Shown: piece by piece, positions 1-64,000 of the stretch
How the letters are laid out: each line of letters starts with the position of its first letter
How positions within the stretch are numbered: position 1 is the first letter of the stretch
DNA from: Planoprotostelium fungivorum
Lineage: Eukaryota > Evosea > Variosea > Cavosteliida > Cavosteliaceae
DNA: 64,000 nucleotides
Direction: 5' to 3'
Assembly (NCBI GenBank): GCA_003024175.1
Contig: MDYQ01000051.1
Span: 62,001 to 126,000, forward strand
The notes under the pieces: generated by a model
What the model was told of the DNA's origin: nothing
What the model saw: the letters and a program-made list of their open reading frames with translations, nothing else
Database searches by the model: none
Program-made: the position numbers and the translations under genes

Positions 1-2
1 CG

Positions 3-1537
3 TTGGAGCCCGTCGGGTTGAGCACGGATTTGGGTTGGGGATGTATGCTGAGAACGGGTGAGTGGGATACGTAGGTTACGGGATGACGTGGAACAGGTCA
101 GATGATGTTGGCGACGGTACTCAGGCGATTGATATTGGGTCGAGGTATGATGATCGCATCGGCATCATGATCGATCATCGATCATCCACATAACTTGAAC
201 ATAACTTCGACATACTATCACTCAATATCACATCACCAATCATACCACGAACGTGGTATCACATCATCGTGATCACCCATCATCACATCACATCATCATG
301 ACACGTCCACAGAATGGAAATTAGACTACAACGATCCACCGAAAGCCCACTCGCACTACCGTCAGATCTTGAGGTGGTTCCACGATGATCCGGGACACAA
401 CTGTCCCTACAGCATCCACAACATGCTCAGACTCAGCCGCGAGATCGACAAGAGAAGAGGTCAGAGAAATTCACCGGGCGATCGCGTCGGAGAATGGTTC
501 ACTCCAACTAGAGTCAGCCAGATATTAAAGTGAGCGTCAAGATGTGGCGGGTTGTAGATGGAATTACGACTCATTTTTCACCAGGCACACGGTGAACCAG
601 CACGCACCAGAGTCCTTGAGGATGTACGTATCGAGCGACAGTGTCATCTACAAAGACCAAGTGAGTGGAAAAAAAGGGGAAAAAAGACGCCGAGACTGAG
701 GATAGAAAGGTGTACGCTCTGACTCGCGGCGACCGCGATCGACTGAAAGACATGGACATGATGAAGAGACAATCTATGATTGACATCGGCATCAGACCCT
801 ACAATGATCCCGCCGCACATCTCATCGAGTGGCATCCCATATTCATCCTGGTGAGAAACTCGCAGAAAACTCGCGTGGATCTCGGAAGAATCCGGAAAAA
901 CATCTCACGCCCACAGGTACCACTCAGACTGGGTATCGAGAAGATGAACGCAATGTACATGAGAAGCGTTCAGTTTCTCCTCTCAGTTGAACAGAGCGTT
1001 GGTATCGTTGGTGGTAGGCCGAAACAGTCACTCTACTTTGTCGGCTTCCAAGGTGAAGTAGGGGAGAGGAGAGGGAGGTTGATGTATGGACAGGTGACGA
1101 GTTGATCTATTTGGATCCGCACGTTGTGAGGCCTTCAGTGAAGCCGGAAGATGAATTTGTATTGCAGGTGTGTCGATCGATGACATGATCATGATGATCG
1201 AGCGTCGTTCACCATCATCATTGCCATGTCACTTATCTTGACGTCATCATCAACTCCGTGTGCATCACATCATCATGACACATCATCACACGATAGACAC
1301 TGATGAAGATAGAACTACCACTGTACCATACCCCAAAAGATGTCCATAGAACAGATGGATCCCTCTCTATGTGTGGGCTTCTTCTGCCGCAACGAAGAAG
1401 AGTTCGAACAGCTGTGTGGTACCATCAGTGCCTACAATAGTGGCAACGATCACATCATCATCAGCGTGGAAGACAGTGCACCTCATTACATTTCAGAGGA
1501 ACCTGACCCAGACTTTGCCGATGTTGTCATATTGTGA
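3..1537 (+). CDS. ATG4: Cysteine protease ATG4 (5' partial)
   Basis: Autophagy cysteine protease that processes and delipidates ATG8. Eight exons fit well: 3-57, 97-144, 313-529, 585-660, 710-850, 917-1052, 1094-1167 and 1313-1537, all with GT-AG introns and consistent phase. The first visible exon encodes [10 protein letters not shown] with the catalytic Cys codon at 42-44. Later exons give the PYSIH and GEWFTP regulatory segments, [16 protein letters not shown] and the Asp/His pair in YLDPH. The last exon reads [16 protein letters not shown], the typical ATG4 C-terminal block, and ends in an acidic stretch followed by FADVVIL, which resembles the C-terminal LIR of human ATG4B. The N-terminus lies before the window. 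The gene runs towards the GH43 gene with about 320 bp between them. Family assignment is secure; exact splice sites are inferred by eye. Confidence 0.93.
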
Positions 1538-1858
1538 ATAGAAATGTACGACGAGACGTCTCATCTTCTCATCCTCTTGATGGTGTCTCACGATGAATGG
1601 GGTGCTAACTTTTTTTCAAAGGGCGACTTTGAATGCTTTATTTGGCTTTCGTGCTGAAGTCTATAACGATCGTAACACACAACTGGACTTTCTCATGCTC
1701 GGCTCAAAGAGGGCCAAGCGGTGGGTAGCTCGTCATCTGCCCTACAATGTTGTAGATGGATATCGCGAAAAGGCGAAAGAGTTTTCCTCAATTAGGGTGT
1801 CAGAGATGTCCGTCTATCGGAGCTCATCTCAGCATACAAAGCAGAATCGACGAACACC
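1538..1858. other. Gap between ATG4 and GH43 gene
   Basis: About 320 bp. It holds the ATG4 3' end and the presumed promoter of the GH43 gene. An open frame of 89 codons starts at 1593 but has no recognisable similarity and is followed by the real signal-peptide start at 1859. A palindrome-like CTACAATGTTGTAG lies near 1742-1756, related to the intron palindrome seen elsewhere in this window. Confidence 0.5.
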
Positions 1859-3301
1859 ATGAAGGTCACACTGTGTCTTCTAAGCTTTCTGTCCGTTGCA
1901 GCGGCCTTCCACAATCCCGTCAAGTGTGTGCAGATGTGATATCGAATGAGATTGAACGTCGCAGTCCGATGGAATACTTTGCCGACCCTTGGATCTTCAA
2001 GGTGGACAGATGGTATTACCTCGCAGCTTCCACGGGTGACACGAACAACATGTTCTTTACAACAATCACTCATACAAGAAGGAACGAACAACATCACCAT
2101 CTTGCGATCGAGGGACTTTTCAAACTACAACAATCTGACTACAGAGAATCAGAAGGTCGTCTGGCAGGCTCCACCTGATATCAAGGGTGCATTGTGGGCG
2201 CCAGAGGTCCACATGATCGATGGTTCTCTTTACATGTACTTAGCCGCCAGTGAGATTCACATGACCACCTTCTATCGATTGATCTGAATGAGCCAGCCAA
2301 TGGGACCGAGGACAATGCAGCTCGTCGCATGTATGTCTTAAAAGCAGAGACGAACGATCCATTTGGAAATTGGAATTTGGCTGGAAGAGTATACACTCCG
2401 GGTGAGATCGATGTTCAACACCTCATTTTCTAATGATCGAATGCAGATGACAACTGGGCCATCGATGGCACAGTTTGGCAGCACGATAACGGAAAGTGAG
2501 CTGAATCTGACTCTCCACCTCTCATCTGAACGAACATCAGGAAGTACTTCATCTGGTCTGGATGGACAGACGCTCAACACCCTCTCGACCAATACCTTTA
2601 TATCGGTACGCAATCTCTTCCCCATCTTCGAATCATCTCTAAACACCATCCAATCATCACATCTTCTATCATCTTCTCAACTTCTTCAGCTGAGATGGAG
2701 AGCCCCACCCAATTGATAGGAGAACGTGTTCTATTGCATTCACCCTCTCAACCATGGATGAAGAGTAATGGACAGGGAGTGAATGAGGGTCCAGAGATTC
2801 TAAAGCACGGCGACTTTTATTACCTCATCTACTCTGCCGCAGGAAGGTGAGTGACGTTGCACGATCATGATCGATGATGGAACGGCCGATGATGATGTTC
2901 CAGTTGGGGACCCGATTACTGTCTGGCCATGATGGTTCTGATGGGCGACGATCCTCTTAACCCCTCTCACTGGTGGTCTAAAGACGACGCCCCCGTCTTC
3001 CAATCCGGAAACGGAGGTGATATCATCATCGAATCACCATCCCATCTTCTATAACCAACCTCCATCACCTTCTCATGTCGAGACAGTCTACGCACCCGGC
3101 CATGCTTCCTTCACGAAAGATGATTCTGGACAACATTACATCTTCTATCATGCCGTGACGAAGCCCACCGACTCGTGGGGCCAGAGGACAGTCAGAACTG
3201 AGCCGTTCCACTTTGGACAGAAGGGCTGGCCCATCTTCCCCCATCCTGCAAAGAACTTCACACAAGAAGTCAGAAACCCAAAGATATTCAGAGGTCTATA
3301 G
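1859..3301 (+). CDS. Secreted glycoside hydrolase family 43 protein
   Basis: Probable arabinanase/xylosidase-type GH43 enzyme acting outside the cell on plant or fungal polysaccharide. The start at 1859 gives a clear signal peptide (MKVTLCLLSFLSVAAAF). Spliced exons follow the five-bladed propeller order: YFADPWIF (first catalytic Asp), NNITILRS, GALWAPEVH, then DDNWAIDGTVW (second Asp), a WSGWTDA segment, VNEGPEIL (catalytic Glu, about 2788), SWGPDYCLAMM and YAPGHASFTKD near the end. The reading frame shifts repeatedly between exons, consistent with several short introns such as the one around 2401-2448. All three GH43 catalytic acids are visible. It sits directly upstream of three LPMO-like genes on the same strand, which suggests a joint role in hemicellulose breakdown. 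Substrate cannot be told from sequence alone. Confidence 0.85.
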
Positions 3302-3694
3302 AACATAAACGTTCGTTTCATGATGACGTGTCTCTATCGTCTGAGAGATATGAAAAATCTCCGATATAGAGGGTAGCTTGTGTGGTAGTGATATGTTTTC
3401 GTTCCAATAGAACAGGGACGTCCACCGCGGGGTGCACAAAGACACGACAAACAGAAGCTTCCTCTGCCTGTCGATATAGAGGGTATCGAGACAGTCTCTG
3501 TTGTGCGTTGATGCCTCTGAGCGGTTTCGATGTCCTCTGGCCAGTATACTTTTGAAAGCAGTGTCAATACTGCGACTTGGTTCATGGAAGATGCAAGCAA
3601 AGTGGCATACCGCGAGCTGAGGTGCGATGTCATATGCTCATTTGAGGTGTTCAGACTGGCATCGCTACAAACCATTCTTTCCTCACGCAGCAAC
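3302..3694. promoter_or_regulatory. Upstream region of LPMO-like gene A
   Basis: No gene seen. It contains the promoter block shared with copies B and C: a TATA-like GTATACTTTT at 3544-3553, a 16-bp inverted repeat GCAGTGTCAATACTGC at 3558-3573, and CATACCGCGAGCTGAGG near 3606-3622. A GATATAGAGGGTA element occurs twice, near 3363 and 3473. Confidence 0.5.
3558..3573 (+). promoter_or_regulatory. Promoter inverted repeat, LPMO-like gene A
   Basis: GCAGTGTCAATACTGC, 7-bp arms with one mismatch, 121 bp before the start codon. The same site lies at the same place before copies B and C, just downstream of a TATA-like GTATAYTTTT. It is a candidate binding site for a dimeric regulator; function is inferred. 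Confidence 0.45.
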
Positions 3695-5399
3695 ATGAGA
3701 GGTGTCTCTGTCGTTCTGCTTCTCACTTTGGCTGTGGCCAGTGGTCACCTTGCCGTATGGAACCAGGGTACCTACGACTGCGGCTATCCCGATCCCAACT
3801 CTGACCGTCCCGTGTGGCCTTTGTGGCAGACCGACAAGTGGTGGTGGCACAGCGCTTTAGACTGCAAGCCCAATGGAACACAGTCGGTAAGAAGACATGC
3901 ATTGAGAAGATACGCTAACATCATTCGATATGAGATGTCGGAAGATGCGTCGGACCGATTCTAGATCTGACGAGTAGGATAGATTCCCAGCGGTGGTTCT
4001 CTCAACCTCGAGTTCTCCTCTAACAAGGCCTTCACTTCCATGGGTCAAGGTCTCCTCGCCAACCCCACTCAGAGGCCGAACCCCTGGCCCACTGGAGCCA
4101 CCACTGCCTGGGGAAGTAAGCTACACACCGATAGAGGATGAGAAGTTGATGATGTGATCAGACCTTCACGCTAGCGTCTACCCCGACGACATCATGGGCT
4201 GTGCTCTCGCCATTGCTTACAAGAGCGACCGTTACTCTGTGACCCCCAGTGACTTCATCGTCTTCTCTGGTGCGTCTGACATGGACATACCTCTTAACAT
4301 CGAGACGCTCTCTAACACTCTGCAGTTGTTCAGGACTGCCCCACTAAGCAGCTCCAGACCTTCCAGGTGCGATCTCCTCCTCTGTCGAGCATTACATACC
4401 TGCGGTTCATATGCTTCATTTCATCACGCTGAACCCGATTAGATCCCTCAAATGCCTCCCTGCCCCAGCGGCGGCTGTCAGTGCTCTTGGGTTTGGGTCA
4501 ACAAGTACCATCAATCGGTAATCACCTCCATCGCATCACATTATCTCATCTCCTGCAGTACATGTCCCCCTTCGCCTGCAATGTCACCAGCCCCAACGCT
4601 CGTCTCGGCGTAAGATTCTCATCTCGACATCTCATCTCAAGATCTGATGCGACCATGATGATGGCGTCTGACCTCCATAGGTCCCCACTCCTCAAGTTCC
4701 CACCGATTGCACGAACGGTGGCACTTGCGTCAGCGGTGCCAAGACTCCCCTCTTCTACGGCACTCCCACTCAGTCTTTCGCCCCCCTCGTGCCCATCCGT
4801 GACACGATCTTCCAGCTGGTGAGTGATGACGTCATCACAAGTCTAACAACATGACAGTCACCCCGCTACAAGTCCACATGGGGATTCAACGAGGGAGCCC
4901 AGCGTGTCTTCCCCGCTCGTGCCAGAGGTAAAGACAGTCGTTCATCAAGGCTCGTGGCTGATGGTGAACAGTTGTGGCCGCCGCAGAGAAGGTGCAGAAG
5001 GAGGTCTATGCCTTCAAGCCCAACTCTCCTTCCAGAATCGACGTCTCTGTCGGTCCCCAGATGGTCGGATTCGACAACCCAGGCGGTGAGATTTTATTTC
5101 TCTTTTATTCTTCACTTTTGCGACTCTTCTCATCTTCCAACAGGTGACATCGACAACGGCTACTTACCCAACACCAACTCTGCCAACGACTGCCAGACTC
5201 AGTGTGTCAACAGAACACCTGCTCTCACTGGTCAGTGCTATGCCTGGTCATGGAACACACAGTCGAAGGAGTGCTGGCTGAAGGGAGTTGCCTTCAACCC
5301 TGTCAGCGTGAGTGGAAAGAGAGAAGAGTCGTGTGAGCTGACGAAGAGCAGAACCCCAACATGATCGCTGGAACAGTCAACAGAGTGTGGGTGGCTTGA
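3695..5399 (+). CDS. AA14-like LPMO with PAN-like domain, copy A
   Basis: Predicted secreted copper monooxygenase that cuts polysaccharide oxidatively. About 11 exons give roughly 377 residues. A signal peptide (MRGVSVVLLLTLAVASG) is followed directly by His18, so cleavage would expose the N-terminal His of a copper histidine brace; a second His lies in WWWHS (residue 52). The core resembles AA14 LPMOs: GCALAIAYKSDRYSVTP, DFIVFS, QMPACPSGGCQC, YMSPFACNV and WGFNEGAQ, in the family order. After NPGG comes a PAN/apple-like module with Cys in DCQTQC, GQCYAWSW and KECWLK. Exon 1 is 3695-3886. The last exon encodes QNPNMIAGTVNRVWVA and stops at 5397-5399; an AATAAA follows at 5432. First of three tandem copies. 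AA14 assignment rests on remembered family motifs. Confidence 0.78.
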
Positions 5400-6112
5400 G
5401 AGAGTGTCTGCCACTGTGTTCACGAAAAGTGAATAAAGTCATCTGCCTAGATGTGTGCTCATTCAATTTGGACATCGTTCCTTTTACTCTCGATGGGTTG
5501 AATGTTTCATAGGGTGATATGAACGACAGACACACCTGTTGGTTTCCTTCTCGTCCATATCATCGATGTGATTTTAGATAGCGGCATACACCTTTCCATA
5601 TTACATGTGCGATCTCTTACTCTCCGACACTTGTTTCACATGCACTGATCGATTCGGTCAGAATCCTCCATGATGACACCAAGGTGAACACACCGTTCGG
5701 ATCGAGTCGCGACATATATGTAGCAACTGACGGCAGTTCTCTCTTCAGTGGAGGGCGTAGGTTGCGATGTGATGGATTCAAGTCAATTCTCTCACTTTGA
5801 CAAGGAAGGGGACATCTGACCTCGGTCCAAAAACAATGGTTTAGCGCGAAAATTTTATGACACATCGGAAGTGCTTCGCCGCCAAGCGTGCACGAAGACA
5901 AGACGAACAGAAGCTTCCTCAGTCGATATGAAGGGCATCAAAACAGTCTCTGTTGTGAGCTGATCCCTGTCCTCTCAGCCAGTATATTTTTGAAAGCAGT
6001 GTCAACACTGCGGAAGAAACAAAGTGACATACCGCGAGCTAAGGAGAGGTCTACGTCTATGTCTTTGCGCTGAGGCGCTGGACTGCAAACCATTCTTTCC
6101 TCACGCAGCAAC
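5400..6112. promoter_or_regulatory. Spacer between LPMO-like copies A and B
   Basis: No gene. The first 95 bp match the 3' flank of copy B almost base for base (polyadenylation signal at 5432-5437). The segment from about 5730 is recognisably homologous to the spacer before copy C, so the duplicated unit includes its promoter. The promoter carries GTATATTTTT at 5982, the palindrome at 5996-6011, and AAAGTGACATACCGCGAGCT at 6021-6040. Confidence 0.6.
5996..6011 (+). promoter_or_regulatory. Promoter inverted repeat, LPMO-like gene B
   Basis: GCAGTGTCAACACTGC: 7-bp perfect arms around CA, 101 bp before the start codon of copy B and downstream of a TATA-like GTATATTTTT. This copy is the perfect version of the sites before copies A and C. 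Confidence 0.5.
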
Positions 6113-7801
6113 ATGAGAGGTGTCTCTGTCGTCGTGCTTCTCACCTTGGCTGTGGCCAGTGGTCATCTTTCCGTGTGGAACAAGGGTACCTACGACTGCG
6201 GCTATCCCGATCCCAACTCTGACCGTCCAGTCTGGCCTCTGTGGCAGACCGACAAGTGGTGGTGGCACAGCGCTTTAGACTGCAAGCCCAATGGAACTCA
6301 GTCGGTGAGAAGACATGCAATAAGAGGATACGATACAATCATACGATATGAAATGTCGGGCATCACGATAAGATGGCGAGTTCTGATGAGAAGGATAGAT
6401 TCCCAGCGGTGGATCTCTCAACCTCGAGTTCTCCTCTAACAAGGCTCACACCTCTATGGGCCAGGGACTTCTCCCCAACCCCACTCAGAGACCCAACCCG
6501 TGGCCCACTGGAGCCGTCACTGCCTGGGGAAGTGAGCTACACACCGATAGAGGATGAGACGTTGACGAAATCCTCAGACCTCCACGCTAGCGTCTACCCC
6601 GACGACATCATGGGCTGTGCTCTCGCCATTGCATACAAGAGCGACCGCTACTCCGTGACCCCTAAGGACTTCATTGTCTTCTCCGGTAAGGACATCTGAA
6701 ATAGAGCCGCCTTCTGACACTCTGCAGTTGTTCAGGACTGCCCCACTAAGCAGCTCCAGACCTTCCGGGTGCGATCTCATCTTCCATGGCATCACACAGC
6801 CCTCGATTTTATTTCAATACTGAACTCTAATAGATTCCCCCCATGCCCGCCTGCCCCAGAGGAGGTTGCCAGTGCACTTGGGTGTGGATCAACAAGTACC
6901 ATCAGTCGGTAACATCTCCATCCTCTTCCGTCACATCACGTGAACTCATCTTCTACAGTACATGTCCCCCTTCGCTTGCAACGTCACCAACCCCAGCGCT
7001 CGTCTTACCGTAAGCCCTCTCATCTCGTCATCTCATCTCCACATCTCACGTGATGATGAAACGTTGATGTCTGATGTATATAGGTCCCCACCCCCAAAGT
7101 TCCCACCGATTGCACGAACGGTGGCTCTTGCGTCAGCGGTGCTAAGACTCCCCTCTTCTACGGCACTCCCACTCAGTCTTTCGCCCCCCTCGTGCCCATC
7201 CGTGACACGATCTTCCAGCTGGTGAGTGATGACGTCATCACACGTCATAACGATGTGACAGTCACCCCGCTACAAGTCCACATGGGGATTCAACGAGGGA
7301 GCCCAGCGCGTCTTCCCCTATCGTTCGCAAGGTAAAGACATTTGTTCATGACTTGTGGCTGATGATGAACAGCTGCTGCAGCTGTAGAGAAGGTAGAGAA
7401 GGAGGTCTATGCGTTCAAGCCCAACTCTCCTTCCAGAATTGACGTCTCTGTTGGACCTCAGATGGTCGGATTTGACAACCCAGGCGGTGAGATTTTATTC
7501 CCTTTTATTCTTCACTTTTGCGACTCTTCTCATCTTCCAACAGGTGACATCGACAACGGCTACTTACCCAACACCAACTCTGCCAACGACTGCCAGACTC
7601 AGTGTGTCAACAGAACACCTGCTCTCACTGGTCAGTGCTATGCCTGGTCATGGAACACACAGTCGAAGGAGTGCTGGCTGAAGGGAGTTGCCTTCAACCC
7701 TGTCAGCGTGAGTGGAAAGAGAGAAGAGAGTCGTGTGAGCTGACGAAGAGCAGAACCCCAACATGATCGCTGGAACAGTCAACAGAGTGTGGGTGGCTTG
7801 A
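6113..7801 (+). CDS. AA14-like LPMO with PAN-like domain, copy B
   Basis: Second tandem copy, same exon layout and length as copy A, with an intact signal peptide ending in G before HLSVW. Conserved segments are the same: WWWHSALDC, GCALAIAYKSDRYSVTP, MPACPRGGCQCTW, YMSPFACNV, AKTPLFYGTPTQSF and the Cys-containing PAN-like exon. From about 7502 to 7890 the DNA, including two introns and the 3' flank, is nearly identical to copy A, whereas the middle exons are closer to copy C. This mosaic suggests gene conversion. The stop is at 7799-7801 and AATAAA at 7834. No break in the coding sequence was noticed. Function as for copy A. Confidence 0.78.
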
Positions 7802-8389
7802 GAGAGTGTCTGCCACTGTGTTCACGAAAAGTGAATAAAGTCATCTGCCTAGATGTGTGCTCATTCAATTTGGACATCGTTCCTTTTACTCTCCATGACT
7901 TCAAATTTCATAGGGTGATGTCAACGACAGTCTCTCGTTCAGATCATGATTTTAATCGCATAATACGTGCGACTTCGAACGGCAGCATTGATAGATGTCT
8001 TCTCAGTGGAAGGCATGAGCTGCGATGTGATGTGAATTCTCTCACTTTGACAAGAAAGGGGACAGGTCCAAACGATTCAGAGCGAAATTTTTTTGTGACG
8101 CATCCGGAAAAATTAACATCCTCAACGGGTTTATGCAAGACAAGATGATCAGAAGCTTCCTCAGGCGATTCAGAGGTACAGAGGCAATGTCTGTTGTGAG
8201 CTGATGCCTCTGAGCGGTTTCGATGTCCTCTCAGCCAGTATATTTTTGAAGGCAGTGTCAATACTGCGGATTACATAGCCAAAGTATGAAACAAACAAAG
8301 TGACATACCGCGGGCTAAGGAGAGGTCTACGTCTTTGCTGAGGCGCTGGCCTGGCATCGGTACAAACCATTCTTTCTTCAGGCAGCAAC
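7802..8389. promoter_or_regulatory. Spacer between LPMO-like copies B and C
   Basis: No gene. Starts with the 3' flank shared with copy A, then a stretch homologous to the A-B spacer, then the shared promoter: GTATATTTTT near 8238, GCAGTGTCAATACTGC at 8252-8267, and AAAGTGACATACCGCGGGCT around 8297-8316. Confidence 0.6.
8252..8267 (+). promoter_or_regulatory. Promoter inverted repeat, LPMO-like gene C
   Basis: GCAGTGTCAATACTGC, 122 bp before the start codon, identical to the site of copy A and one base from the perfect palindrome of copy B. Confidence 0.45.
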
Positions 8390-10080
8390 ATGAGAGGTGT
8401 CTCTGTCGTCGTGCTTCTCACCTTGGCTGTGGCCAGTGGTCACCTTTCCGTGTGGAACAAGGGTACCTACGACTGCGGCTATCCCGATCCCAACTCTGAC
8501 CGTCCCGTGTGGCCTTTGTGGCAGACCGACAAGTGGTGGTGGCACAGTGCTTTAGACTGCAAGCCCAATGGAACACAGTCGGTGAGAAGACATGCAATAA
8601 GAGGATGCGATACATCATACGATATGAAATGTCGAGCATCACGACATGACGGATGACGTCTGATGAGAAGGATAGATTCCCAGCGGTGGTTCTCTCGCTC
8701 TTGAGTTCTCCTCTAACAAGGCTCACACCTCCATGGGTCAAGGTCTCCTCGCCAACCCCACTCAGAGGCCTAACCCCTGGCCCACTGGAGCCGTCACTGC
8801 CTGGGGAAGTGAGTTATACGCTGGTAGAGGAAGAGAAGTTGATGATGTGACCAGACCTCCACGCTAGCGTCTACCCCGACGACATCATGGGCTGTGCTCT
8901 CGCCATTGCATACAAGAGCGACCGCTACTCTGTGACCCCTAAGGACTTCATTGTCTTCTCCGGTATGAATGTCTAACATCGAGACACCTCCTAACACTCT
9001 GCAGTTGTCCAGGACTGCCCCACTAAGCAGCTCCAAACCTTCCAGGTACGATTTCACCCTCCATCGGGGATCTCACTCGGTTTTATTTCATCACACTAAG
9101 CTCGACCAGATCCCTCAGATGCCCGCCTGCCCCAGTGGAGGCTGCCAGTGCACCTGGGTGTGGGTCAACAAGTACCATCAGTCGGTAATCACCTCCATCT
9201 CCATCGTATCACGTGAACTCAACTTCTACAGTACATGTCCCCCTTCGCCTGCAACGTCACCAACCCCAACGCTCGTCTCAGTGTAAGCCCTTTCATCTGG
9301 ACACCTCATCCTCAGATCTCATGACTGTGATGATCTCTGACGTCTATAGGTCCCCACTCCTCAAGTTCCTACCGATTGCACGAACGGTGGCTCTTGCGTC
9401 AGCGGTGCCAAGACTCCCCTCTTCTATGGCACTCCCACTCAGTCTTTTGCTCCCCTCGTGCCCATCCGTGACACGATCTTCCAGCTGGTGAGTGATGACG
9501 TCATCACACGTCATAACGATGTGACAGTCACCCCGCTACAAGTCCACATGGGGATTCAACGAGGGAGCCCAGAGTGTCTTCCCTTCTCGTGCCAGAGGTA
9601 AAGACATTTGTTCATGACTTGTAGCTGATGATGAACAGCTGCTGCAGCCGTAGAGAAGGTAGAGAAGGAGGTCTATGCGTTCAAGCCCAACTCTCCCTCT
9701 AGAATCGACGTCTCTGTCGGTCCCCAGATGGTCGGATTTGACAACCCAGGCGGTGAGATTTTATTTCCTTTTATTCCTCACTGTTATTCTTGACTTTTGA
9801 TGCTTTTCTTACCTTCCAACAGGTGACATCGACAACGGCTACTTGACTAACGTCGCCTCTGCCAACGACTGCCAGACACAGTGTGTCAACAGAACACCTG
9901 CTCTCACTGGTCAGTGCTATGCCTGGTCATGGAACACACAGTCGAAGGAGTGCTGGCTGAAGGGAGTTGCCTTCAACCCTGTCAGCGTGAGTGGAAAGAG
10001 AGAAGAGAGTCGTGTGAGCTGACGAAGAGCAGAACCCCAACATGATCGCTGGAACAGTCAACAGAGTGTGGGTGGCTTGA
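8390..10080 (+). CDS. AA14-like LPMO with PAN-like domain, copy C
   Basis: Third tandem copy. Signal peptide MRGVSVVVLLTLAVASG followed by HLSVW, then WWWHSALDC, GCALAIAYKSDRYSVTP, MPACPSGGCQCTW, YMSPFACNVTNPNARL and the PAN-like exon. That exon begins differently from A and B (GYLTNVASANDC) but from about 9900 it is again identical to them. The intron before it (from 9753) is longer than in A and B and contains an extra T-rich stretch. Stop at 10078-10080, AATAAA at 10111-10116. The gene converges on the P4-ATPase gene, whose stop is 170 bp away. No break seen. Confidence 0.78.
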
Positions 10081-10110
10081 GAGAGTCTGCCACTGCGTTC
10101 ACGAAAAGTG

Positions 10111-10116
10111 AATAAA
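10111..10116 (+). terminator. Polyadenylation signal of LPMO-like gene C
   Basis: AATAAA 30 bp after the stop codon, inside a flank (GTGAATAAAGTCATCTGCC) that is conserved after copies A (5432-5437) and B (7834-7839). Confidence 0.5.
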
Positions 10117-10249
10117 GTCATCTGCCCAGATGTGTGCCCGTTCCATTCGTTACACAAGTGGTAAGACAGATGGAGAATGACAAAAGTGTTCAGAGTAGTA
10201 AAGAAATAAGAATTCAAGCGTCGTTTCAGAATACAAAAGTTTTCGTTTA

Positions 10250-13200
10250 TTAAATGTTGACCTCGCTCTTTACATCACTCGGTGGTGAAGGGTGAGAGGT
10301 AGGAGAGTCCCTCAGTATGCCAGCTTGTTCCATTCTCTCTCTCTCCCTCAGGATCATCCAGTTCTCGGGGAAGTAGTTGGTGTACACACTGGTTACTGTG
10401 TGAGTCATCGTGTCATACATCATCGATCACACGATGATCACATGATCCATCGTTCACGATGGTGATCGCATGGACGTCTCATCATTGCACGATCGTGATC
10501 ACATGGACACACGATCACATCACAAAGACGATGATCATGATGATGATCGACTCACCATGCAAAGATGAAATCGGGCAACAGACAGAAGCCAACGCCGAGC
10601 AAGAGACCCCACCAGAATGAAGGAATCTGAACCGCAGTGAAAGCTTCGAAATAACCCTTGGGCCAGAAAGAAGAGAAGGAGCTGATGAGAACATCTGCGA
10701 TGATGTAGACGAGATAACTAGCGATGACGAAGCCAATGAGAACGCGAGTCCAATAGCTGAGAGTGCATCAGGTGATGATGATCAATCAGATGGTGATCGA
10801 TCAGATGATGGTGATCGCATGAGACGATATAGAGGATGATGATGTTGATGATGAGATGACTCACACGATGGATAGGGAGATCTTGAGAAGCACGACGAGA
10901 ATGACTAGAGTGGCCAACAGCTGTCCCATCAGGTACAGATCGTTCGTTCTACCGTGCAGCATGACGGGTTCGATGCTGAAGATCAACCAGACGATCATGA
11001 ACGCAACTGTGATTCATCAATCAATTGTTCTTAGACATGATGATGATGATCATGATGATCATGGTGGTGATGATCTTCTTGATGGTGATGTCATAAACTT
11101 ACTCCAAGAATGATAGATGGCAGATGACAACCAAAGTCCGACCGTCTTGAAATTGAAATAATCTCCCGTCTTGAGATCTTGATACAATTTCGGATTCTGC
11201 ACTCGTCAACACCCCATCATGATCATCACGATCATCATCACGATCGTCATCATCATCATCACCTCGTAGATGGTCTTCTCTAAGACATCCTTCATGAACA
11301 GAGCCGTGAAGAAAGGAGGTGCGGAAGTGAAAATGATATTGTACCCCGTCAGAATCCAATCGTCATACATGGTCTGACCGCTGTACCCAGAATAGAAGGC
11401 GTACCAGAATTGAACGAAACCGAACGCCATGTTCTTGTAAAAGGACTGATGGATGCAGGCTAGATTTCTGACGTACGAATATCTGCCGTGAACCGTGAGC
11501 AGTCTCTTCAAGAAGGAGAATTGACCGATGGCGTAGTCACTGGCTCGTGCGGCTTGTGTGCCTTCTTTACCAAAGATGCCGACACCGATGTGTGCCTCTT
11601 GGATCATGCTGACGTCGTTGGCGCCGTCTCCAATGGAGAGGCAGACTTCCTTCTTTGCTTCTTTGATCGTGCGGACGACTTCGGCCTGGATGGAATCAGA
11701 TTTTATTTCATTTTATTTCGAAGAAATTGGGAAGATGTAAGAAGAGTTAGAGTGAAATGATATCGAACGAGAGAGACATCTACAACGTTGTAGATGAACG
11801 TGAATAAATGAGATGAAAATCACACCTTCTGCAACGGTGTGACTCTGCAACAAACGGCGGCAGACGCCAAGTTTGTCAATTCGACAAAGTCTTCAGAACA
11901 TTCTTTCAAAGCATAGTAGATGGAGTCACCGTCTATGACTACAGCGATGGGGGGGCCTCCACTGTGCTTCTGTACGGCATCTCTCAACAGCTGCTTGCAC
12001 TGCTCTCCCGGGTTGTCACCGTTCTTGTCTATGTTGATGATGACTTGAGGTTGTTCTCTCGTGATGAGTTTGGTAGAGTAAGCGATGTTGATGGCCGTCT
12101 GTTGTTTGTCTCCGGTGATGACCCACACTTTCATTCCACACTGGAAGTGTCAGATGTCGTCTCTCTTCTTTGTCGAGGGTTCATGATTCTTCCTTCTATT
12201 TCTATATTTCTTCTATTTCTCTTGTCTTCTGTTTTTGTATGTCTTCTGTTTTTGTATGTCTTCTATTTTTGTATGTCTTCTATTTCTGTTGTCTTCTATT
12301 TTTATATGTCTTCTACTTGTACGTGTCTTTGCATTCATTTTCCATGTCTCTTCTCATTCGTTTCTATCGTCTCACCTGCAGTAGATATTCTATGGTATCT
12401 GGTACGCCCTCTTGTAATTTGTCCTCGATGGCAGTGCAGCCGATGATCTCCAAGTCTTGTTCGATCAATTCGCAGACCTGAACGAGTTGAGAGGGAGAAG
12501 GTAGAGTGGACTTCACCTTGTTGACGTTCTCGTTGCGGTTGTGGAGAGAAGTGCTGGCAGCGTGGTACTGTTTGTTCCACTCTTCGTATTCTCTCTCGCT
12601 GTTCGTTCTCAGTCTTCGCTCTATGATGATGATCGTGATGCATGATGATCATCTCATGATGGAGGATGGTGGATGATGATGACACATGATGGATGATGAT
12701 CAAGATCACGAACGATGATTACCTAAGATGACGTCTGGCCACCACCAACGTTCTCAACCCGAAATTCGAAAAGTCATCGAGGTGTCTCAGACTGGCCGCA
12801 TAGACGTCCGCACCCTTCCCCTCGCCCTTGCTCTTGTTTCCCACCCTCTTCAAGATCTGCGTGTCTGATCCTTTGCTGTAGAGGATGATGCTGCCGTCGG
12901 GCTTCCTCAAGATAACGGATGATCTGGCCCTCTCTGACGTGAATTCGAGATTGGCGAGAACCTATCTACAATCAGCCAGATATTTGGGAGAAAGTTGAAA
13001 GAGAAAACGAGTGAAATGTTCAAAAGAAGAAAGTCTTTAGAAAAGAGCAGAAATCGAAAAAGGAGAAAAAATAAAATCTTCATCTTGAGAAAGACCAAAT
13101 TTTCACCTCGTAATTCTTCTCTTCTCCCATCTCTGTTGTAGTGATTCCTTTGATGCCAGTCGCCCTGAAGACAAATCCATTGACGCGAGCACCATCCACC

Positions 13201-15406
13201 AGCGCCGACTCGTCTGGTGACTGAGCCTGGTAGTACAACTCTCCCTTCTCGTTCTCTTCTGCGATGACAGCGTGACACACCGACAGAGCTCGAACGAAAT
13301 CTGCAATGTATTCCAACTGCTCTTCGTTCTCTGACCTCTCTTCCATCACCTTTTTCAGTTCACCTGCACGTCGTCACGAGACGTCGTTGAAAACTCGCGG
13401 AGAATTCGATGAAAATTCACCCTTCATCATGTCGTGGTACACGATGCCGCCGACGGAGCTGCGATCGAAGACCATCATGTTCTGTGTGAGAGTTCCCGTC
13501 TTGTCGCTGAAGATGTACTTCACGAGGGCAAGCTCATCATTGAGGTTGGATGTCTTTGCGAGCATTCCAGATTCAGGGTCGTTGCGGTCGGTCATCATCT
13601 CCTTGTCCCATTCCATGAAACGAGCTGAAGTGGATGAGATGATGATGGATGATCGCGATCGATGATGTGATGGTCGTGATGATGAGAGTGGTAGACGATG
13701 GATGATGAGAATAGTGGACGACGGATGATGATCGATCGTCATGATGATGATGGATGACTCACCTTGGAAGACCTTTACAATCTCCAGAGTCACAAATAGA
13801 GATTGTGGAATGAGGTAAGACAAGAGCACAATGTAAGAGAAGAAGACCAAGATACCAGTGACAGGTGCACTGGTCGTATTCCTGAGATACCACTTGTCTC
13901 CATTTCCCTGTATTCAACTTTAAATCCATTTCAAATGAATCAAATCTCGTCCCAATAGAATAAAATAGAATAAAATACCTGAAATACTCCTCCCAATACG
14001 GCCAATATGAAGCAGCAGACGAACATGAAGGCGAAAATACCTCCCACGATCTTGTTCATCTGTCTATCCATGCTGGAAAACTTTGAAGGTGGGTTCCTCT
14101 GGTTCAAAGACAGCTTACTGTCACTACCTCCATACACGATGACTCCGTAGGTCCAAGCGGTGTTACGTATGGCGGTACCCTATTTCTCCGTCATTTCTCC
14201 GGCGTGGATCTACAACGAGCCGAACTCTCTCACTCTCAACAGCAACTGCTTCGTGTCCAGAGCGATGGTCTTGTCGTTCAACTTGAGACGAGCGTGGAAA
14301 GTATAGAAGAGAGGGTGCGGCTCTTCACATTCGACCGTTCCTCTTAATCGACAGAGGGAGTCCTCCGATAGAGCTTCTGTCTCTTTTACTGCCTTCAATT
14401 GTTTCAAATTACTCTCCCTGAGAGGGTCAATCTACAGCGTTGTATATGGAAGATTTCGGGAAATATTTTCACCCGTCGAGTTGGGCCGTCTCTACGAAGC
14501 AGAGGGACTCGGGCAGGGCGGTCTTTAAGAGGAGAACGTCGGCGGGTAAGAAGCTGTTTTTCTCCAGATAGAGGACGTCGCCCACTTTCAGATCCTTCGA
14601 TGAGACCTGCATGTCGAATGAGATGGATGAGATGATGTGATGTAGAGACCTCTCTCTTCGTTCCATCGGTCTGTAAGACACTGTATTTTCGATAGTTGGC
14701 CTTGTGATCCGCTTTGTATCGGTTCTTGCATCGAGTCAACACGGACAATGTGATGGAAGATGGACTCACGATGTCTTCGTAAGCCTCGCGTAGAGCGCTC
14801 ACAACGAGAATGAAGACGAGAGGAACCACCGAAGTGTAGGGAGTCACGGGTGAGATGCTTGGAATGAACGTAATGACAACCACGCCAAGGAAAAAGATCT
14901 GTCCGCGGGTGAGCCATCTGCATCGTAAAGAGGGGAATGGATAGAGGATCGACATCGTCTCTCACATTGGTGACTTTCCGAAACTGTTCAAATAATAGTT
15001 TCGGTAGAAAGTTGAATGGATTATACTTGGTCGTGCTGATGCGATTGGAGGGGAATCTGAGACGTGTGAGTCCATGAGAGGGTTGTCGTCCGTGGCTCAC
15101 CTCTTTCCGTGATTCTCCTCAGCTTCGGTCACATTGAAATGGATGTTGGGATAAATGTTCCATCTTGGCTTGTGATTTCCTCTCTTCTTTCCGGCCGCAA
15201 CTTGCAGCAGTGCTTCCCTCTATGCAACGACTTCAGATTTCGCACCAATTTACGCGATAAAACCCCACCGTTCCCTTCTTTCTCCTCTGTCCCTGTTCTT
15301 TCTTTCCATCCAGATCGATCTCAACTAATTCTAATGCATTTGGATTGTTGATCGCTTCTTGCTGCAGCTGCGCAGTATTATCGTTGAGGTCTCGTTCCTG
15401 TTCCAT
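10250..15406 (-). CDS. P4-type ATPase, phospholipid flippase
   Basis: Membrane pump that moves aminophospholipids to the cytosolic leaflet. The start at 15406 ([10 protein letters not shown]) precedes a short intron and the exon [12 protein letters not shown]; next come [20 protein letters not shown], typical of the P4 N-terminus, the [12 protein letters not shown] segment (P4 PISL-like helix), the phosphorylation motif [15 protein letters not shown] with the Asp near 13505, the nucleotide-binding [28 protein letters not shown], and the [19 protein letters not shown] hinge near 11600. The C-terminal membrane region includes [19 protein letters not shown]. The protein ends in a hydrophilic tail with stop at 10252-10250. 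It would probably need a CDC50 partner; none is present here. Introns include members of both repeated intron families (13918-13978, 14418-14472, 11686-11825). Confidence 0.93.
11686..11825 (-). repeat. Intron with 20-bp palindrome and T-rich module
   Basis: P4-ATPase intron between LQK and [12 protein letters not shown]. It contains the perfect palindrome CATCTACAACGTTGTAGATG at 11777-11796. It also has the T-rich module in the orientation opposite to the gene: GATTTTATTTCATTTTATTT from 11699, followed by CGAAGAAATTGGGAAG. Confidence 0.7.
12196..12325. repeat. Tandem repeat in P4-ATPase intron
   Basis: About six degenerate copies of a 17-18 bp unit, TCTTCTRTTTTTGTATG on the plus strand, within a P4-ATPase intron. 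An open plus-strand frame here (rich in Phe, Tyr, Cys and Ser) is only a by-product of the repeat. Confidence 0.7.
13918..13978 (-). repeat. T-rich introner-like intron (P4-ATPase)
   Basis: 61-nt intron starting GTATTTTATTCTATTTTATT and continuing CTATTGGGACGAGA, clearly related to the introns at 25203-25251 and 36089-36140 in unrelated genes. Confidence 0.65.
14418..14472 (-). repeat. Palindrome-type introner-like intron (P4-ATPase)
   Basis: 55-nt intron holding, in gene orientation, ATATACAACGCTGTAGAT (14430-14447 on the plus strand) flanked by CC before and TGACCC after, the same arrangement as the introns at 21843, 53719 and 58455. Confidence 0.65.
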
Positions 15407-15950
15407 CACGAGCGCGCCCCTCGAATGAGAAGTCCGTCCGGCAGATCGTGTTTACCGATCACCTTTTGGGGGATTTTATTCAACGTTTGCCTCCTTTTCC
15501 GCCTCTTGGTTTCCAGCGCGGCTGCACCGATGAAGAGATGTCTTTATGAAACGACGTCGGGGATTGTGAGCCCCGAGGAGGTCTGCGGCTTCTCTTTCGG
15601 CGATCATCATCGCGACATCTAACACGTCTCCTCATCAATATCGCAGAAAATCACAAATGTATATCAGCTCGATCCATGAAGACATCTATACATCGAACGT
15701 CTCTATGGACAAGAGAAAGATATAAAGACAATAAAATCGTAAATAAATTCAAACGCTTTGAGACCTCCGGAACCCTCGTTGTAGTTGACGTCATCGTTGC
15801 ATTTCAATGAAGAGGAAAACGAACATTTTTACCTTTCCATCACAACTTTCACGGATCACAAACACACAGACGCGCGAGTATCCCGTCTGTCTTTCTATAT
15901 CCACACACCAGAACAGAACAAGAAGAAAAATCAACAAGAACCAATCAGAC
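15407..15950. promoter_or_regulatory. Bidirectional region, P4-ATPase / PB1-ZZ gene
   Basis: About 540 bp between two divergent starts. The first part is GC-rich and the last 250 bp are AT-richer. No coding region was recognised. The frame of the PB1-ZZ gene stays open back to 15807, so a longer N-terminus cannot be excluded. Confidence 0.4.
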
Positions 15951-17123
15951 ATGCAAGCTATCAAGTTTCGTCAAGGACCCCAGGTCCGCAGAGACAGCTT
16001 AGACACCAGCAAGCTCACTTACGCTTCCCTCTTAGAGGCATTCTCCCAGCTATACGGCAACCCCATTCCCGAAGGCCATTCGTTACGTTATCGAGACGAG
16101 GTCGAGCTGGTGGACATCTCTTCTGATAGAGAGCTACGCGAGGCTTTACGCATCAACAAGGACAGAGTCCTTGAATTCGTGGTCACCCCCAATCACTTTG
16201 GACACCAACATTTCGGTCAGTTTGGAGGGTGGAGAGGCCCCCACCCCCACCGAGGAGGACACAGACACCACCATAGACACGAGGGACAACAGCAACACCA
16301 CCGCGGTCCCTTCGTTCATGGTCCAATCAACCCCCGACCTCAAGAGGAGGAGGAAGCCCCCTTCCATCACCCAGCCATCTGCGACGCCTGCAACAACCAC
16401 ATTGTGGGCATCCGACACAAGTGCAACGTCTGCGTCGATTACGATCTCTGTGCCAACTGCATCGGAGACGCCGAAGACAAGCACCCCGGTCACGCATTCA
16501 CCGAGATGAAGAGGTCCCCCGTACCTTGGGGCCGTTTCCACAGATGCCACAAGCCTCAGCCCAGCGACAATCAGCAGCCGATGCCATTCAGACACCCCGC
16601 CAAGTGTGACGACTGCAACAAGGACATCATCGGAGTCAGACACAAGTGCAACGACTGCCCCGACTATGACCTCTGCGACACCTGCTTCGAGCGATCATCC
16701 ATCATCCACCCCGATCACACCTTCAACCGCCTCGAGCGCAGCTACATGAGGTGGCACCACCACGGAAGAAGATGCGGTAGACAGCAGCAGCAGCCATCGC
16801 AGGAGGATCAGAAGGAGGTCCAGCCCGAGCCCACCCTACCTGCCACCGAGATCGATCAGGAGATCGATCAAGTCCAGCCCGAAATTGAGGTAGCCGCAAC
16901 CATCGAGGAGGCTGCCCCCGTCACCGAGGAGAAGGAGGTAGAGCCTCAGGTGCATGATGCCAAAGAGGATGAGCCCGTCCAGGCTGCACCCAAGCCAGGC
17001 ATCGTCGGAGCCATCCAGGTTCTCGAGAGCATGGGATTCACCGACAAGCCAAAGAACGTGAGACTGCTCCTGCAGTGCAACGGAGACATCGACTCTGTCT
17101 TGGAGATCTTGCTCTCGGAGTAA
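15951..17123 (+). CDS. PB1-ZZ-ZZ-UBA protein, p62/NBR1-like
   Basis: Probable selective-autophagy receptor or ubiquitin scaffold. One exon, 390 residues from the ATG at 15951, chosen because the PB1 domain starts right there (MQAIKFR). PB1 spans about 1-80 with basic IKFR and the acidic YRDEVELVDISSDREL cluster, so head-to-tail self-assembly is possible. A His-rich linker follows (95-118). Two ZZ zinc fingers are at about 140-186 (HPAICDACNNH, HKCNVC, DLCANC) and 215-262 (HPAKCDDC, HKCNDC, DLCDTC). An acidic linker (285-345) leads to a UBA domain, 350-390 (LESMGFTD, LLLQCNGDIDSVLEILLSE). Animal p62 has one ZZ. The acidic linker has no aromatic residue, so a standard LIR is missing there. The absence of introns is unusual in this window. 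AATAAA at 17153-17158. Confidence 0.9.
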   Translation: MQAIKFRQGPQVRRDSLDTSKLTYASLLEAFSQLYGNPIPEGHSLRYRDEVELVDISSDRELREALRINKDRVLEFVVTPNHFGHQHFGQFGGWRGPHPHRGGHRHHHRHEGQQQHHRGPFVHGPINPRPQEEEEAPFHHPAICDACNNHIVGIRHKCNVCVDYDLCANCIGDAEDKHPGHAFTEMKRSPVPWGRFHRCHKPQPSDNQQPMPFRHPAKCDDCNKDIIGVRHKCNDCPDYDLCDTCFERSSIIHPDHTFNRLERSYMRWHHHGRRCGRQQQQPSQEDQKEVQPEPTLPATEIDQEIDQVQPEIEVAATIEEAAPVTEEKEVEPQVHDAKEDEPVQAAPKPGIVGAIQVLESMGFTDKPKNVRLLLQCNGDIDSVLEILLSE

Positions 17124-17508
17124 GCGTGAGACGATGGAACATGTCTATGGACAATAAATATCAATTGCATGAAGTCTCTCTTGTGTGGTCGTTTTGTGAT
17201 GGAAGAGTGATTTGAGACGTGACGATGTGATGGATATAGAAGACCGAGTGTTTATGAAGGTGAGGACGTGTCGTTTGTCTATGTATCACAAAGTGGGCGT
17301 ACACGCTAATGCTTCATGCTGCATGATTCGCGAGAGCGAAATTCAGCCCGCGGCGATCTGATCCATCCGATTCACCCTGATCATCTCACGAAACAGACAC
17401 CATCTACACGATGGAGACGAAATCAAAATCGATAGGTACGTTCCTCTCTCCCGACGATCCATGGTCTCCCACACTATGCTTCGAAGGTGATTCGAATCTC
17501 TTGGACTT
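17124..17508. other. Gap before the TPR-like gene
   Basis: Holds the 3' end of the PB1-ZZ gene and the 5' flank of the next gene. An ATG at 17410 begins a short frame (METKSKSI) followed by a possible donor site, so an upstream first exon is possible but could not be joined in frame convincingly. Confidence 0.35.
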
Positions 17509-18350
17509 ATGTCATCGAAAATGAAACAGATGGTAGAGGGTAGTGTCACCTTCCAACACGGCGGCACCTTCACCTTTGGACCCAATGGAAATGTACCCCG
17601 AATCCAATGTGATTTCGGATCTTCGGCCGGTTTCTCATGCGACACCATCCTCTTCGATAAGCTTTTGGGAGAGTCCACTTCTTGGTGTTGGTCCGATTAT
17701 GATTACGATACAAATCGTGGAGAGTCAAGAGCAGCTCTCATAGAGATCAAGCTTCCCTCTTTGGGACTCTCCACATATAGTTTCGCAGTTGAAGTACCCG
17801 GATTGACTCAACCCACACTGGGTCGTTTCATGGTCACCGATCTGTTGACCATTTTGCATCGAGGACACTGTGCTTCACCCATAAAGTTACCGGTAGACGA
17901 TGTGAGTTGATGACAATCCCATCCTCTCCATCTCATCTCATACAGAATGGAAGATTGACGATGGATGGACAAGCCGTACCCCTGTCTGATGGTCTTTATT
18001 CTCTCACACCTCCACCAGACTTCCCCACGGCCAGATCCAAGCTCATCCAGAGCCCCATCGGCCAACATCTACACACTGCCATGCGAGATGAATATGGACA
18101 GGGCGTCAAATTGAAGAAGGAAGGACAGACCGACCTCGCCCTCATTCACTTCCAGAGGGTCTCTGTCTATGGATACTTCATCTTCCAATCAGATGAGATG
18201 GCGAATGCACATCGTGCGGTGGCTGCATGTCACAGGGACAGAGGCGAATATGGAGTGGCTCTATCTTGGGCTAAGAGATCGAGAGAGTTACAGGCCAATG
18301 AGTCCATCGCAGTGATGATCGAGAGTATAGAAGAGAAGATAAAGAAATAA
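17509..18350 (+). CDS. Unknown protein with TPR-like C-terminus
   Basis: Not recognised as a known family. Exon 1, 17509-17901 (131 codons), joins in phase to exon 2, 17946-18350, across an intron GTGAGT...TACAG, giving about 265 residues. The N-terminal half is rich in Gly, Ser, Thr and aromatic residues (VTFQHGGTFTFGPNG, FVEVPGLTQ-like strands) and looks like a beta domain. The C-terminal part (DEYGQGVKLKKEGQTDLALI, MANAHRAVAACHRDRGEY, SWAKRSRELQANES) has the helix spacing of tetratricopeptide repeats, as in co-chaperones. An upstream start near 17410 is possible. No signal peptide or membrane segment seen. Confidence 0.65.
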
Positions 18351-18623
18351 ATGTTCGTGTGGAGAGAATGTGATTGAGGATTTTTGTTTTGTTGGACACG
18401 ATCATGATGTTGGTAATGATGGATGCATCAATTGATAGATAAGTCAAACGAGAGATTTGATGATCCTCATATGATGCTAGACAACTGAAACGATCACCCC
18501 TTAGAAGGGTGCTCGTGAAGTGAGACCGTCTTATCATCGAGTAGAAAATGCTCACGCTTCATTGTAGACACCACTACAACGCGAGAATGTGTCATCATCA
18601 TCGCAAAACAGACGACATTCACG

Positions 18624-18954
18624 ATGCATCCTCAAGAGAGGTTCGCCGAGTTAAAGACAGATCAGAGGCGAGTCAACAATAACTTTGCCACAGGCTGTTG
18701 TGGAATATGTCTGTTGTTCTTAGTCTTCACCTTCTTCGGTGCATCTGTCTTCACCATCTACATCTCTAAAGTGTTACCTGAGACAGGTGAGGTACATTAC
18801 TAATCGACATTGAATGATTGATCCAGGAAATCCACTTTTAGACACCATTCGAGAAGATCATCACTACTGTTATCTGATCCCATTGAGTCTGATGACAACG
18901 TATCTCTTCTTCTTCAACAACTGGCTGGCAATGAAGTTCTTTCGGCATGCTTGA
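18624..18954 (+). CDS. PIG-Y-like subunit of GPI-GlcNAc transferase
   Basis: Small protein of about 97 residues from two exons (18624-18786 and 18827-18954, phase 1). It has two membrane segments: CCGICLLFLVFTFFGASVF and, after a polar loop, YCYLIPLSLMTTYLFFFNNW. The ending WLAMKFFRHA matches the end of animal PIG-Y (pattern W..K.FRH), where the small ER subunit stabilises the first enzyme of GPI-anchor synthesis. The order, loop, double membrane topology and C-terminus all fit, but the protein is short and the match is from memory. The downstream 550 bp shows no gene. Confidence 0.6.
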
Positions 18955-19508
18955 AACGTTTTGGATGCACAATCACACATCCCTGTGCACAGACACTCTA
19001 CGGCACACCTTCATCTGCATCAGATCAGATTCGCGGCCGAACATCGTATCGAAACAGTAAATATCGTCTAAAAATATGTCATTAGGGTTTAGACTTCGTG
19101 GTGCTCGATCGAACCTTGTCTGTTGATGATGCAGCAAGAAATTCACGCAGCACGTCAACATGGAACTAGGCTGTGGACGGGACTGATACATCTGACCGAT
19201 CCTCTATAGTCGAACGATTCACGACCATACGAAAGCTGCCTAGTTGCCGGTGCACCTTCCGCTATGGGCGACCCAATCTATTTTTTGAGAATTTCACACC
19301 ATCGTTGCTGCATTAGACATCATCATTTAGACATCAAATACACATGCGTTCGTGAACCGTTACCTTCCACGATATATCAAACGTTGGTCCATTCCATGGA
19401 GAAGGAGAGCAAGACATTTGGGATGGTTCAAACACAAAAATATGCAAAATGTCTTATTCCATTGGGCTTCCGGAATTCGGCGAAAGACTATGACACTGGC
19501 CCAATTGG
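18955..19508. other. Gene-poor stretch
   Basis: About 550 bp. Short open frames exist on both strands, but none has a signal, domain or plausible splice partner. Presumed 3' flank of the PIG-Y-like gene and promoter of the next gene. Confidence 0.4.
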
Positions 19509-20282
19509 ATGACCAACCATGTGCATCATTCTTTCAAGACACATAGAATGAGAAAGCCAGATACAACGAAGCCCACACACAAGAGACAGAAGAGGTCGTC
19601 TGATGATCTGATCCCGCCACTGGAAGCTCTGTCCGTATCACAAATCGGTCTCTACCAATCGATGGACTCTTACCTGGTGGCAGTCGATGGAGACTTGACT
19701 AAGAGACTGCCCTTTCCTCGCCTGCGGTGGGAGGGACATACGCAATCAGACTGCATCATCAAGATCCACTTCTTTGAGTCCAGCCTCGTTCGCCAAGGAG
19801 ATAACTTGACGAGAAAGGCAGTAGGAACCATCCACAAAGATGCCTTCTGTCTGGTGAAGGAGAGACAATTTATCGGGAGAAGAATTCAACCTCTCATCGT
19901 AGACATGCGAGCGGCCGCCGCCACAGCACCTGCACCCCGTCTGACTCGGCTCATGGTCACCATCTTTCAGAGGGGGACGCTCCTGGCTGCCGGCTTCTCT
20001 ATGGAATTCTTCCTCTTCCCCACACGTGAAGTCATGCTGCAGAAGAGGACACAAGACTACCGAGAGAGACTGCAGAAGGGAGCGAAGACGGGGAGAGAGG
20101 CCATTTTAGACAGGAAGAGGATGGAGTTGGAGGACGTAAAGAAGACGTTCTTCAGCACTTTAACAGAAGACGAGAAGAAGGTGTTTGCCAAAGAATACAG
20201 CGAGTGGATCGCCAGGGGGAAAGAGAAGGCGATGGCTCAGAGACAGAACATGGTGAACAAAATGCAGAGTGTAACGACGTGA
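19509..20282 (+). CDS. Unknown basic protein, single exon
   Basis: Not recognised. The uninterrupted frame gives 257 residues from 19509, or 244 from the in-frame ATG at 19548 (MRKPDTTKPTHKRQKRSSDD), which begins with a basic, nuclear-localisation-like stretch. The middle part (SQIGLYQSMDSYLVAVDGD, CIIKIHFFESSLVRQGDNL, RLTRLMVTIFQRGTLL) alternates hydrophobic and polar residues like a beta-rich domain. The C-terminal 70 residues are highly charged and probably helical (DRKRMELEDVKKTFFSTLTE, DEKKVFAKEYSEWI). No signal peptide or membrane segment. The lack of introns over 770 bp is unusual for this region. Confidence 0.6.
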   Translation: MTNHVHHSFKTHRMRKPDTTKPTHKRQKRSSDDLIPPLEALSVSQIGLYQSMDSYLVAVDGDLTKRLPFPRLRWEGHTQSDCIIKIHFFESSLVRQGDNLTRKAVGTIHKDAFCLVKERQFIGRRIQPLIVDMRAAAATAPAPRLTRLMVTIFQRGTLLAAGFSMEFFLFPTREVMLQKRTQDYRERLQKGAKTGREAILDRKRMELEDVKKTFFSTLTEDEKKVFAKEYSEWIARGKEKAMAQRQNMVNKMQSVTT

Positions 20283-20407
20283 GGGGAAATCGATCGGATA
20301 AAAGAAAGGATCCTATATGCGTGTCGTTGTTTGGATGAAGATGATAAGTGGTTGAGATCCGATATGTGAGGTGGAGAAGAGTGCAGGTTCACATGAACAA
20401 AGATGAT

Positions 20408-20686
20408 TTAATGGTGCGGCTTCTTTCCATACCTCTTCTCTTGACGAGCAGCCCACCTATGCGGATGTCATTCCATAGATTTTAGACAATCTATCACTCA
20501 CTCGCTGTGTTCACAAATCTCATACTCGTGTCTCTCGTGAGTGCACTTCCAAGGCATGTAGAAGCTCTTCTGTCTGCACTGGTTCAGGGGCACCAACAAA
20601 TGCGCACAATGGTCTCTCCATGCCAACGGGATATCATGAACCTTCATCTCTTCTCTCGAGATGGGTGGGGGAGGTCTGTCGGCCAT
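20408..20686 (-). CDS. NDUFB7: Complex I subunit NDUFB7 (B18)
   Basis: Accessory subunit of mitochondrial NADH:ubiquinone oxidoreductase in the intermembrane space. Exons 20686-20502 and 20456-20408 join to about 77 residues. The sequence carries the twin CX9C helices of the family: CAHLLVPLNQC and CTHERHEYEIC, in the typical context RDHCAHLLVPLNQCRQKSF, then EHSEWAARQEKRYGKK. The C-terminal extension of animal NDUFB7 is much shorter here. It starts head to head with the next mitochondrial gene, 103 bp away, so the two may share a promoter. Confidence 0.85.
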
Positions 20687-20789
20687 GTTTATAGGTGATG
20701 TGGAGACGATATGAGGTGATCTCTGCCGTGGACTTTTCTCAGAAAGTTATTCGAAAGCGATCGCGATCTCAGCGGAGATCACATCAAAC

Positions 20790-22762
20790 ATGATGATGCA
20801 GGCGGCGCTAATACAAAGGGGTCTATTGATTCGCCCACACATTTCTCTGCAACGATCATCCTCGATTCGAAATCATCATTCCGTACGTTCATTCCACACG
20901 GGGTATGTTTGCATCTGATCTATCTCTCGGTTGAACACAGAGAAGGTTCAGACACAGAAAGGAAGAAGGTGTTCGTGAAGAAGAGAAGGAGGGAGAAAAG
21001 AAAGTTGATCTGAACTCTCCAACTTATGTGCCACAAATTCGAGAGAGAAAGACAAAGATCGTCCCTAAGACGGAGAGACCACCAGCTCCACAGACGCCAG
21101 AAGAGAGATTGAGTCAGTTGATCAAAGATAGAAATGCAAGATTAATCAGGTATGCAATCGATGACGGTGTGAACACCATCTGAAGATTGCACAACAGAAA
21201 TTCTCCCGACGCTCTCTCTTATTACTTGAGAGATCCAAAGAATACAGCCGATGATATAGAAGCTCGTGAACTCATGTTGGTGGGCCCATCGGAAAACATC
21301 CGAACATGTCGTTGAACATCATGACAGAGGTATCGAGACGATTACAATGTTATACACGCCAGACACACCGAGCGTCGTTTGTTCGAGACAGCCACGAAGG
21401 AACAGATCGAGAAGAACGACATTGCTTTCCAGAGGATTGGACGTCATCCTGGAAGGTGCGGACTCCTCACTTTTCACATCTGTCTTCATCCATCATCCAA
21501 TCATCACATCACATGCCATTACGGAATAATCATCGATCACCATCGTATCACTACGTCTCACGCGCTGACATCCATCATCTCATGTGCTGACATCCATCAT
21601 CTCACATCGACATTCACAAGATGACTGAACCACAATAGATGGAGGTGGCCTCTCATCATCAGCATCACAACTGCCGCTGTCTACTACTTTGGCTCGTGGG
21701 TCATACTAGGAGCAGGTGTGCCTCTCTATGTACAAATCTGACGTACCAAAGGAGGTCTGTTGAGTGCTTCCATCATTTGGGACACCGCGTTGAAGCGATG
21801 GTCCAGGAGACAGTGGTCCCCCATATTCGAAGATATTATAAAGTGAGTCCATCTACAACGTTGTAGATTGACGGGATCTAGGCAGACGTCAGCCAGAAGA
21901 GACATCGTCGAGGAATATCTGGAAGCCGGGCCGATCAAGGTGATTTATTCTATTTTATTGTTTGGAGAGGACATATCATTTCGAATCTATCATAGTGTCG
22001 TATCATTGTACGACAGATCGTTTCATCGAGATGATGAGACGGACACGTGATGGATGATGATGATGTGACTCAAACGAAACAGAGGCTGAGGAATATGAGG
22101 AGGAGACACATTCACCCACACCTCCAGATCGGTAAATCCATGGAACGTTCTGCCGTAGTAGCCACGTGTAACGGTAACCAACTCTATTGATTTGGCTGAG
22201 AGTGACATCACACAGTTTACACGAGCAAGCCAAAGAAGGCCGCCGTACTCGAATACCTCTACGTCCCCGTTTCACAAGAGACAGAAGGGGTAAGACTTAC
22301 ATCACCAATGCATCACATCACCAATGCATCACATCATCGCACATCACCAATGCATCACATCATCACATCATCACATCACATCATCATCGCAGACCATCAG
22401 ATGATGACAAGATGCAGGCCGTCCGAGTCAACAAACAATCGTGGCTGTTCAACAGCATGATCATGAGAACAGTCGACCTCAGTCGGAAGGGTTTAGACTT
22501 TGATCCAAAGAGTTTCAGAGTCTATCCCGAACCCAGGGGACAGATCGAGTCCACCGTCAACGAATCAACAAAGACCATCATGTCGGACATGGAGAGCATG
22601 AAGAGGGAGAGGTCGGCAGAGAAGAAGAAAGAAGAGAAGAAAGAAGAGAAGAAAGAAGAGAAGAAAGAAGAGAAGAAAGACGATGTCAAGAAGGGAGATG
22701 CACATGATGTGAAGACGGATGGGAAAGATGAGAAGGAGGAAAAAGAAGGAAAGAAAGTATAA
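20790..22762 (+). CDS. Unknown mitochondrial-type membrane protein
   Basis: Not recognised. About ten exons can be joined in frame. The start MMMQAALIQRGLLIRPHISL, followed by RSSSIRNHHS, looks like a mitochondrial presequence. Then come a charged region (PKTERPPAPQTPEERLSQL), NSPDALSYYLRDPKNTADD, YRDDYNVIHARHTERRLFE, one membrane segment (WPLIISITTAAVYYFGSWVI), LLSASIIWDTALKRWSRRQW, and after several introns FYTSKPKKAAVLEYLYVPV and QAVRVNKQSWLFNSMI. The end is a Lys/Glu repeat (KKEEKKEEKKEEKK) and a charged tail. Introns include the palindrome type at 21843-21881, a T-rich one from 21948, and one with CATCACCAATG repeats near 22295-22390. Probably an inner-membrane protein; function unknown. 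Confidence 0.6.
21843..21881 (+). repeat. Palindrome-type introner-like intron
   Basis: 39-nt intron, GTGAGTCC then ATCTACAACGTTGTAGAT (21851-21868) then TGACGGGATCTAG. Nearly the same intron occurs on the other strand at 53719-53758 and 58455-58494 in unrelated genes. Confidence 0.75.
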
Positions 22763-22837
22763 AGAGGGTTTTCGCTATTACGATCCATGATGCATCATCA
22801 CGATTCAGACTTCGTAAGTCCAAACATGAAGCCTCGA

Positions 22838-23209
22838 CTTCTATTCTACCCATTCGTTGTCACTCCACTCAGACCTTCTGCCAAATTTCTCGCAGATGGT
22901 CACGAGAGGATGTTAGTCTCGTGAGCGGCATGCAGACTGCATGCGAGTCATAGAACGTGACTCACGGACAACTGAATCCAAGTCCAATGGCTCTCAGGAC
23001 ATCACATGCATCGCGTGACCCCATTCTAACCGCCTCGAATCTACTCTGCGGTATCTGTGAAATCTAAGAGGCTGCCCCTCTCAACGTTCTGATGATGCTC
23101 CATGGTAACACCTCTCATGTGAAATTGAATCGAAAGAGGAGGAAAGTTGGCTGATTTTGAGACTTTCACTGCAGATTTCATCTTCTTGACAGACACCATC
23201 AGAACCAAC
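22838..23209 (-). CDS. Possible small three-exon gene
   Basis: Tentative. On the minus strand, MKSAVKVSKSANFPPLSIQF (from about 23184) continues to MEHHQN, a candidate intron to AG near 23044 leads to SRFEAVRMGSRDACDVLRAI and GLGFSC, and a second candidate intron GTGAGTCACG...GCGAG leads to an acidic end, FGRRSEWSDNEWVE. The splice signals are good but no family is recognised. The second intron contains the palindrome at 22928-22944. It could equally be non-coding promoter DNA of the plus-strand gene at 23306. Confidence 0.25.
22928..22944. repeat. 17-bp perfect inverted repeat
   Basis: GCATGCAGACTGCATGC, 8-bp arms around a single A, in a gap between two genes. Confidence 0.5.
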
Positions 23210-23305
23210 CCATGAAAAGTCATCTATCCATCCATTTACGCAGAGAGAATGAGAGGCAGTTTGAGACACAACACACACACCAACAGACTATCGACGACGA
23301 ACAAC

Positions 23306-23983
23306 ATGTCCACCAGCACCAGCGACAAGAAGGAACATCAGGGTATCGGCCAGAAGCTGAAGGAGAAGCTTCACATTGGACAACACAACAAGGGAAAGGA
23401 AGAGGTGAGACGTTATCTTCCATATCCAACATCGTCTCCTCCAAACCTTCGCTGATACGTGAACACAGAAGCACAAGGAAGTCAAGACCACGAAGACCGC
23501 AGATGGAAAGGCCATCAAGGAGACCACTGAGATTAAGAATGACAGGAGCACCTCTTCCCCCACTCATGTCGAGAAGAAGATCGAAGTGAAGGACACCGAC
23601 CATCATCCTGCACATGGAACGGAGACCACTCTCAAGACCGAAGACCGTCTGGCCGATGGAGAGAAGTTTAAGAACACCTCTCAATACTCCCAGCCGTCCT
23701 CTCTATCTCCCACTTTCAACAGCGGCACCAATTTGTCCTCTGGACAGTACGGCAGCCCGACCGTGATGAACAACTCTTGGACCGGAAAGGACTACAACAA
23801 CCTCAACATCCACGAGGGTCTCAAGTCTTTCAGCTACGAAGAGCTTCAGAGGGTGAGACGAAAGCAAGAGACACCAACACCGACTCATGTTCTTTAAAGG
23901 CAGGTGCTGTCCCCTTCCAGACTCCCATCGTAAGCACCAGTGTCCTCTCGGGTGGAGAATACGCCAGCAAGACCTCCATGTGA
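23306..23983 (+). CDS. Hydrophilic dehydrin-like protein
   Basis: Function unknown. Three exons (introns from about 23404 and 23851) give about 170 residues that are almost wholly polar, rich in Lys, Thr, Ser, His and Gly, with no membrane segment or signal peptide. The N-terminus, DKKEHQGIGQKLKEKLHIGQ, resembles the amphipathic Lys-rich segment of plant dehydrins (KIKEKLPG-type), and the body (KHKEVKTTKTADGKAIKETT) looks disordered. A stress-protectant role, for example during encystment, is an inference only. The ending is GGEYASKTSM with the stop at 23981-23983. Confidence 0.65.
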
Positions 23984-24392
23984 ACTGCATGCTGACAGTG
24001 GCGACCTCTATTTAAGAATAAATTATATTAAACAACAATATCGAAACATCTTCTCGAGCCATTGTCCTTCTATGGCATTGACGGTGCAGAATGACTTGAT
24101 CTCACGTCAGCATCAGCGTCACCGTTGCCGTCGCACGATGGATAACGTCATCATCTTAGCTCCAACGGATTCACACACAATACATCGTAGAGCCTCTCCA
24201 CTGTTAAGAAGATGAGCACTCGTCGATCGTTCACCGCATCCAAATTCCTCTTCCTCTTCCTTCTTCTTCACTGAACGAAAATTTGACCTAACGCGGCAGT
24301 CACGCTAGTAACCTTAAACTTCGACGCTAATAATCGACAGGAAGAAATTTCATACATTCAAACCAACGAAAAGGGTCAGAGTAAGGAACAAC
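23984..24392. other. Gap before multi-CUE gene
   Basis: About 410 bp; AATAAATTATATTAAAC at 24019-24035 provides a likely polyadenylation signal for the dehydrin-like gene. Otherwise nothing recognised; presumed promoter of the next gene. Confidence 0.4.
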
Positions 24393-26909
24393 ATGGGAGA
24401 TTACGCAGCGCAGCAACTTCACTTGCAGTTTCCCGACCTCTCTCAGAGTACTGTGGCTGATATCTTGTCTGCGAATGGAAATGATAGTTTCAAGACTGTC
24501 GGTGTCTTGAAGGACATGAATGATACCGTGAAAACGGAGCAAGAAGTCAAGATAAGAGAGATGTCCGATCTCTTCCCCAACATTAAGATCAAGATAATCA
24601 GAGAGGTTTTGACTGAGAATAACTGGGATGTCGAAGCGGCCATTTTACCTCTGTTCAACCGTGGAGAAGAGCAGAAAGCGGTGTGTATGACCCATTCTCC
24701 CAGCCTTGGAACGTCTTTCTGATACACCATTTAGCAAGAGAAGAAGAGACAAGAAGAGCAACAGAGGCAACTCCGAAAGGCTGAACAAGAGGCGAAGAAG
24801 CGAAGAGAAGTTCAGGACTTGATGACAAGATTCTCTCACATCCCCAAAGACATCGTCCAGCAAGTCATGGACGACAATGAAGGTGATCCATCTCCAAATG
24901 TCCACACCTCCTCCTCACATTCATCTCCAGGAGACATCGAAGCCACGACCGACGCCCTCACCCAACTCGTCGAGAGGCAGCAGCTGGAGGACAGGAAGAG
25001 AGAACAGAAGAAGGAAGAAGAGAGAGCTTCGGAGAACCTCCGCAACTTGAAGATCAGAGCCCTGGGAGACAAGTTCGATGTGACCGATCAAGAGGCCGTG
25101 GAGGCTCTCACTGCAACAGATTGGAACATTCGAAATGCTTTCGATAACCTCTTTGTAAAGCAGTGTGAGAAGAAGAAGTCCGACCTGAAGAAGATATTCC
25201 CGGTGATTTTATTTTATTTTATTCTTTCGAATTGGGACTGACGCGTTGTAGATTGCGTCGGATCAAGCCATCGAGGAGGCTCTGTCGGGACAGGCTTGGG
25301 ACGTCGTGAAGGCTGCGGAGAAATTGAACTTGGACCGGAAGAATTCAGAAGAAGAGAAGAGGAAGAAGATGGAGACCCAGACGTGGAACAACCAGTACAA
25401 GTCCAACATCCTACAGACGTCCATGCTCATCGGTCGAAAGGTGATGATCACCTCCATCATCATGATGATCCATCATCACACCTCCATCGTCATCATCATG
25501 CGAGTGCTGATGAAGGATAGGTGGAAGAAGAGATCGAAGAGCTGCAGAACGAGATGAAAAAGGACACATTGGAGATGTTCAAGGCCAACTTGGAGGACGT
25601 CATCGCTGCCCAGGCCAGACACGGTGTTACGCCCGGTTACGCACCCCCGCCCACGGTCAACGAGATCAAAGAGATCATGAAGGCCGCCCCCGTTGTAGAT
25701 GCCCAATTATTGGAATCCGTGCAAGAGAAAGAATTTCCATCGGCACCCGCCAACTCCGACAAGCCCGCAGAGGGTGAGTGGCTCGTTGTAGACGAGGCTG
25801 AATGGTACAGGCGCCAGTGCATTGAGTGTCAGATTGACGGTGACCCCTGCCAATCCTGATGTGGGAAATGTCATAACGGTCGAATGGAACATTACGAGTG
25901 AGAATTTCTCCACGAACCACGACTGGATCGGTCTCTATCAATTGAACCAGCCCAACAAGAAGTACGAGACCTACCAGGTGCGTCTACATCGTTGTAGACG
26001 GACGGATATTCATTTTCAAACAGTGGGTCGGAAGGGACAAGAAGAGTGGAAGCTTGACTTATTACGCACCGAAGATCTACGGACAATATGAGTTCAGATA
26101 TTTCTTCAACAACTCTTATGTTCACGTGGAGAAGTCCATTCCAGTCACCGTCGGACCACAGATGGAAGTCAAAGCTGTCTTAGACGAGACCGTCGGCAAG
26201 GTGATCACTACTCTCTCCATCTCATCATGACGATCATCGTGATGTTCGAGATGATCGTGTGGCTGATGACGATACAGATCCGCGTAGAGTGGACAAAGAT
26301 ATCCGGCAACGAGTACAGCTCTGCTTGGGTGGGTCTATACGATAAGAGTCAAGGAGACAACAGAAAGTACATCACGTGGGAATATGCCAAGAACGGTGGC
26401 CTCACCTTTGATGCACCCATCAAACCTTCCCTCTACGAAGTCAGATACTTCACCAATTCGTACCATGATATCTCCAGAAGCAATGCCATACACATACAGG
26501 GTGAGACTTTTCATCGATACCGACCATCCACGATCATGGACACACGTGATCATCCATCATCATGGAAGCATGATGGTTGATGATGACATCCACCATCACC
26601 TCTCACGAAAGACAACACTGACCCTTCACAGGAGAAGACAGAATCAACGTGCGAGTGAAAGAGGGAAGAGTCCACGTGGACTTGAACATTGTCAGCGTCG
26701 ACCCTGCCTACTCGAACGCTTGGATTGGTCTCTACCTCTCTCAACAAGGTGACAATCGACAGTGGAGGAGGTACAAGTACATCAAGGACAGATCGGCAGG
26801 GGTCAGCTTTGGATGCCCGAAGACAGCTGGAGAGTACGAAGCGAGGGTCTTTGCCAATAAGACGTACGATCTGCTGTTGAAGTCGAGCACGTTCAACTTG
26901 CCCCAATAA
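24393..26909 (+). CDS. Multi-CUE protein with three DWIGLY-type domains
   Basis: Probable cytosolic ubiquitin-binding adaptor. The N-terminal half shows about five CUE/UBA-like helical repeats: LQFPDLSQSTVADILSANG, LFPNIKIKIIREVLTENNW, FSHIPKDIVQQVMDDNEGD, KFDVTDQEAVEALTATDW and IFPIASDQAIEEALSGQAW, separated by Glu/Lys coiled-coil stretches. The C-terminal half has three tandem beta-sandwich repeats sharing a DWIGLY/AWVGLY/AWIGLY core, a following Tyr/Trp segment and YE(F/V/A)R: around 25921, 26320 and 26710. These look like SKICH-type or Ig-like domains, as in the NDP52 family, but this is uncertain. Introns include the T-rich member at 25203-25251 and a palindrome-bearing one near 25979. 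No signal peptide. Confidence 0.75.
25203..25251 (+). repeat. T-rich introner-like intron (multi-CUE gene)
   Basis: 49-nt intron, GTGATTTTATTTTATTTTAT then TCTTTCGAATTGGGACTGA then CGCGTTGTAG. The first 39 nt differ at only two positions from the intron at 36089-36140 of the RasGAP gene on the other strand. Confidence 0.8.
25979..26024 (+). repeat. Intron with GTCTAC...GTAGAC palindrome
   Basis: Intron of the multi-CUE gene beginning GTGCGTC; it contains GTCTACATCGTTGTAGAC (25982-25999), a variant of the 18-bp palindrome, followed by GGACGG. Confidence 0.55.
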
Positions 26910-27308
26910 AGAACATGTGTCCGTGATAAGATGATTGGATGATTGGATGTGATGATTATTCATGTGAACATCATCAACGTGAAGGTTCATCTTCTATATC
27001 TCGTATCGTTTATTCGTTGCATCTACGACCTATTTCCCTCTCCCTTTCTTCTTCTGACGCGGCTTGCGTTGGGCGTATGTCATTCTGATCGGAATGGAAT
27101 CAGCTACCATCATGTGGAAGAAGACAGTTTCAATTTCCAGGTGTACGAATCGACCTCGCAAATTCCAGGAAGAACCGACTTTCAACTTGGGTGTCTGGAA
27201 GGAGGGGAGGATTTAGAAGCAAACATTATCCACGCAGCACGCACGCCACGAACAACGAACCTTCACGAACAACACATACGTACTTGTACTTCTTAACCCT
27301 TTATAAAC
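26910..27308. other. Gap before kinase gene
   Basis: About 400 bp, no coding exon recognised. Presumed 3' flank of the multi-CUE gene and promoter of the kinase gene. Confidence 0.4.
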
Positions 27309-28381
27309 ATGGTTCACTTGACTTTCGGAAAACAGAGCAACTCATTGTGCCCCCCATCTGAGCTCCAGGCCAGACTCAGCCAATTTAGAAAACTGACGGC
27401 TGGCTCGTACGGAGAGATCATGATCGCTTACGATGCTCACCTCCAAACCGAGGTGAAGACACGCGACGACTTTGTGATCATCTTCTGAAACAAGAGGCAG
27501 GTCGTCGTAAAAAGGCTCGCCCGTGGAGCCGATGTACAGCAACAGCAACGCATCGACAACGAGATCGAAGCATGCACGAAAGGAAAGGGAGTTCCTGGCA
27601 TCATCCCATTCCACGGATGGTATCAGACAACCGAACATTACTGCCTCGTCTTCGACTACGTCAAAGGAGGCGACATGTACGTCTTTTTAGAGCAGAGAAA
27701 GTTCTCTCCCGTGACAGAGGAGACCGTTAAGAAGCTCTTCCGTCGCATCGTCAAGTCCCTCCTCTTTATGCATCGCAATGGTATCGCGGTGAGATGACTA
27801 CGTCGGCAACCTTCCATTTATCTGACAACGTTACAGCACAAGGACATCAAGTTAGAGAACGTGAGAAGGGAAGATGAGACATTCAAACTGATCAATCTGC
27901 AGGTACTCATCGACAAGAAAGCCAACATGGCCACACTGATCGACTTTGGGTTGTGTAACATCTTCGATCCAAAGGCCTTTCCTCACGAAGAACTCTCCAT
28001 GGATTTCTCTGGCTCGAAGGAGTACTGTGCACCCGAGATCTTATCTGGTAGACCATTCAGACCCACAAAAGCCGTGAGCACCTTCACCATCTCCTCCTCC
28101 ATCTTCTCATCTGATGTCTTTAGGACGTCTGGTCTTTGGGAGTCACCATTTTCGCCAACCTCTTTGGCGTCTTTCCCTTCTCCAAGCGTCATCGAAAAGA
28201 TGCGCAGGGCAACATCAGACTGGAAATCAACTTCCCCCACAGCGACACGACTCTCGTGTCTTCTGCAGCGAGGGACCTCCTCAGCCAGATGTTAGACAAC
28301 GACCCGATGACTCGCATCTCTATGTCAGGCGTTAAGAACCACGCGTGGCTGAAGAAGAAGAGCCCTCTCGTCTTCTGGTAA
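27309..28381 (+). CDS. Serine/threonine protein kinase
   Basis: Compact kinase of about 290 residues with little beyond the catalytic domain. The start MVHLTFGKQSNSLCPPSELQ leads into a variant glycine loop (FRKLTAGSYGEI), the ATP-site Lys in RQVVVKRL, a hinge near DYVKGGDMYVFLE, and the catalytic loop HKDIKLEN (Lys instead of the usual Arg after His). An intron splits KLEN from VLIDKKANMATLIDFGLCN with the DFG motif. Then come SGSKEYCAPEIL (APE), DVWSLGVTIFANLFGVFPF and the subdomain XI segment MLDNDPMTRISM. CaMK/SNF1-type features fit best. The loss of the first loop Gly and the HKD change could mean a non-RD kinase. Its end is 64 bp from the converging S41 gene. Confidence 0.87.
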
Positions 28382-28445
28382 ACCACTGTCAACAACATTT
28401 GATAAATATAGCGAAAAGAAGTTGCATTTCTCTCTGCTTGTATTA

Positions 28446-30703
28446 TCATGTGAAGAGAGCATCGACTCGTTCGTATAACTCTCTGTCTTCATCATCATTG
28501 ACACCCGGCCACATCATCAACCGATGATCCGCTGGATAGAAGGTGAACTCGTCGGGCAGCTCTTGTCCTTCATCTTGATAAAACTATCTCATCATCACCC
28601 CAGCGTCCCATCATCACATGCGATCACCTCGAACAGTGTCAGCCCGAAACTCGCTGAAGTCGGCATCGCTATCGGTACAAAAGTTCCGTTTGCTTTGAGG
28701 CTCGACGCGATCGAAGGCAAAGTCATCGAGTTCACAACGAAGCCTGCCACCATCAGCACAGTCAGATAAAGAGGACAGACCTCCGGGGAAGGTGCTGAAG
28801 CTCATGTGCTTCTGATGAGGTAGACCGCCCGTGGTGACTGTCTTCACGTGTTCGTGTTGCTTAGACATCAAAGTCGTAAAGATGGCGCAGGTAGAACCAC
28901 AGTTACCATCTGTTAACAGGAGGATCTAATGGTGGTCACGTGACGTGAAATTTCATCATTGTATACCTGCTCGAAATTTCCCTGAGATCTCCACGGATTT
29001 GGAGACTGTACGCATGACTTCTCCCTGGCTCCAGTGTACATCAACTTCTCTGAATATTCCGCGACTTTTCCACCCCTCCTCAACTGAGCGTGTGAGTTCT
29101 AAAAATAGATCTCGACTCACCGCCCTGGGTCCGTACCAGTCTGCATAATCTACGGAGCTATTTTTAGGATCGGGCCAAGCTCCAGTACCGAACCATTGGT
29201 CGGAAGTGTTACCAGACAGCCTCACGAGCTCATCCACCAACTTCGAATGCCTGACATCGACGTAGACTGGTGGAGGTGCACTCGTCTGAGAAACTTTAAA
29301 ATGTTTGAAAATGATTTTATTCTCACCAGGTGCTGAACGAGGTGCATCCCTTCACAGACGAGTCCACCGCCGTTGCCTCTGAGGTCAACGATCAATTTTG
29401 TGAAATTTCTCGTCAGGCGCCATGACTTGAGAAAGAGTTCTTCGTTGATGCGAGACATGAAAGAAGGGATTCGGTAGATGAGAGTGTCACTGTCTGGTTT
29501 TAACGGGGTGACCTGTGATGATGGTGAGATGATGATGATGGTGATGAACATCATGGGACGAGTTCTCACAGATGTCTCATGACTGGGAAGGAGAGAAGCT
29601 CCACCAGTGTAATCTGCGTTATCGCACATGTAATCGTTGAAGCCTGAAGTCATCATCAACATGATGATGATGATCGTGATCTCTGCACACCTGACCACAG
29701 AGCGGCCCATTTGAATGTTACCCTCTTGCCGTTGGATAAAGTGTATTCCATGTCGTATCGGTCCAATTTTCCCGATGCCATTAGAGATTGTCTAGACATG
29801 AAGTCGATCTGTATGGCTTTGTTGAAGTTGACAGATGGATCTGAATCCATTTATTCTCTTTTACTTTCTTCGAATCGATGGATGATGTGGATGATGGTTG
29901 GATGATGTCACCTTTAGAATGCATGGGATATCTGTGGATGAAGTTTTGGATGGCTTTGATTATCGGTAGACCATCGATGTGTGTGATCTCTTGTCCGATC
30001 ACTGCAGATACCTGATGATGTCAGTCGTTCATGCATCATTATGTGATCACCTCCTCTTTATTCCAGAAGGTGATCTCGTCTGTTCCCAAACTGGGATAGT
30101 TCTGAGCGGCTTTGGCAAAGATGACAAACTTCTCGTCAACTGATTGAACGTCAATCATTGTTTCGATGTGAAGCATACCCATCTTTGCACCAAGTGTGAA
30201 AGGTTGAATGAAGACGTAAGCAAGACAGCCCGGTTTGATAAATTGAGTGTGTGCATCGGCGAGGGGTGTGAAGATCTTGTCTTGTATGATCTGATAGAAG
30301 TTGAACGCGTTGATTTCCTTTCCCAATGTCTCATTATACACCCCTTCGATCTCATGATCAATATCCACGCTGACAGAAGAATCAGGTCAAATGAAATGAG
30401 ATGCAATGCCTCGTCCACCTTATGTGACGTAATGGATAGCTCTTTGGAGAGTTACGAACTATGTCTTTGAAGACGTATGCGTCGAGGGAATTCTTTGTGA
30501 TGTCTAAAATGGTTCTCTTCGTACCTTCTGTGATGTTCGTCTATATAGATCATTCTCATTTCGGATCGTTCTCCTCTCACATTATAGAGACAAGGAAATG
30601 CATCTTCTGCTGGTACAGGTATGTGATCTCCGAAGAAGCAGTCAAGACATGAGACCAAATGTATCGAGAGAAAGAAGATCAACAATCCGTTGGCTCTGAT
30701 CAT
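28446..30703 (-). CDS. Secreted S41 (CPAF-like) serine protease
   Basis: Probable secreted peptidase of the tail-specific protease family, closest in layout to the fungal CPAF-like group. The start at 30703 (MIRANGLLIFFLSIHLVSC) is a signal peptide, next to Cys-rich LDCFFGDHIPVPAEDAFPCL. Later exons carry PLADAHTQFIKPGC, then IGQEITHIDGLPIIKAIQNF (PDZ-like substrate segment), YDMEYTLSNGKRVTF, LIVDLRGNGGGLVCEG and LLTDGNCGSTCAIFTTLMS with the likely catalytic Ser near 28880. The end reads LPDEFTFYPADHRLMMWPG, typical of the family, stopping at 28448-28446. The neighbouring minus-strand gene is LPMO-like copy D, so two secreted hydrolytic proteins lie side by side. Introns are short and some contain GATG-rich simple sequence. 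Confidence 0.82.
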
Positions 30704-30924
30704 CTCGGAAGACACCCGATCGTAATGGTCGGCAAGAATGTAAAACGAAAGTTGAATTTTCTCTTCCTTTCAACGACATGTAGTTGTTTTTATCTATCGA
30801 TAGAAGCAACCTCAGTACCAATCCAAAGTTCATAGAAGACTGTCTTCCATCTCAGGATCGATCATCACGACGCAGAAGGTCAAAGAAATGTTTTATTTCT
30901 CAGTAGTGCAGCATTTCACTCTCT

Positions 30925-32567
30925 TTAGGGGATCCAGATTCTGTTGACTGTTCCAGCGATCATGTTGGGGTTCTACTCATCATCAGCTCACACGACTCTT
31001 CTCTCTTTCCACTCACGCTGACAGGGTTGAAGGCAACACCCTTCAGCCAGCACTCCTTCGACTGTGTGTTCCATGACCAGGCGTAGCACTGACCGGTGAG
31101 AGCAGGTGTTCTATTGATGCACTGAGTCTGGCAGTCGTTGGCAGAGTTGGTGTTGGGCAAGTAACCGTCAGCGATGTCACCTGTTGGAAGATGAGAAGAG
31201 TCTCACAAGTGAAGAATAAAAGGGAATAAAACCTCACCGCCTGGGTTGTCAAATCCAACCATCTGAGGTCCAGCAGACACGTCGATTCTGGAGGGAGAGT
31301 TGGGTCTAGAGAAATACATCTCCTCCTTCACATCCTTCTCCATCATGAAGCGTGCTAATCTCATCGTCAGCGCCATCTTCTAAAAGACGACGTCTCACCT
31401 TGTCTCTTGGGGAAGACACTCTGAGCTCCCTCGTTGAATCCCCAGTTGGACTTGTAGCGGGGAGACTGTCACATCGTTATGACGTGTGATGACGTCATCA
31501 CTCACCAGCTGGAAGATGGTGTCGCGGATGGGCACGAGGGGGGCGAAGGACTGAGTGGGAACTCCATAGAAGAGGGGAGTCTTAGCACTGCTAACGCAAG
31601 AGCCACCGTTCGAGCAGTCGGTTGGGATATCGGGCCTGGGGGCCTGACAGATCAGATGAGACTCGAAGTTTGGGACGGTGACGATGATAGCTCACGTAGA
31701 GGGTGCTGTCGCCGTTGGTGACGTTGCAGGCGAAGGGGGACATGTACTGCAGAAGATGAGATCACGTGATGTGACGGAAGATGGAGGTGATTACCGACTG
31801 ATGGTACTTGTTGATCCACACCCAAGTGCACTGGCAGCCTCCTCTGGGGCAGGGAGGCATGGCAGGGATCTGTGTGTCGTGAATAAAATGAAATAAAAGG
31901 ATGAGACGAAACGAGATGCAAGGGGAGAGATGTGTACCTGGAAGGTCTGGAGCTGTCTGGCGGGGCAGTCCTGGGCCACTGGATGGACGTTAGAAGATGA
32001 GTTCGTCAAGATGCTTCGTACCGGAGAAGACAATGAAGTCCTTGGGGGTCACGCGGTATCGGTTGCTCTTGTAAGCGATGGCGAGAGCACATCCCATGAT
32101 GTCATCGGGGTATCGATCGGCATGCATGTCTAAGAGGAGTCAATCTCTTCCAACGGATCTGCTGAAGAACTCACTTCCCCACTCGTTCACGTTTCTCCAG
32201 GGGTTAGGCACTTGGTCTGGGTTAGCTCTGAGACCCTGTCCCATAGAGGTCCATGCCTTGTTATCTGCCAGCTCGAGTTGGATGCTTCCACCGCTGGGGA
32301 TCTGTGAGGTTCCGTCAGTACGCGATCCTCAATCACATCACATCATATCGTATCCTCTTAATGTCGTGCGCTCACCGACTGAGTTCCGTTGGGCTTGCAG
32401 TCTAAAGCGCTGTGCCACCACCACTTGTCGGTCTGCCACAGAGGCCAGACTGGACGGTCAGAGTTGGGATCGGGGTAGCCACAGTCGTAGGTACCCTTGT
32501 TCCACACGGCAAGATGACCGCTGGCCACAGCCAAGGTGAGAAGCACGACGACAGAGACACCTCTCAT
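30925..32567 (-). CDS. AA14-like LPMO with PAN-like domain, copy D
   Basis: Fourth copy, about 21 kb from the tandem array and on the other strand. Signal peptide MRGVSVVVLLTLAVASG is followed by HLAVW, again placing His at the mature N-terminus, and WWWHSALDC is kept. The middle has diverged: GGSIQLELADNKAWTSMGQG, VPNPWRNVNEWG, SNRYRVTPKDFIVFS, QLQTFQ, MPACPRGGCQCTWVWINKYH. The PAN-like exon (GYLPNTNSANDCQTQCINRT, GQCYAWSWNTQSKECWLK) is nearly the same as in copies A and B. It ends NRIWIP with the stop at 30927-30925. Upstream, only the ACATACTGCGAG part of the shared promoter (32629-32653) is kept; the 16-bp palindrome was not found. No break seen. Confidence 0.75.
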
Positions 32568-33052
32568 GTTGCTGCTCTCGTTCGAAATGATGAGGCACAC
32601 TCCAAACGGTTTGTGTCGCGACAGACGACTTAGTCTCGCAGTATGTCACTTTTCCTTGGTTCAGGTGGTTTGTGAAATGGATTCTTCACCGACTGATCGC
32701 AGTTTGGCAGCACAAACGCCACAAAAGTCACTGCAGAAGATTCAGAGACAGCTGTTGCCTCTAAAGAGTGCCTCCGTTCCTCTCGTATGTGGTATTCGGG
32801 GAGAACAGACTGCCACTGTGCTTCAAGACGGTCACTGTGACCTTTTCTTTTCTCATCGTTCTGCCCATCTAAAAATCTCGGGCTCTTCATGAGAGATATC
32901 GCAGAGGTCGTTGGAAGTGAATACACCTGAGATAAGCTTCTTGTGCTCTGTGTTCTCGTCTTAAAGGCAGGAGAGAGAAGAAGGTTCGAGTGCTGCCACC
33001 AACATCTTTATTTTTACAGTGATGGCACGTGACATCATGAAGTTCTGATGCA
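32568..33052. promoter_or_regulatory. Upstream region of LPMO-like copy D
   Basis: About 485 bp between the start of copy D and the end of the copine-like gene. AAAGTGACATACTGCGAG (minus strand, within 32629-32653) matches the element near 6021 and 8297 before copies B and C. Nothing else recognised. Confidence 0.45.
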
Positions 33053-34228
33053 TCACAGCAGACCCAATCGTTGGATGATCTTGTATTGGTCCGGAATCTA
33101 AAGAACATGAGTTCATGTGTCCCTCCATCACACATGCATCACCTCTTGTAAGGCGTTGACGGCAAACGTAACCTCTCTGTTCTCAGCTCTGAACATGACT
33201 TTGTTGTAGGGAACAAATTGGAAGTTATCGAATCGTCTCTGGGGCAATTTGTCGTCAAACTCTTCCATCAGCTGCATCATTTAGAACTGCATGCGAGATG
33301 AGATGTCACCTCCCAGGGTCCATCACCGACGCCGATCATGACGATAGAGATGGGGAAATTGGATGCTTCTACGATGGCTTGTGTCGTGTCTTTCACGTTC
33401 GTCACCTGATGATGATGTCAATCATGTGAATGATAATCGTGATGGAGATTAGCACCTGTCCGTCGGCGACGATGATGAGAATGTGATATCCCTGTGATTC
33501 TTGAACGATCTTGATGGTGGCTGAGTCATACGGTCAGATGAGATGTCTAATGGAAGAACAACACACCTCGAATGACAGCTGCAAAATTGGTCGGGCCACT
33601 CAATGTGATTCCGGGTGTGATTTGGGTGTATCGATCGATGACTTCTCGAACACCGACCGCCACGCGATCTGGAAAGAAGGGAAAGCATGACTTGTCTGTC
33701 GTGCTTACATCTCCGAAACCGAACGCCTGGATGTGTGTCAGTGTCTAATGATAGAAGAGCGGGACTCACTGGTATCAATTTGTCGTCGTCAAAGGGTTCC
33801 AGCGTTCTTCCAACGAGATCGATGACCTTGAAGACGTAAGAAGATGGCACATGTGAAGATCATCGATCACCTCTTGGTATGGGTTAAATGCACCCGGTTG
33901 GATCGAGTGAAGACATTTGCCTCCAAAAGAATTCTTGCCCGTCCACTCGTTACTCTTTGTGTAATCGACTGCGATGACCACTGGAACATCATCTCAGCGA
34001 TCTCCTCACAATTCAATCAGACTCACGATTCGAACTCTCTAATCCTGCCTGACGCAGCGCATCTTGGACCTCAGTCAAGCTGTGGTATTTATCTGGGATC
34101 GCCACGAATCCACTTCCGGCATGCTGCTGCGGTGGCACTGGTCGACCATATGCCGTAGGTGGCTGCGCTCCATACGGCTGAGCGTGGCGAAAAGAGTTTC
34201 CTCTCGGTCTCGAGTTACTTCCTCCCAT
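33053..34228 (-). CDS. Copine/RGLG-like vWA-domain protein
   Basis: Cytosolic, probably membrane-tethered protein with a copine-type von Willebrand A domain. The start MGGSNSRPRG offers an N-myristoylation site (Gly2, Ser5-6 region), as in plant RGLG proteins. A Gln/Pro-rich linker leads to YHSLTEVQDALRQAGLESSN, then the MIDAS-containing VVIAVDYTKSNEWTGKNSFG, LHSIQPGAFNPYQE, DLVGRTLEPFDDDKLIP, ASNFPISIVMIGVGDGPWE and DNFQFVPYNKVMF near the end. The last exon gives IPDQYKIIQRLGLL and stops at 33055-33053. The C2 domains of copines and the C-terminal RING finger of RGLG ligases are both absent, so it is a stand-alone vWA protein; any ligase role would need a partner. Confidence 0.82.
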
Positions 34229-34370
34229 CTTCTCGTCTCGTGTTGCGATCTGGTGTGATTACCGTTGTGTATGATTCGCTTCTCGTCTGATCGTGATTTT
34301 CGTTGAACACAAACAGTGGCAAACAATAAATACTGCGAAATTCACATTTTCGTGAATTTTCCGCCGGCTC

Positions 34371-34401
34371 CGTTCGGTGAACGAATTCGATTCACCGAAC
34401 G
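34371..34401. repeat. Near-palindrome with CGTTCGGTGA arms
   Basis: Arms CGTTCGGTGA (34371-34380) and TCACCGAACG (34392-34401) are perfect complements around ACGAATTCGAT. It lies between the RasGAP stop and the copine-like start (both minus strand) and is related to the palindrome at 51244-51262. Confidence 0.55.
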
Positions 34402-34443
34402 AACGGGACCAAACGATTGTGCCCAACTCTTATTCTTACACCT

Positions 34444-37400
34444 TTACTTCTCATCTCTCATCCGTAAGATGAGGCAGTCCAAAAAATCAGCGAGACAGAT
34501 GTCCATCTGAACGGTGCTCGTGATGCCCGACATCTTCTGTTGGAGGGCACCGTGCTTCTCGTTCAGTGCGTTGTAGAGGATCTTAACTGCATCCTTCATG
34601 TTCATCCTGTTGCTGTGGATGAGGGCCGGTAGTTCCTGTGGGTTCGACTCCTGTTCGAGTCAGGAGGGAGAAATAAAATGAAATAAAATGGGATTAAAAC
34701 GGAATATCGTACCATCCAGACTTGGAACATCTGTAGAATGATCTCTTGTTGACCTCTGGCGCTGTTTTTGAGATCTCCCTTCGATTTCTCTTCTTCGCTG
34801 ACGCGGATTAATTTTGGAATGGTCTCCCCTACAGCCTGCATGGACTTTCTCATCTTCTTCCGCGTGGCTGTCTCGTGTCAGCGTCTCATCTCATCACGAT
34901 GCAAGATGTTGCAGGTGATGCAGATGATGGATGAGATGACGACATCAGTTGTCATCATTCTAACGTACGATAATGAACGATATGATATTATCATGAACAA
35001 TGGAACGTGAAGATGCATCATGATTCAAGATGAGATCATCACCATCTGTCACTGTCGTGCGAGGACCTAAGCCGTAATCGTCCGGATTATCCATGGCCTT
35101 ACAAGTGACATTGTGAATGTAGAAGTCGATGATCTCCATGGTAACCAACGCTGGAGTATTGGGACCGAACTTGTTGTACAGTTCCTGAATAAAACATCGA
35201 TAAATGCATTTTAATCTCTCTCCTCACCTCGTGTGCATATCTCAAGATCTGGGACAGTGGACTGAGGGAGGTGAGGATTTATCTCATCTACAACGATGTA
35301 GATGACTCACGTGGGGCAGGCGTTGAGAGCTCGAATGGAGGACTGGATGATGCGGTGGGCTTGTTCGATGGCTTGATCGCTGTTCGCCTTCAACTCTTCC
35401 TTCTGCTCGACGAGCTCGTCCATCAGTTGAGAGAGAGAACTCTGTTAGATGTCAGTGATGTCCATGTCAAGATCATCATCATCATCATCATCATCATGAT
35501 CGTGCTGATCTCGTGATGATGATAAGGTGATGATCGTGATGATCGTGATGATCGTGATGATCTCGTGATGAACTTCATGGTGATTACCTTGAGTATATCT
35601 TGACAAGCCATGTACGAGAACTGAGTCAAAAGTCTCTTGCTCGTTGAATCGAGAGCTGAAGAAAAGTGAGACGGAAGATGTTCATGATGACACGCGATCA
35701 CCTCCCCCCGCGATGATGTCGTTGTGGATAAAGTGACGCATCAACTTGAGGAATTTCTTCGGGTTCTTAGACATGAGGACAAACACCACCGCGTAGAAGA
35801 ATTTGTCTCTCTCCTTGTCTTGGTTCATGATCTACCGTAAATTAAATTAAAATCATTGAAAGTGTTTCACCTCTACAAATTCGATCGCCAGTTGATCTTC
35901 TTCCAGGATCAACTGTTTCGTTCAGTCCCAAACACGAGAGAATAAAATCAATTAAATCTCACCTGCATGACTTCGGCCACGCGTGGATCAGACAGAGAGA
36001 TGTTTAATTTCTGCAGTCCTCCCTTCTTGTACGGTCCCAACAGCGAACACACCACGTTCAGCCTCGATGTCACCCGGTAGCTCATCGTCTGACATGACAC
36101 CTCAGTCCCAATTCGAAAGAATAAAACGAAATAAAATCACCTGGGGGACGACCGAATCGATGATGCGTAGTTTCTCCATGAGAGGTTCACGAATGGTGGT
36201 TAATGTGGTTTCGATTGACTTGAGAGAATTGTTTGTTCCAACATTTGAATCGAGGGCTTTGACAGGGGTGGACATCTCGGCTTCTGTCAGCGTCTGATCT
36301 CGGTTCAGTCTACCTCCATACGTAAGATGAAATCTCACGCTGATGTCAGTGATGAATGCTTTCAGGCGTTGGCTGTTGGCTTTGACAAAGTCGTTCAGAG
36401 GCAGCATGAAGGGCTCCTTCAGTTCAGCTCCGTTGACTGAATTCTGCGAATGCGCGTCAGGTGGGAAATTTCGGTGAAATTTACCTGAAAGATCTTGGAA
36501 ACCAGGACGAGAGTTCTCCTCGAAGTCTCGCGGATCTCTGTACCGCGTCAACGATGGCTCGTTGTAGATGATCGATATCATTCCCTCTGACACGTAGCGA
36601 TATTTGTGTCTCGTTGTAGATGGATGAGAAGTGATCAATCACCTGTGTTGAATTCTTTGGGGGGAGTCATTAGGGCGGGACAGAAGTATCTCAAAAAGAT
36701 GAAACTCTTCACACCAGAGTACGCATCGTCGGGAAATTTCTTCGTCACCTGACGCAAATTTTGAACAAAAAATAAATTTTCATGAGAAGAAAAAAAAAGA
36801 AAAAATTTCACGTCACATCGTGAGAAAGAAAAAGAGAAACTCACTTGTTCCACCAAGATATTACACACTTGTCTGAATTGCCTGCCACTCGTCAGTTTCT
36901 CCACTCTCCTCCTCCTCACATTGGCATGTGTGCCTTCGAACCGATGACTCTGTCCACAAACGACTGCACGAGAACAGTCAACTTCTTCATGTTCGCCTCT
37001 AAATCTTCTCCATCACTCTTCCGGTTGGGGTCGATCTGTCCGCGTCACTACGGTCACGTGACCGAGTCACGTGACTCACCTCGTACGACTCGTTCGAATG
37101 TGTGATCTCCATCATGAAAGGTTGCAAGATCTCCGTTAAATAGGGTAGACCGTAGATGGTCGTGTACATGGTCATGATCTTCGTGGCCAGTGTGTTACTT
37201 CTGAAGAGTGTCTCCTTCGCATCGAATTCTGTACGACGTGAGTTTTCCGCGAGATTTCTCGCTCATGAGGATGAGACTCACTCGTGTCGTCGACTTCATG
37301 ACGTATGATGTAACGGAAGAGTCTCGATGTGTCATTCCTCGTTTCAGCCATGTTCAACAGGGCAGAGATGAAATCGTCTTGCACTCGAATTCCATTGTCT

Positions 37401-38294
37401 AAGATGCAGCCTAAGACGGGAAACTCTGGTTTGAAGAGCAGCTGTGGAGGTAAAAAAAATGCGGGGAGCGGGGATCGATCACCTGGACTAGATAGAGGGG
37501 ACGGAGATTGGGGTCGAGCCAGCGCACCCTCCAATCGGAGATCATGAATTGATCTTCAGGATCGATGACCGATCCGAGGTTGGCAGGTGATGCGGCCACC
37601 ATGAATGACGTGTCGCTGTTGGCCATCATCTGGGTGAGCCGGTTGATCTTGCTACCTGCGACGATTATCATCGCATTCCAGGACATCGAATCTCCCACCT
37701 TTGCCGCGGATCATGGCTTCCTTCTCGAGCAGGAGGGCGTCTTTCGCCTTCAATTCTTCTTCTCTCTCGTGGAGTTGTTCTCTCAGATTCTGCAGCTCAG
37801 ATGCAACATTCTGTTGGAGTTCTGTCATAAAATCGTAGCTCTTTGCCTTCTGTAACTCTAATTGCTTGGTGACGGATTGTTTCCACAGGCTCAATTGTTC
37901 CATGTATTGGGTCATCTTCTCTGAATTGGCCAACCATTGTTGTTCGATGTGTCTCCTCCTTCTCATCTCGTCTCTTAATTTGACGAGGATCTGTCGAGAG
38001 TGAGCAGTTGGCCGCACGTAAGGTGATATGAATGATGCAACAAATGATACGGCAGTTCTGTGGCCTTCGAAGAAGGTATCCTATTCCCATGTGTTTCTGT
38101 CTTCTCACCCATGGTGGACATTGAGCGAATTGTGCTCGAAGTTCTTCGGCAGCTGCCGCATGCGAATCTATGCCCTCTATTGGCTTGAGATGAGGCATGA
38201 TTGGCTCATCTTGGCCAATATCCTTCCATGTCTGTCCGGGATTCTTCAACATGTACTCCGTGAAACTGGCCGATAGAGGTCCCGCTTCTGTCAT
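34444..38294 (-). CDS. Ras GTPase-activating protein with RasGAP_C domain
   Basis: Switches off Ras-type GTPases. The start at 38294 (MTEAGPLSASFTEYMLKNPG) leads to a coiled coil of about 100 residues (LVKLRDEMRRRRHIEQQWLA, VASELQNLREQLHEREEELK). Then comes the RasGAP domain: KETLFRSNTLATKIM near 37200 holds the arginine finger (Arg kept, unlike many IQGAPs), TIYGLPYLTEILQPFM, QFRQVCNILVEQVTKKF and the signature SFIFLRYFCPALMTPPKEF near 36690. The rest matches the RasGAP C-terminal domain of IQGAP-like proteins (LKAFITDIS, PRVAEVM, TPAL..ITMEIIDF-type helices), ending DCLILRMRDEK at 34446-34444. No IQ motifs or calponin domain were seen, so it is closer to Dictyostelium DGAP1/GAPA-type proteins. 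Introns at 35913-35962 and 36089-36140 belong to the T-rich family. Confidence 0.87.
35280..35310 (-). repeat. Palindrome in RasGAP intron
   Basis: ATCTACAACGATGTAGAT at 35286-35303, one mismatch from the perfect 18-bp palindrome, close to the intron donor (GTGAGTC on the minus strand). Confidence 0.55.
35913..35962 (-). repeat. T-rich introner-like intron (RasGAP)
   Basis: 50-nt intron, in gene orientation GTGAGATTTAATT, then GATTTTATTCTCTCG, then TTTGGGACTGAACG and AAACAG. Shares the GATTTTATTCT and TTGGGACTGA blocks with the introns at 25203 and 36089. Confidence 0.65.
36089..36140 (-). repeat. T-rich introner-like intron (RasGAP)
   Basis: 52-nt intron, in gene orientation GTGATTTTATTTCGTTTTAT then TCTTTCGAATTGGGACTGA then GGTGTCATGTCAG. 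37 of its first 39 nt match the intron at 25203-25251 in the multi-CUE gene. Confidence 0.8.
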
Positions 38295-38442
38295 GATGGA
38301 CGTCTCTCTATCGTTGGGAGGATCGAGGAGAGAAGATGCTGTGAACGGAAGGACACGCGCGATGGAATGGGTGCGTATGGGGATGGTATAAAATCTTCCA
38401 CGAAAAATTGTAACACATCGCATCAGCAGATGCATCATACAG

Positions 38443-39767
38443 ATGAAGCCCGGCGTCGTCTCACCTGAACCACGCTCCGGCATTCACATACCAAAGAGGG
38501 AGACGAGTATACCCATACCAACCACAAGCATAACGATCACATCGCCATCTGGCACCTCTCCAGGGTCATATCAGGCACAATACGGAAAGTCGAGATCGTT
38601 TCTGTCGTCTTCACCACAAGGACGTCTCTCCTTCGCCAGTTTTGCACCACAGATCATCAACACGTACAGAGAGGGTCAGACGAATGCACGTGGCATACAA
38701 GTGGACGTACCAGTTCCACACAACACATCTAATGTGAGCCTTCTTCACGACGATGAAAATGTGCATCGAGTCGTGACGTGTCTGTAGACGAGGAGTGAAG
38801 GCGATGGACAAGCCTTGGATGATCCGAAACCAGCGGACTATAACTCTGAGATGGACTTTTGGTCTGCCAATGCCGATGCAGAGGACGTAAGGTGAATCAT
38901 CCATCCCCACATCACCTCGCATTGACTCTCTTCGAGACAGAGGAAGGCCGCCCAAGAAGAAGCGAAGAGGTTGAGTGATCTCGAAAGATGGAAGAGTCGA
39001 TTAAACTTGGGCATTGAGAGCTCCGTTGAGGTGATATCTTATATCTATGGTCCACGACCCGTGTATAACCACCGTGGGGTAGTTATTTGAATCAGAATTC
39101 CTCTCTGGCTGGGTGGAGGAATTCAATGAAATCGACAACATCCTCCATCACCATCCGAGAGGTGCCCACCATCTCACATGACGTCATCTCTCTTAAGACG
39201 TTGCAGTGGGTGACTGCATCTTACAAGGGGATCGTGGAGAGGCATTCCAATCTAGAAGTGATGCCATGCACTGCTTCTTAGACGAGCAGAGCAGCGAGCT
39301 CGGCGAACGTTGTGAAGGTGTTCGAAAGAATCTACCACGCCGACTCAAAGTCCTGCGACGAGGTTTAGAAGATAAGAGGAACTTACGTCTCATCATCAGG
39401 TGAGAGGAACAATACCTCCATCTGGATGACACGACCACAGTTCCCCCGTCATCAGCTCCCCCATGAACATCCGAACATCTCACACAGGCTCTATTCTCTC
39501 TCGGTCGACTTTAGATGGTAGCACCTCCTCCAAACCGTGAGGGAGAAGATGTCAAAATGCATCGCGTAACGAGCGGGCAGGGGCAATTTTATACCCAACC
39601 AAAGGTCAAAAGAAATTGGCAGCTACTTCAACACGCCGCAGCTGCTGCCTGACGACCTGGAGAAGGATATAAATAAGGAAAGTGCGGCAGCAGAGAGTCA
39701 CGCAGGTACTCAGACGGAACAATCAGAAGGGTCGAGCGATTCCGAGTTCTATTCGGCGGATGAATAA
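38443..39767 (+). CDS. Unknown coiled-coil protein
   Basis: Not recognised. Divergent from the RasGAP gene, 148 bp between starts. The first exon gives a Ser/Pro/Thr-rich, probably disordered region (MKPGVVSPEPRSG, TSITITSPSGTSPGSYQ, SFLSSSPQGRLSFASF). An intron starting at GTGAGCC near 38734 leads to DDPKPADYNSEMDFWSANAD, then RKAAQEEAKRLSDLERWKSR, FLSGWVEEFNEIDNILHHHP, TLQWVTASYKGIVERHSNLE and RCEGVRKNLPRRLKVLRRGL, which look like helical coiled-coil or spectrin-like segments. The last exon ends SDSEFYSADE with the stop at 39765-39767. Joining of the exons around 39450-39600 is uncertain. No membrane segment seen. Confidence 0.55.
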
Positions 39768-39904
39768 ATGAACCTTCGGATAAATGGCGCTGGGCCTTCT
39801 TAAGGGCCCTGACCACGAAGAAGATATAACCGTGAACGAACTCGAAAAGGTCGTGGAGAGAGTCAAATCGAACTCATCACAGACACGAAGACATCAGCAC
39901 CGAC

Positions 39905-40506
39905 ATGGCAAACGTGGAGAAACTCGCCAGCACACAGACCATCGGAAGACACTGTCAAGGAGAAAGCGGTGCCATCCCATACATACACTTCACTCCACAA
40001 CTGTACCAGACGGCGCAGAGAAGAGGAACTCTCCTCTACATCGATCTGATTCCGTCGTCAATCGTTCAAGGGCAGTATGGGACACTGGATGATGTGTTGA
40101 AGCATTCGGCCTACCAATACACACCACAAGCCATCACCAGCAATCCCTTTCGGCTCAACGTCAAACTGCCACAAATCACCATACAGAACAACCGCTGGCG
40201 ATTGTTGCTGCGGCTGCATGCGGGTGCAGATCTCTTGGCCTACGCCGCCTCTACCTCCTTCGAACTCTCTTCTACTTCCGTGGCACCTCAGATCATGCAG
40301 GTCTGTATACATACGATCGATGATATAATGTCTGTGCTCATTGAATTCTGCAGACGGGGACTCGTTTTCAGAAGCAACGAGCTGAAGGACCTTGGGAGAG
40401 ATACGAGGGGAAATTATTAGACCTCATCTTATCCCCCGGGAATGATCGACTCAGCCCGCTCGTGATCAGTCTATTTGAAGAACTTCACGATCAGTGGCAG
40501 ATGTAA
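39905..40506 (+). CDS. Unknown two-exon protein
   Basis: Not recognised. Exon 1, 39905-40300 (132 codons), and exon 2, 40354-40506, join in phase to 182 residues. The sequence MANVEKLASTQTIGRHCQGE, FTPQLYQTAQRRGTLLYIDL, LNVKLPQITIQNNRWRLLLR and LLAYAASTSFELSSTSVAP looks like a compact beta-rich domain, and the end (WERYEGKLLDLILSPGND, LVISLFEELHDQWQM) is helical. An in-frame or spliced start near 39784 cannot be excluded. No signal peptide, membrane span or known motif. Confidence 0.5.
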
Positions 40507-40682
40507 ACATTGTAAACCTCCAGACCATCCATGTACATACACACGTGACGATTTGAATAAATTTGTAGAATCGAACACCGTCACACCATACGATCGTCCC
40601 ATCATCACCACAATCATCACAACACTTCACAACAACATCTACCAATTCATACATTTATACCAAACTGATGCTGCTCATCACA

Positions 40683-43600
40683 TCATTTCACCGGCTGCGA
40701 TCTCCTCGCATATGCATCTCCGTGTCGTGTCTTTGGTGTGGGCTCCTTCTTCACCCTCCTCGCCCCCTCCTTCTCGTTGCGAAAACTATCCGTTGGAGTC
40801 TTCGGCTCTCTCTTTGTGATCTTCGTGTCTCTGTTGGCGTCCTTCTTCGATTCGTTGAACTGACGGACTTGGGCGTGAAGTCTGTCTCTTCGGATGATCC
40901 AGATCGTGATCCCCGCTATGGCGGCGGCGAGTAAGATCGTGCCAAATACGGCAACCAGACTGATGCACACCACGCCACAGGGAGGGGTATACACTGGAGG
41001 CTCGTAATATTTCTGAGAGGTTGAGGGAGAGTCTCACGTAGAGGATGTGAATATCACCTGATTGAGGCTGCTGTCGTTCGTGTAATACCAACTGAACAGG
41101 TTGAAAGAATTCAATTCGGGATTCGATGAGTCGACTGCATTAGAGAAAGACTGCATGAGTTGAGCCGCCGCAGTCTGGTCTTGTGACGCTCCCGCCACAG
41201 TCATCTGCCGCTGTCAGCCATACGTTCCACCCCGCGTGGAAGTCTCACCATGATGGTATAAGCTGAGCCTCTCGTGGTGTTGAAAGCTCTTCCATAAACG
41301 TGAGGACTGACGATGACTCGCGTTACGTTCGTACGCATCACTGCGGCGACTGCAGTGGAGATGGAGGCGGTCGGTACGTACGAACCGTTGCCTGATAACC
41401 GTCAATCATTCGGTGAACGATCTATTCCTCACCGATTAAGACTAGATAGACGTTGAGAGTGGGACTGTTACCCGCTCTCGGTCGTTGTAGATTGAAAAAT
41501 TCAATAAAGACTTTGATGTTCGTGAGGTTTCCCGCAGTAGGATCTGCAGCGTCGAAAGCGTAATCTGTCAGGCCCACCGTGGTTGGCTTCGCGTTGAAAT
41601 ACAGATAATCCACGGTCATGTGATTCAGGCTGGTAGACACTTGTCCCACTTTCTTATCACAGGTGGCGCCAGAATAATCCAGCGTATTCGAATCGATCAA
41701 TGGTAGCCAGACAAATCTAGCGGCAACCCCGACGTAAGATACGGTCACCATGGCATCCGTGTCGTAGAAGGTACCGTTCACCGTGAAGGGGCTGGCCCAG
41801 TTGAGGCTCCTCGCTGGATATCCTGGATTACAGCTGCTGGTCACTGTAAAATATCTCAGTCGTTGATCTCTCAGAGGTCAAGTTCACCTTGAACCTTATT
41901 CGTGGTCGTCTTTGCAACGATCTGTACGGCCGAGATGTACACAAGGCCGCTGTTGAAATTTCCCGGAGTGATGCGAAGTGCGAAGGTGGCTCTACCGCTC
42001 GAACTCGCCTGGAAGAAGGACCTCGTATTTTGGGACTGTCCCAAAAGGTTTCCAACGGTCTCCGGACAACCTAAATCCATTCATTCTTCGTGTACACGTG
42101 ACTTCACATCTTTGAATGTTACAAACAGAGGAGATCGATCGATATATAACGAAGCTGATCTATCGTGACCCACCTCCTCCTATCTCAAAGGCAATACCCT
42201 CCAGATTGACCAACTGATACGACAGTGCCGTAGTCGTCAGAGTGGGCGACGTGACTGTATTCTTCACGAAGAGGTTCGCCGTAACTTCTATGATATCTCC
42301 TGCATTCACGCTGATCGATACCGTCTCGTACCAATTCCTGACGAACGTATAATCCGGTGGTATCACCATGGGGGAACAGCGGTTACGACTGGTGTAATCT
42401 GCAGAGATGAGAGGATGAGTGAAGATGTAAACTCACTAAGAGCGAGGTCGGGATTTAGAATGCGGCCGACCATTTTGATGCCACTGAGGATTCCAGAGGA
42501 ACCGACGGTGGATAGGCCGAAAGTGATCTGTAAATTGTGTGAGATGGTGAAGTGTGGTCGTGATCGATGATGTGATGATGGCTCACGGTGCCGGGAGAAT
42601 TGACTTGGAATATTTGGGAAGCAGTTTGGGACGTATAACCGTTCGTTGTGACCGAAAACGGACAATCTGATACCGAAGTCAGAGCCGTGGCCGATCCACT
42701 GATGGTGACGATGGACCAATTGAAATTGGCATTGATGGTGGTGAAGAACAGATTCACTTCGATGAGATCATACTGACCTCGTCAGCTCCTCCCCTGACAC
42801 ACCACATCTCATCATCACCTGTCTGGCCGAAATGACATCCATGGTGACGGGATAAGTGACCGTTCCTCCACTAGGTCCCAGATATTCGAGACCCTTTATG
42901 TTGCACGTAGTACCGTAACTGACCGCACCGATTCCACAGTTTGTACCCACGTAACCATCAAAACAACTACACGTATCTGGCGCCACGCAGGTACCATGTC
43001 CAGAGCACACTTGCTGACTGAGCGTGCTCGGTACACCGTAGCAGTCGTCTGCGATCGTCAGCACAAATGTGACGTCGAGAAAGCTCTCACACTGATTGCA
43101 AGTGACACCATAGTAACCTATGGTGGGACAGATACCCGAACAGATACCATCCGAGGAATAACTCTGACAGGGAACGTTGCTGGTAGATCTGGCGCTACCA
43201 CTGAGGCAGACCCCGTCTCCTTGTTCGGAGCACCAACCGCAGTTACTAGCTTTCAACGTCTTACAGTCTAGACAGCCGGTGCTGGTCAGACAGGTATCGA
43301 TGATAGGAAAGCTGGAGATATTGTTGATCGCGTAGATAGCCCCTGTAAATTCAGAGACAGAACCGAGTCTGAGACTCACCGTTCTGGAGGTTGACTTGAC
43401 TGTCGATGTATATGGTCTGTGATCCGATGGCCAATACAAAATAGAATCTGTCCGTCTGATCGTAGGTGATGACCAAGCGTCTCTGTGTTGTTGATGTGGT
43501 GTAGTAACCACAGATACCTCCTTGAGCGATTGTGACGTTGCTGCACCTCGCCACGCTCTCACAGGAACGAAAGATGCCGATCGTTCGAGGGGCGGACAGA

Positions 43601-43831
43601 TCATAGACGGTGATACTCTGAAGTGTTGTCTGTGTGCTCTTCTTCATGTCAGTTTGAAACACATTCAACTAGTTTGACTCACGCCCACAGCCACGCAATC
43701 CACTTTGAGAGTAGATGCTGCGAAATCTGAGATCGATCGCGATGAAATACCGATGCATCACCTTTAACTACACATGGATATATACAGTACAGGATGAAGA
43801 GGTATACAGTGAGACGTTCGAAGCCAGACAT
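40683..43831 (-). CDS. Type I membrane protein with PSI and EGF-like domains
   Basis: Probable cell-surface adhesion or receptor protein. The start at 43831 gives a signal peptide (MSGFERLTVYLFILYCIYPC). After the N-terminal beta region comes a Cys-rich PSI/plexin-like repeat (DTCLTSTGCLDCKTLKASNC, GWCSEQGDGVCLSG) near 43290-43150, then laminin/EGF-type repeats (TIGYYGVTCNQC, CSGHGTCVAPDTCSCFDGYV) near 43130-42920. Several long beta-rich exons follow, and near the C-terminus a membrane helix (LVAVFGTILLAAAIAGITIW) with a basic cytosolic tail (IIRRDRLHAQVRQFNESKKD) ending at 40685-40683. The exon-intron layout in the middle was not fully resolved. It is head to head with the enoyl-CoA hydratase gene, with 111 bp between the starts. 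Confidence 0.8.
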
Positions 43832-43942
43832 GACATCAGCTCCTAAGCCCCGTTCTATTTTCGTTTCTCAAAATGCGAGAAAAAGAGCGTTGTAGATCCG
43901 TTTGTAACAAGGAAAGAGGATCATCACCATCGTCACGGTACA

Positions 43943-45218
43943 ATGAAAGCCAGGGCGACCATCTTCTCTTCTTTAAATTCCACGACATTTTCTGTGACTC
44001 GTGTCAAGAGGTCTGTTCCACTCAGACAGTTCAGAAGACCTGTCTGCAGCCCGGCATCACAACTATCACCTTGTCTGTCTGTTCTTTCAAGAGAAACCCG
44101 ATTCATCCACCCAACCCTGAACGCACCCCTCCGTCGTGATATGTCGTCATCGACACATTCTGATCCCACATCACCCCCCACATTTGAATTCCTCCGTCTG
44201 GAGTCAGATGAGAAGAACAAACATTTGGTCAGAGTCGTTATAGAACGCACAGCCGTACACAATGCCTTCAACGAACAACTCATCGCAGAACTCACATCTG
44301 CATTCCGTCACATCTCCTCCAAAGATTACCGCTGCTGCGTCATCACCGGTGCCGGATCTTCATTTTCTGCCGGAGCCGATCTCAATTGGATGAAGAGGAT
44401 GGCCAGCATGTCTCAAGAGGAGAACAAAAGAGACTCTCTCCAATTATTCGACATGATCTACGCCATCAAGAGGTGACGTTCACTCATACACCATTCAGAC
44501 GTCTCATCCCTCCACAGATGCCCCTTCCCTGTCATTGCAAGAATCAACGGAGCTGCTCTGGGAGGTGGCAGTGGTATTGTAGCTGCCTGCGACATCGGTT
44601 ACTCGATCGAGACCGCCACGTTCGGTTTCACTGAAGTCAAGATCGGTCTCATACCAGCCGTCATTTCACCTTTTGTCATGGAGAAGATAGGAAGAGGTGA
44701 TCACCATCGATTGCATCTCATGATCCAATTATCATCATCGTGTCTGTTGACAGATAGAATAGGCAACTGCTCTCACTACTTCCTGACTGGAAGAAGATTC
44801 GGTGCCAGCGAGGCCAAATCCATCGGTCTCATCCAGGTATTCCATCCATCATCAAACACATCATCAAAGCATGAGACGACCGATCTGATGCTCACATCAT
44901 CTCCAATCTCTTCATCATCATGATCAGCACCATCATCCGATCACGATCACGATGATCATCACTGATCCCATCCAGGAGTCCTACAAGACGCCGGAAGAAT
45001 TAGACGCACAAGTCGAACGCGTCACCGCCGAGATTTGTTCCAACGGCCCACAAGCCACTCGCCTCTGCAAAGATTTGATCTCCAAAGTGTGTGACATGTC
45101 CATCGATGACCCAGAGACGAAAGAATACGTTGCGAGACAGATTGCGTCGGCGAGAGCGTCACCGGAGGGGAAGATCGGGCTGTCTGCCTTCTTAGAGAAG
45201 AAGAAACCGGATTGGTAA
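43943..45218 (+). CDS. Mitochondrial methylglutaconyl-CoA hydratase-like enzyme
   Basis: Crotonase-family enzyme; the sequence fits methylglutaconyl-CoA hydratase (AUH) of leucine breakdown. The first 60 residues, rich in Arg, Ser and Thr without acids (MKARATIFSSLNSTTFSVTR), look like a mitochondrial presequence. The body shows VVIERTAVHNAFNEQLIAEL, then GAGSSFSAGADLNWMKRMAS (first oxyanion loop and the MGC-hydratase-like DLNWMKRM block), an intron at 44475, INGAALGGGSGIVAACDIGY, FGFTEVKIGLIPAVISPFVM (catalytic Glu in TEV), FLTGRRFGASEAKSIGLI and a final exon ending GLSAFLEKKKPDW, the usual crotonase C-terminus. Other short-chain enoyl-CoA hydratases are the alternative. The gene converges on BUD13. 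Confidence 0.87.
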
Positions 45219-45449
45219 AGGAGAAAAAGAGACGAGAGTGTTCATCATTTGCATGTCGATCGTGTGATCATGGGATGCGATGGATGTTTTTATAGATAGA
45301 TGGAAACGATAGAGTCGCGTTTTTCTTCACAGATGATCACCGCTCGACTCCGTCACGATCATCATCGAGATCACATCACATCTCATCTCAACCTCCATCG
45401 TGATGAAGAGGAGACGAACGATAAGAACAACGATGAACGACGTGATTCA

Positions 45450-47892
45450 TTACATGTCCGCAGCGGACCACTTGTATGCGATCTCCTTCATGGCAATCTT
45501 CTCTCCCTCCCTCGTCAACAACTTCTTCTCGAAGCCATTCGAGCGATCTACACCGTCCCATGCATTTCCAGGAAGGATGTTGAAACGATTGGCAGGAGGA
45601 TAACCCTTCCATCTCCTCTCCTTTGGTACTTTGATCTTTGTGTTGCCCACGTTCTCCCCTCTCTCTTTCTTCTCTTTCTTCTCCTTCTTCTCCTTCTTCT
45701 CTTTCTTGGACTTTTTCTTCGCCTGCATTGTTTCAGAATTATATCTTTGTGATGGATGATGCGATGAGATTGATCATGATGATGATGGAATCAGACGATG
45801 ATAGGCAATGTTGGTGATGATCATGACAGTTGATGTCTTCACCTTCTTTGCTAGCATGGCTGCCATTGGATCACCCCAGTGCTCGATCTTCATCAGATCT
45901 TCATTCATCTCTGTATCATCCTCCGCTCTCCCAAAGGTGGTGCTCTTCTCCTTCTCTAACTCCATCCAACGTTCTATTCTCTCGTTCTTCTGTGCCAGAC
46001 CTGAATCAGTGTAAGACATCGGTCGTGATGATCGTTGACATCATCATGATCGTTGGCATCATCATGATCGTCTGATCAGGGTGATGATGATGATGATCAC
46101 CTCTTCCCCACTCTTCCATCACGGCCAGACGCTCCGCACGTTCCTTCTCTAATCTCTGTTGCTCGGCTCTCTCTGCCTCCATGTCGATCTTACGTCCCGT
46201 CTTCTTATCTCTGTTTCATTCCGTCAGTTTCCTCCTCAGCTCTTCTCATCTCGTCCATCACGATCACGATGATGATGATCGTCCATCGTGACATCATGAT
46301 GATCGTGGCTTGATGATCGAACATGATGGATGATCTTGGATCGATGATGATCTCGACACGATGATGACGGTGACGATGATGATGATGATCACCTGTATAC
46401 CGTCTCTGCATCTCTCCCTCTGTCTGCATCAGACATGCGATCCAATGCCGCCCTCTCTGCTGCCTTCTTTGCTTCCAGATTCTGCACGATGTCCTCCGCT
46501 TGCACCAGACCTCTCTTGATCTGAGGCACTACGGGTGCTTCTGATGACCCATTCTGATTGTTCACCTCCCTCTTCGAGCTCTCACTGGGTGGCGTGACCG
46601 GCTGTTTGGGTCAATCTACAACGCATGAAGAGAATTCACCTTTTTCTCGACGATTTCATCTTCTTCATCAGAGTCGTGTCTGACTCTGCGGTCGTTCTCT
46701 TCTTCACTGTCTGAATCGTGTCTAGCATGTGATGGAGATGTTGCAGAGGTTGAGGTGTAGGGGGGAGTAGAGGGAGAGTCGTGACGTATGATGACGTCAT
46801 CGTCTGGGGTGGCCTCTCTTCTGGGTGGAGTTGAATCTTGTTGTACTCTCTCTCTGTTTCTCTGTGGAGGTGTGATGTCTTCATTCCTTCCTCTTCTGGG
46901 AGGTGTGATGTCTTCAGTTCTACTTGTCTTAGGAGGTGACACTTGATCGTGTCTTGTTCTTCTGGGTGGTGTGGTGTCTTGTGTTCTACCTCTCCTGGGT
47001 GGTGACACATCTCTATCTCTGCCTCTCCTGGGTGGTGATACATCTCTATCTCTGCCTCTTCTGGGTGGTGATACATCTTCGTTCCTTCCTCTCCTAGGAG
47101 GTGATACATCTCTATCTCTGTCTCTCCTGGGTGGTGATACGTCTCTATCTCTGCCCCTTCTGGGTGGTGACACGTCTCTATCTCTTCTTCTGGGAGGTGA
47201 TGTGTCATCACTCCTTCCTCTTCTGGGTGGGGAGATGTCTCCATCTCTGCCTCTCCTGGGTGGTGAAATGTCTCCTCCTCGGTTGCGGCGTGGAGGGGAG
47301 ATGTCTGCATCTGGTTGAGTTCTTCTTCGCTTGGGTGATACATCTGTTCGAGTCAATCGGGATGGATGGTCGATGATCTGGCACCTGCTGAATCGCTTCT
47401 GGATCTTCTGGGTGGTGATTGATCGGTGTTATTTTCATTGTCCTTACTACCTGGTGATTTCAAGTCAGGATACATGGAGATCATGTGTGAGAAGAGAGGG
47501 AGGCCTCACTCTTTGTGGGTTGTTCCTTCTTGTTATTCACTACAGTCCATCCAGAGCCGTCTGAGGCAGATCCGATCTTGAATTCTTTAATCTTTCTCTC
47601 CTCTATGATCTTATCGATCTGTGGTCTATCTTCTTCTGGCTCATCTGCATGATGAACGTCAGCTTGATGTAGAAATCATTTCCATACCATCTTCGATTCC
47701 TGGTATGTTCCGTTTGGGTGGTTTCTTCTCTACAGCTATAGAAGGAGCGACGACGGCCGAATCGTCTTTGATGATCACATTGTTGACCGCAGCTACTCCC
47801 TTCTTTCTCTTCTTTTGTTTGACGACGTCTTCAGGTTGATTGGATTCTGGTTTCTTCAGATACTTCTGAAGGTAATCCGGAAGCACGGGCAT
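45450..47892 (-). CDS. BUD13: BUD13, RES-complex splicing factor
   Basis: Component of the pre-mRNA retention and splicing complex in the spliceosome. The start at 47892 gives [20 protein letters not shown], the typical BUD13 N-terminus. The middle (about 46800-47340) holds some 16 copies of an [11 protein letters not shown]-like repeat, also found in animal BUD13 but expanded here. The C-terminal third has WGDPMAAML (family motif), a run of Lys/Glu ([12 protein letters not shown]), then [20 protein letters not shown] and [20 protein letters not shown] with the end AYKWSAADM at 45452-45450. Introns near 46020-46130 and 46230-46390 consist of ATGATGATC simple sequence. Because the gene is itself a splicing factor for short introns, its presence beside many short introns is fitting but not remarkable. 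Confidence 0.93.
46840..47335 (-). repeat. Coding tandem repeat in BUD13
   Basis: About 16 units of roughly 33 bp encoding (S/T)PPRR-x-R-x-x-D-(V/I). The repetition keeps a second minus-strand frame and an antisense frame open, which are by-products. Confidence 0.85.
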
Positions 47893-48080
47893 TGCGTGAT
47901 GTGATGTGATGTGTGGTGAAATGTTTTCTCTCCATTTTATTCTTTCGTTTGAAGAATTTTCAAACCAAGGGCACAACAGCACACATTCAACGGGATTACA
48001 CTCTTAACTACTCACACATTCTACCTTAGACAGAAACAAGTTTGTCGTTCGTTCATCGCTTGGAGTATTCAAATTTATCA

Positions 48081-49024
48081 TCATCTCTCCCACATGGAGA
48101 TATGTACAGTGAAAGTAGGCATCTTGATATCACTCGCGTCTAGTTCTTTCCACGTGTCTTTCAATACGAAACCGCTCTCCTTCATCTGTTCGAAGAAACT
48201 TGGCACGGCAGCTCTCTCTTCACCGTAGGCCAGATAGACTCTCCCACCTATGTCACTGTCAGCAGCGGCTTCATCATGATGTTGCGGTTGATGTCGTCGT
48301 TCGATGACGAGAGAATACAACGTACCTGGTAATAGAACAGAAGACATGGTTCTGATGAGAAGAGGTAGGTCTTCAAAGTCGTACGTCAGATCAGCGCCGA
48401 TGATGATGTCGGACTTTGACCATGCTGGTGTGTCGTCCCCCCACAAAAGCTCATCCACCGTGGTGTTCTTCATCACATGAGGATAATGAACAGAGTTCTG
48501 TTGGACGTTGTACCGTAAGAGGGGAAGTAGAGCGGCTTTGTCGGTCATGGTGATCGATGCCCCACACTAGGGTCAGATCAGATGATTTAACAGAGGTCAA
48601 ATTCTCACGGCGGCTGTGACGATACCGGTTAGACCCGTACCACTACCGAGTTCGATGACTTTCTTTCCTTTGTGCCAATCATTGCCTTGCTTCTCTAAAA
48701 ATCTGAAACATCTTTAGAATGTCATAGAGATTGAACGGACGATGTGACGCTTTCACCTTGCCAAAACGACAGCACCATCCCATATACGAGTACCGAGCTC
48801 GCCGACTCCCTGTAGATGTCAATCATAATCAAATGCATCGGATTCACCTTGTGGTTCTGATGGATGGTGATAGGTGTCGATGGATTCGATTTTAGAGGAA
48901 AGGTGAAAGTGGGTGGAATGGTAACACTCCACTGAGAATGAGTTGCAGAGGACAGCTGACACGTGTGAGTCAGAGTGTGATTGTCACTCCACACCTGCTT
49001 CTCGCCGAAGAGATCTTCTTCCAT
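48081..49024 (-). CDS. METTL21-type protein methyltransferase
   Basis: SAM-dependent methyltransferase of the METTL21/EEF1A-KMT family (seven-beta-strand, lysine targets). The start at 49024 gives MEEDLFGEKQVWSDNHTLTH. Exons continue with LGTRIWDGAVVLAR, the SAM-binding VIELGSGTGLTGIVTAA, GASITMTDKAALLPLLRYNV, WSKSDIIIGADLTYDFEDLP (family motif DxxY region) and a C-terminal YGEERAAVPSFFEQMKESGF ending HISMWER at the stop 48083-48081. All core motifs are present. Length (about 240 residues) matches the family. The exact substrate among METTL21/METTL23/EEF1AKMT members cannot be decided. It sits between BUD13 and the Hcp-like gene, all on the minus strand with short gaps. Confidence 0.85.
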
Positions 49025-49184
49025 CTGCTTGGTGATCGGATGTGCAGAGTGAAATATGTGGTTGTAGACAATGTGGTGTTGTATGACACTCTGTGTCACA
49101 CGGTATTGATACCACCACAGGTTTGTCTATTAGGACGACTTCACTAACGGTGTGAGAGACGGACGATGAAAATCACAGTTTTAT

Positions 49185-49950
49185 TTAATATCCATCATCA
49201 TCTCCCTCCTTCTTCACTGGGACGTGTCTGTCTACCTCCTCCAATTTACTTCCCTTCTTCAGAGTGGTCACTTCAGTGTGCAAGTGGTAGTGAACAGAGG
49301 TGTGTGGTGTTCCATCTTCGGTGAAGCTGACAATCTCCAATCCTCCATAGTTCAATGAGATCGATTCACTCGGTCTCTTTGCTTCGCCGCAGCTGAGAGA
49401 GAAACCACTGATCAAGACTTTGTTCAGCAGGCTGACACGCGAGTCAGATGCATAATGGTCGAGACAACTCACTATCTGGTGGTAGGAACCCATTTTCCAT
49501 CTACCTTCTTGACGATATCGATCGTGACGAGATCGGTGGGCTTCTTCGTCAGTGTTCCCCAGATGAGAGCGGGAGACTCAGCATCAGCTTTCTTTGTTAG
49601 GGAGATCTCAGAAACGGAGGGAGAACTGGCCTCTCTGAAAATGCACATCAGAACATGGTCATTCGAGGATGGTGTAATAGTGCACCTGTCGGGATAACCA
49701 AACTCATCCAACTTGACGGGCTGTTCGGGCTCGTCATTGTTTCTCCTGTATCTTCTTCCACTGCTGATTCCAAGTCCAAGTCCCCACTGATTTCACATGA
49801 GACGATGTGAGGTGTAAGACATCTCACCTGGATGGAGTTGATTTCAAAGTATCCCTTGTATTGAGCATCCTTCGATGTTCCGTTCACGCCAGGGAAGAGA
49901 AGGAATGTGCGGAGCTCTTCGGTGGGCTTGTTGGTGTTCTCAGCTGCCAT
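49185..49950 (-). CDS. Hcp-like protein (type VI secretion tube family)
   Basis: Four exons with normal GT-AG introns encode about 185 residues. The order of motifs follows bacterial Hcp1: RTFLLFPGVNGTSKDAQYKG then YFEINSIQWGLGLGISSG, SEISLTKKADAESPALIWG, VTIDIVKKVDGKWVP, VLISGFSLSCGEAKRPSESI and SLNYGGLEIVSF. In bacteria, Hcp rings stack into the tube of a contractile injection machine; here only the fold can be claimed. The start MAAENTNKPTEELR at 49950 has no signal peptide. The C-terminal tail (THTSVHYHLHTEV, KEGDDDGY) has no counterpart in bacterial Hcp. Neighbours are ordinary eukaryotic genes, with no other type VI components. Ancient transfer from bacteria followed by intron gain is the simplest idea. 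Confidence 0.75.
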
Positions 49951-50169
49951 CTTGTTGGTGTGTTGTTGGTCTACTGTGGGGTGAATAATGAGTACGTTGC
50001 ATCGGGTAGGTTTGGTGAGTTGAACACTGTTCAGCGAAACGAAGTAAATATCTATCTACAATGCATCCTTTTCCACACCAACATCTCATGATTACAAGTG
50101 ACGACATGCATTCTACTTCAGAGACATCCTCATTCCCATGTCTATGCAACGATCCTCCGTTTATACAGT

Positions 50170-53100
50170 TTATTCTATTACACAACAAGATCGAATGTCT
50201 CTGATCCACTCCTGCATCTCCTGCTCCGATTTGGCACACAAGAAGAACTCCCTGTCTGGCGTGGCCACAGAGAATCCAAACTCCTTATCTCTTCGATTCC
50301 CCACGTTCACTGTTGCATTCACCAACGTGATGACACCCTTCGACACCGTGTCCTTCCTCGACGCAAAGTAGTACAAAAACTTGTTCTTCAGAACGAACCT
50401 GGGTGGTGGTGAGGGGGGAGGACCGAATATTTGTGCCCACCATCTCTCCTTCCAGTTCCTCCTCTGGGCTCCCTTCTTTGTCAAAGCCCCTTGCCGAACC
50501 ACATCGGCCAGACCGATAGACAGTGAAGCGTCTGTAGAGGATGTCCCTGTCGTCGTGTCACATGAATTGACTTTAGAGGTACCTCACCGGTCGAGATGGT
50601 GAGGTCATCAGAGGGGGAGATTTTGCTGTTGCTCCACCTCTTCTTGGGTTGGGCCGTTCGTATTGTCCTCTGACCTTCTACGTTCTTCCAGATGATGTTG
50701 TAGTTGTCGATCAGATTGACTGTGTTCATCTCAGGCGATGTGATCGTGTGTGATGTGATCATGTGATGCAATGATGGATGTGATGTAGTGATGAGACAAG
50801 TGTTGTGATGATGACTGATCATGTGATCTGATCGTGTGGAGTGATGATGTCCAGTCTATGAGAAGATACACACTGATGACTGGAAAGACAGAAGAGAGAT
50901 TGCTGGACAGATCCTCTCTGTACAACAGAGGTCCGAACACGATGGCCAGATTCGAAGATTGCATCTTGCTCGTGCCGCTGTTCTCCGCGACCAGCTGCAG
51001 TAACTTGAACACGGCCTGCGTGGTGAACCTCTCATATCTCTCGTATCTCTCGAAGATGAACCGAATTCCGTCTAGATTACCGTTATCCGTATCTACAACG
51101 AGTCAGGACTTAAGGTTGTACGCTCGATATCCCCCACATTCGAACAGCTTGCCCCAGACGTTGGAGGGAATGATGCTGGTGGGCAGCTCCTTCAACCACA
51201 TCTTCATGAAGCCAGTCAGGCAGTGCGTATCTTTGTCCTGCTCGTTCGTTCAGTGAACGAACCGGAACATGACCACCCACCGCGAACGAAATCTCCGACC
51301 CAGCGTCGACCATTCGCTTGAGGTTGTCTATGTCCTTGCGGTTGCCGGATAAACGGAAGATTCCCTCCTGGTTGACCCTCTCGGTGAGGATATCGATGGT
51401 CTCTTGGATGAAGGAGGGGAGATCGTTGCCCATCTCCGTTGTAGATGTCATCAGGGTCTTGATGGACACACCGAAGCCTGACAGAGTTAGAAAAAAAGAG
51501 TGGAAGAAAAAAGCGAGTAATAAAAAATGGAAGAAAAAAGGGGATTGAAGAAAAGTGAGGAAGGAAAAAGGGGATTGAAGAAAAGTGAGGAAGAAAAAAG
51601 TGTGAAAAAGTCAAAGAAAAAAGTGAGCGAAAGAAGGTGAAGAGAATAGAAAGTGAAAGAAAACATGGAAGAAAGTAGGAAAAAAGAGGATGAAAAAAAA
51701 AGAGAAGAACGAGGAAAGGTGATCACCTCTTCGGCGATCGGCAGCTTTCTTAGCCTTTGAAAGTGAGGAAACCCAGTGGATTCGCACCTCTCGCGTCGGT
51801 GCACTGAACACGAATGTCTCGTTGTTTGCCGTGATGATCTGAAATTGTACGGAATTATCTGCGTTGCGATCAGCATCATGATCACGTCCATCGGTGATCG
51901 ATCATCAACCGATCACCATCATCATCAAACTCACCGGCCACTACAACGAACGCTGGTGACGAATCATCTTTGATGGAAATTCCTCTTAAATCGATCTTTC
52001 CCTCGAATTTGTCTGTTTTCTTTGAATCACTGGACTTCTTCGTGTAGATGACACAGTCTGAGAATAAAAAGACGTGATTATCCGTTTTTCCGTGGCCTCC
52101 CGTCTGCATCCCCAGGTGACCTGATGATGATGTCATGATGATGTCATGATGATGTCATCGATCTCACCCTCTGTGATGTATTCTCTCGTGTCCCAATCTA
52201 CATCGTCCTGGAACAATTAAATACAGAATATAAAACGATATACATGATGATGAAATGCTGATATACATGATAATGAATAAGATGAGATGAACGGGTGGTC
52301 GTTTGTGGAAAGACGAGATAAAATGAAATAAATCACCTCCAGCCCCGATATATTCTCTCTCACGTGTGCAGCCATGGCCTTACCACACGACTTCGACAGC
52401 TCACACTCCAACGAAGATATCTCATCTAAAACAGATGACGTCTTACTGTCATCCTCCCCGTGTACGTCGGCCTCGAAGATGTATTTCTGTTTCATTTGAA
52501 TGAAACCCCCTCTCTCCTCTCACCTTCAAAAATTCCGGGTATTTTCCGATATTTTTGGCGGGAAGCGTCAGACAGGTCAACACATCGTGATCACACTTGC
52601 TGGAGCAACTCTGCGCTGGTTGGTAAGACATCTCACACGATATCTCACCTTGAAGAAACTCTGCAAGGCCTTCGATTCGTTCTTACACCTGCTCTTCGTC
52701 ACATTTTCCTCGAAAATTCATCGAAATTTCACTTGGTGAGAGTTCTGACAGCAGAGGGTAGTCTGACGAGGTAAGCATTGTACGCACTTCCGAAACCAAA
52801 GATGTCTTGAGATACATCAGACAGCCTCTTGGAAGGCCACTCTCTGATGACGTTCTCTAGATTGACCAACAAATTCGTGTGGAAGTTGTAGAGGGGCTCG
52901 ATGGTGGAGAACATGGTGGTCATGTCTTCCTTTGTGATCTCTGACCACAGGGTGGGGTTGGTCCAGGCGGATTTGATGTACACCTGGGTGGGTCACGTGA
53001 CCGTTGTAGATGGATGACGTCATGTGACGTCACACTCACATTGGTGAAGTCTTGGATGTTCTTGTGGAAGATTCTCTCTTGTGAGACCATCCATTTCAGT

Positions 53101-55259
53101 TGTTTCAGCCTGCCCTCTGTTTCCCGCTCAATTCGATATTTGAAATTTGAATCTCACCGTCGGTCTCTTTGATGTCGATGTCGACTTCGTGAACGACGTC
53201 GGACCACTGCTTCAACCTCGTGGACAATTCTCCCTTTTGCTGCTCCCGTTCAATCGTTGTAGATGATAAATAAAATGAAATAAAATCACCTCGATGATAC
53301 GCTGCTTGCTCTGCTCGATATCGGGTATGATGGACTCACACGCGTCGTTTGCCAATTTGTAAAATTTCCCGTTGCTCTCTGCGGTCGAGCACAACCTCTC
53401 CAGTGCCTTCCAACACACCATATCTACGTTCACTTGAAATTCCGCCTCGTATTCCGCCCCCAATTTGACGTACTGCCTGAACAAATCCTCCTTCTCCCTC
53501 TCCATCTGCTCCCTTCAGTCCAAACAGTCACAGCTCAACCTCACCTCTGAATTTTTCACAACGTTGACTGCCTTCTTCTTCATGTTGTCCGTCAACCGCT
53601 TCGATAGACTGTATGACTGTGAACCGATGTCGTCTAATTTCTTCTTCTTTGTCTTCATCTGCTGGCAGATCAATTCAGTGAAGTCCTTCGAGTTTCCCTC
53701 TTGTCCGGTGTTGAGACACTGCGGGGGGTCAATCTACAACGTTGTAGATGGGACGCACCTGATCGCGGATGATCTCGAGATAGCGGAAGACTTCGGAGAG
53801 CCTGCCCATGGATGTAGCTGTCTTCCGTCAGAAGATGATGTCATGAAGATCGTGATGTGATGATCGCGATGTGATGATGATCGTGATGCTCCATGTGACG
53901 TCGCACGATCACCAAGGTGATGTCATGATGGACACCATCACATCGTGATGTCATGATGGACACCATCACATCGTGATGTCACAGCAACAAGTGATCGTGA
54001 CTCACCGATCTCCTTGATGACAGCGTTGTCTGTATCCATTCCGATGGTGACCGCGTGTTTCTTGAGAAAAACAGAGAGAGCGGTGGCCTCGCTGCTCAAC
54101 TCCATGGATGCAGCGTTCATCTTGGATAACCTCTTCTCGTATTCCTTCATGATTCCACTCAGATTGTCCACCGTCTGTCGCATTCAGTCTCTCATCTGTT
54201 TCCATCATCGTGTCGTGATCGGACCATCGACATCATGTGGACGCGGTAGAACGTGAGAGGATGTAGAGGTATACATACCTTGAAATGGTCGGCGACAGAG
54301 TCTTCCATGAAGGCATCAGTGGAGATGACTCCGGAGCCGTTTGGAGATGAGAAGTTTGTGTTCTTTGGAACTCTCGATGTGGCGGTTGTCTTCAGAGCAG
54401 GTGGAGGAGCCGAGTTCAATAGAGTACCCGTTCTCAACTTGACGTATGAATCACTATAGACAATGACTCAGTCATTTGAGAACATCGATCGTGCGATGGT
54501 GAGAGGTGTCGTTCGTATCAACTGCTATCAAACTCACCCAGAGCTCTGACCGTCGCTGTTGATGTTCTGGTAATGTCAGATGTGATTCGTCGGAGATGAT
54601 AATGTAACCAATCACCTCTACAGAAGATTGTTTCGTGGCTTCGGGGCGAGTGAAACTACCTCCGCGTGGAGATGCAGCTCCACTGTCTATAAAACTGTTC
54701 TGCTTGTTAGGAACTGCTGGCGGCACTCCTTTCGGCGGTGGAGTCGGTAGCTCTATAGGATTCGATTGTCCTTCTGGCGGCTGTTCTCACGTCAACATCA
54801 TCATCGATTCCCCCTATGAATTGGAACATGATACAAATGACACATCACCTTTGGCAGCTGAGGCATTACTTTTACAGCTTCGGTCCTCTTTGATGGTGGC
54901 TCCGGGGTGGGTCTACCAGGCGGTTCAGGGAGTGTTCTCAGTTGTTCGGCGCTGAGAGCGACAGACATTCTGGGAGACAATGCACCGAGTTCAGAGACGA
55001 TCTTTGGACTGACTGCCATGGAGTATCGTGGAGGAAGAGCAGGGACCGGTGGAGGTCCGATCTCTGTGAAACCTTTGGCACGCTGCGCGACAGATGGAGG
55101 TGTCCTCTGTGGAGGTGTGGGAGACAGAGCTTCGCCGGCCATTTTAGCCGGAGGTCGTGGAGGCAATGCCATTGATGGTCTAGCCCCTGGTGTAGGTGCT
55201 GAAGGGACGGGTCGTGATACCTTCACGGGTAACTGAGGTGGCTGATTCCCTCCTTCCAT
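50170..55259 (-). CDS. BAR-DH-PH-RhoGAP-PH Rho regulator
   Basis: Multidomain controller of Rho/Rac GTPases and membrane shape, more than 1100 residues. From the start near 55259: a Pro-rich region with likely SH3 ligands (ALPPRPPAKM, PTPPQRTPPS, RPTPEPPSKR); a long helical, BAR-like region (54250-53150: YEKRLSKMNAASMELSSEAT, KKLDDIGSQSYSLSKRLTDN, ALERLCSTAESNGKFYKLAN); a DH RhoGEF domain (53100-52500: FHKNIQDFTN, MTTMFSTIEPLYNFHTNLLV, SQDIFGFGSAYNAYL); a PH domain (52150-51720); a RhoGAP domain (51470-50850: QEGIFRLSGNRKDID with the Arg finger, SNLAIVFGPLL); and a C-terminal PH (GALTKKGAQRRNWKERWW to SCCVIE). GEF and GAP in one chain recall BCR/ABR. An intron at 53719-53758 is a palindrome-type repeat. 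Start choice is uncertain. Confidence 0.85.
51244..51262. repeat. 19-bp perfect inverted repeat
   Basis: GTTCGTTCA-G-TGAACGAAC, 9-bp perfect arms, in an intron of the Rho regulator gene. A related palindrome lies at 34371-34401 and a half site (TTCGGTGAACGA) near 41412. Confidence 0.6.
51490..51720 (-). repeat. Purine-rich intron with direct repeats
   Basis: About 230 bp of A/G-rich plus strand (T/C-rich in the gene's sense), with AGGGGATTGAAGAAAAGTG repeated in tandem around 51535-51600. Intron between the PH and RhoGAP exons; unusually long for this genome. Confidence 0.6.
53240..53289 (-). repeat. Chimeric intron: T-rich head, half-palindrome tail
   Basis: 50-nt intron, in gene orientation GTGATTTTATTTCATTTTAT then TTATCATCTACAACG and ATTGAACGGGAGCAG. 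It combines the head of the T-rich family with half of the palindrome family. Confidence 0.6.
53719..53758 (-). repeat. Palindrome-type introner-like intron (Rho regulator)
   Basis: 40-nt intron, in gene orientation GTGCGTCCC then ATCTACAACGTTGTAGAT (53732-53749) then TGACCCCCCGCAG. Same design as the introns at 21843 and 58455. Confidence 0.8.
53919..53980. repeat. 27-bp direct repeat in intron
   Basis: TGATGTCATGATGGACACC followed by ATCACATCG, repeated 2.3 times exactly inside an intron of the Rho regulator gene; a recent local duplication. Confidence 0.7.
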
Positions 55260-55500
55260 CTGCTCCTCTTGTTCTTTCCGATGATGATGATGCAAAATTG
55301 AAATCTGACAACTACAACACTTGCCGCTCGTGCGGAAGATGTACTACGTGGGCATCCATGTTGGCAGAGATGAGCGACGTCTAAATCATTTCATTTCATT
55401 AGCTGTGTCTTCCAACAGGATCCCTTTCTCGTTCATCCATCTCTTTAACGATGCACTCTTAGGTACATTTCCCTCCCTCCTGTTTCATTCGATCAGAACA

Positions 55501-57479
55501 TCATGATGTAGACGTGGATCTATACCATGGAACGAAGGTGCATTCCTCTAATGGTCTTTCCGGATCCCAATGATGTGGCATGAATCGAGGTTGCATTGTC
55601 CTCAGAAACAGATACCTCCATTCTTTGACGAATTGATTCAGATCCGTCGGATCTTCATACTTCTGGAGACAATGTCAGTGATTCTGTATCCATATCAGAA
55701 TGTAACACCTGCATCACGAGCGCCTCGTGTGGAAGATACTCTTCATTGGGTCTCGTCGCTTCCATCTTCAACACCTCCTCTACATCTTCCATCTCATTTA
55801 CATCTTCCAATCTCTTCTTCAGGTAATGTGCCACGTGTTCCTGTCTATGTCTCAGACGACAGCTGCGACCCAAACAACTCCATCAACTCTCTACCTTGGC
55901 TTCTCTCACTCTCTCTTCACTCATGCGAGCCCTGCTGCTGTTGGATAAGAGTTGTTTCGCCAGAGATTGTGCGAGTTTGAGTCGGCGATCGACGATGACT
56001 TGCTTTCCATTTCCTTGTAGAGGTGCGTTCAGTTGGGTGGCCAACTCTTCTCTGCGAACTTCGCAGAATTGGAGGTACGTCTGAGAGGGTCATGATGTGT
56101 GATGAAGGAATGATGAAAGTCAAACGAAGTGATGATCGTGATGTGATGATGATCGTGACGTGATGATGATTGTGATGATGATCACGATGACGATTGTGAT
56201 GTGATGATGAACTTGATGTCATGATGTGACGTCGCTGATGATGACAATCAATACCTGATAACAAGAGTGACACAGTCTGAGGATATCATGACAGGACCTC
56301 TCCTTGTACCTCAGTGGAAAAAATTCTCTGTACTTCCTCGGTACAACAGGTATCTTTGATATGTACCCCGTGTAACCACACACCACGCACCTTCCCCGTC
56401 TCAAAATAAATTTGGGACGTCCCTTCACCTCCTCCTCTTGATCGGTTTTCCCGCCAAATTTTCCTCCGTCTTTTTTGCTCTCTTGTGATGAACTCCACCG
56501 TTGGATCTCACTTCACTCGCAAATTGTAAGACATTCTCCACCCCCCCGGCACCTCCCTCTCCCTCGTACAACTGTCCCCGTTCATCTACTTCGTTGTAGA
56601 CGGACGTCATTTACCTCCTTGAATATCGCTTGAGCCGACCACGCGTCGGCCGCGGCGTAATGGATCTGGTCTCTGCTCAGCTCTTTCTCCTCCCAATTTG
56701 AACATTGGATCTCGTGTCTCTTGTCTAGTTGTAAGTGGAGGACAGATTGGGTGATGGCCGCCAGAGATCTACCACCTGATGGAGACATGAGACGGTGACA
56801 ATGGATGAGATGCACACCTTCTAGATGTCGATCGAGACAGATGGATCGCAGATCGGTGACGCATGAGGTGGAGGTTTCGTATTGAGATGAGATCATCTTC
56901 ATGTCGTTGTCGATCCCCACGCCCACCTTGACGATCCTGATGGAAAATGAGATGGAGAGGAGAGAAGATGAGTCACCTCGCACTGGATAAGATTTCGATC
57001 AAGGCGGGGGGAATGTTCTTCCGTCCAAAGTGATGTACGTGAAGCAGGATGCAGTCGATGCCATCTGACAATTGGATCATGGCAATGGGAGATCTGAGGG
57101 AAGATGAGAAAGAGGAGTGGAATAGTCTTCACTTGGTCTCTCCGTGTGGTTTCCATTCTGCATCGAGACCTACGACAGGGAACCTACTGGGTTTAGAGGG
57201 TGATACCTGTCATATCTACTCACTCTGAGCGTAGCAATCGTTCTAGCATGGCGTTGGTGACTCTATGTGCATCCGTCTCATTTTGGATGAGATGGATCTG
57301 TCGCACACATTAGAGGATGATGAATGTCTGAAGAGACCCACTGGAATGTTTGGGGGGATGACCCTGCGATACAAATCTGCCTGACGTTTCTTATAGTAGA
57401 TGTATCCTGCGACAGAACACAAGGCCAATACGACCACCATTGTGGTGGACTGTCGACCTATCGCTTCCATTCTGTTCAT
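55501..57479 (-). CDS. EXD2-like 3'-5' exonuclease with membrane anchor
   Basis: DEDDy-type exonuclease of the EXD2 group, probably anchored to a mitochondrial or ER membrane. The start at 57479 (MNRMEAIGRQST) precedes one membrane helix (MVVVLALCSVAGYIYY). Catalytic motifs are in order: Exo I in VVGLDAEWKPHGE (near 57170), Exo II in VGVGIDNDMKMI, Exo III in HYAAADAWSAQAIF (Tyr-x3-Asp). The C-terminal half keeps the zinc-binding-like CVVCGYTG and LRLCHSCYQ pair, then FCEVRREELATQLNAPL and LNQFVKEWRYLFLRTMQP, and ends near the stop 55503-55501. This long C-terminus matches EXD2 rather than WRN-type exonucleases. Several short introns; some frames between exons were inferred. Confidence 0.85.
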
Positions 57480-57624
57480 GGTGGCTGGCTTGATTATGCT
57501 GTGTTGTGATGTGTCATTGCGGACCAATCATTTGTGACAAACGCCGAACGACTGGACATCAGAAAGGCTTTCACATCATCACCTCTAAAGAGGTCATCTC
57601 AACACGTTTTATCTTCGATAAATA

Positions 57625-58876
57625 TTACTTCTTCTTCAATTGTTTTCCAGAGGGTGTGGACCATCCATCTTTGCCTCCCTTCTGATCTGGTGGAATGTCT
57701 TTCCAGTCTTGTTCTAACTTTCTGATCTTCCCACTCTTGATCTCGTTCTTGAAGATAAATTGGATGAACTCGTCCACATTGATCTCGTGCATCTCTTCCA
57801 TCTGTCGGAAAAGCATCATGATCTCTTCAAAGTTACTGACCATCAACATCTCTGTATCTAGTCAATCGTCTCCTCTTTCGGCGTGTCGATGATCGATGAT
57901 GCTGATTGGTTCGATGATGATGACGACTCACTCTCGAACCATTTCATGATGGAGAGACATATAGTATAGACAACATCATATCCCATATACAAGAACAGGT
58001 CCCACAGACGAATCGTCATCTTGAAAGGGAAGGTGTCCAAGAAGACAGTGAGGAACCACTTTGTCGCGTAGAAAGATGTACTGAGGCCCTGCTTGCGCTG
58101 AAGACAGTCAGTCATCACTGAGACGAAACGAAATAAAATGAAATAAAACTCACGAAATGTTGGGCCAGGCGTGGCATGGTCTGTTGGAAGATCTGCTCCC
58201 ACACCCAAAAGTTCTGCTTCAGCATGGGAAAATTTGGCGCGAAACGATTTCGAAAGTCAAACTTTGGATTGTCACACAGCTCCACCACCATCCAGAAGAC
58301 ATCCTGCACTATTCAGATCACAAAGACAGACATTTAGACACACCTCTTCCAACACGTGCATGAGTAAGAAGGCAGCCATGTCTGACATACCTTGGAGGTA
58401 TCCGACTTGACTGTCGTACACCGAATACGATTTTAGTATGTTAAATAAAGCGACCTGCGTCCGTCAATCTACAGAGTTGTAGATGGACTCTCACCTGACC
58501 CTTTCCGAATCGATCGTGGAACTGAATGTGCCTTCGAGCAGAACGATTGATGTCTAAATCAATTTGATCGTTGTCCTCCTTCTTCGAAGGTGCCTTCTTC
58601 AATTCCTGGAATCAAATCACGATGTGAAATCCACATACATGATCATTTCAAGTGTGAGGTGGAACAGATGTGTTCACATGGTAGTCATGTGTATTTCATG
58701 TGTATTATTTTGTTTTATTTCTTTATAGGAGGATGAGAGATACTCACGTCGTATTTACCGGGGTTGGCGTTCTCCCAATTATCACAGTTCATGATTCTCC
58801 TCCAGACGGGTCCTCTCAGACAATCAGGTAACCCTTTCACCAGTCTCTTTCGAAACTGTTCCTCTTTCAGTCTCAT
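57625..58876 (-). CDS. TBC-domain Rab GTPase-activating protein
   Basis: Rab GAP controlling vesicle traffic. The start at 58876 (MRLKEEQFRKRLVKGLPDCL) leads straight into the TBC domain: RGPVWRRIMNCDNWENANPG, QIDLDINRSARRHIQFHDRF (arginine finger in the ID...R motif), GKGQVALFNILKSYSVYDSQ, VGYLQGMSDMAAFLLMHVLE (glutamine finger in YLQG), DVFWMVVELCDNPKF, ATKWFLTVFLDTFPF and RLWDLFLYMGYDVVYTICLS. Both catalytic fingers are present. A short acidic C-terminal region ends GKQLKKK at 57627-57625. The intron after FGKGQ (58455-58494) is a palindrome-type repeat and the one at 58098-58153 is T-rich, so both intron families sit in one gene. Confidence 0.9.
58098..58153 (-). repeat. T-rich introner-like intron (TBC gene)
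   Basis: 56-nt intron, in gene orientation GTGAGTTTTATTTCATTTTA then TTTCGTTTCGTCTCAG, ending CTTCAG. Shares the T-rich head but lacks the TTGGGACTGA block. Confidence 0.6.
58455..58494 (-). repeat. Palindrome-type introner-like intron (TBC gene)
   Basis: 40-nt intron, in gene orientation GTGAGAGTCC then ATCTACAACTCTGTAGAT (58467-58484) then TGACGGACGCAG. Confidence 0.8.
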
Positions 58877-59025
58877 GATCACGTGATGATCGTGTGGTGA
58901 TGATGTGACGGCAGTGTGATCGTGTGATCATGTGATGATGTGACAGTGCGATGATGTTGATGACTCGATGATCGATCATCGAGTCATGATGATGCAAGAT
59001 CATGATAAAGACTTGTGAATCTCCA

Positions 59026-60640
59026 TTACAATAAACCCACCACTTTCTCTTTCTTCGTGACGAACGTCTGCCATTCGGACACCATCGGCGCCCACTTTGT
59101 CGCTCTCACCCTCTCGTCCTCAATCTCCTTCTCTTCTGACTTCGGTGCCTTGTGACCGTTCTGACCGATGAGAATCCTGTCCCTGTCATTCTCTCGCAGC
59201 TCTTATCCCTCACTTTTTCTTCGAATTCGACTCTTCGTCTTCTAGATAACCGTAGCGATCGGCGTGTGAGACAACTTGGATGGTTGTGTCCACTTGCTTG
59301 CGGCCCTCCCATTGGTAACGGATGCTGATATCGGCACCGTTCGTGGCTAAGATGTAGCAGATCTGATGATGATGTGAGCCGGAGATGATGGTGCCGTTCG
59401 CGCATCATCCGATCGTGTGGATAGAGTGATACGATGTGTCGTGGTGGTTTCGATCGATTTGAAAGACATAACAACACGTGATGGACGAGATGATGTGAAG
59501 ACACGATGAAGCGAAGACACGATGATGTGAAGACACGATGATGTGAAGACACGATGATGTGAAGACACGATGATGTGAAGACACGATGAGATGACGTCAC
59601 GTGAAGAGACTCACGTTATCGTGACCTTCTTCGGTGGCGATATGCATGGCCGTCTTCTGCTGTTGATTCTCCACGACAACCTTAGCACCTCTTCGAATGA
59701 GTGTAGCTACGATCGATTCCACGGCTTGAGAGGATGCCAAGTGAAGCGGTGTGTTTCCGTTCTTGTCTTGGACGTTGGGCGAGGCACCTGCATCCAAAAG
59801 TGCGATGGCTGCGTCTCGTTCAGACTCCAGAGGAAAAGAAATAAAATGAAATAAATGTCTCTCACCGATGGTGGTGAGACCACTGGCGGCACAGACGTGG
59901 AGAGGAGTCTGGCCGAGTCTGTCGGTGGGTTCGATGGAGGGAGAGGTGTTGGAGATCAGCCATGTCATGAGGCTGTCCTCTTTGAGTTGAGCGGCGAGGT
60001 GTATCGGTCTCCTTCCTTCTATGTTTTCGTCTTCCATGTGTCTCTTGATCGTGTCCTTTCCTGTTGGAGTTGAGATGATCGATGTGGATGATATGACGAT
60101 GACGTACCCAATAGAGTGCAGAGTGATTCTAGAGTACGTAGGGAATTCGATTGGCAACAGTGGTGGAGTGCATGATTTCCGTCTCTGTCTGTAGCCCACA
60201 GACAATCTGCATCCAAAGACAAGAGATACCGACAGACATCAAACTGCGACAATTTGTGAGTGAGAGGGAGAGAGTTTCTCTACCTTGTCTGCGATGACCG
60301 CCCAGTGAACGCATGTTCTTCCAACTTCGTCCTTGATAGTCAACTCGGCTCGATTCTGATTCAACATCTTCTCTAACGAAGCCAACTGTCCATTATATGC
60401 CGCCGTATGAACCGGTGCTGATGGACCCACACTGAAATAGATAAGTTGAAGATGAATGCGATGTCGGCGGCGTTCGATTTCGATGCAAAGTCATTAGACA
60501 GTACATTACCTCAAGAGGCTCTTCAAAGACATGGAGACATCACCCGCAGGCATCACCTTCTTCTGTCGATGATCCGAAAAGATTTCCGTCGTGGCACCTG
60601 CCCTCTCATCAACTTTTAAACCAACTTGAAGATAGAACAT
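59026..60640 (-). CDS. Ankyrin-repeat protein
   Basis: Probable protein-interaction scaffold; no enzyme domain seen. The start at 60640 gives MFYLQVGLKVDERAGATTEI. Seven or so ankyrin repeats follow: APVHTAAYNGQLASLEKML, GRTCVHWAVIADKVE, GNHALHHCCQSNSLRTLESL, GRRPIHLAAQLKEDSLMTWL, GQTPLHVCAASGL, GNTPLHLASSQAVESIVATL and KTAMHIATEEGHDN. The C-terminal part is charged (QVDTTIQVVSHADRYGYLED) and, after a final intron, ends KWAPMVSEWQTFV and EKVVGLL with the stop at 59028-59026. One intron holds the 16-bp tandem repeat at 59488-59590, another T-rich sequence near 59833. Divergent from the gene at 61101. Confidence 0.85.
59488..59590. repeat. 16-bp tandem repeat in ankyrin-gene intron
   Basis: About six copies of GATGATGTGAAGACAC, nearly perfect, inside an intron. 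Confidence 0.75.
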
Positions 60641-61100
60641 GTCGGATCGTCTAACGGAACCGAAAATGCAATGTCTTTACCCTTTGAATCACCCGATGGA
60701 GTGTCAATCTTTTCTTGTGTGGGAGAGACTCTGTTCGTGCTGGTTCTTAGACTCAGACAGCTCATGCACTGCCTGTCCCTGTGCACTGGTTTGTGCTTTC
60801 CGTACCACGCGACTACAACTCTTTTCACTCAGCTTTTCGGCATGTGACCTCACACCAAGTCACATGAAGGCATCTCCTATTACATACACCATACACCACA
60901 GACGTCCATCCTCTTTCACAATGTCCCATGGATAGCATATACGTGATAGAAGGGTGGTCGGTGTAATATATAATATACCGAAAATGGGTTTAATGTTTTC
61001 CACGAACCCCCGCTTCAGCGAAACCAACATTTTTTGGACAAAGACTTCTCATTATCCAACACACGATCCTAAACACTTGTCTCCAAGACCTCCCAACACG
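60641..61100. promoter_or_regulatory. Bidirectional region, ankyrin / unknown gene
   Basis: About 460 bp between two divergent starts. Overlapping short frames on both strands show no recognisable protein. A TATA-rich stretch (TAATATATAATATACC) lies at 60963-60979, roughly 120 bp before the plus-strand start. Confidence 0.45.
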
Positions 61101-62381
61101 ATGGACAAGTTCTTAGTCAGGCCTAAACGAAAGGCAGAAGAGGAGCCGGCAACAGCATCCGAAGATGCCCAGCTCTCCTCACCTAAGAAATCGGCAAAGT
61201 GAGTATCGTGTCGATTCGTTTCTCCTCACAACTGATGAATGGTGTATCAGATCGGAAACCGATGTGGACCAAAAGACATTGGCAGAATGGCTGTCGGTTC
61301 CCGTCGAGACACTGACCACGGATCAACAATACGAAGACTACTTCACTGGGCTTGCTGAGCGATTACTCAATCATACAGTTCTGAAGGTCAACCGTCAACC
61401 CCATCGGTGAGTGAGAGAAGCAATGTGAATCACCTCTCATGCGATTTAGTCTCTTGGAGATCGAGTTCTATTTCACCAACGAGAAGAGCCACGGATTACA
61501 TTACGATCCCTTCACCCACTGCGATGATATTCAGAAACAGAACGCCGTATGGTATTTCCACCGTACAAAGGGATCATATCGTGGAGGGTGATCGTGTTTG
61601 ATATCACCACTCCAGCCTGATACCCATTCAGAACCTACAAGGGGCTCGACATCACCATCGGTAGAGGAGAGGGACGACATGGAGGTATCCTCATTCGATC
61701 TGTCCAAGCTCTCCAAGATGGAAAGATCATCTGCGGACCATCTCTCTCAGTAGATCACCTCTTATCGGTGAGATATTCTCCCCTTCTCCTCTCGATTCAC
61801 AGTCCATTCAGGTTTGCAAGGCAGAAGACATCAAGACATTAGTCAACGAGAAGATGCAGGGGGACATCTCTGTCTTCCCCTCTGAAGACAAATCGAACAT
61901 TCTCGTATTAGAGGACAGCAACAACACCTTTGATAAGAAGCCAGTCTACCGATCAGGAAGAGTTGGACTCCACATGACAAAGAAAGTTGCGACAGATGAT
62001 GACAAGACGGCACAGATGGACTTCGTCTTCAAGAATTACAGATACTTTTGTGAGGCAAAGAAGATCAGTAAAGGTATGACGATGAAAAGAGATGAGATCA
62101 TCGTGACCCATTACAGGTAACCATTACGCATCGACTGCTCTTCTCTGGCGTGGAATGAGCCCAAAAGAGATAGCAAACATCCTACCTACCAAATGTGAGT
62201 TTTAAGATGTCATCATCATCGCACGTGATGACAATGTGTGGCAGTGACCACGATCGAAAAGTACAGAGATTTGTTCGAGGAGGGAAAGAAGATGAAAGAG
62301 GAGAAGTTTCTGGGCACAAAGATGACGGATTCACAGATATGCCAAGCCATCGGTTCACTTCACAACCGTTTGACTTGGTAA
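61101..62381 (+). CDS. Conserved unknown, YRGG-YKGLD family
   Basis: Unknown function. The start at 61101 gives MDKFLVRPKRKAEEEPATAS, a Lys-rich N-terminus that looks nuclear and faintly like a PCNA-binding motif (xxKFL). Exons then encode WLSVPVETLTTDQQYEDYFT, LLEIEFYFTNEKSHGLHYDP, FTHCDDIQKQNAVWYFHR, YRGG followed by TYKGLDITIG, GGILIRSVQALQDGKIICGP, SLSVDHLLS, VLEDSNNTFDKKPVYRSGRV and FKNYRYFCEAKKISKG. The combination DPFTH, WYFHR, YRGG-KGLD and GG(I/V)L.R is one I associate with a family of uncharacterised proteins in fungi and bacteria sometimes labelled DNA-glycosylase-like; I cannot verify that. The last exon ends with the stop at 62379-62381. It converges with the repeat-rich surface protein. 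Confidence 0.6.
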
Positions 62382-62458
62382 AAAAATAAACAAACACGAA
62401 AACAATTGGAGTGCATGAGGCATGCGTCGATCCCTTTGGATATGCATTCATCTATTCT

Positions 62459-64000
62459 TCAGATGGTTGAGATGTTGTTCACGATCATCGTCCCCGTTCC
62501 CTCGGATGATGTGATCGTGATGTTGGCCGAATTGCAAAAACTGTTCTTGAAGATGGCTCCTCCCTGGCTCGTCTTCACGATCGGCTGCGTGTTGTTCTGC
62601 GAGTACCTCTCGTTGTAGATAATGGTGGCTCCGTTGGTCATCTCGACCGACCCCTGGCCGTTTAGAACGAAGCTGTTGCCGTTCTGAACGAGAGATCCAT
62701 TAGAGGAGAGGATGTTGTTGTCCGTAGAACTAAACTGTGAGCCAAAGACGAGGAGAGAGCCTGAACTGAATAGAGTACCGCCGGAAGTTGAATTCGATGC
62801 ATTGTTGTTCACCTGCGTGAAGAGTGAGCTAGGAGTCGATGGGTGATATCTCACAAAGGTGGAAGAAGAGAGGATGGCATTGTTGGTAGAATAAATAGCT
62901 CCTCCCGCCTTCGCCGTGTTACCCGTGATGACTGTGGATGTGACCTGAACTGTACCTGCACGCGATCGTTCAGCTACGACGATCTGAAACGGTCGAGATG
63001 CAAGAGAGATCACCTGATGAGAAGATGGCGCCACCGCTACTGATGGAAGAGGCTCGAGAAAGGTAGCCTCCGTTGATGTTGACGATGCCTCCGTCGTTGT
63101 AGATGATACCTCCGTCACCGTACGAGAGACACGCGGAAGCGTTGGTGGCCGACATGAATAAAGCCCCGGAGCAATAGACACAACCTCCCTGTGTGGCCTG
63201 ACCTCCGCTGATCGTAGATTGAAATAATTCAACGACACTACTGGGTCCTCCATAGATGGTACCTGATGCAAATGAATCTTTGGCTTCTGTATCGTATCGA
63301 TTCATCTCGCCTCTGTCTCGGAATTCGAAGCAAAATCCTCACCTCCATTCTTCTGCGCTGCGTTATTTGTGAACGCATCCAATATAGAAGACAAGACGGC
63401 TCCCGTGACGTAGAGGGCACCACCGTGATTCATAGCCACGTTGTTTCTGTACGAATTGCCGTAACTGTAGAGGGCAGAGCCCGCGCCGCGCAGGCTGATG
63501 ACACCGAACGAACCATTGTTGCCAGCGAATAGACAATTGATGACGTTGAGTGTGCAACCGTTGCCGTTCACATCGATGGCACCTACGGAGATGTTCAGAC
63601 GCTTCAACTTCTCTGAAGAATGACGCACCACTGCTCGACGCCACGTTATTCGTCAGCGGAACGTTCGTCAAGCTGGCGCTCTTGATACCATTCAGACTGA
63701 TGATGGCTGCTTCACGGTGAGACAGGTCTTCATCGATATCGTGACTCACTCGGTGCCACCACTGAAGCGAGAGAGATGGAGGACAAACTGACCGATTGAA
63801 CTCGATCGATCGCGATGACTGATGTGGATCCAGTCACGTTTAAGAAGTTCACTCCACTCAACTGCGGCCGCGTCAGTTCAATTGAAGGACCCTCAAATCA
63901 TCACCGAGAGGGAATTGAGGTTGGAAAGGGAGATGGAGACTCTTCCGGTGACGTTCACGAGAGAAGAGTTGACGATGTTGATGCTGTTTCCGTAACCAGT
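62459..64000 (-). CDS. Repeat-rich beta-helix surface protein (5' partial)
   Basis: Large, probably secreted or surface protein whose 5' end lies beyond 64000. Exons are rich in Gly, Asn, Ser and Thr with recurring short motifs: GGAIFSSGDLSC, GGAIYSTNNAILSSSTFV, GGTLFSSGSLLVFGSQF, GSVEMTNGATIIYNERYS and GGAIFKNSFCNSANITITSS. Repeating GGAI and N-rich turns with about 20-25 residue spacing indicate a right-handed beta helix, as in bacterial polymorphic membrane proteins and pectate-lyase-like folds. The visible C-terminus ends GTMIVNNISTI at 62461-62459, without a membrane segment. Introns are short. Many Asn-x-Ser/Thr sites would allow glycosylation. Likely an adhesin or coat protein; other beta-helix families are possible. 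Confidence 0.65.

What the first reader, a model, noticed from the sequence alone, without database searches (positions are those of the whole stretch)
1859..10080. Eukaryotic CAZyme cluster: GH43 plus three AA14-like LPMO-PAN genes
A GH43 gene and three tandem secreted genes lie head to tail on one strand. The latter expose His right after the signal peptide and carry GCALAIAYKSD, PACPSGGCQC and FACNV in the order of xylan-active AA14 LPMOs, which to my knowledge are known mainly from fungi. The fused C-terminal PAN/apple-like module is unusual and might bind carbohydrate or protein. A fungus-eating or plant-litter amoeba could use this as an oxidative plus hydrolytic hemicellulose system.
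Basis: partly seen in the sequence, partly recalled or inferred. Interest (0 to 1): 0.85.

Follow-up and report, generated by a model that had tools for sequence, protein, structure and literature searches.

The report
Expanded copper-enzyme family in an amoeba
Four genes in this window, and about 23 in the whole genome, appear to encode secreted copper enzymes of a family (AA14) known mainly from fungi, here in what looks like an amoeba and fused to PAN or lectin-like modules, possibly for breaking down the walls of its food.

Summary
An intron-rich GH43 gene (1859-3301) and three head-to-tail 377-aa genes (3695-5399, 6113-7801, 8390-10080) splice cleanly at GT/AG sites. The three match AA14 (Pfam E 1.8e-43 to 1.3e-42; solved LPMO 5no7, E 4.4e-29) and carry a C-terminal PAN domain. 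A fourth copy lies on the minus strand at 30931-32567. The genome holds 23 AA14 gene models on 14 contigs. PAN or bulb-lectin-like tails recur. Dict-STAT-coil and Dicty_CTDC matches, one CTDC on the window's contig, point to Amoebozoa. GH10 and GH11 gave no match; GH71 and GH18 gave 33 each. A xylan system is therefore the weaker reading; fungal-wall digestion is somewhat better but unproven. GH43 next to the AA14 genes may be chance. New variant of a known kind: non-fungal, expanded, module-bearing AA14.

The parts
1859..3301 (+). GH43 glycoside hydrolase gene, 9 exons (1859-1923, 1965-2035, 2082-2249, 2297-2401, 2447-2495, 2541-2605, 2690-2846, 2904-3016, 3087-3298 + stop), 335 aa, signal peptide by eye
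   Evidence: splice sites; Pfam GH43 1e-50; PDB 9nxj 6.1e-41; 3akf 5.5e-39
3695..5399 (+). AA14-PAN gene B, 11 exons, 377 aa; codon of the likely mature N-terminal His 3746-3748
6113..7801 (+). AA14-PAN gene C, 11 exons, 377 aa
8390..10080 (+). AA14-PAN gene D, 11 exons, 377 aa; codon of the likely mature N-terminal His 8441-8443
30931..32567 (-). AA14-PAN gene E, fourth copy in the window, 11 exons, 374 aa aligned
   Evidence: AA14 1.5e-41; PAN_1 22.4 against 21.4 bits
5144..5307 (+). PAN exon of gene B
7544..7707 (+). PAN exon of gene C
9823..9986 (+). PAN exon of gene D
31017..31180 (-). PAN exon of gene E

Best explanation
Genes B, C, D and E encode secreted AA14-family copper monooxygenases (LPMOs) of an amoebozoan, recent copies of a family that has grown to about 23 genes. 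Signal-peptide removal would expose His18 as residue 1; with His111 and Tyr184 it would form the copper histidine brace (residues shown by alignment; cleavage and copper binding inferred). The reduced copper site would use O2 or H2O2 to cut chains in a compact polysaccharide (inferred from the family), and the C-terminal PAN module, or the bulb-lectin-like module in sister genes, would hold the enzyme on glycans or glycoproteins of the target (inferred). Hydrolases then finish the job. The target is more likely a wall of ingested food, fungal walls being the best single guess, than plant xylan (inferred from gene content, weak).
For: AA14 profile: E 1.8e-43 to 1.3e-42 for B-D, 1.5e-41 for E. 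Solved LPMO 5no7: 4.4e-29 over residues 18-261. Brace: His in the H1 column in 19 of 19 models whose first exon was recovered (4 of 23 were not), His in the H99 column in 23 of 23, Tyr in the Y176 column in 19 of 23. Selection keeps the protein: dN/dS 0.11-0.27 for six pairs. Expansion: 52 exon matches on 14 contigs, 23 gene models. Amoebozoan markers. GH71 33 and GH18 33 exon-level matches against none for GH10 and GH11.
Against: No activity, copper binding, expression or secretion was tested; signal peptides are by eye. The whole-protein fold was not predicted. GH71 and GH18 are exon-level counts, include likely duplicate contigs, and the strongest GH71 locus has an odd composition; GH18 enzymes have many roles. 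GH76, another fungal-wall family, gave only 2 matches. Other xylanase and glucanase families were not searched. The species is not identified, so fungus eating is not shown. Four of 23 models have Phe for Tyr.
Confidence: 0.7

Rival explanations
1. Plant-litter hemicellulose system: AA14 oxidises xylan-coated cellulose and GH43 removes arabinose side groups.
For: GH43 adjacent on the same strand, its PDB relatives include arabinofuranosidases and xylosidases; TrAA14A oxidises cellulose, xylan and xyloglucan (PMC10885436, passages).
Against: No GH10 or GH11 match while controls rang; no AA9 match, though no control rang there; xylan activity of PcAA14A not reproduced by Tuveng et al. as reported in PMC10885436; 4 of 5 GH43 places lie on contigs without an AA14 match (compare). 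Other xylanase families were not searched.
Confidence: 0.25
2. LPMO-like proteins that bind copper or act in the amoeba's own coat, matrix or fruiting-body wall remodelling rather than in feeding.
For: LPMO-like proteins of family X325 act in copper homeostasis, and an AA9 LPMO is proposed to remodel the wall of its own fungus (PMC10166503, passages); the brace residues would be kept in either case.
Against: A 23-model family with varied tails fits feeding better than a single housekeeping role; inference only.
Confidence: 0.2
3. The AA14 genes are contamination from a fungus in the amoeba culture.
For: AA14 is mostly fungal (over 90 percent, PMC6950343, passages).
Against: Dicty_CTDC matches on two AA14 contigs, C427 and C61; 4-mer profile of AA14 loci close to loci with amoebozoan markers, though no fungal genome was compared; 23 models, many with PAN or lectin-like tails, against 1-4 genes per wood-decaying fungus (PMC10885436).
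Confidence: 0.04

Closest known systems
Fungal AA14 LPMOs (PcAA14B, PDB 5no7, name recalled; TrAA14A)
   Same: Profile match over the catalytic core, 33-39 percent identity to 5no7, same brace residues in most
   Different: Amoebozoan host; 23 models against 1-4 per wood-decaying fungus (PMC10885436); C-terminal PAN or lectin-like module where surveyed AA14 have nothing, a GPI anchor or an unknown, mostly disordered tail (PMC8615602, passages)
PAN/apple domains (PF00024, PF14295)
   Same: Over a Pfam cut-off in 8 of the 10 AA14 models scanned
   Different: Fused to an LPMO; ligand unknown; short-exon fold prediction was inconclusive
Bulb-type (D-mannose) lectins (PF01453)
   Same: A profile of five sister-gene tails finds lectin-like bacteriocins, agglutinins and mannose lectins at E 1e-9 to 7e-4
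   Different: Single tails stay below Pfam's cut-off (best 27.9 against 32.4 bits) or match nothing; not seen in the window's own genes
GH43 arabinofuranosidases/xylosidases (3akf, 5m8b, 9nxj)
   Same: Full-length GH43 domain
   Different: Subfamily not tested; the label GH43_26 for 3akf and 5m8b is recalled

Membership tests
AA14 LPMO | Match to the AA14 profile above the curated cut-off | tested here: met
   142.7-252 bits against 27 for the ten spliced models scanned of 23
AA14 LPMO | His as first residue after the signal peptide | tested here: met
   B, C, D, E by sequence; 19 of 19 models with first exon; cleavage site judged by eye
AA14 LPMO | Second brace His and axial Tyr at the AA14 positions | tested here: met
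   His111 and Tyr184 align with His99 and Tyr176 of 5no7; that these two are the ligands of PcAA14B is recalled, the equivalent trio in TrAA14A is in PMC10885436. Met in B-E; 4 of 23 models elsewhere have Phe
AA14 LPMO | Immunoglobulin-like LPMO fold with the three residues at one copper | not tested
AA14 LPMO | Copper-dependent oxidative activity | not testable with these tools
   Needs purified protein
PAN domain | Pfam PAN match above cut-off | tested here: met
   B, C, D, E: 22.4-23.6 against 21.4 bits, a thin margin; tail alone also PAN_4 28 against 27 (typed with one wrong letter outside the matched stretch)
PAN domain | PAN/apple fold | tested here: inconclusive
   54-residue exon, three sequences, mean pLDDT 71.5; 41 PDB matches at E <= 10, none at E <= 0.001
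GH43 | Pfam GH43 match above cut-off over the full domain | tested here: met
   173.2 against 32.2 bits, profile 1-288 of 288

The most novel reading that the evidence does not exclude
A fungus-eating amoeba has turned AA14 LPMOs into a predation arsenal: some 23 copper enzymes aimed by PAN or mannose-lectin-like modules at fungal wall glycans and working with GH71 and GH18 enzymes, which would mean that the long-disputed natural substrate of AA14 includes fungal wall polysaccharide rather than xylan.
Probability: 0.25. Interest if true: 0.75.

Novelty: new variant of a known kind. Interest (0 to 1): 0.55.

Why it matters
The substrate of AA14 is disputed, and the characterised enzymes that I saw described are fungal. 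A large, varied, module-bearing AA14 family in an amoeba in which no GH10 or GH11 xylanase was detected gives an independent natural experiment on what AA14 is for, and new enzyme architectures to test.

Tried and rejected
His52 as copper ligand: rejected by alignment. A viral or prokaryotic relative without introns, for folding: none in viral contigs (33 stretches matched a pattern, none confirmed) or genome contigs (45 stretches, none confirmed). PAN fold by prediction of the 54-residue exon: inconclusive. The first, wrongly spliced model of L009 showed no PAN match and a seeming lectin remnant; the refined model has PAN_4 38.2 bits and not that remnant. Species identification by 18S rRNA: the search gave no answer twice; a paper on a protosteloid genome (PMC5006619, passages) gave nothing to compare with. 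A tree with fungal AA14: only one fungal sequence (5no7) was at hand, so origin (ancestral or transferred) is not tested; the tree tool flags its long branch. The first scan missed one gene on C452, found. No tRNA gene in the window (bacterial code).

Literature, all within the held open-licence library: AA14+lytic polysaccharide monooxygenase 80 papers, 30 listed; AA14+LPMO+oomycete 17, 15 listed; AA14+amoeba+CAZyme 0; AA14+LPMO+Amoebozoa 0; AA14+LPMO+bulb-type lectin 0; AA14+LPMO+protist 2, neither opened; Protostelium+cell wall+glucanase 0; two of Protostelium, monooxygenase, lectin, chitinase 6,768, none of the 8 listed naming Protostelium; lytic polysaccharide monooxygenase+Dictyostelium 17, 12 listed, of which PMC7720654 was opened and its passages name a Dictyostelium AA10 protein, so LPMOs as such are not new in amoebae. 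Papers opened, passages only: PMC5006619, PMC10885436, PMC10166503, PMC8615602, PMC7720654, PMC6950343; most listed papers were not opened.

Full report
What is there. The window is part of a 471-contig, 36.9-Mb genome. Hand and scripted splicing give a nine-exon GH43 gene of 335 aa at 1859-3301 and three 11-exon genes of 377 aa at 3695-5399, 6113-7801 and 8390-10080, all on the plus strand; every intron is GT/AG, and those of the three are 39-96 bases long. The three share 352, 356 and 361 of 377 residues pairwise and sit in tandem units with about 2.4 and 2.3 kb spacing. A spliced alignment over the whole window adds a fourth, E, on the minus strand at 32567-30931.

Family. B, C and D match Pfam LPMO_AA14 at 146.9-149.7 bits and PAN_1 at 22.5-23.6 bits (cut-off 21.4); E at 143.3 and 22.4. 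Of two PDB sequences at E <= 10 the only real one is 5no7, an LPMO, E 4.4e-29; the other is 0.67. The alignment puts His18 on His1, His111 on His99 and Tyr184 on Tyr176 of 5no7. That 5no7 is PcAA14B and that His99 and Tyr176 are its copper ligands is recalled; the equivalent His, His, Tyr trio of TrAA14A, said to be conserved in the Pc enzymes, is described in PMC10885436 (passages).

A family, not a cluster. The AA14 profile finds 52 exon-level matches on 14 contigs. Spliced alignment gives 22 models and a missed one was recovered: 23. Four lie on the window's contig, four on C415, three on C452, two on C216 and one on each of ten others. L015 and L017 are nearly identical and one may be an assembly duplicate; no first exon was found for L013, which may be broken. 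His is in the H1 column of 19 of 19 models with a first exon and in the H99 column of 23 of 23; Tyr is in the Y176 column of 19 of 23, and the other four (L013, L015, L017, L018) have Phe. Identity to 5no7 is 33-39 percent. In the tree the window's four with L020 and L021 form one group (100/99); the single fungal sequence is a long branch and its placement is not informative. dN/dS among B-E is 0.11-0.27 in six pairs, so the copies are under purifying selection.

Tails. Of ten models scanned, of 23, eight pass a Pfam PAN cut-off (B, C, D, E, L009, L020 and two on L010), L019 falls just below and L021 has none; an earlier, wrong model of L009 had shown none. Other sisters (L011, L012, L014, L016, L018) carry a different tail. 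Five such tails, joined by hand from printed frames, match B_lectin only below cut-off (E 3.4e-6 to 2e-4 in three of five, 0.044 in one, none in one; the L012 tail matches PQQ_2 better, also below cut-off), and pieces of L018 and L015 gave nothing at E <= 1. Their joint profile finds 34 PDB sequences at E <= 10, 16 of them at E <= 0.001, from pyocin L2 (1.1e-9) through agglutinins and a mannose lectin to curculin, GAFP-1 and a LysM-domain protein, which I recall as bulb-type lectins. A 2021 survey describes AA14 C-termini as absent, GPI anchors or unknown and mostly disordered tails (PMC8615602, passages).

Host. Dict-STAT-coil gives two matches, both over cut-off, and Dicty_CTDC 22 matches, 20 over cut-off, ten of the 22 in one array on C91, one on the window's contig 7.3 kb before the window and one on C61, which also bears an AA14 gene. 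None of the 14 control genomes rings for either, but the controls named in these searches are prokaryotes, so that is no test of amoebozoan specificity, which I recall. AA14 loci and marker loci have similar 4-mer profiles (r with the window 0.86-0.96 and 0.91-0.92), without an outside control. The species is not identified; a fungus-eating protosteloid is a guess.

Function. GH10 and GH11 gave no match although controls rang in 4 and 1 of 14; the search is exon by exon, so this is not proof of absence, and other xylanase families were not searched. AA9 gave none but no control rang. GH71 gave 33 exon matches, GH18 33, GH76 2 and GH43 9 at five places. On C362 a GH71 gene lies about 6.6 kb from an AA14 gene. 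Mycoparasitic Pythium also carry GH71 and GH43_26 that other oomycetes in that study lack (PMC7720654, passages). This tilts the substrate toward fungal walls but does not show it. AA14 xylan activity is contested, and an ascomycete AA14 acts on cellulose and xyloglucan (PMC10885436, passages). The yeast Cryptococcus neoformans also has an AA14 gene, substrate unknown (PMC10166503, passages).

Novelty. AA14 is reported as more than 90 percent fungal (PMC6950343, passages) with 1-4 genes per wood-decaying fungus (PMC10885436). My searches of the held library found no paper with AA14 and amoebae or AA14 and bulb-type lectin; AA14 with PAN was looked for only inside PMC8615602 (0 occurrences). 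Protein databases could not be searched, and such genes may already be listed there. I file it as a new variant of a known kind.

Noticed in passing
L013, L015, L017, L018: A divergent AA14 subgroup has Phe at the axial Tyr position; L015, L017 and L018 have upstream what reads as a signal peptide ending before HYAMM (by eye).
   Followed up: partly
L032 and L021 (contig C362): A GH71 alpha-1,3-glucanase gene lies about 6.6 kb from an AA14 gene in which no PAN tail was found.
   Followed up: no
contigs C23/C125, C65, C30/C61 of G000: Identical GH71 scores on C23 and C125, mirrored GH18 genes on C65, and near-identical AA14 on C30 and C61 suggest duplicated assembly pieces.
   Followed up: no
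L033 (contig C321): The strongest GH71 locus differs in composition from the window (GC 0.548, 4-mer r 0.63); it could be long-exon coding bias, recent transfer or contamination.
   Followed up: no
window 273-1862, +: Pieces resemble an ATG4-type cysteine protease by eye; not tested.
   Followed up: no
window 11206-15118, -: Pieces with DKTGT and [11 protein letters not shown] motifs look like a P4-type ATPase; recalled motifs; the one piece scanned (13377-13913) matched no family.
   Followed up: partly
window 15789-17123, +: Single long exon with ZZ fingers (two stretches, E 4.8e-18) and a weak PB1 match (below cut-off), like p62/NBR1 autophagy receptors (likeness recalled).
   Followed up: partly
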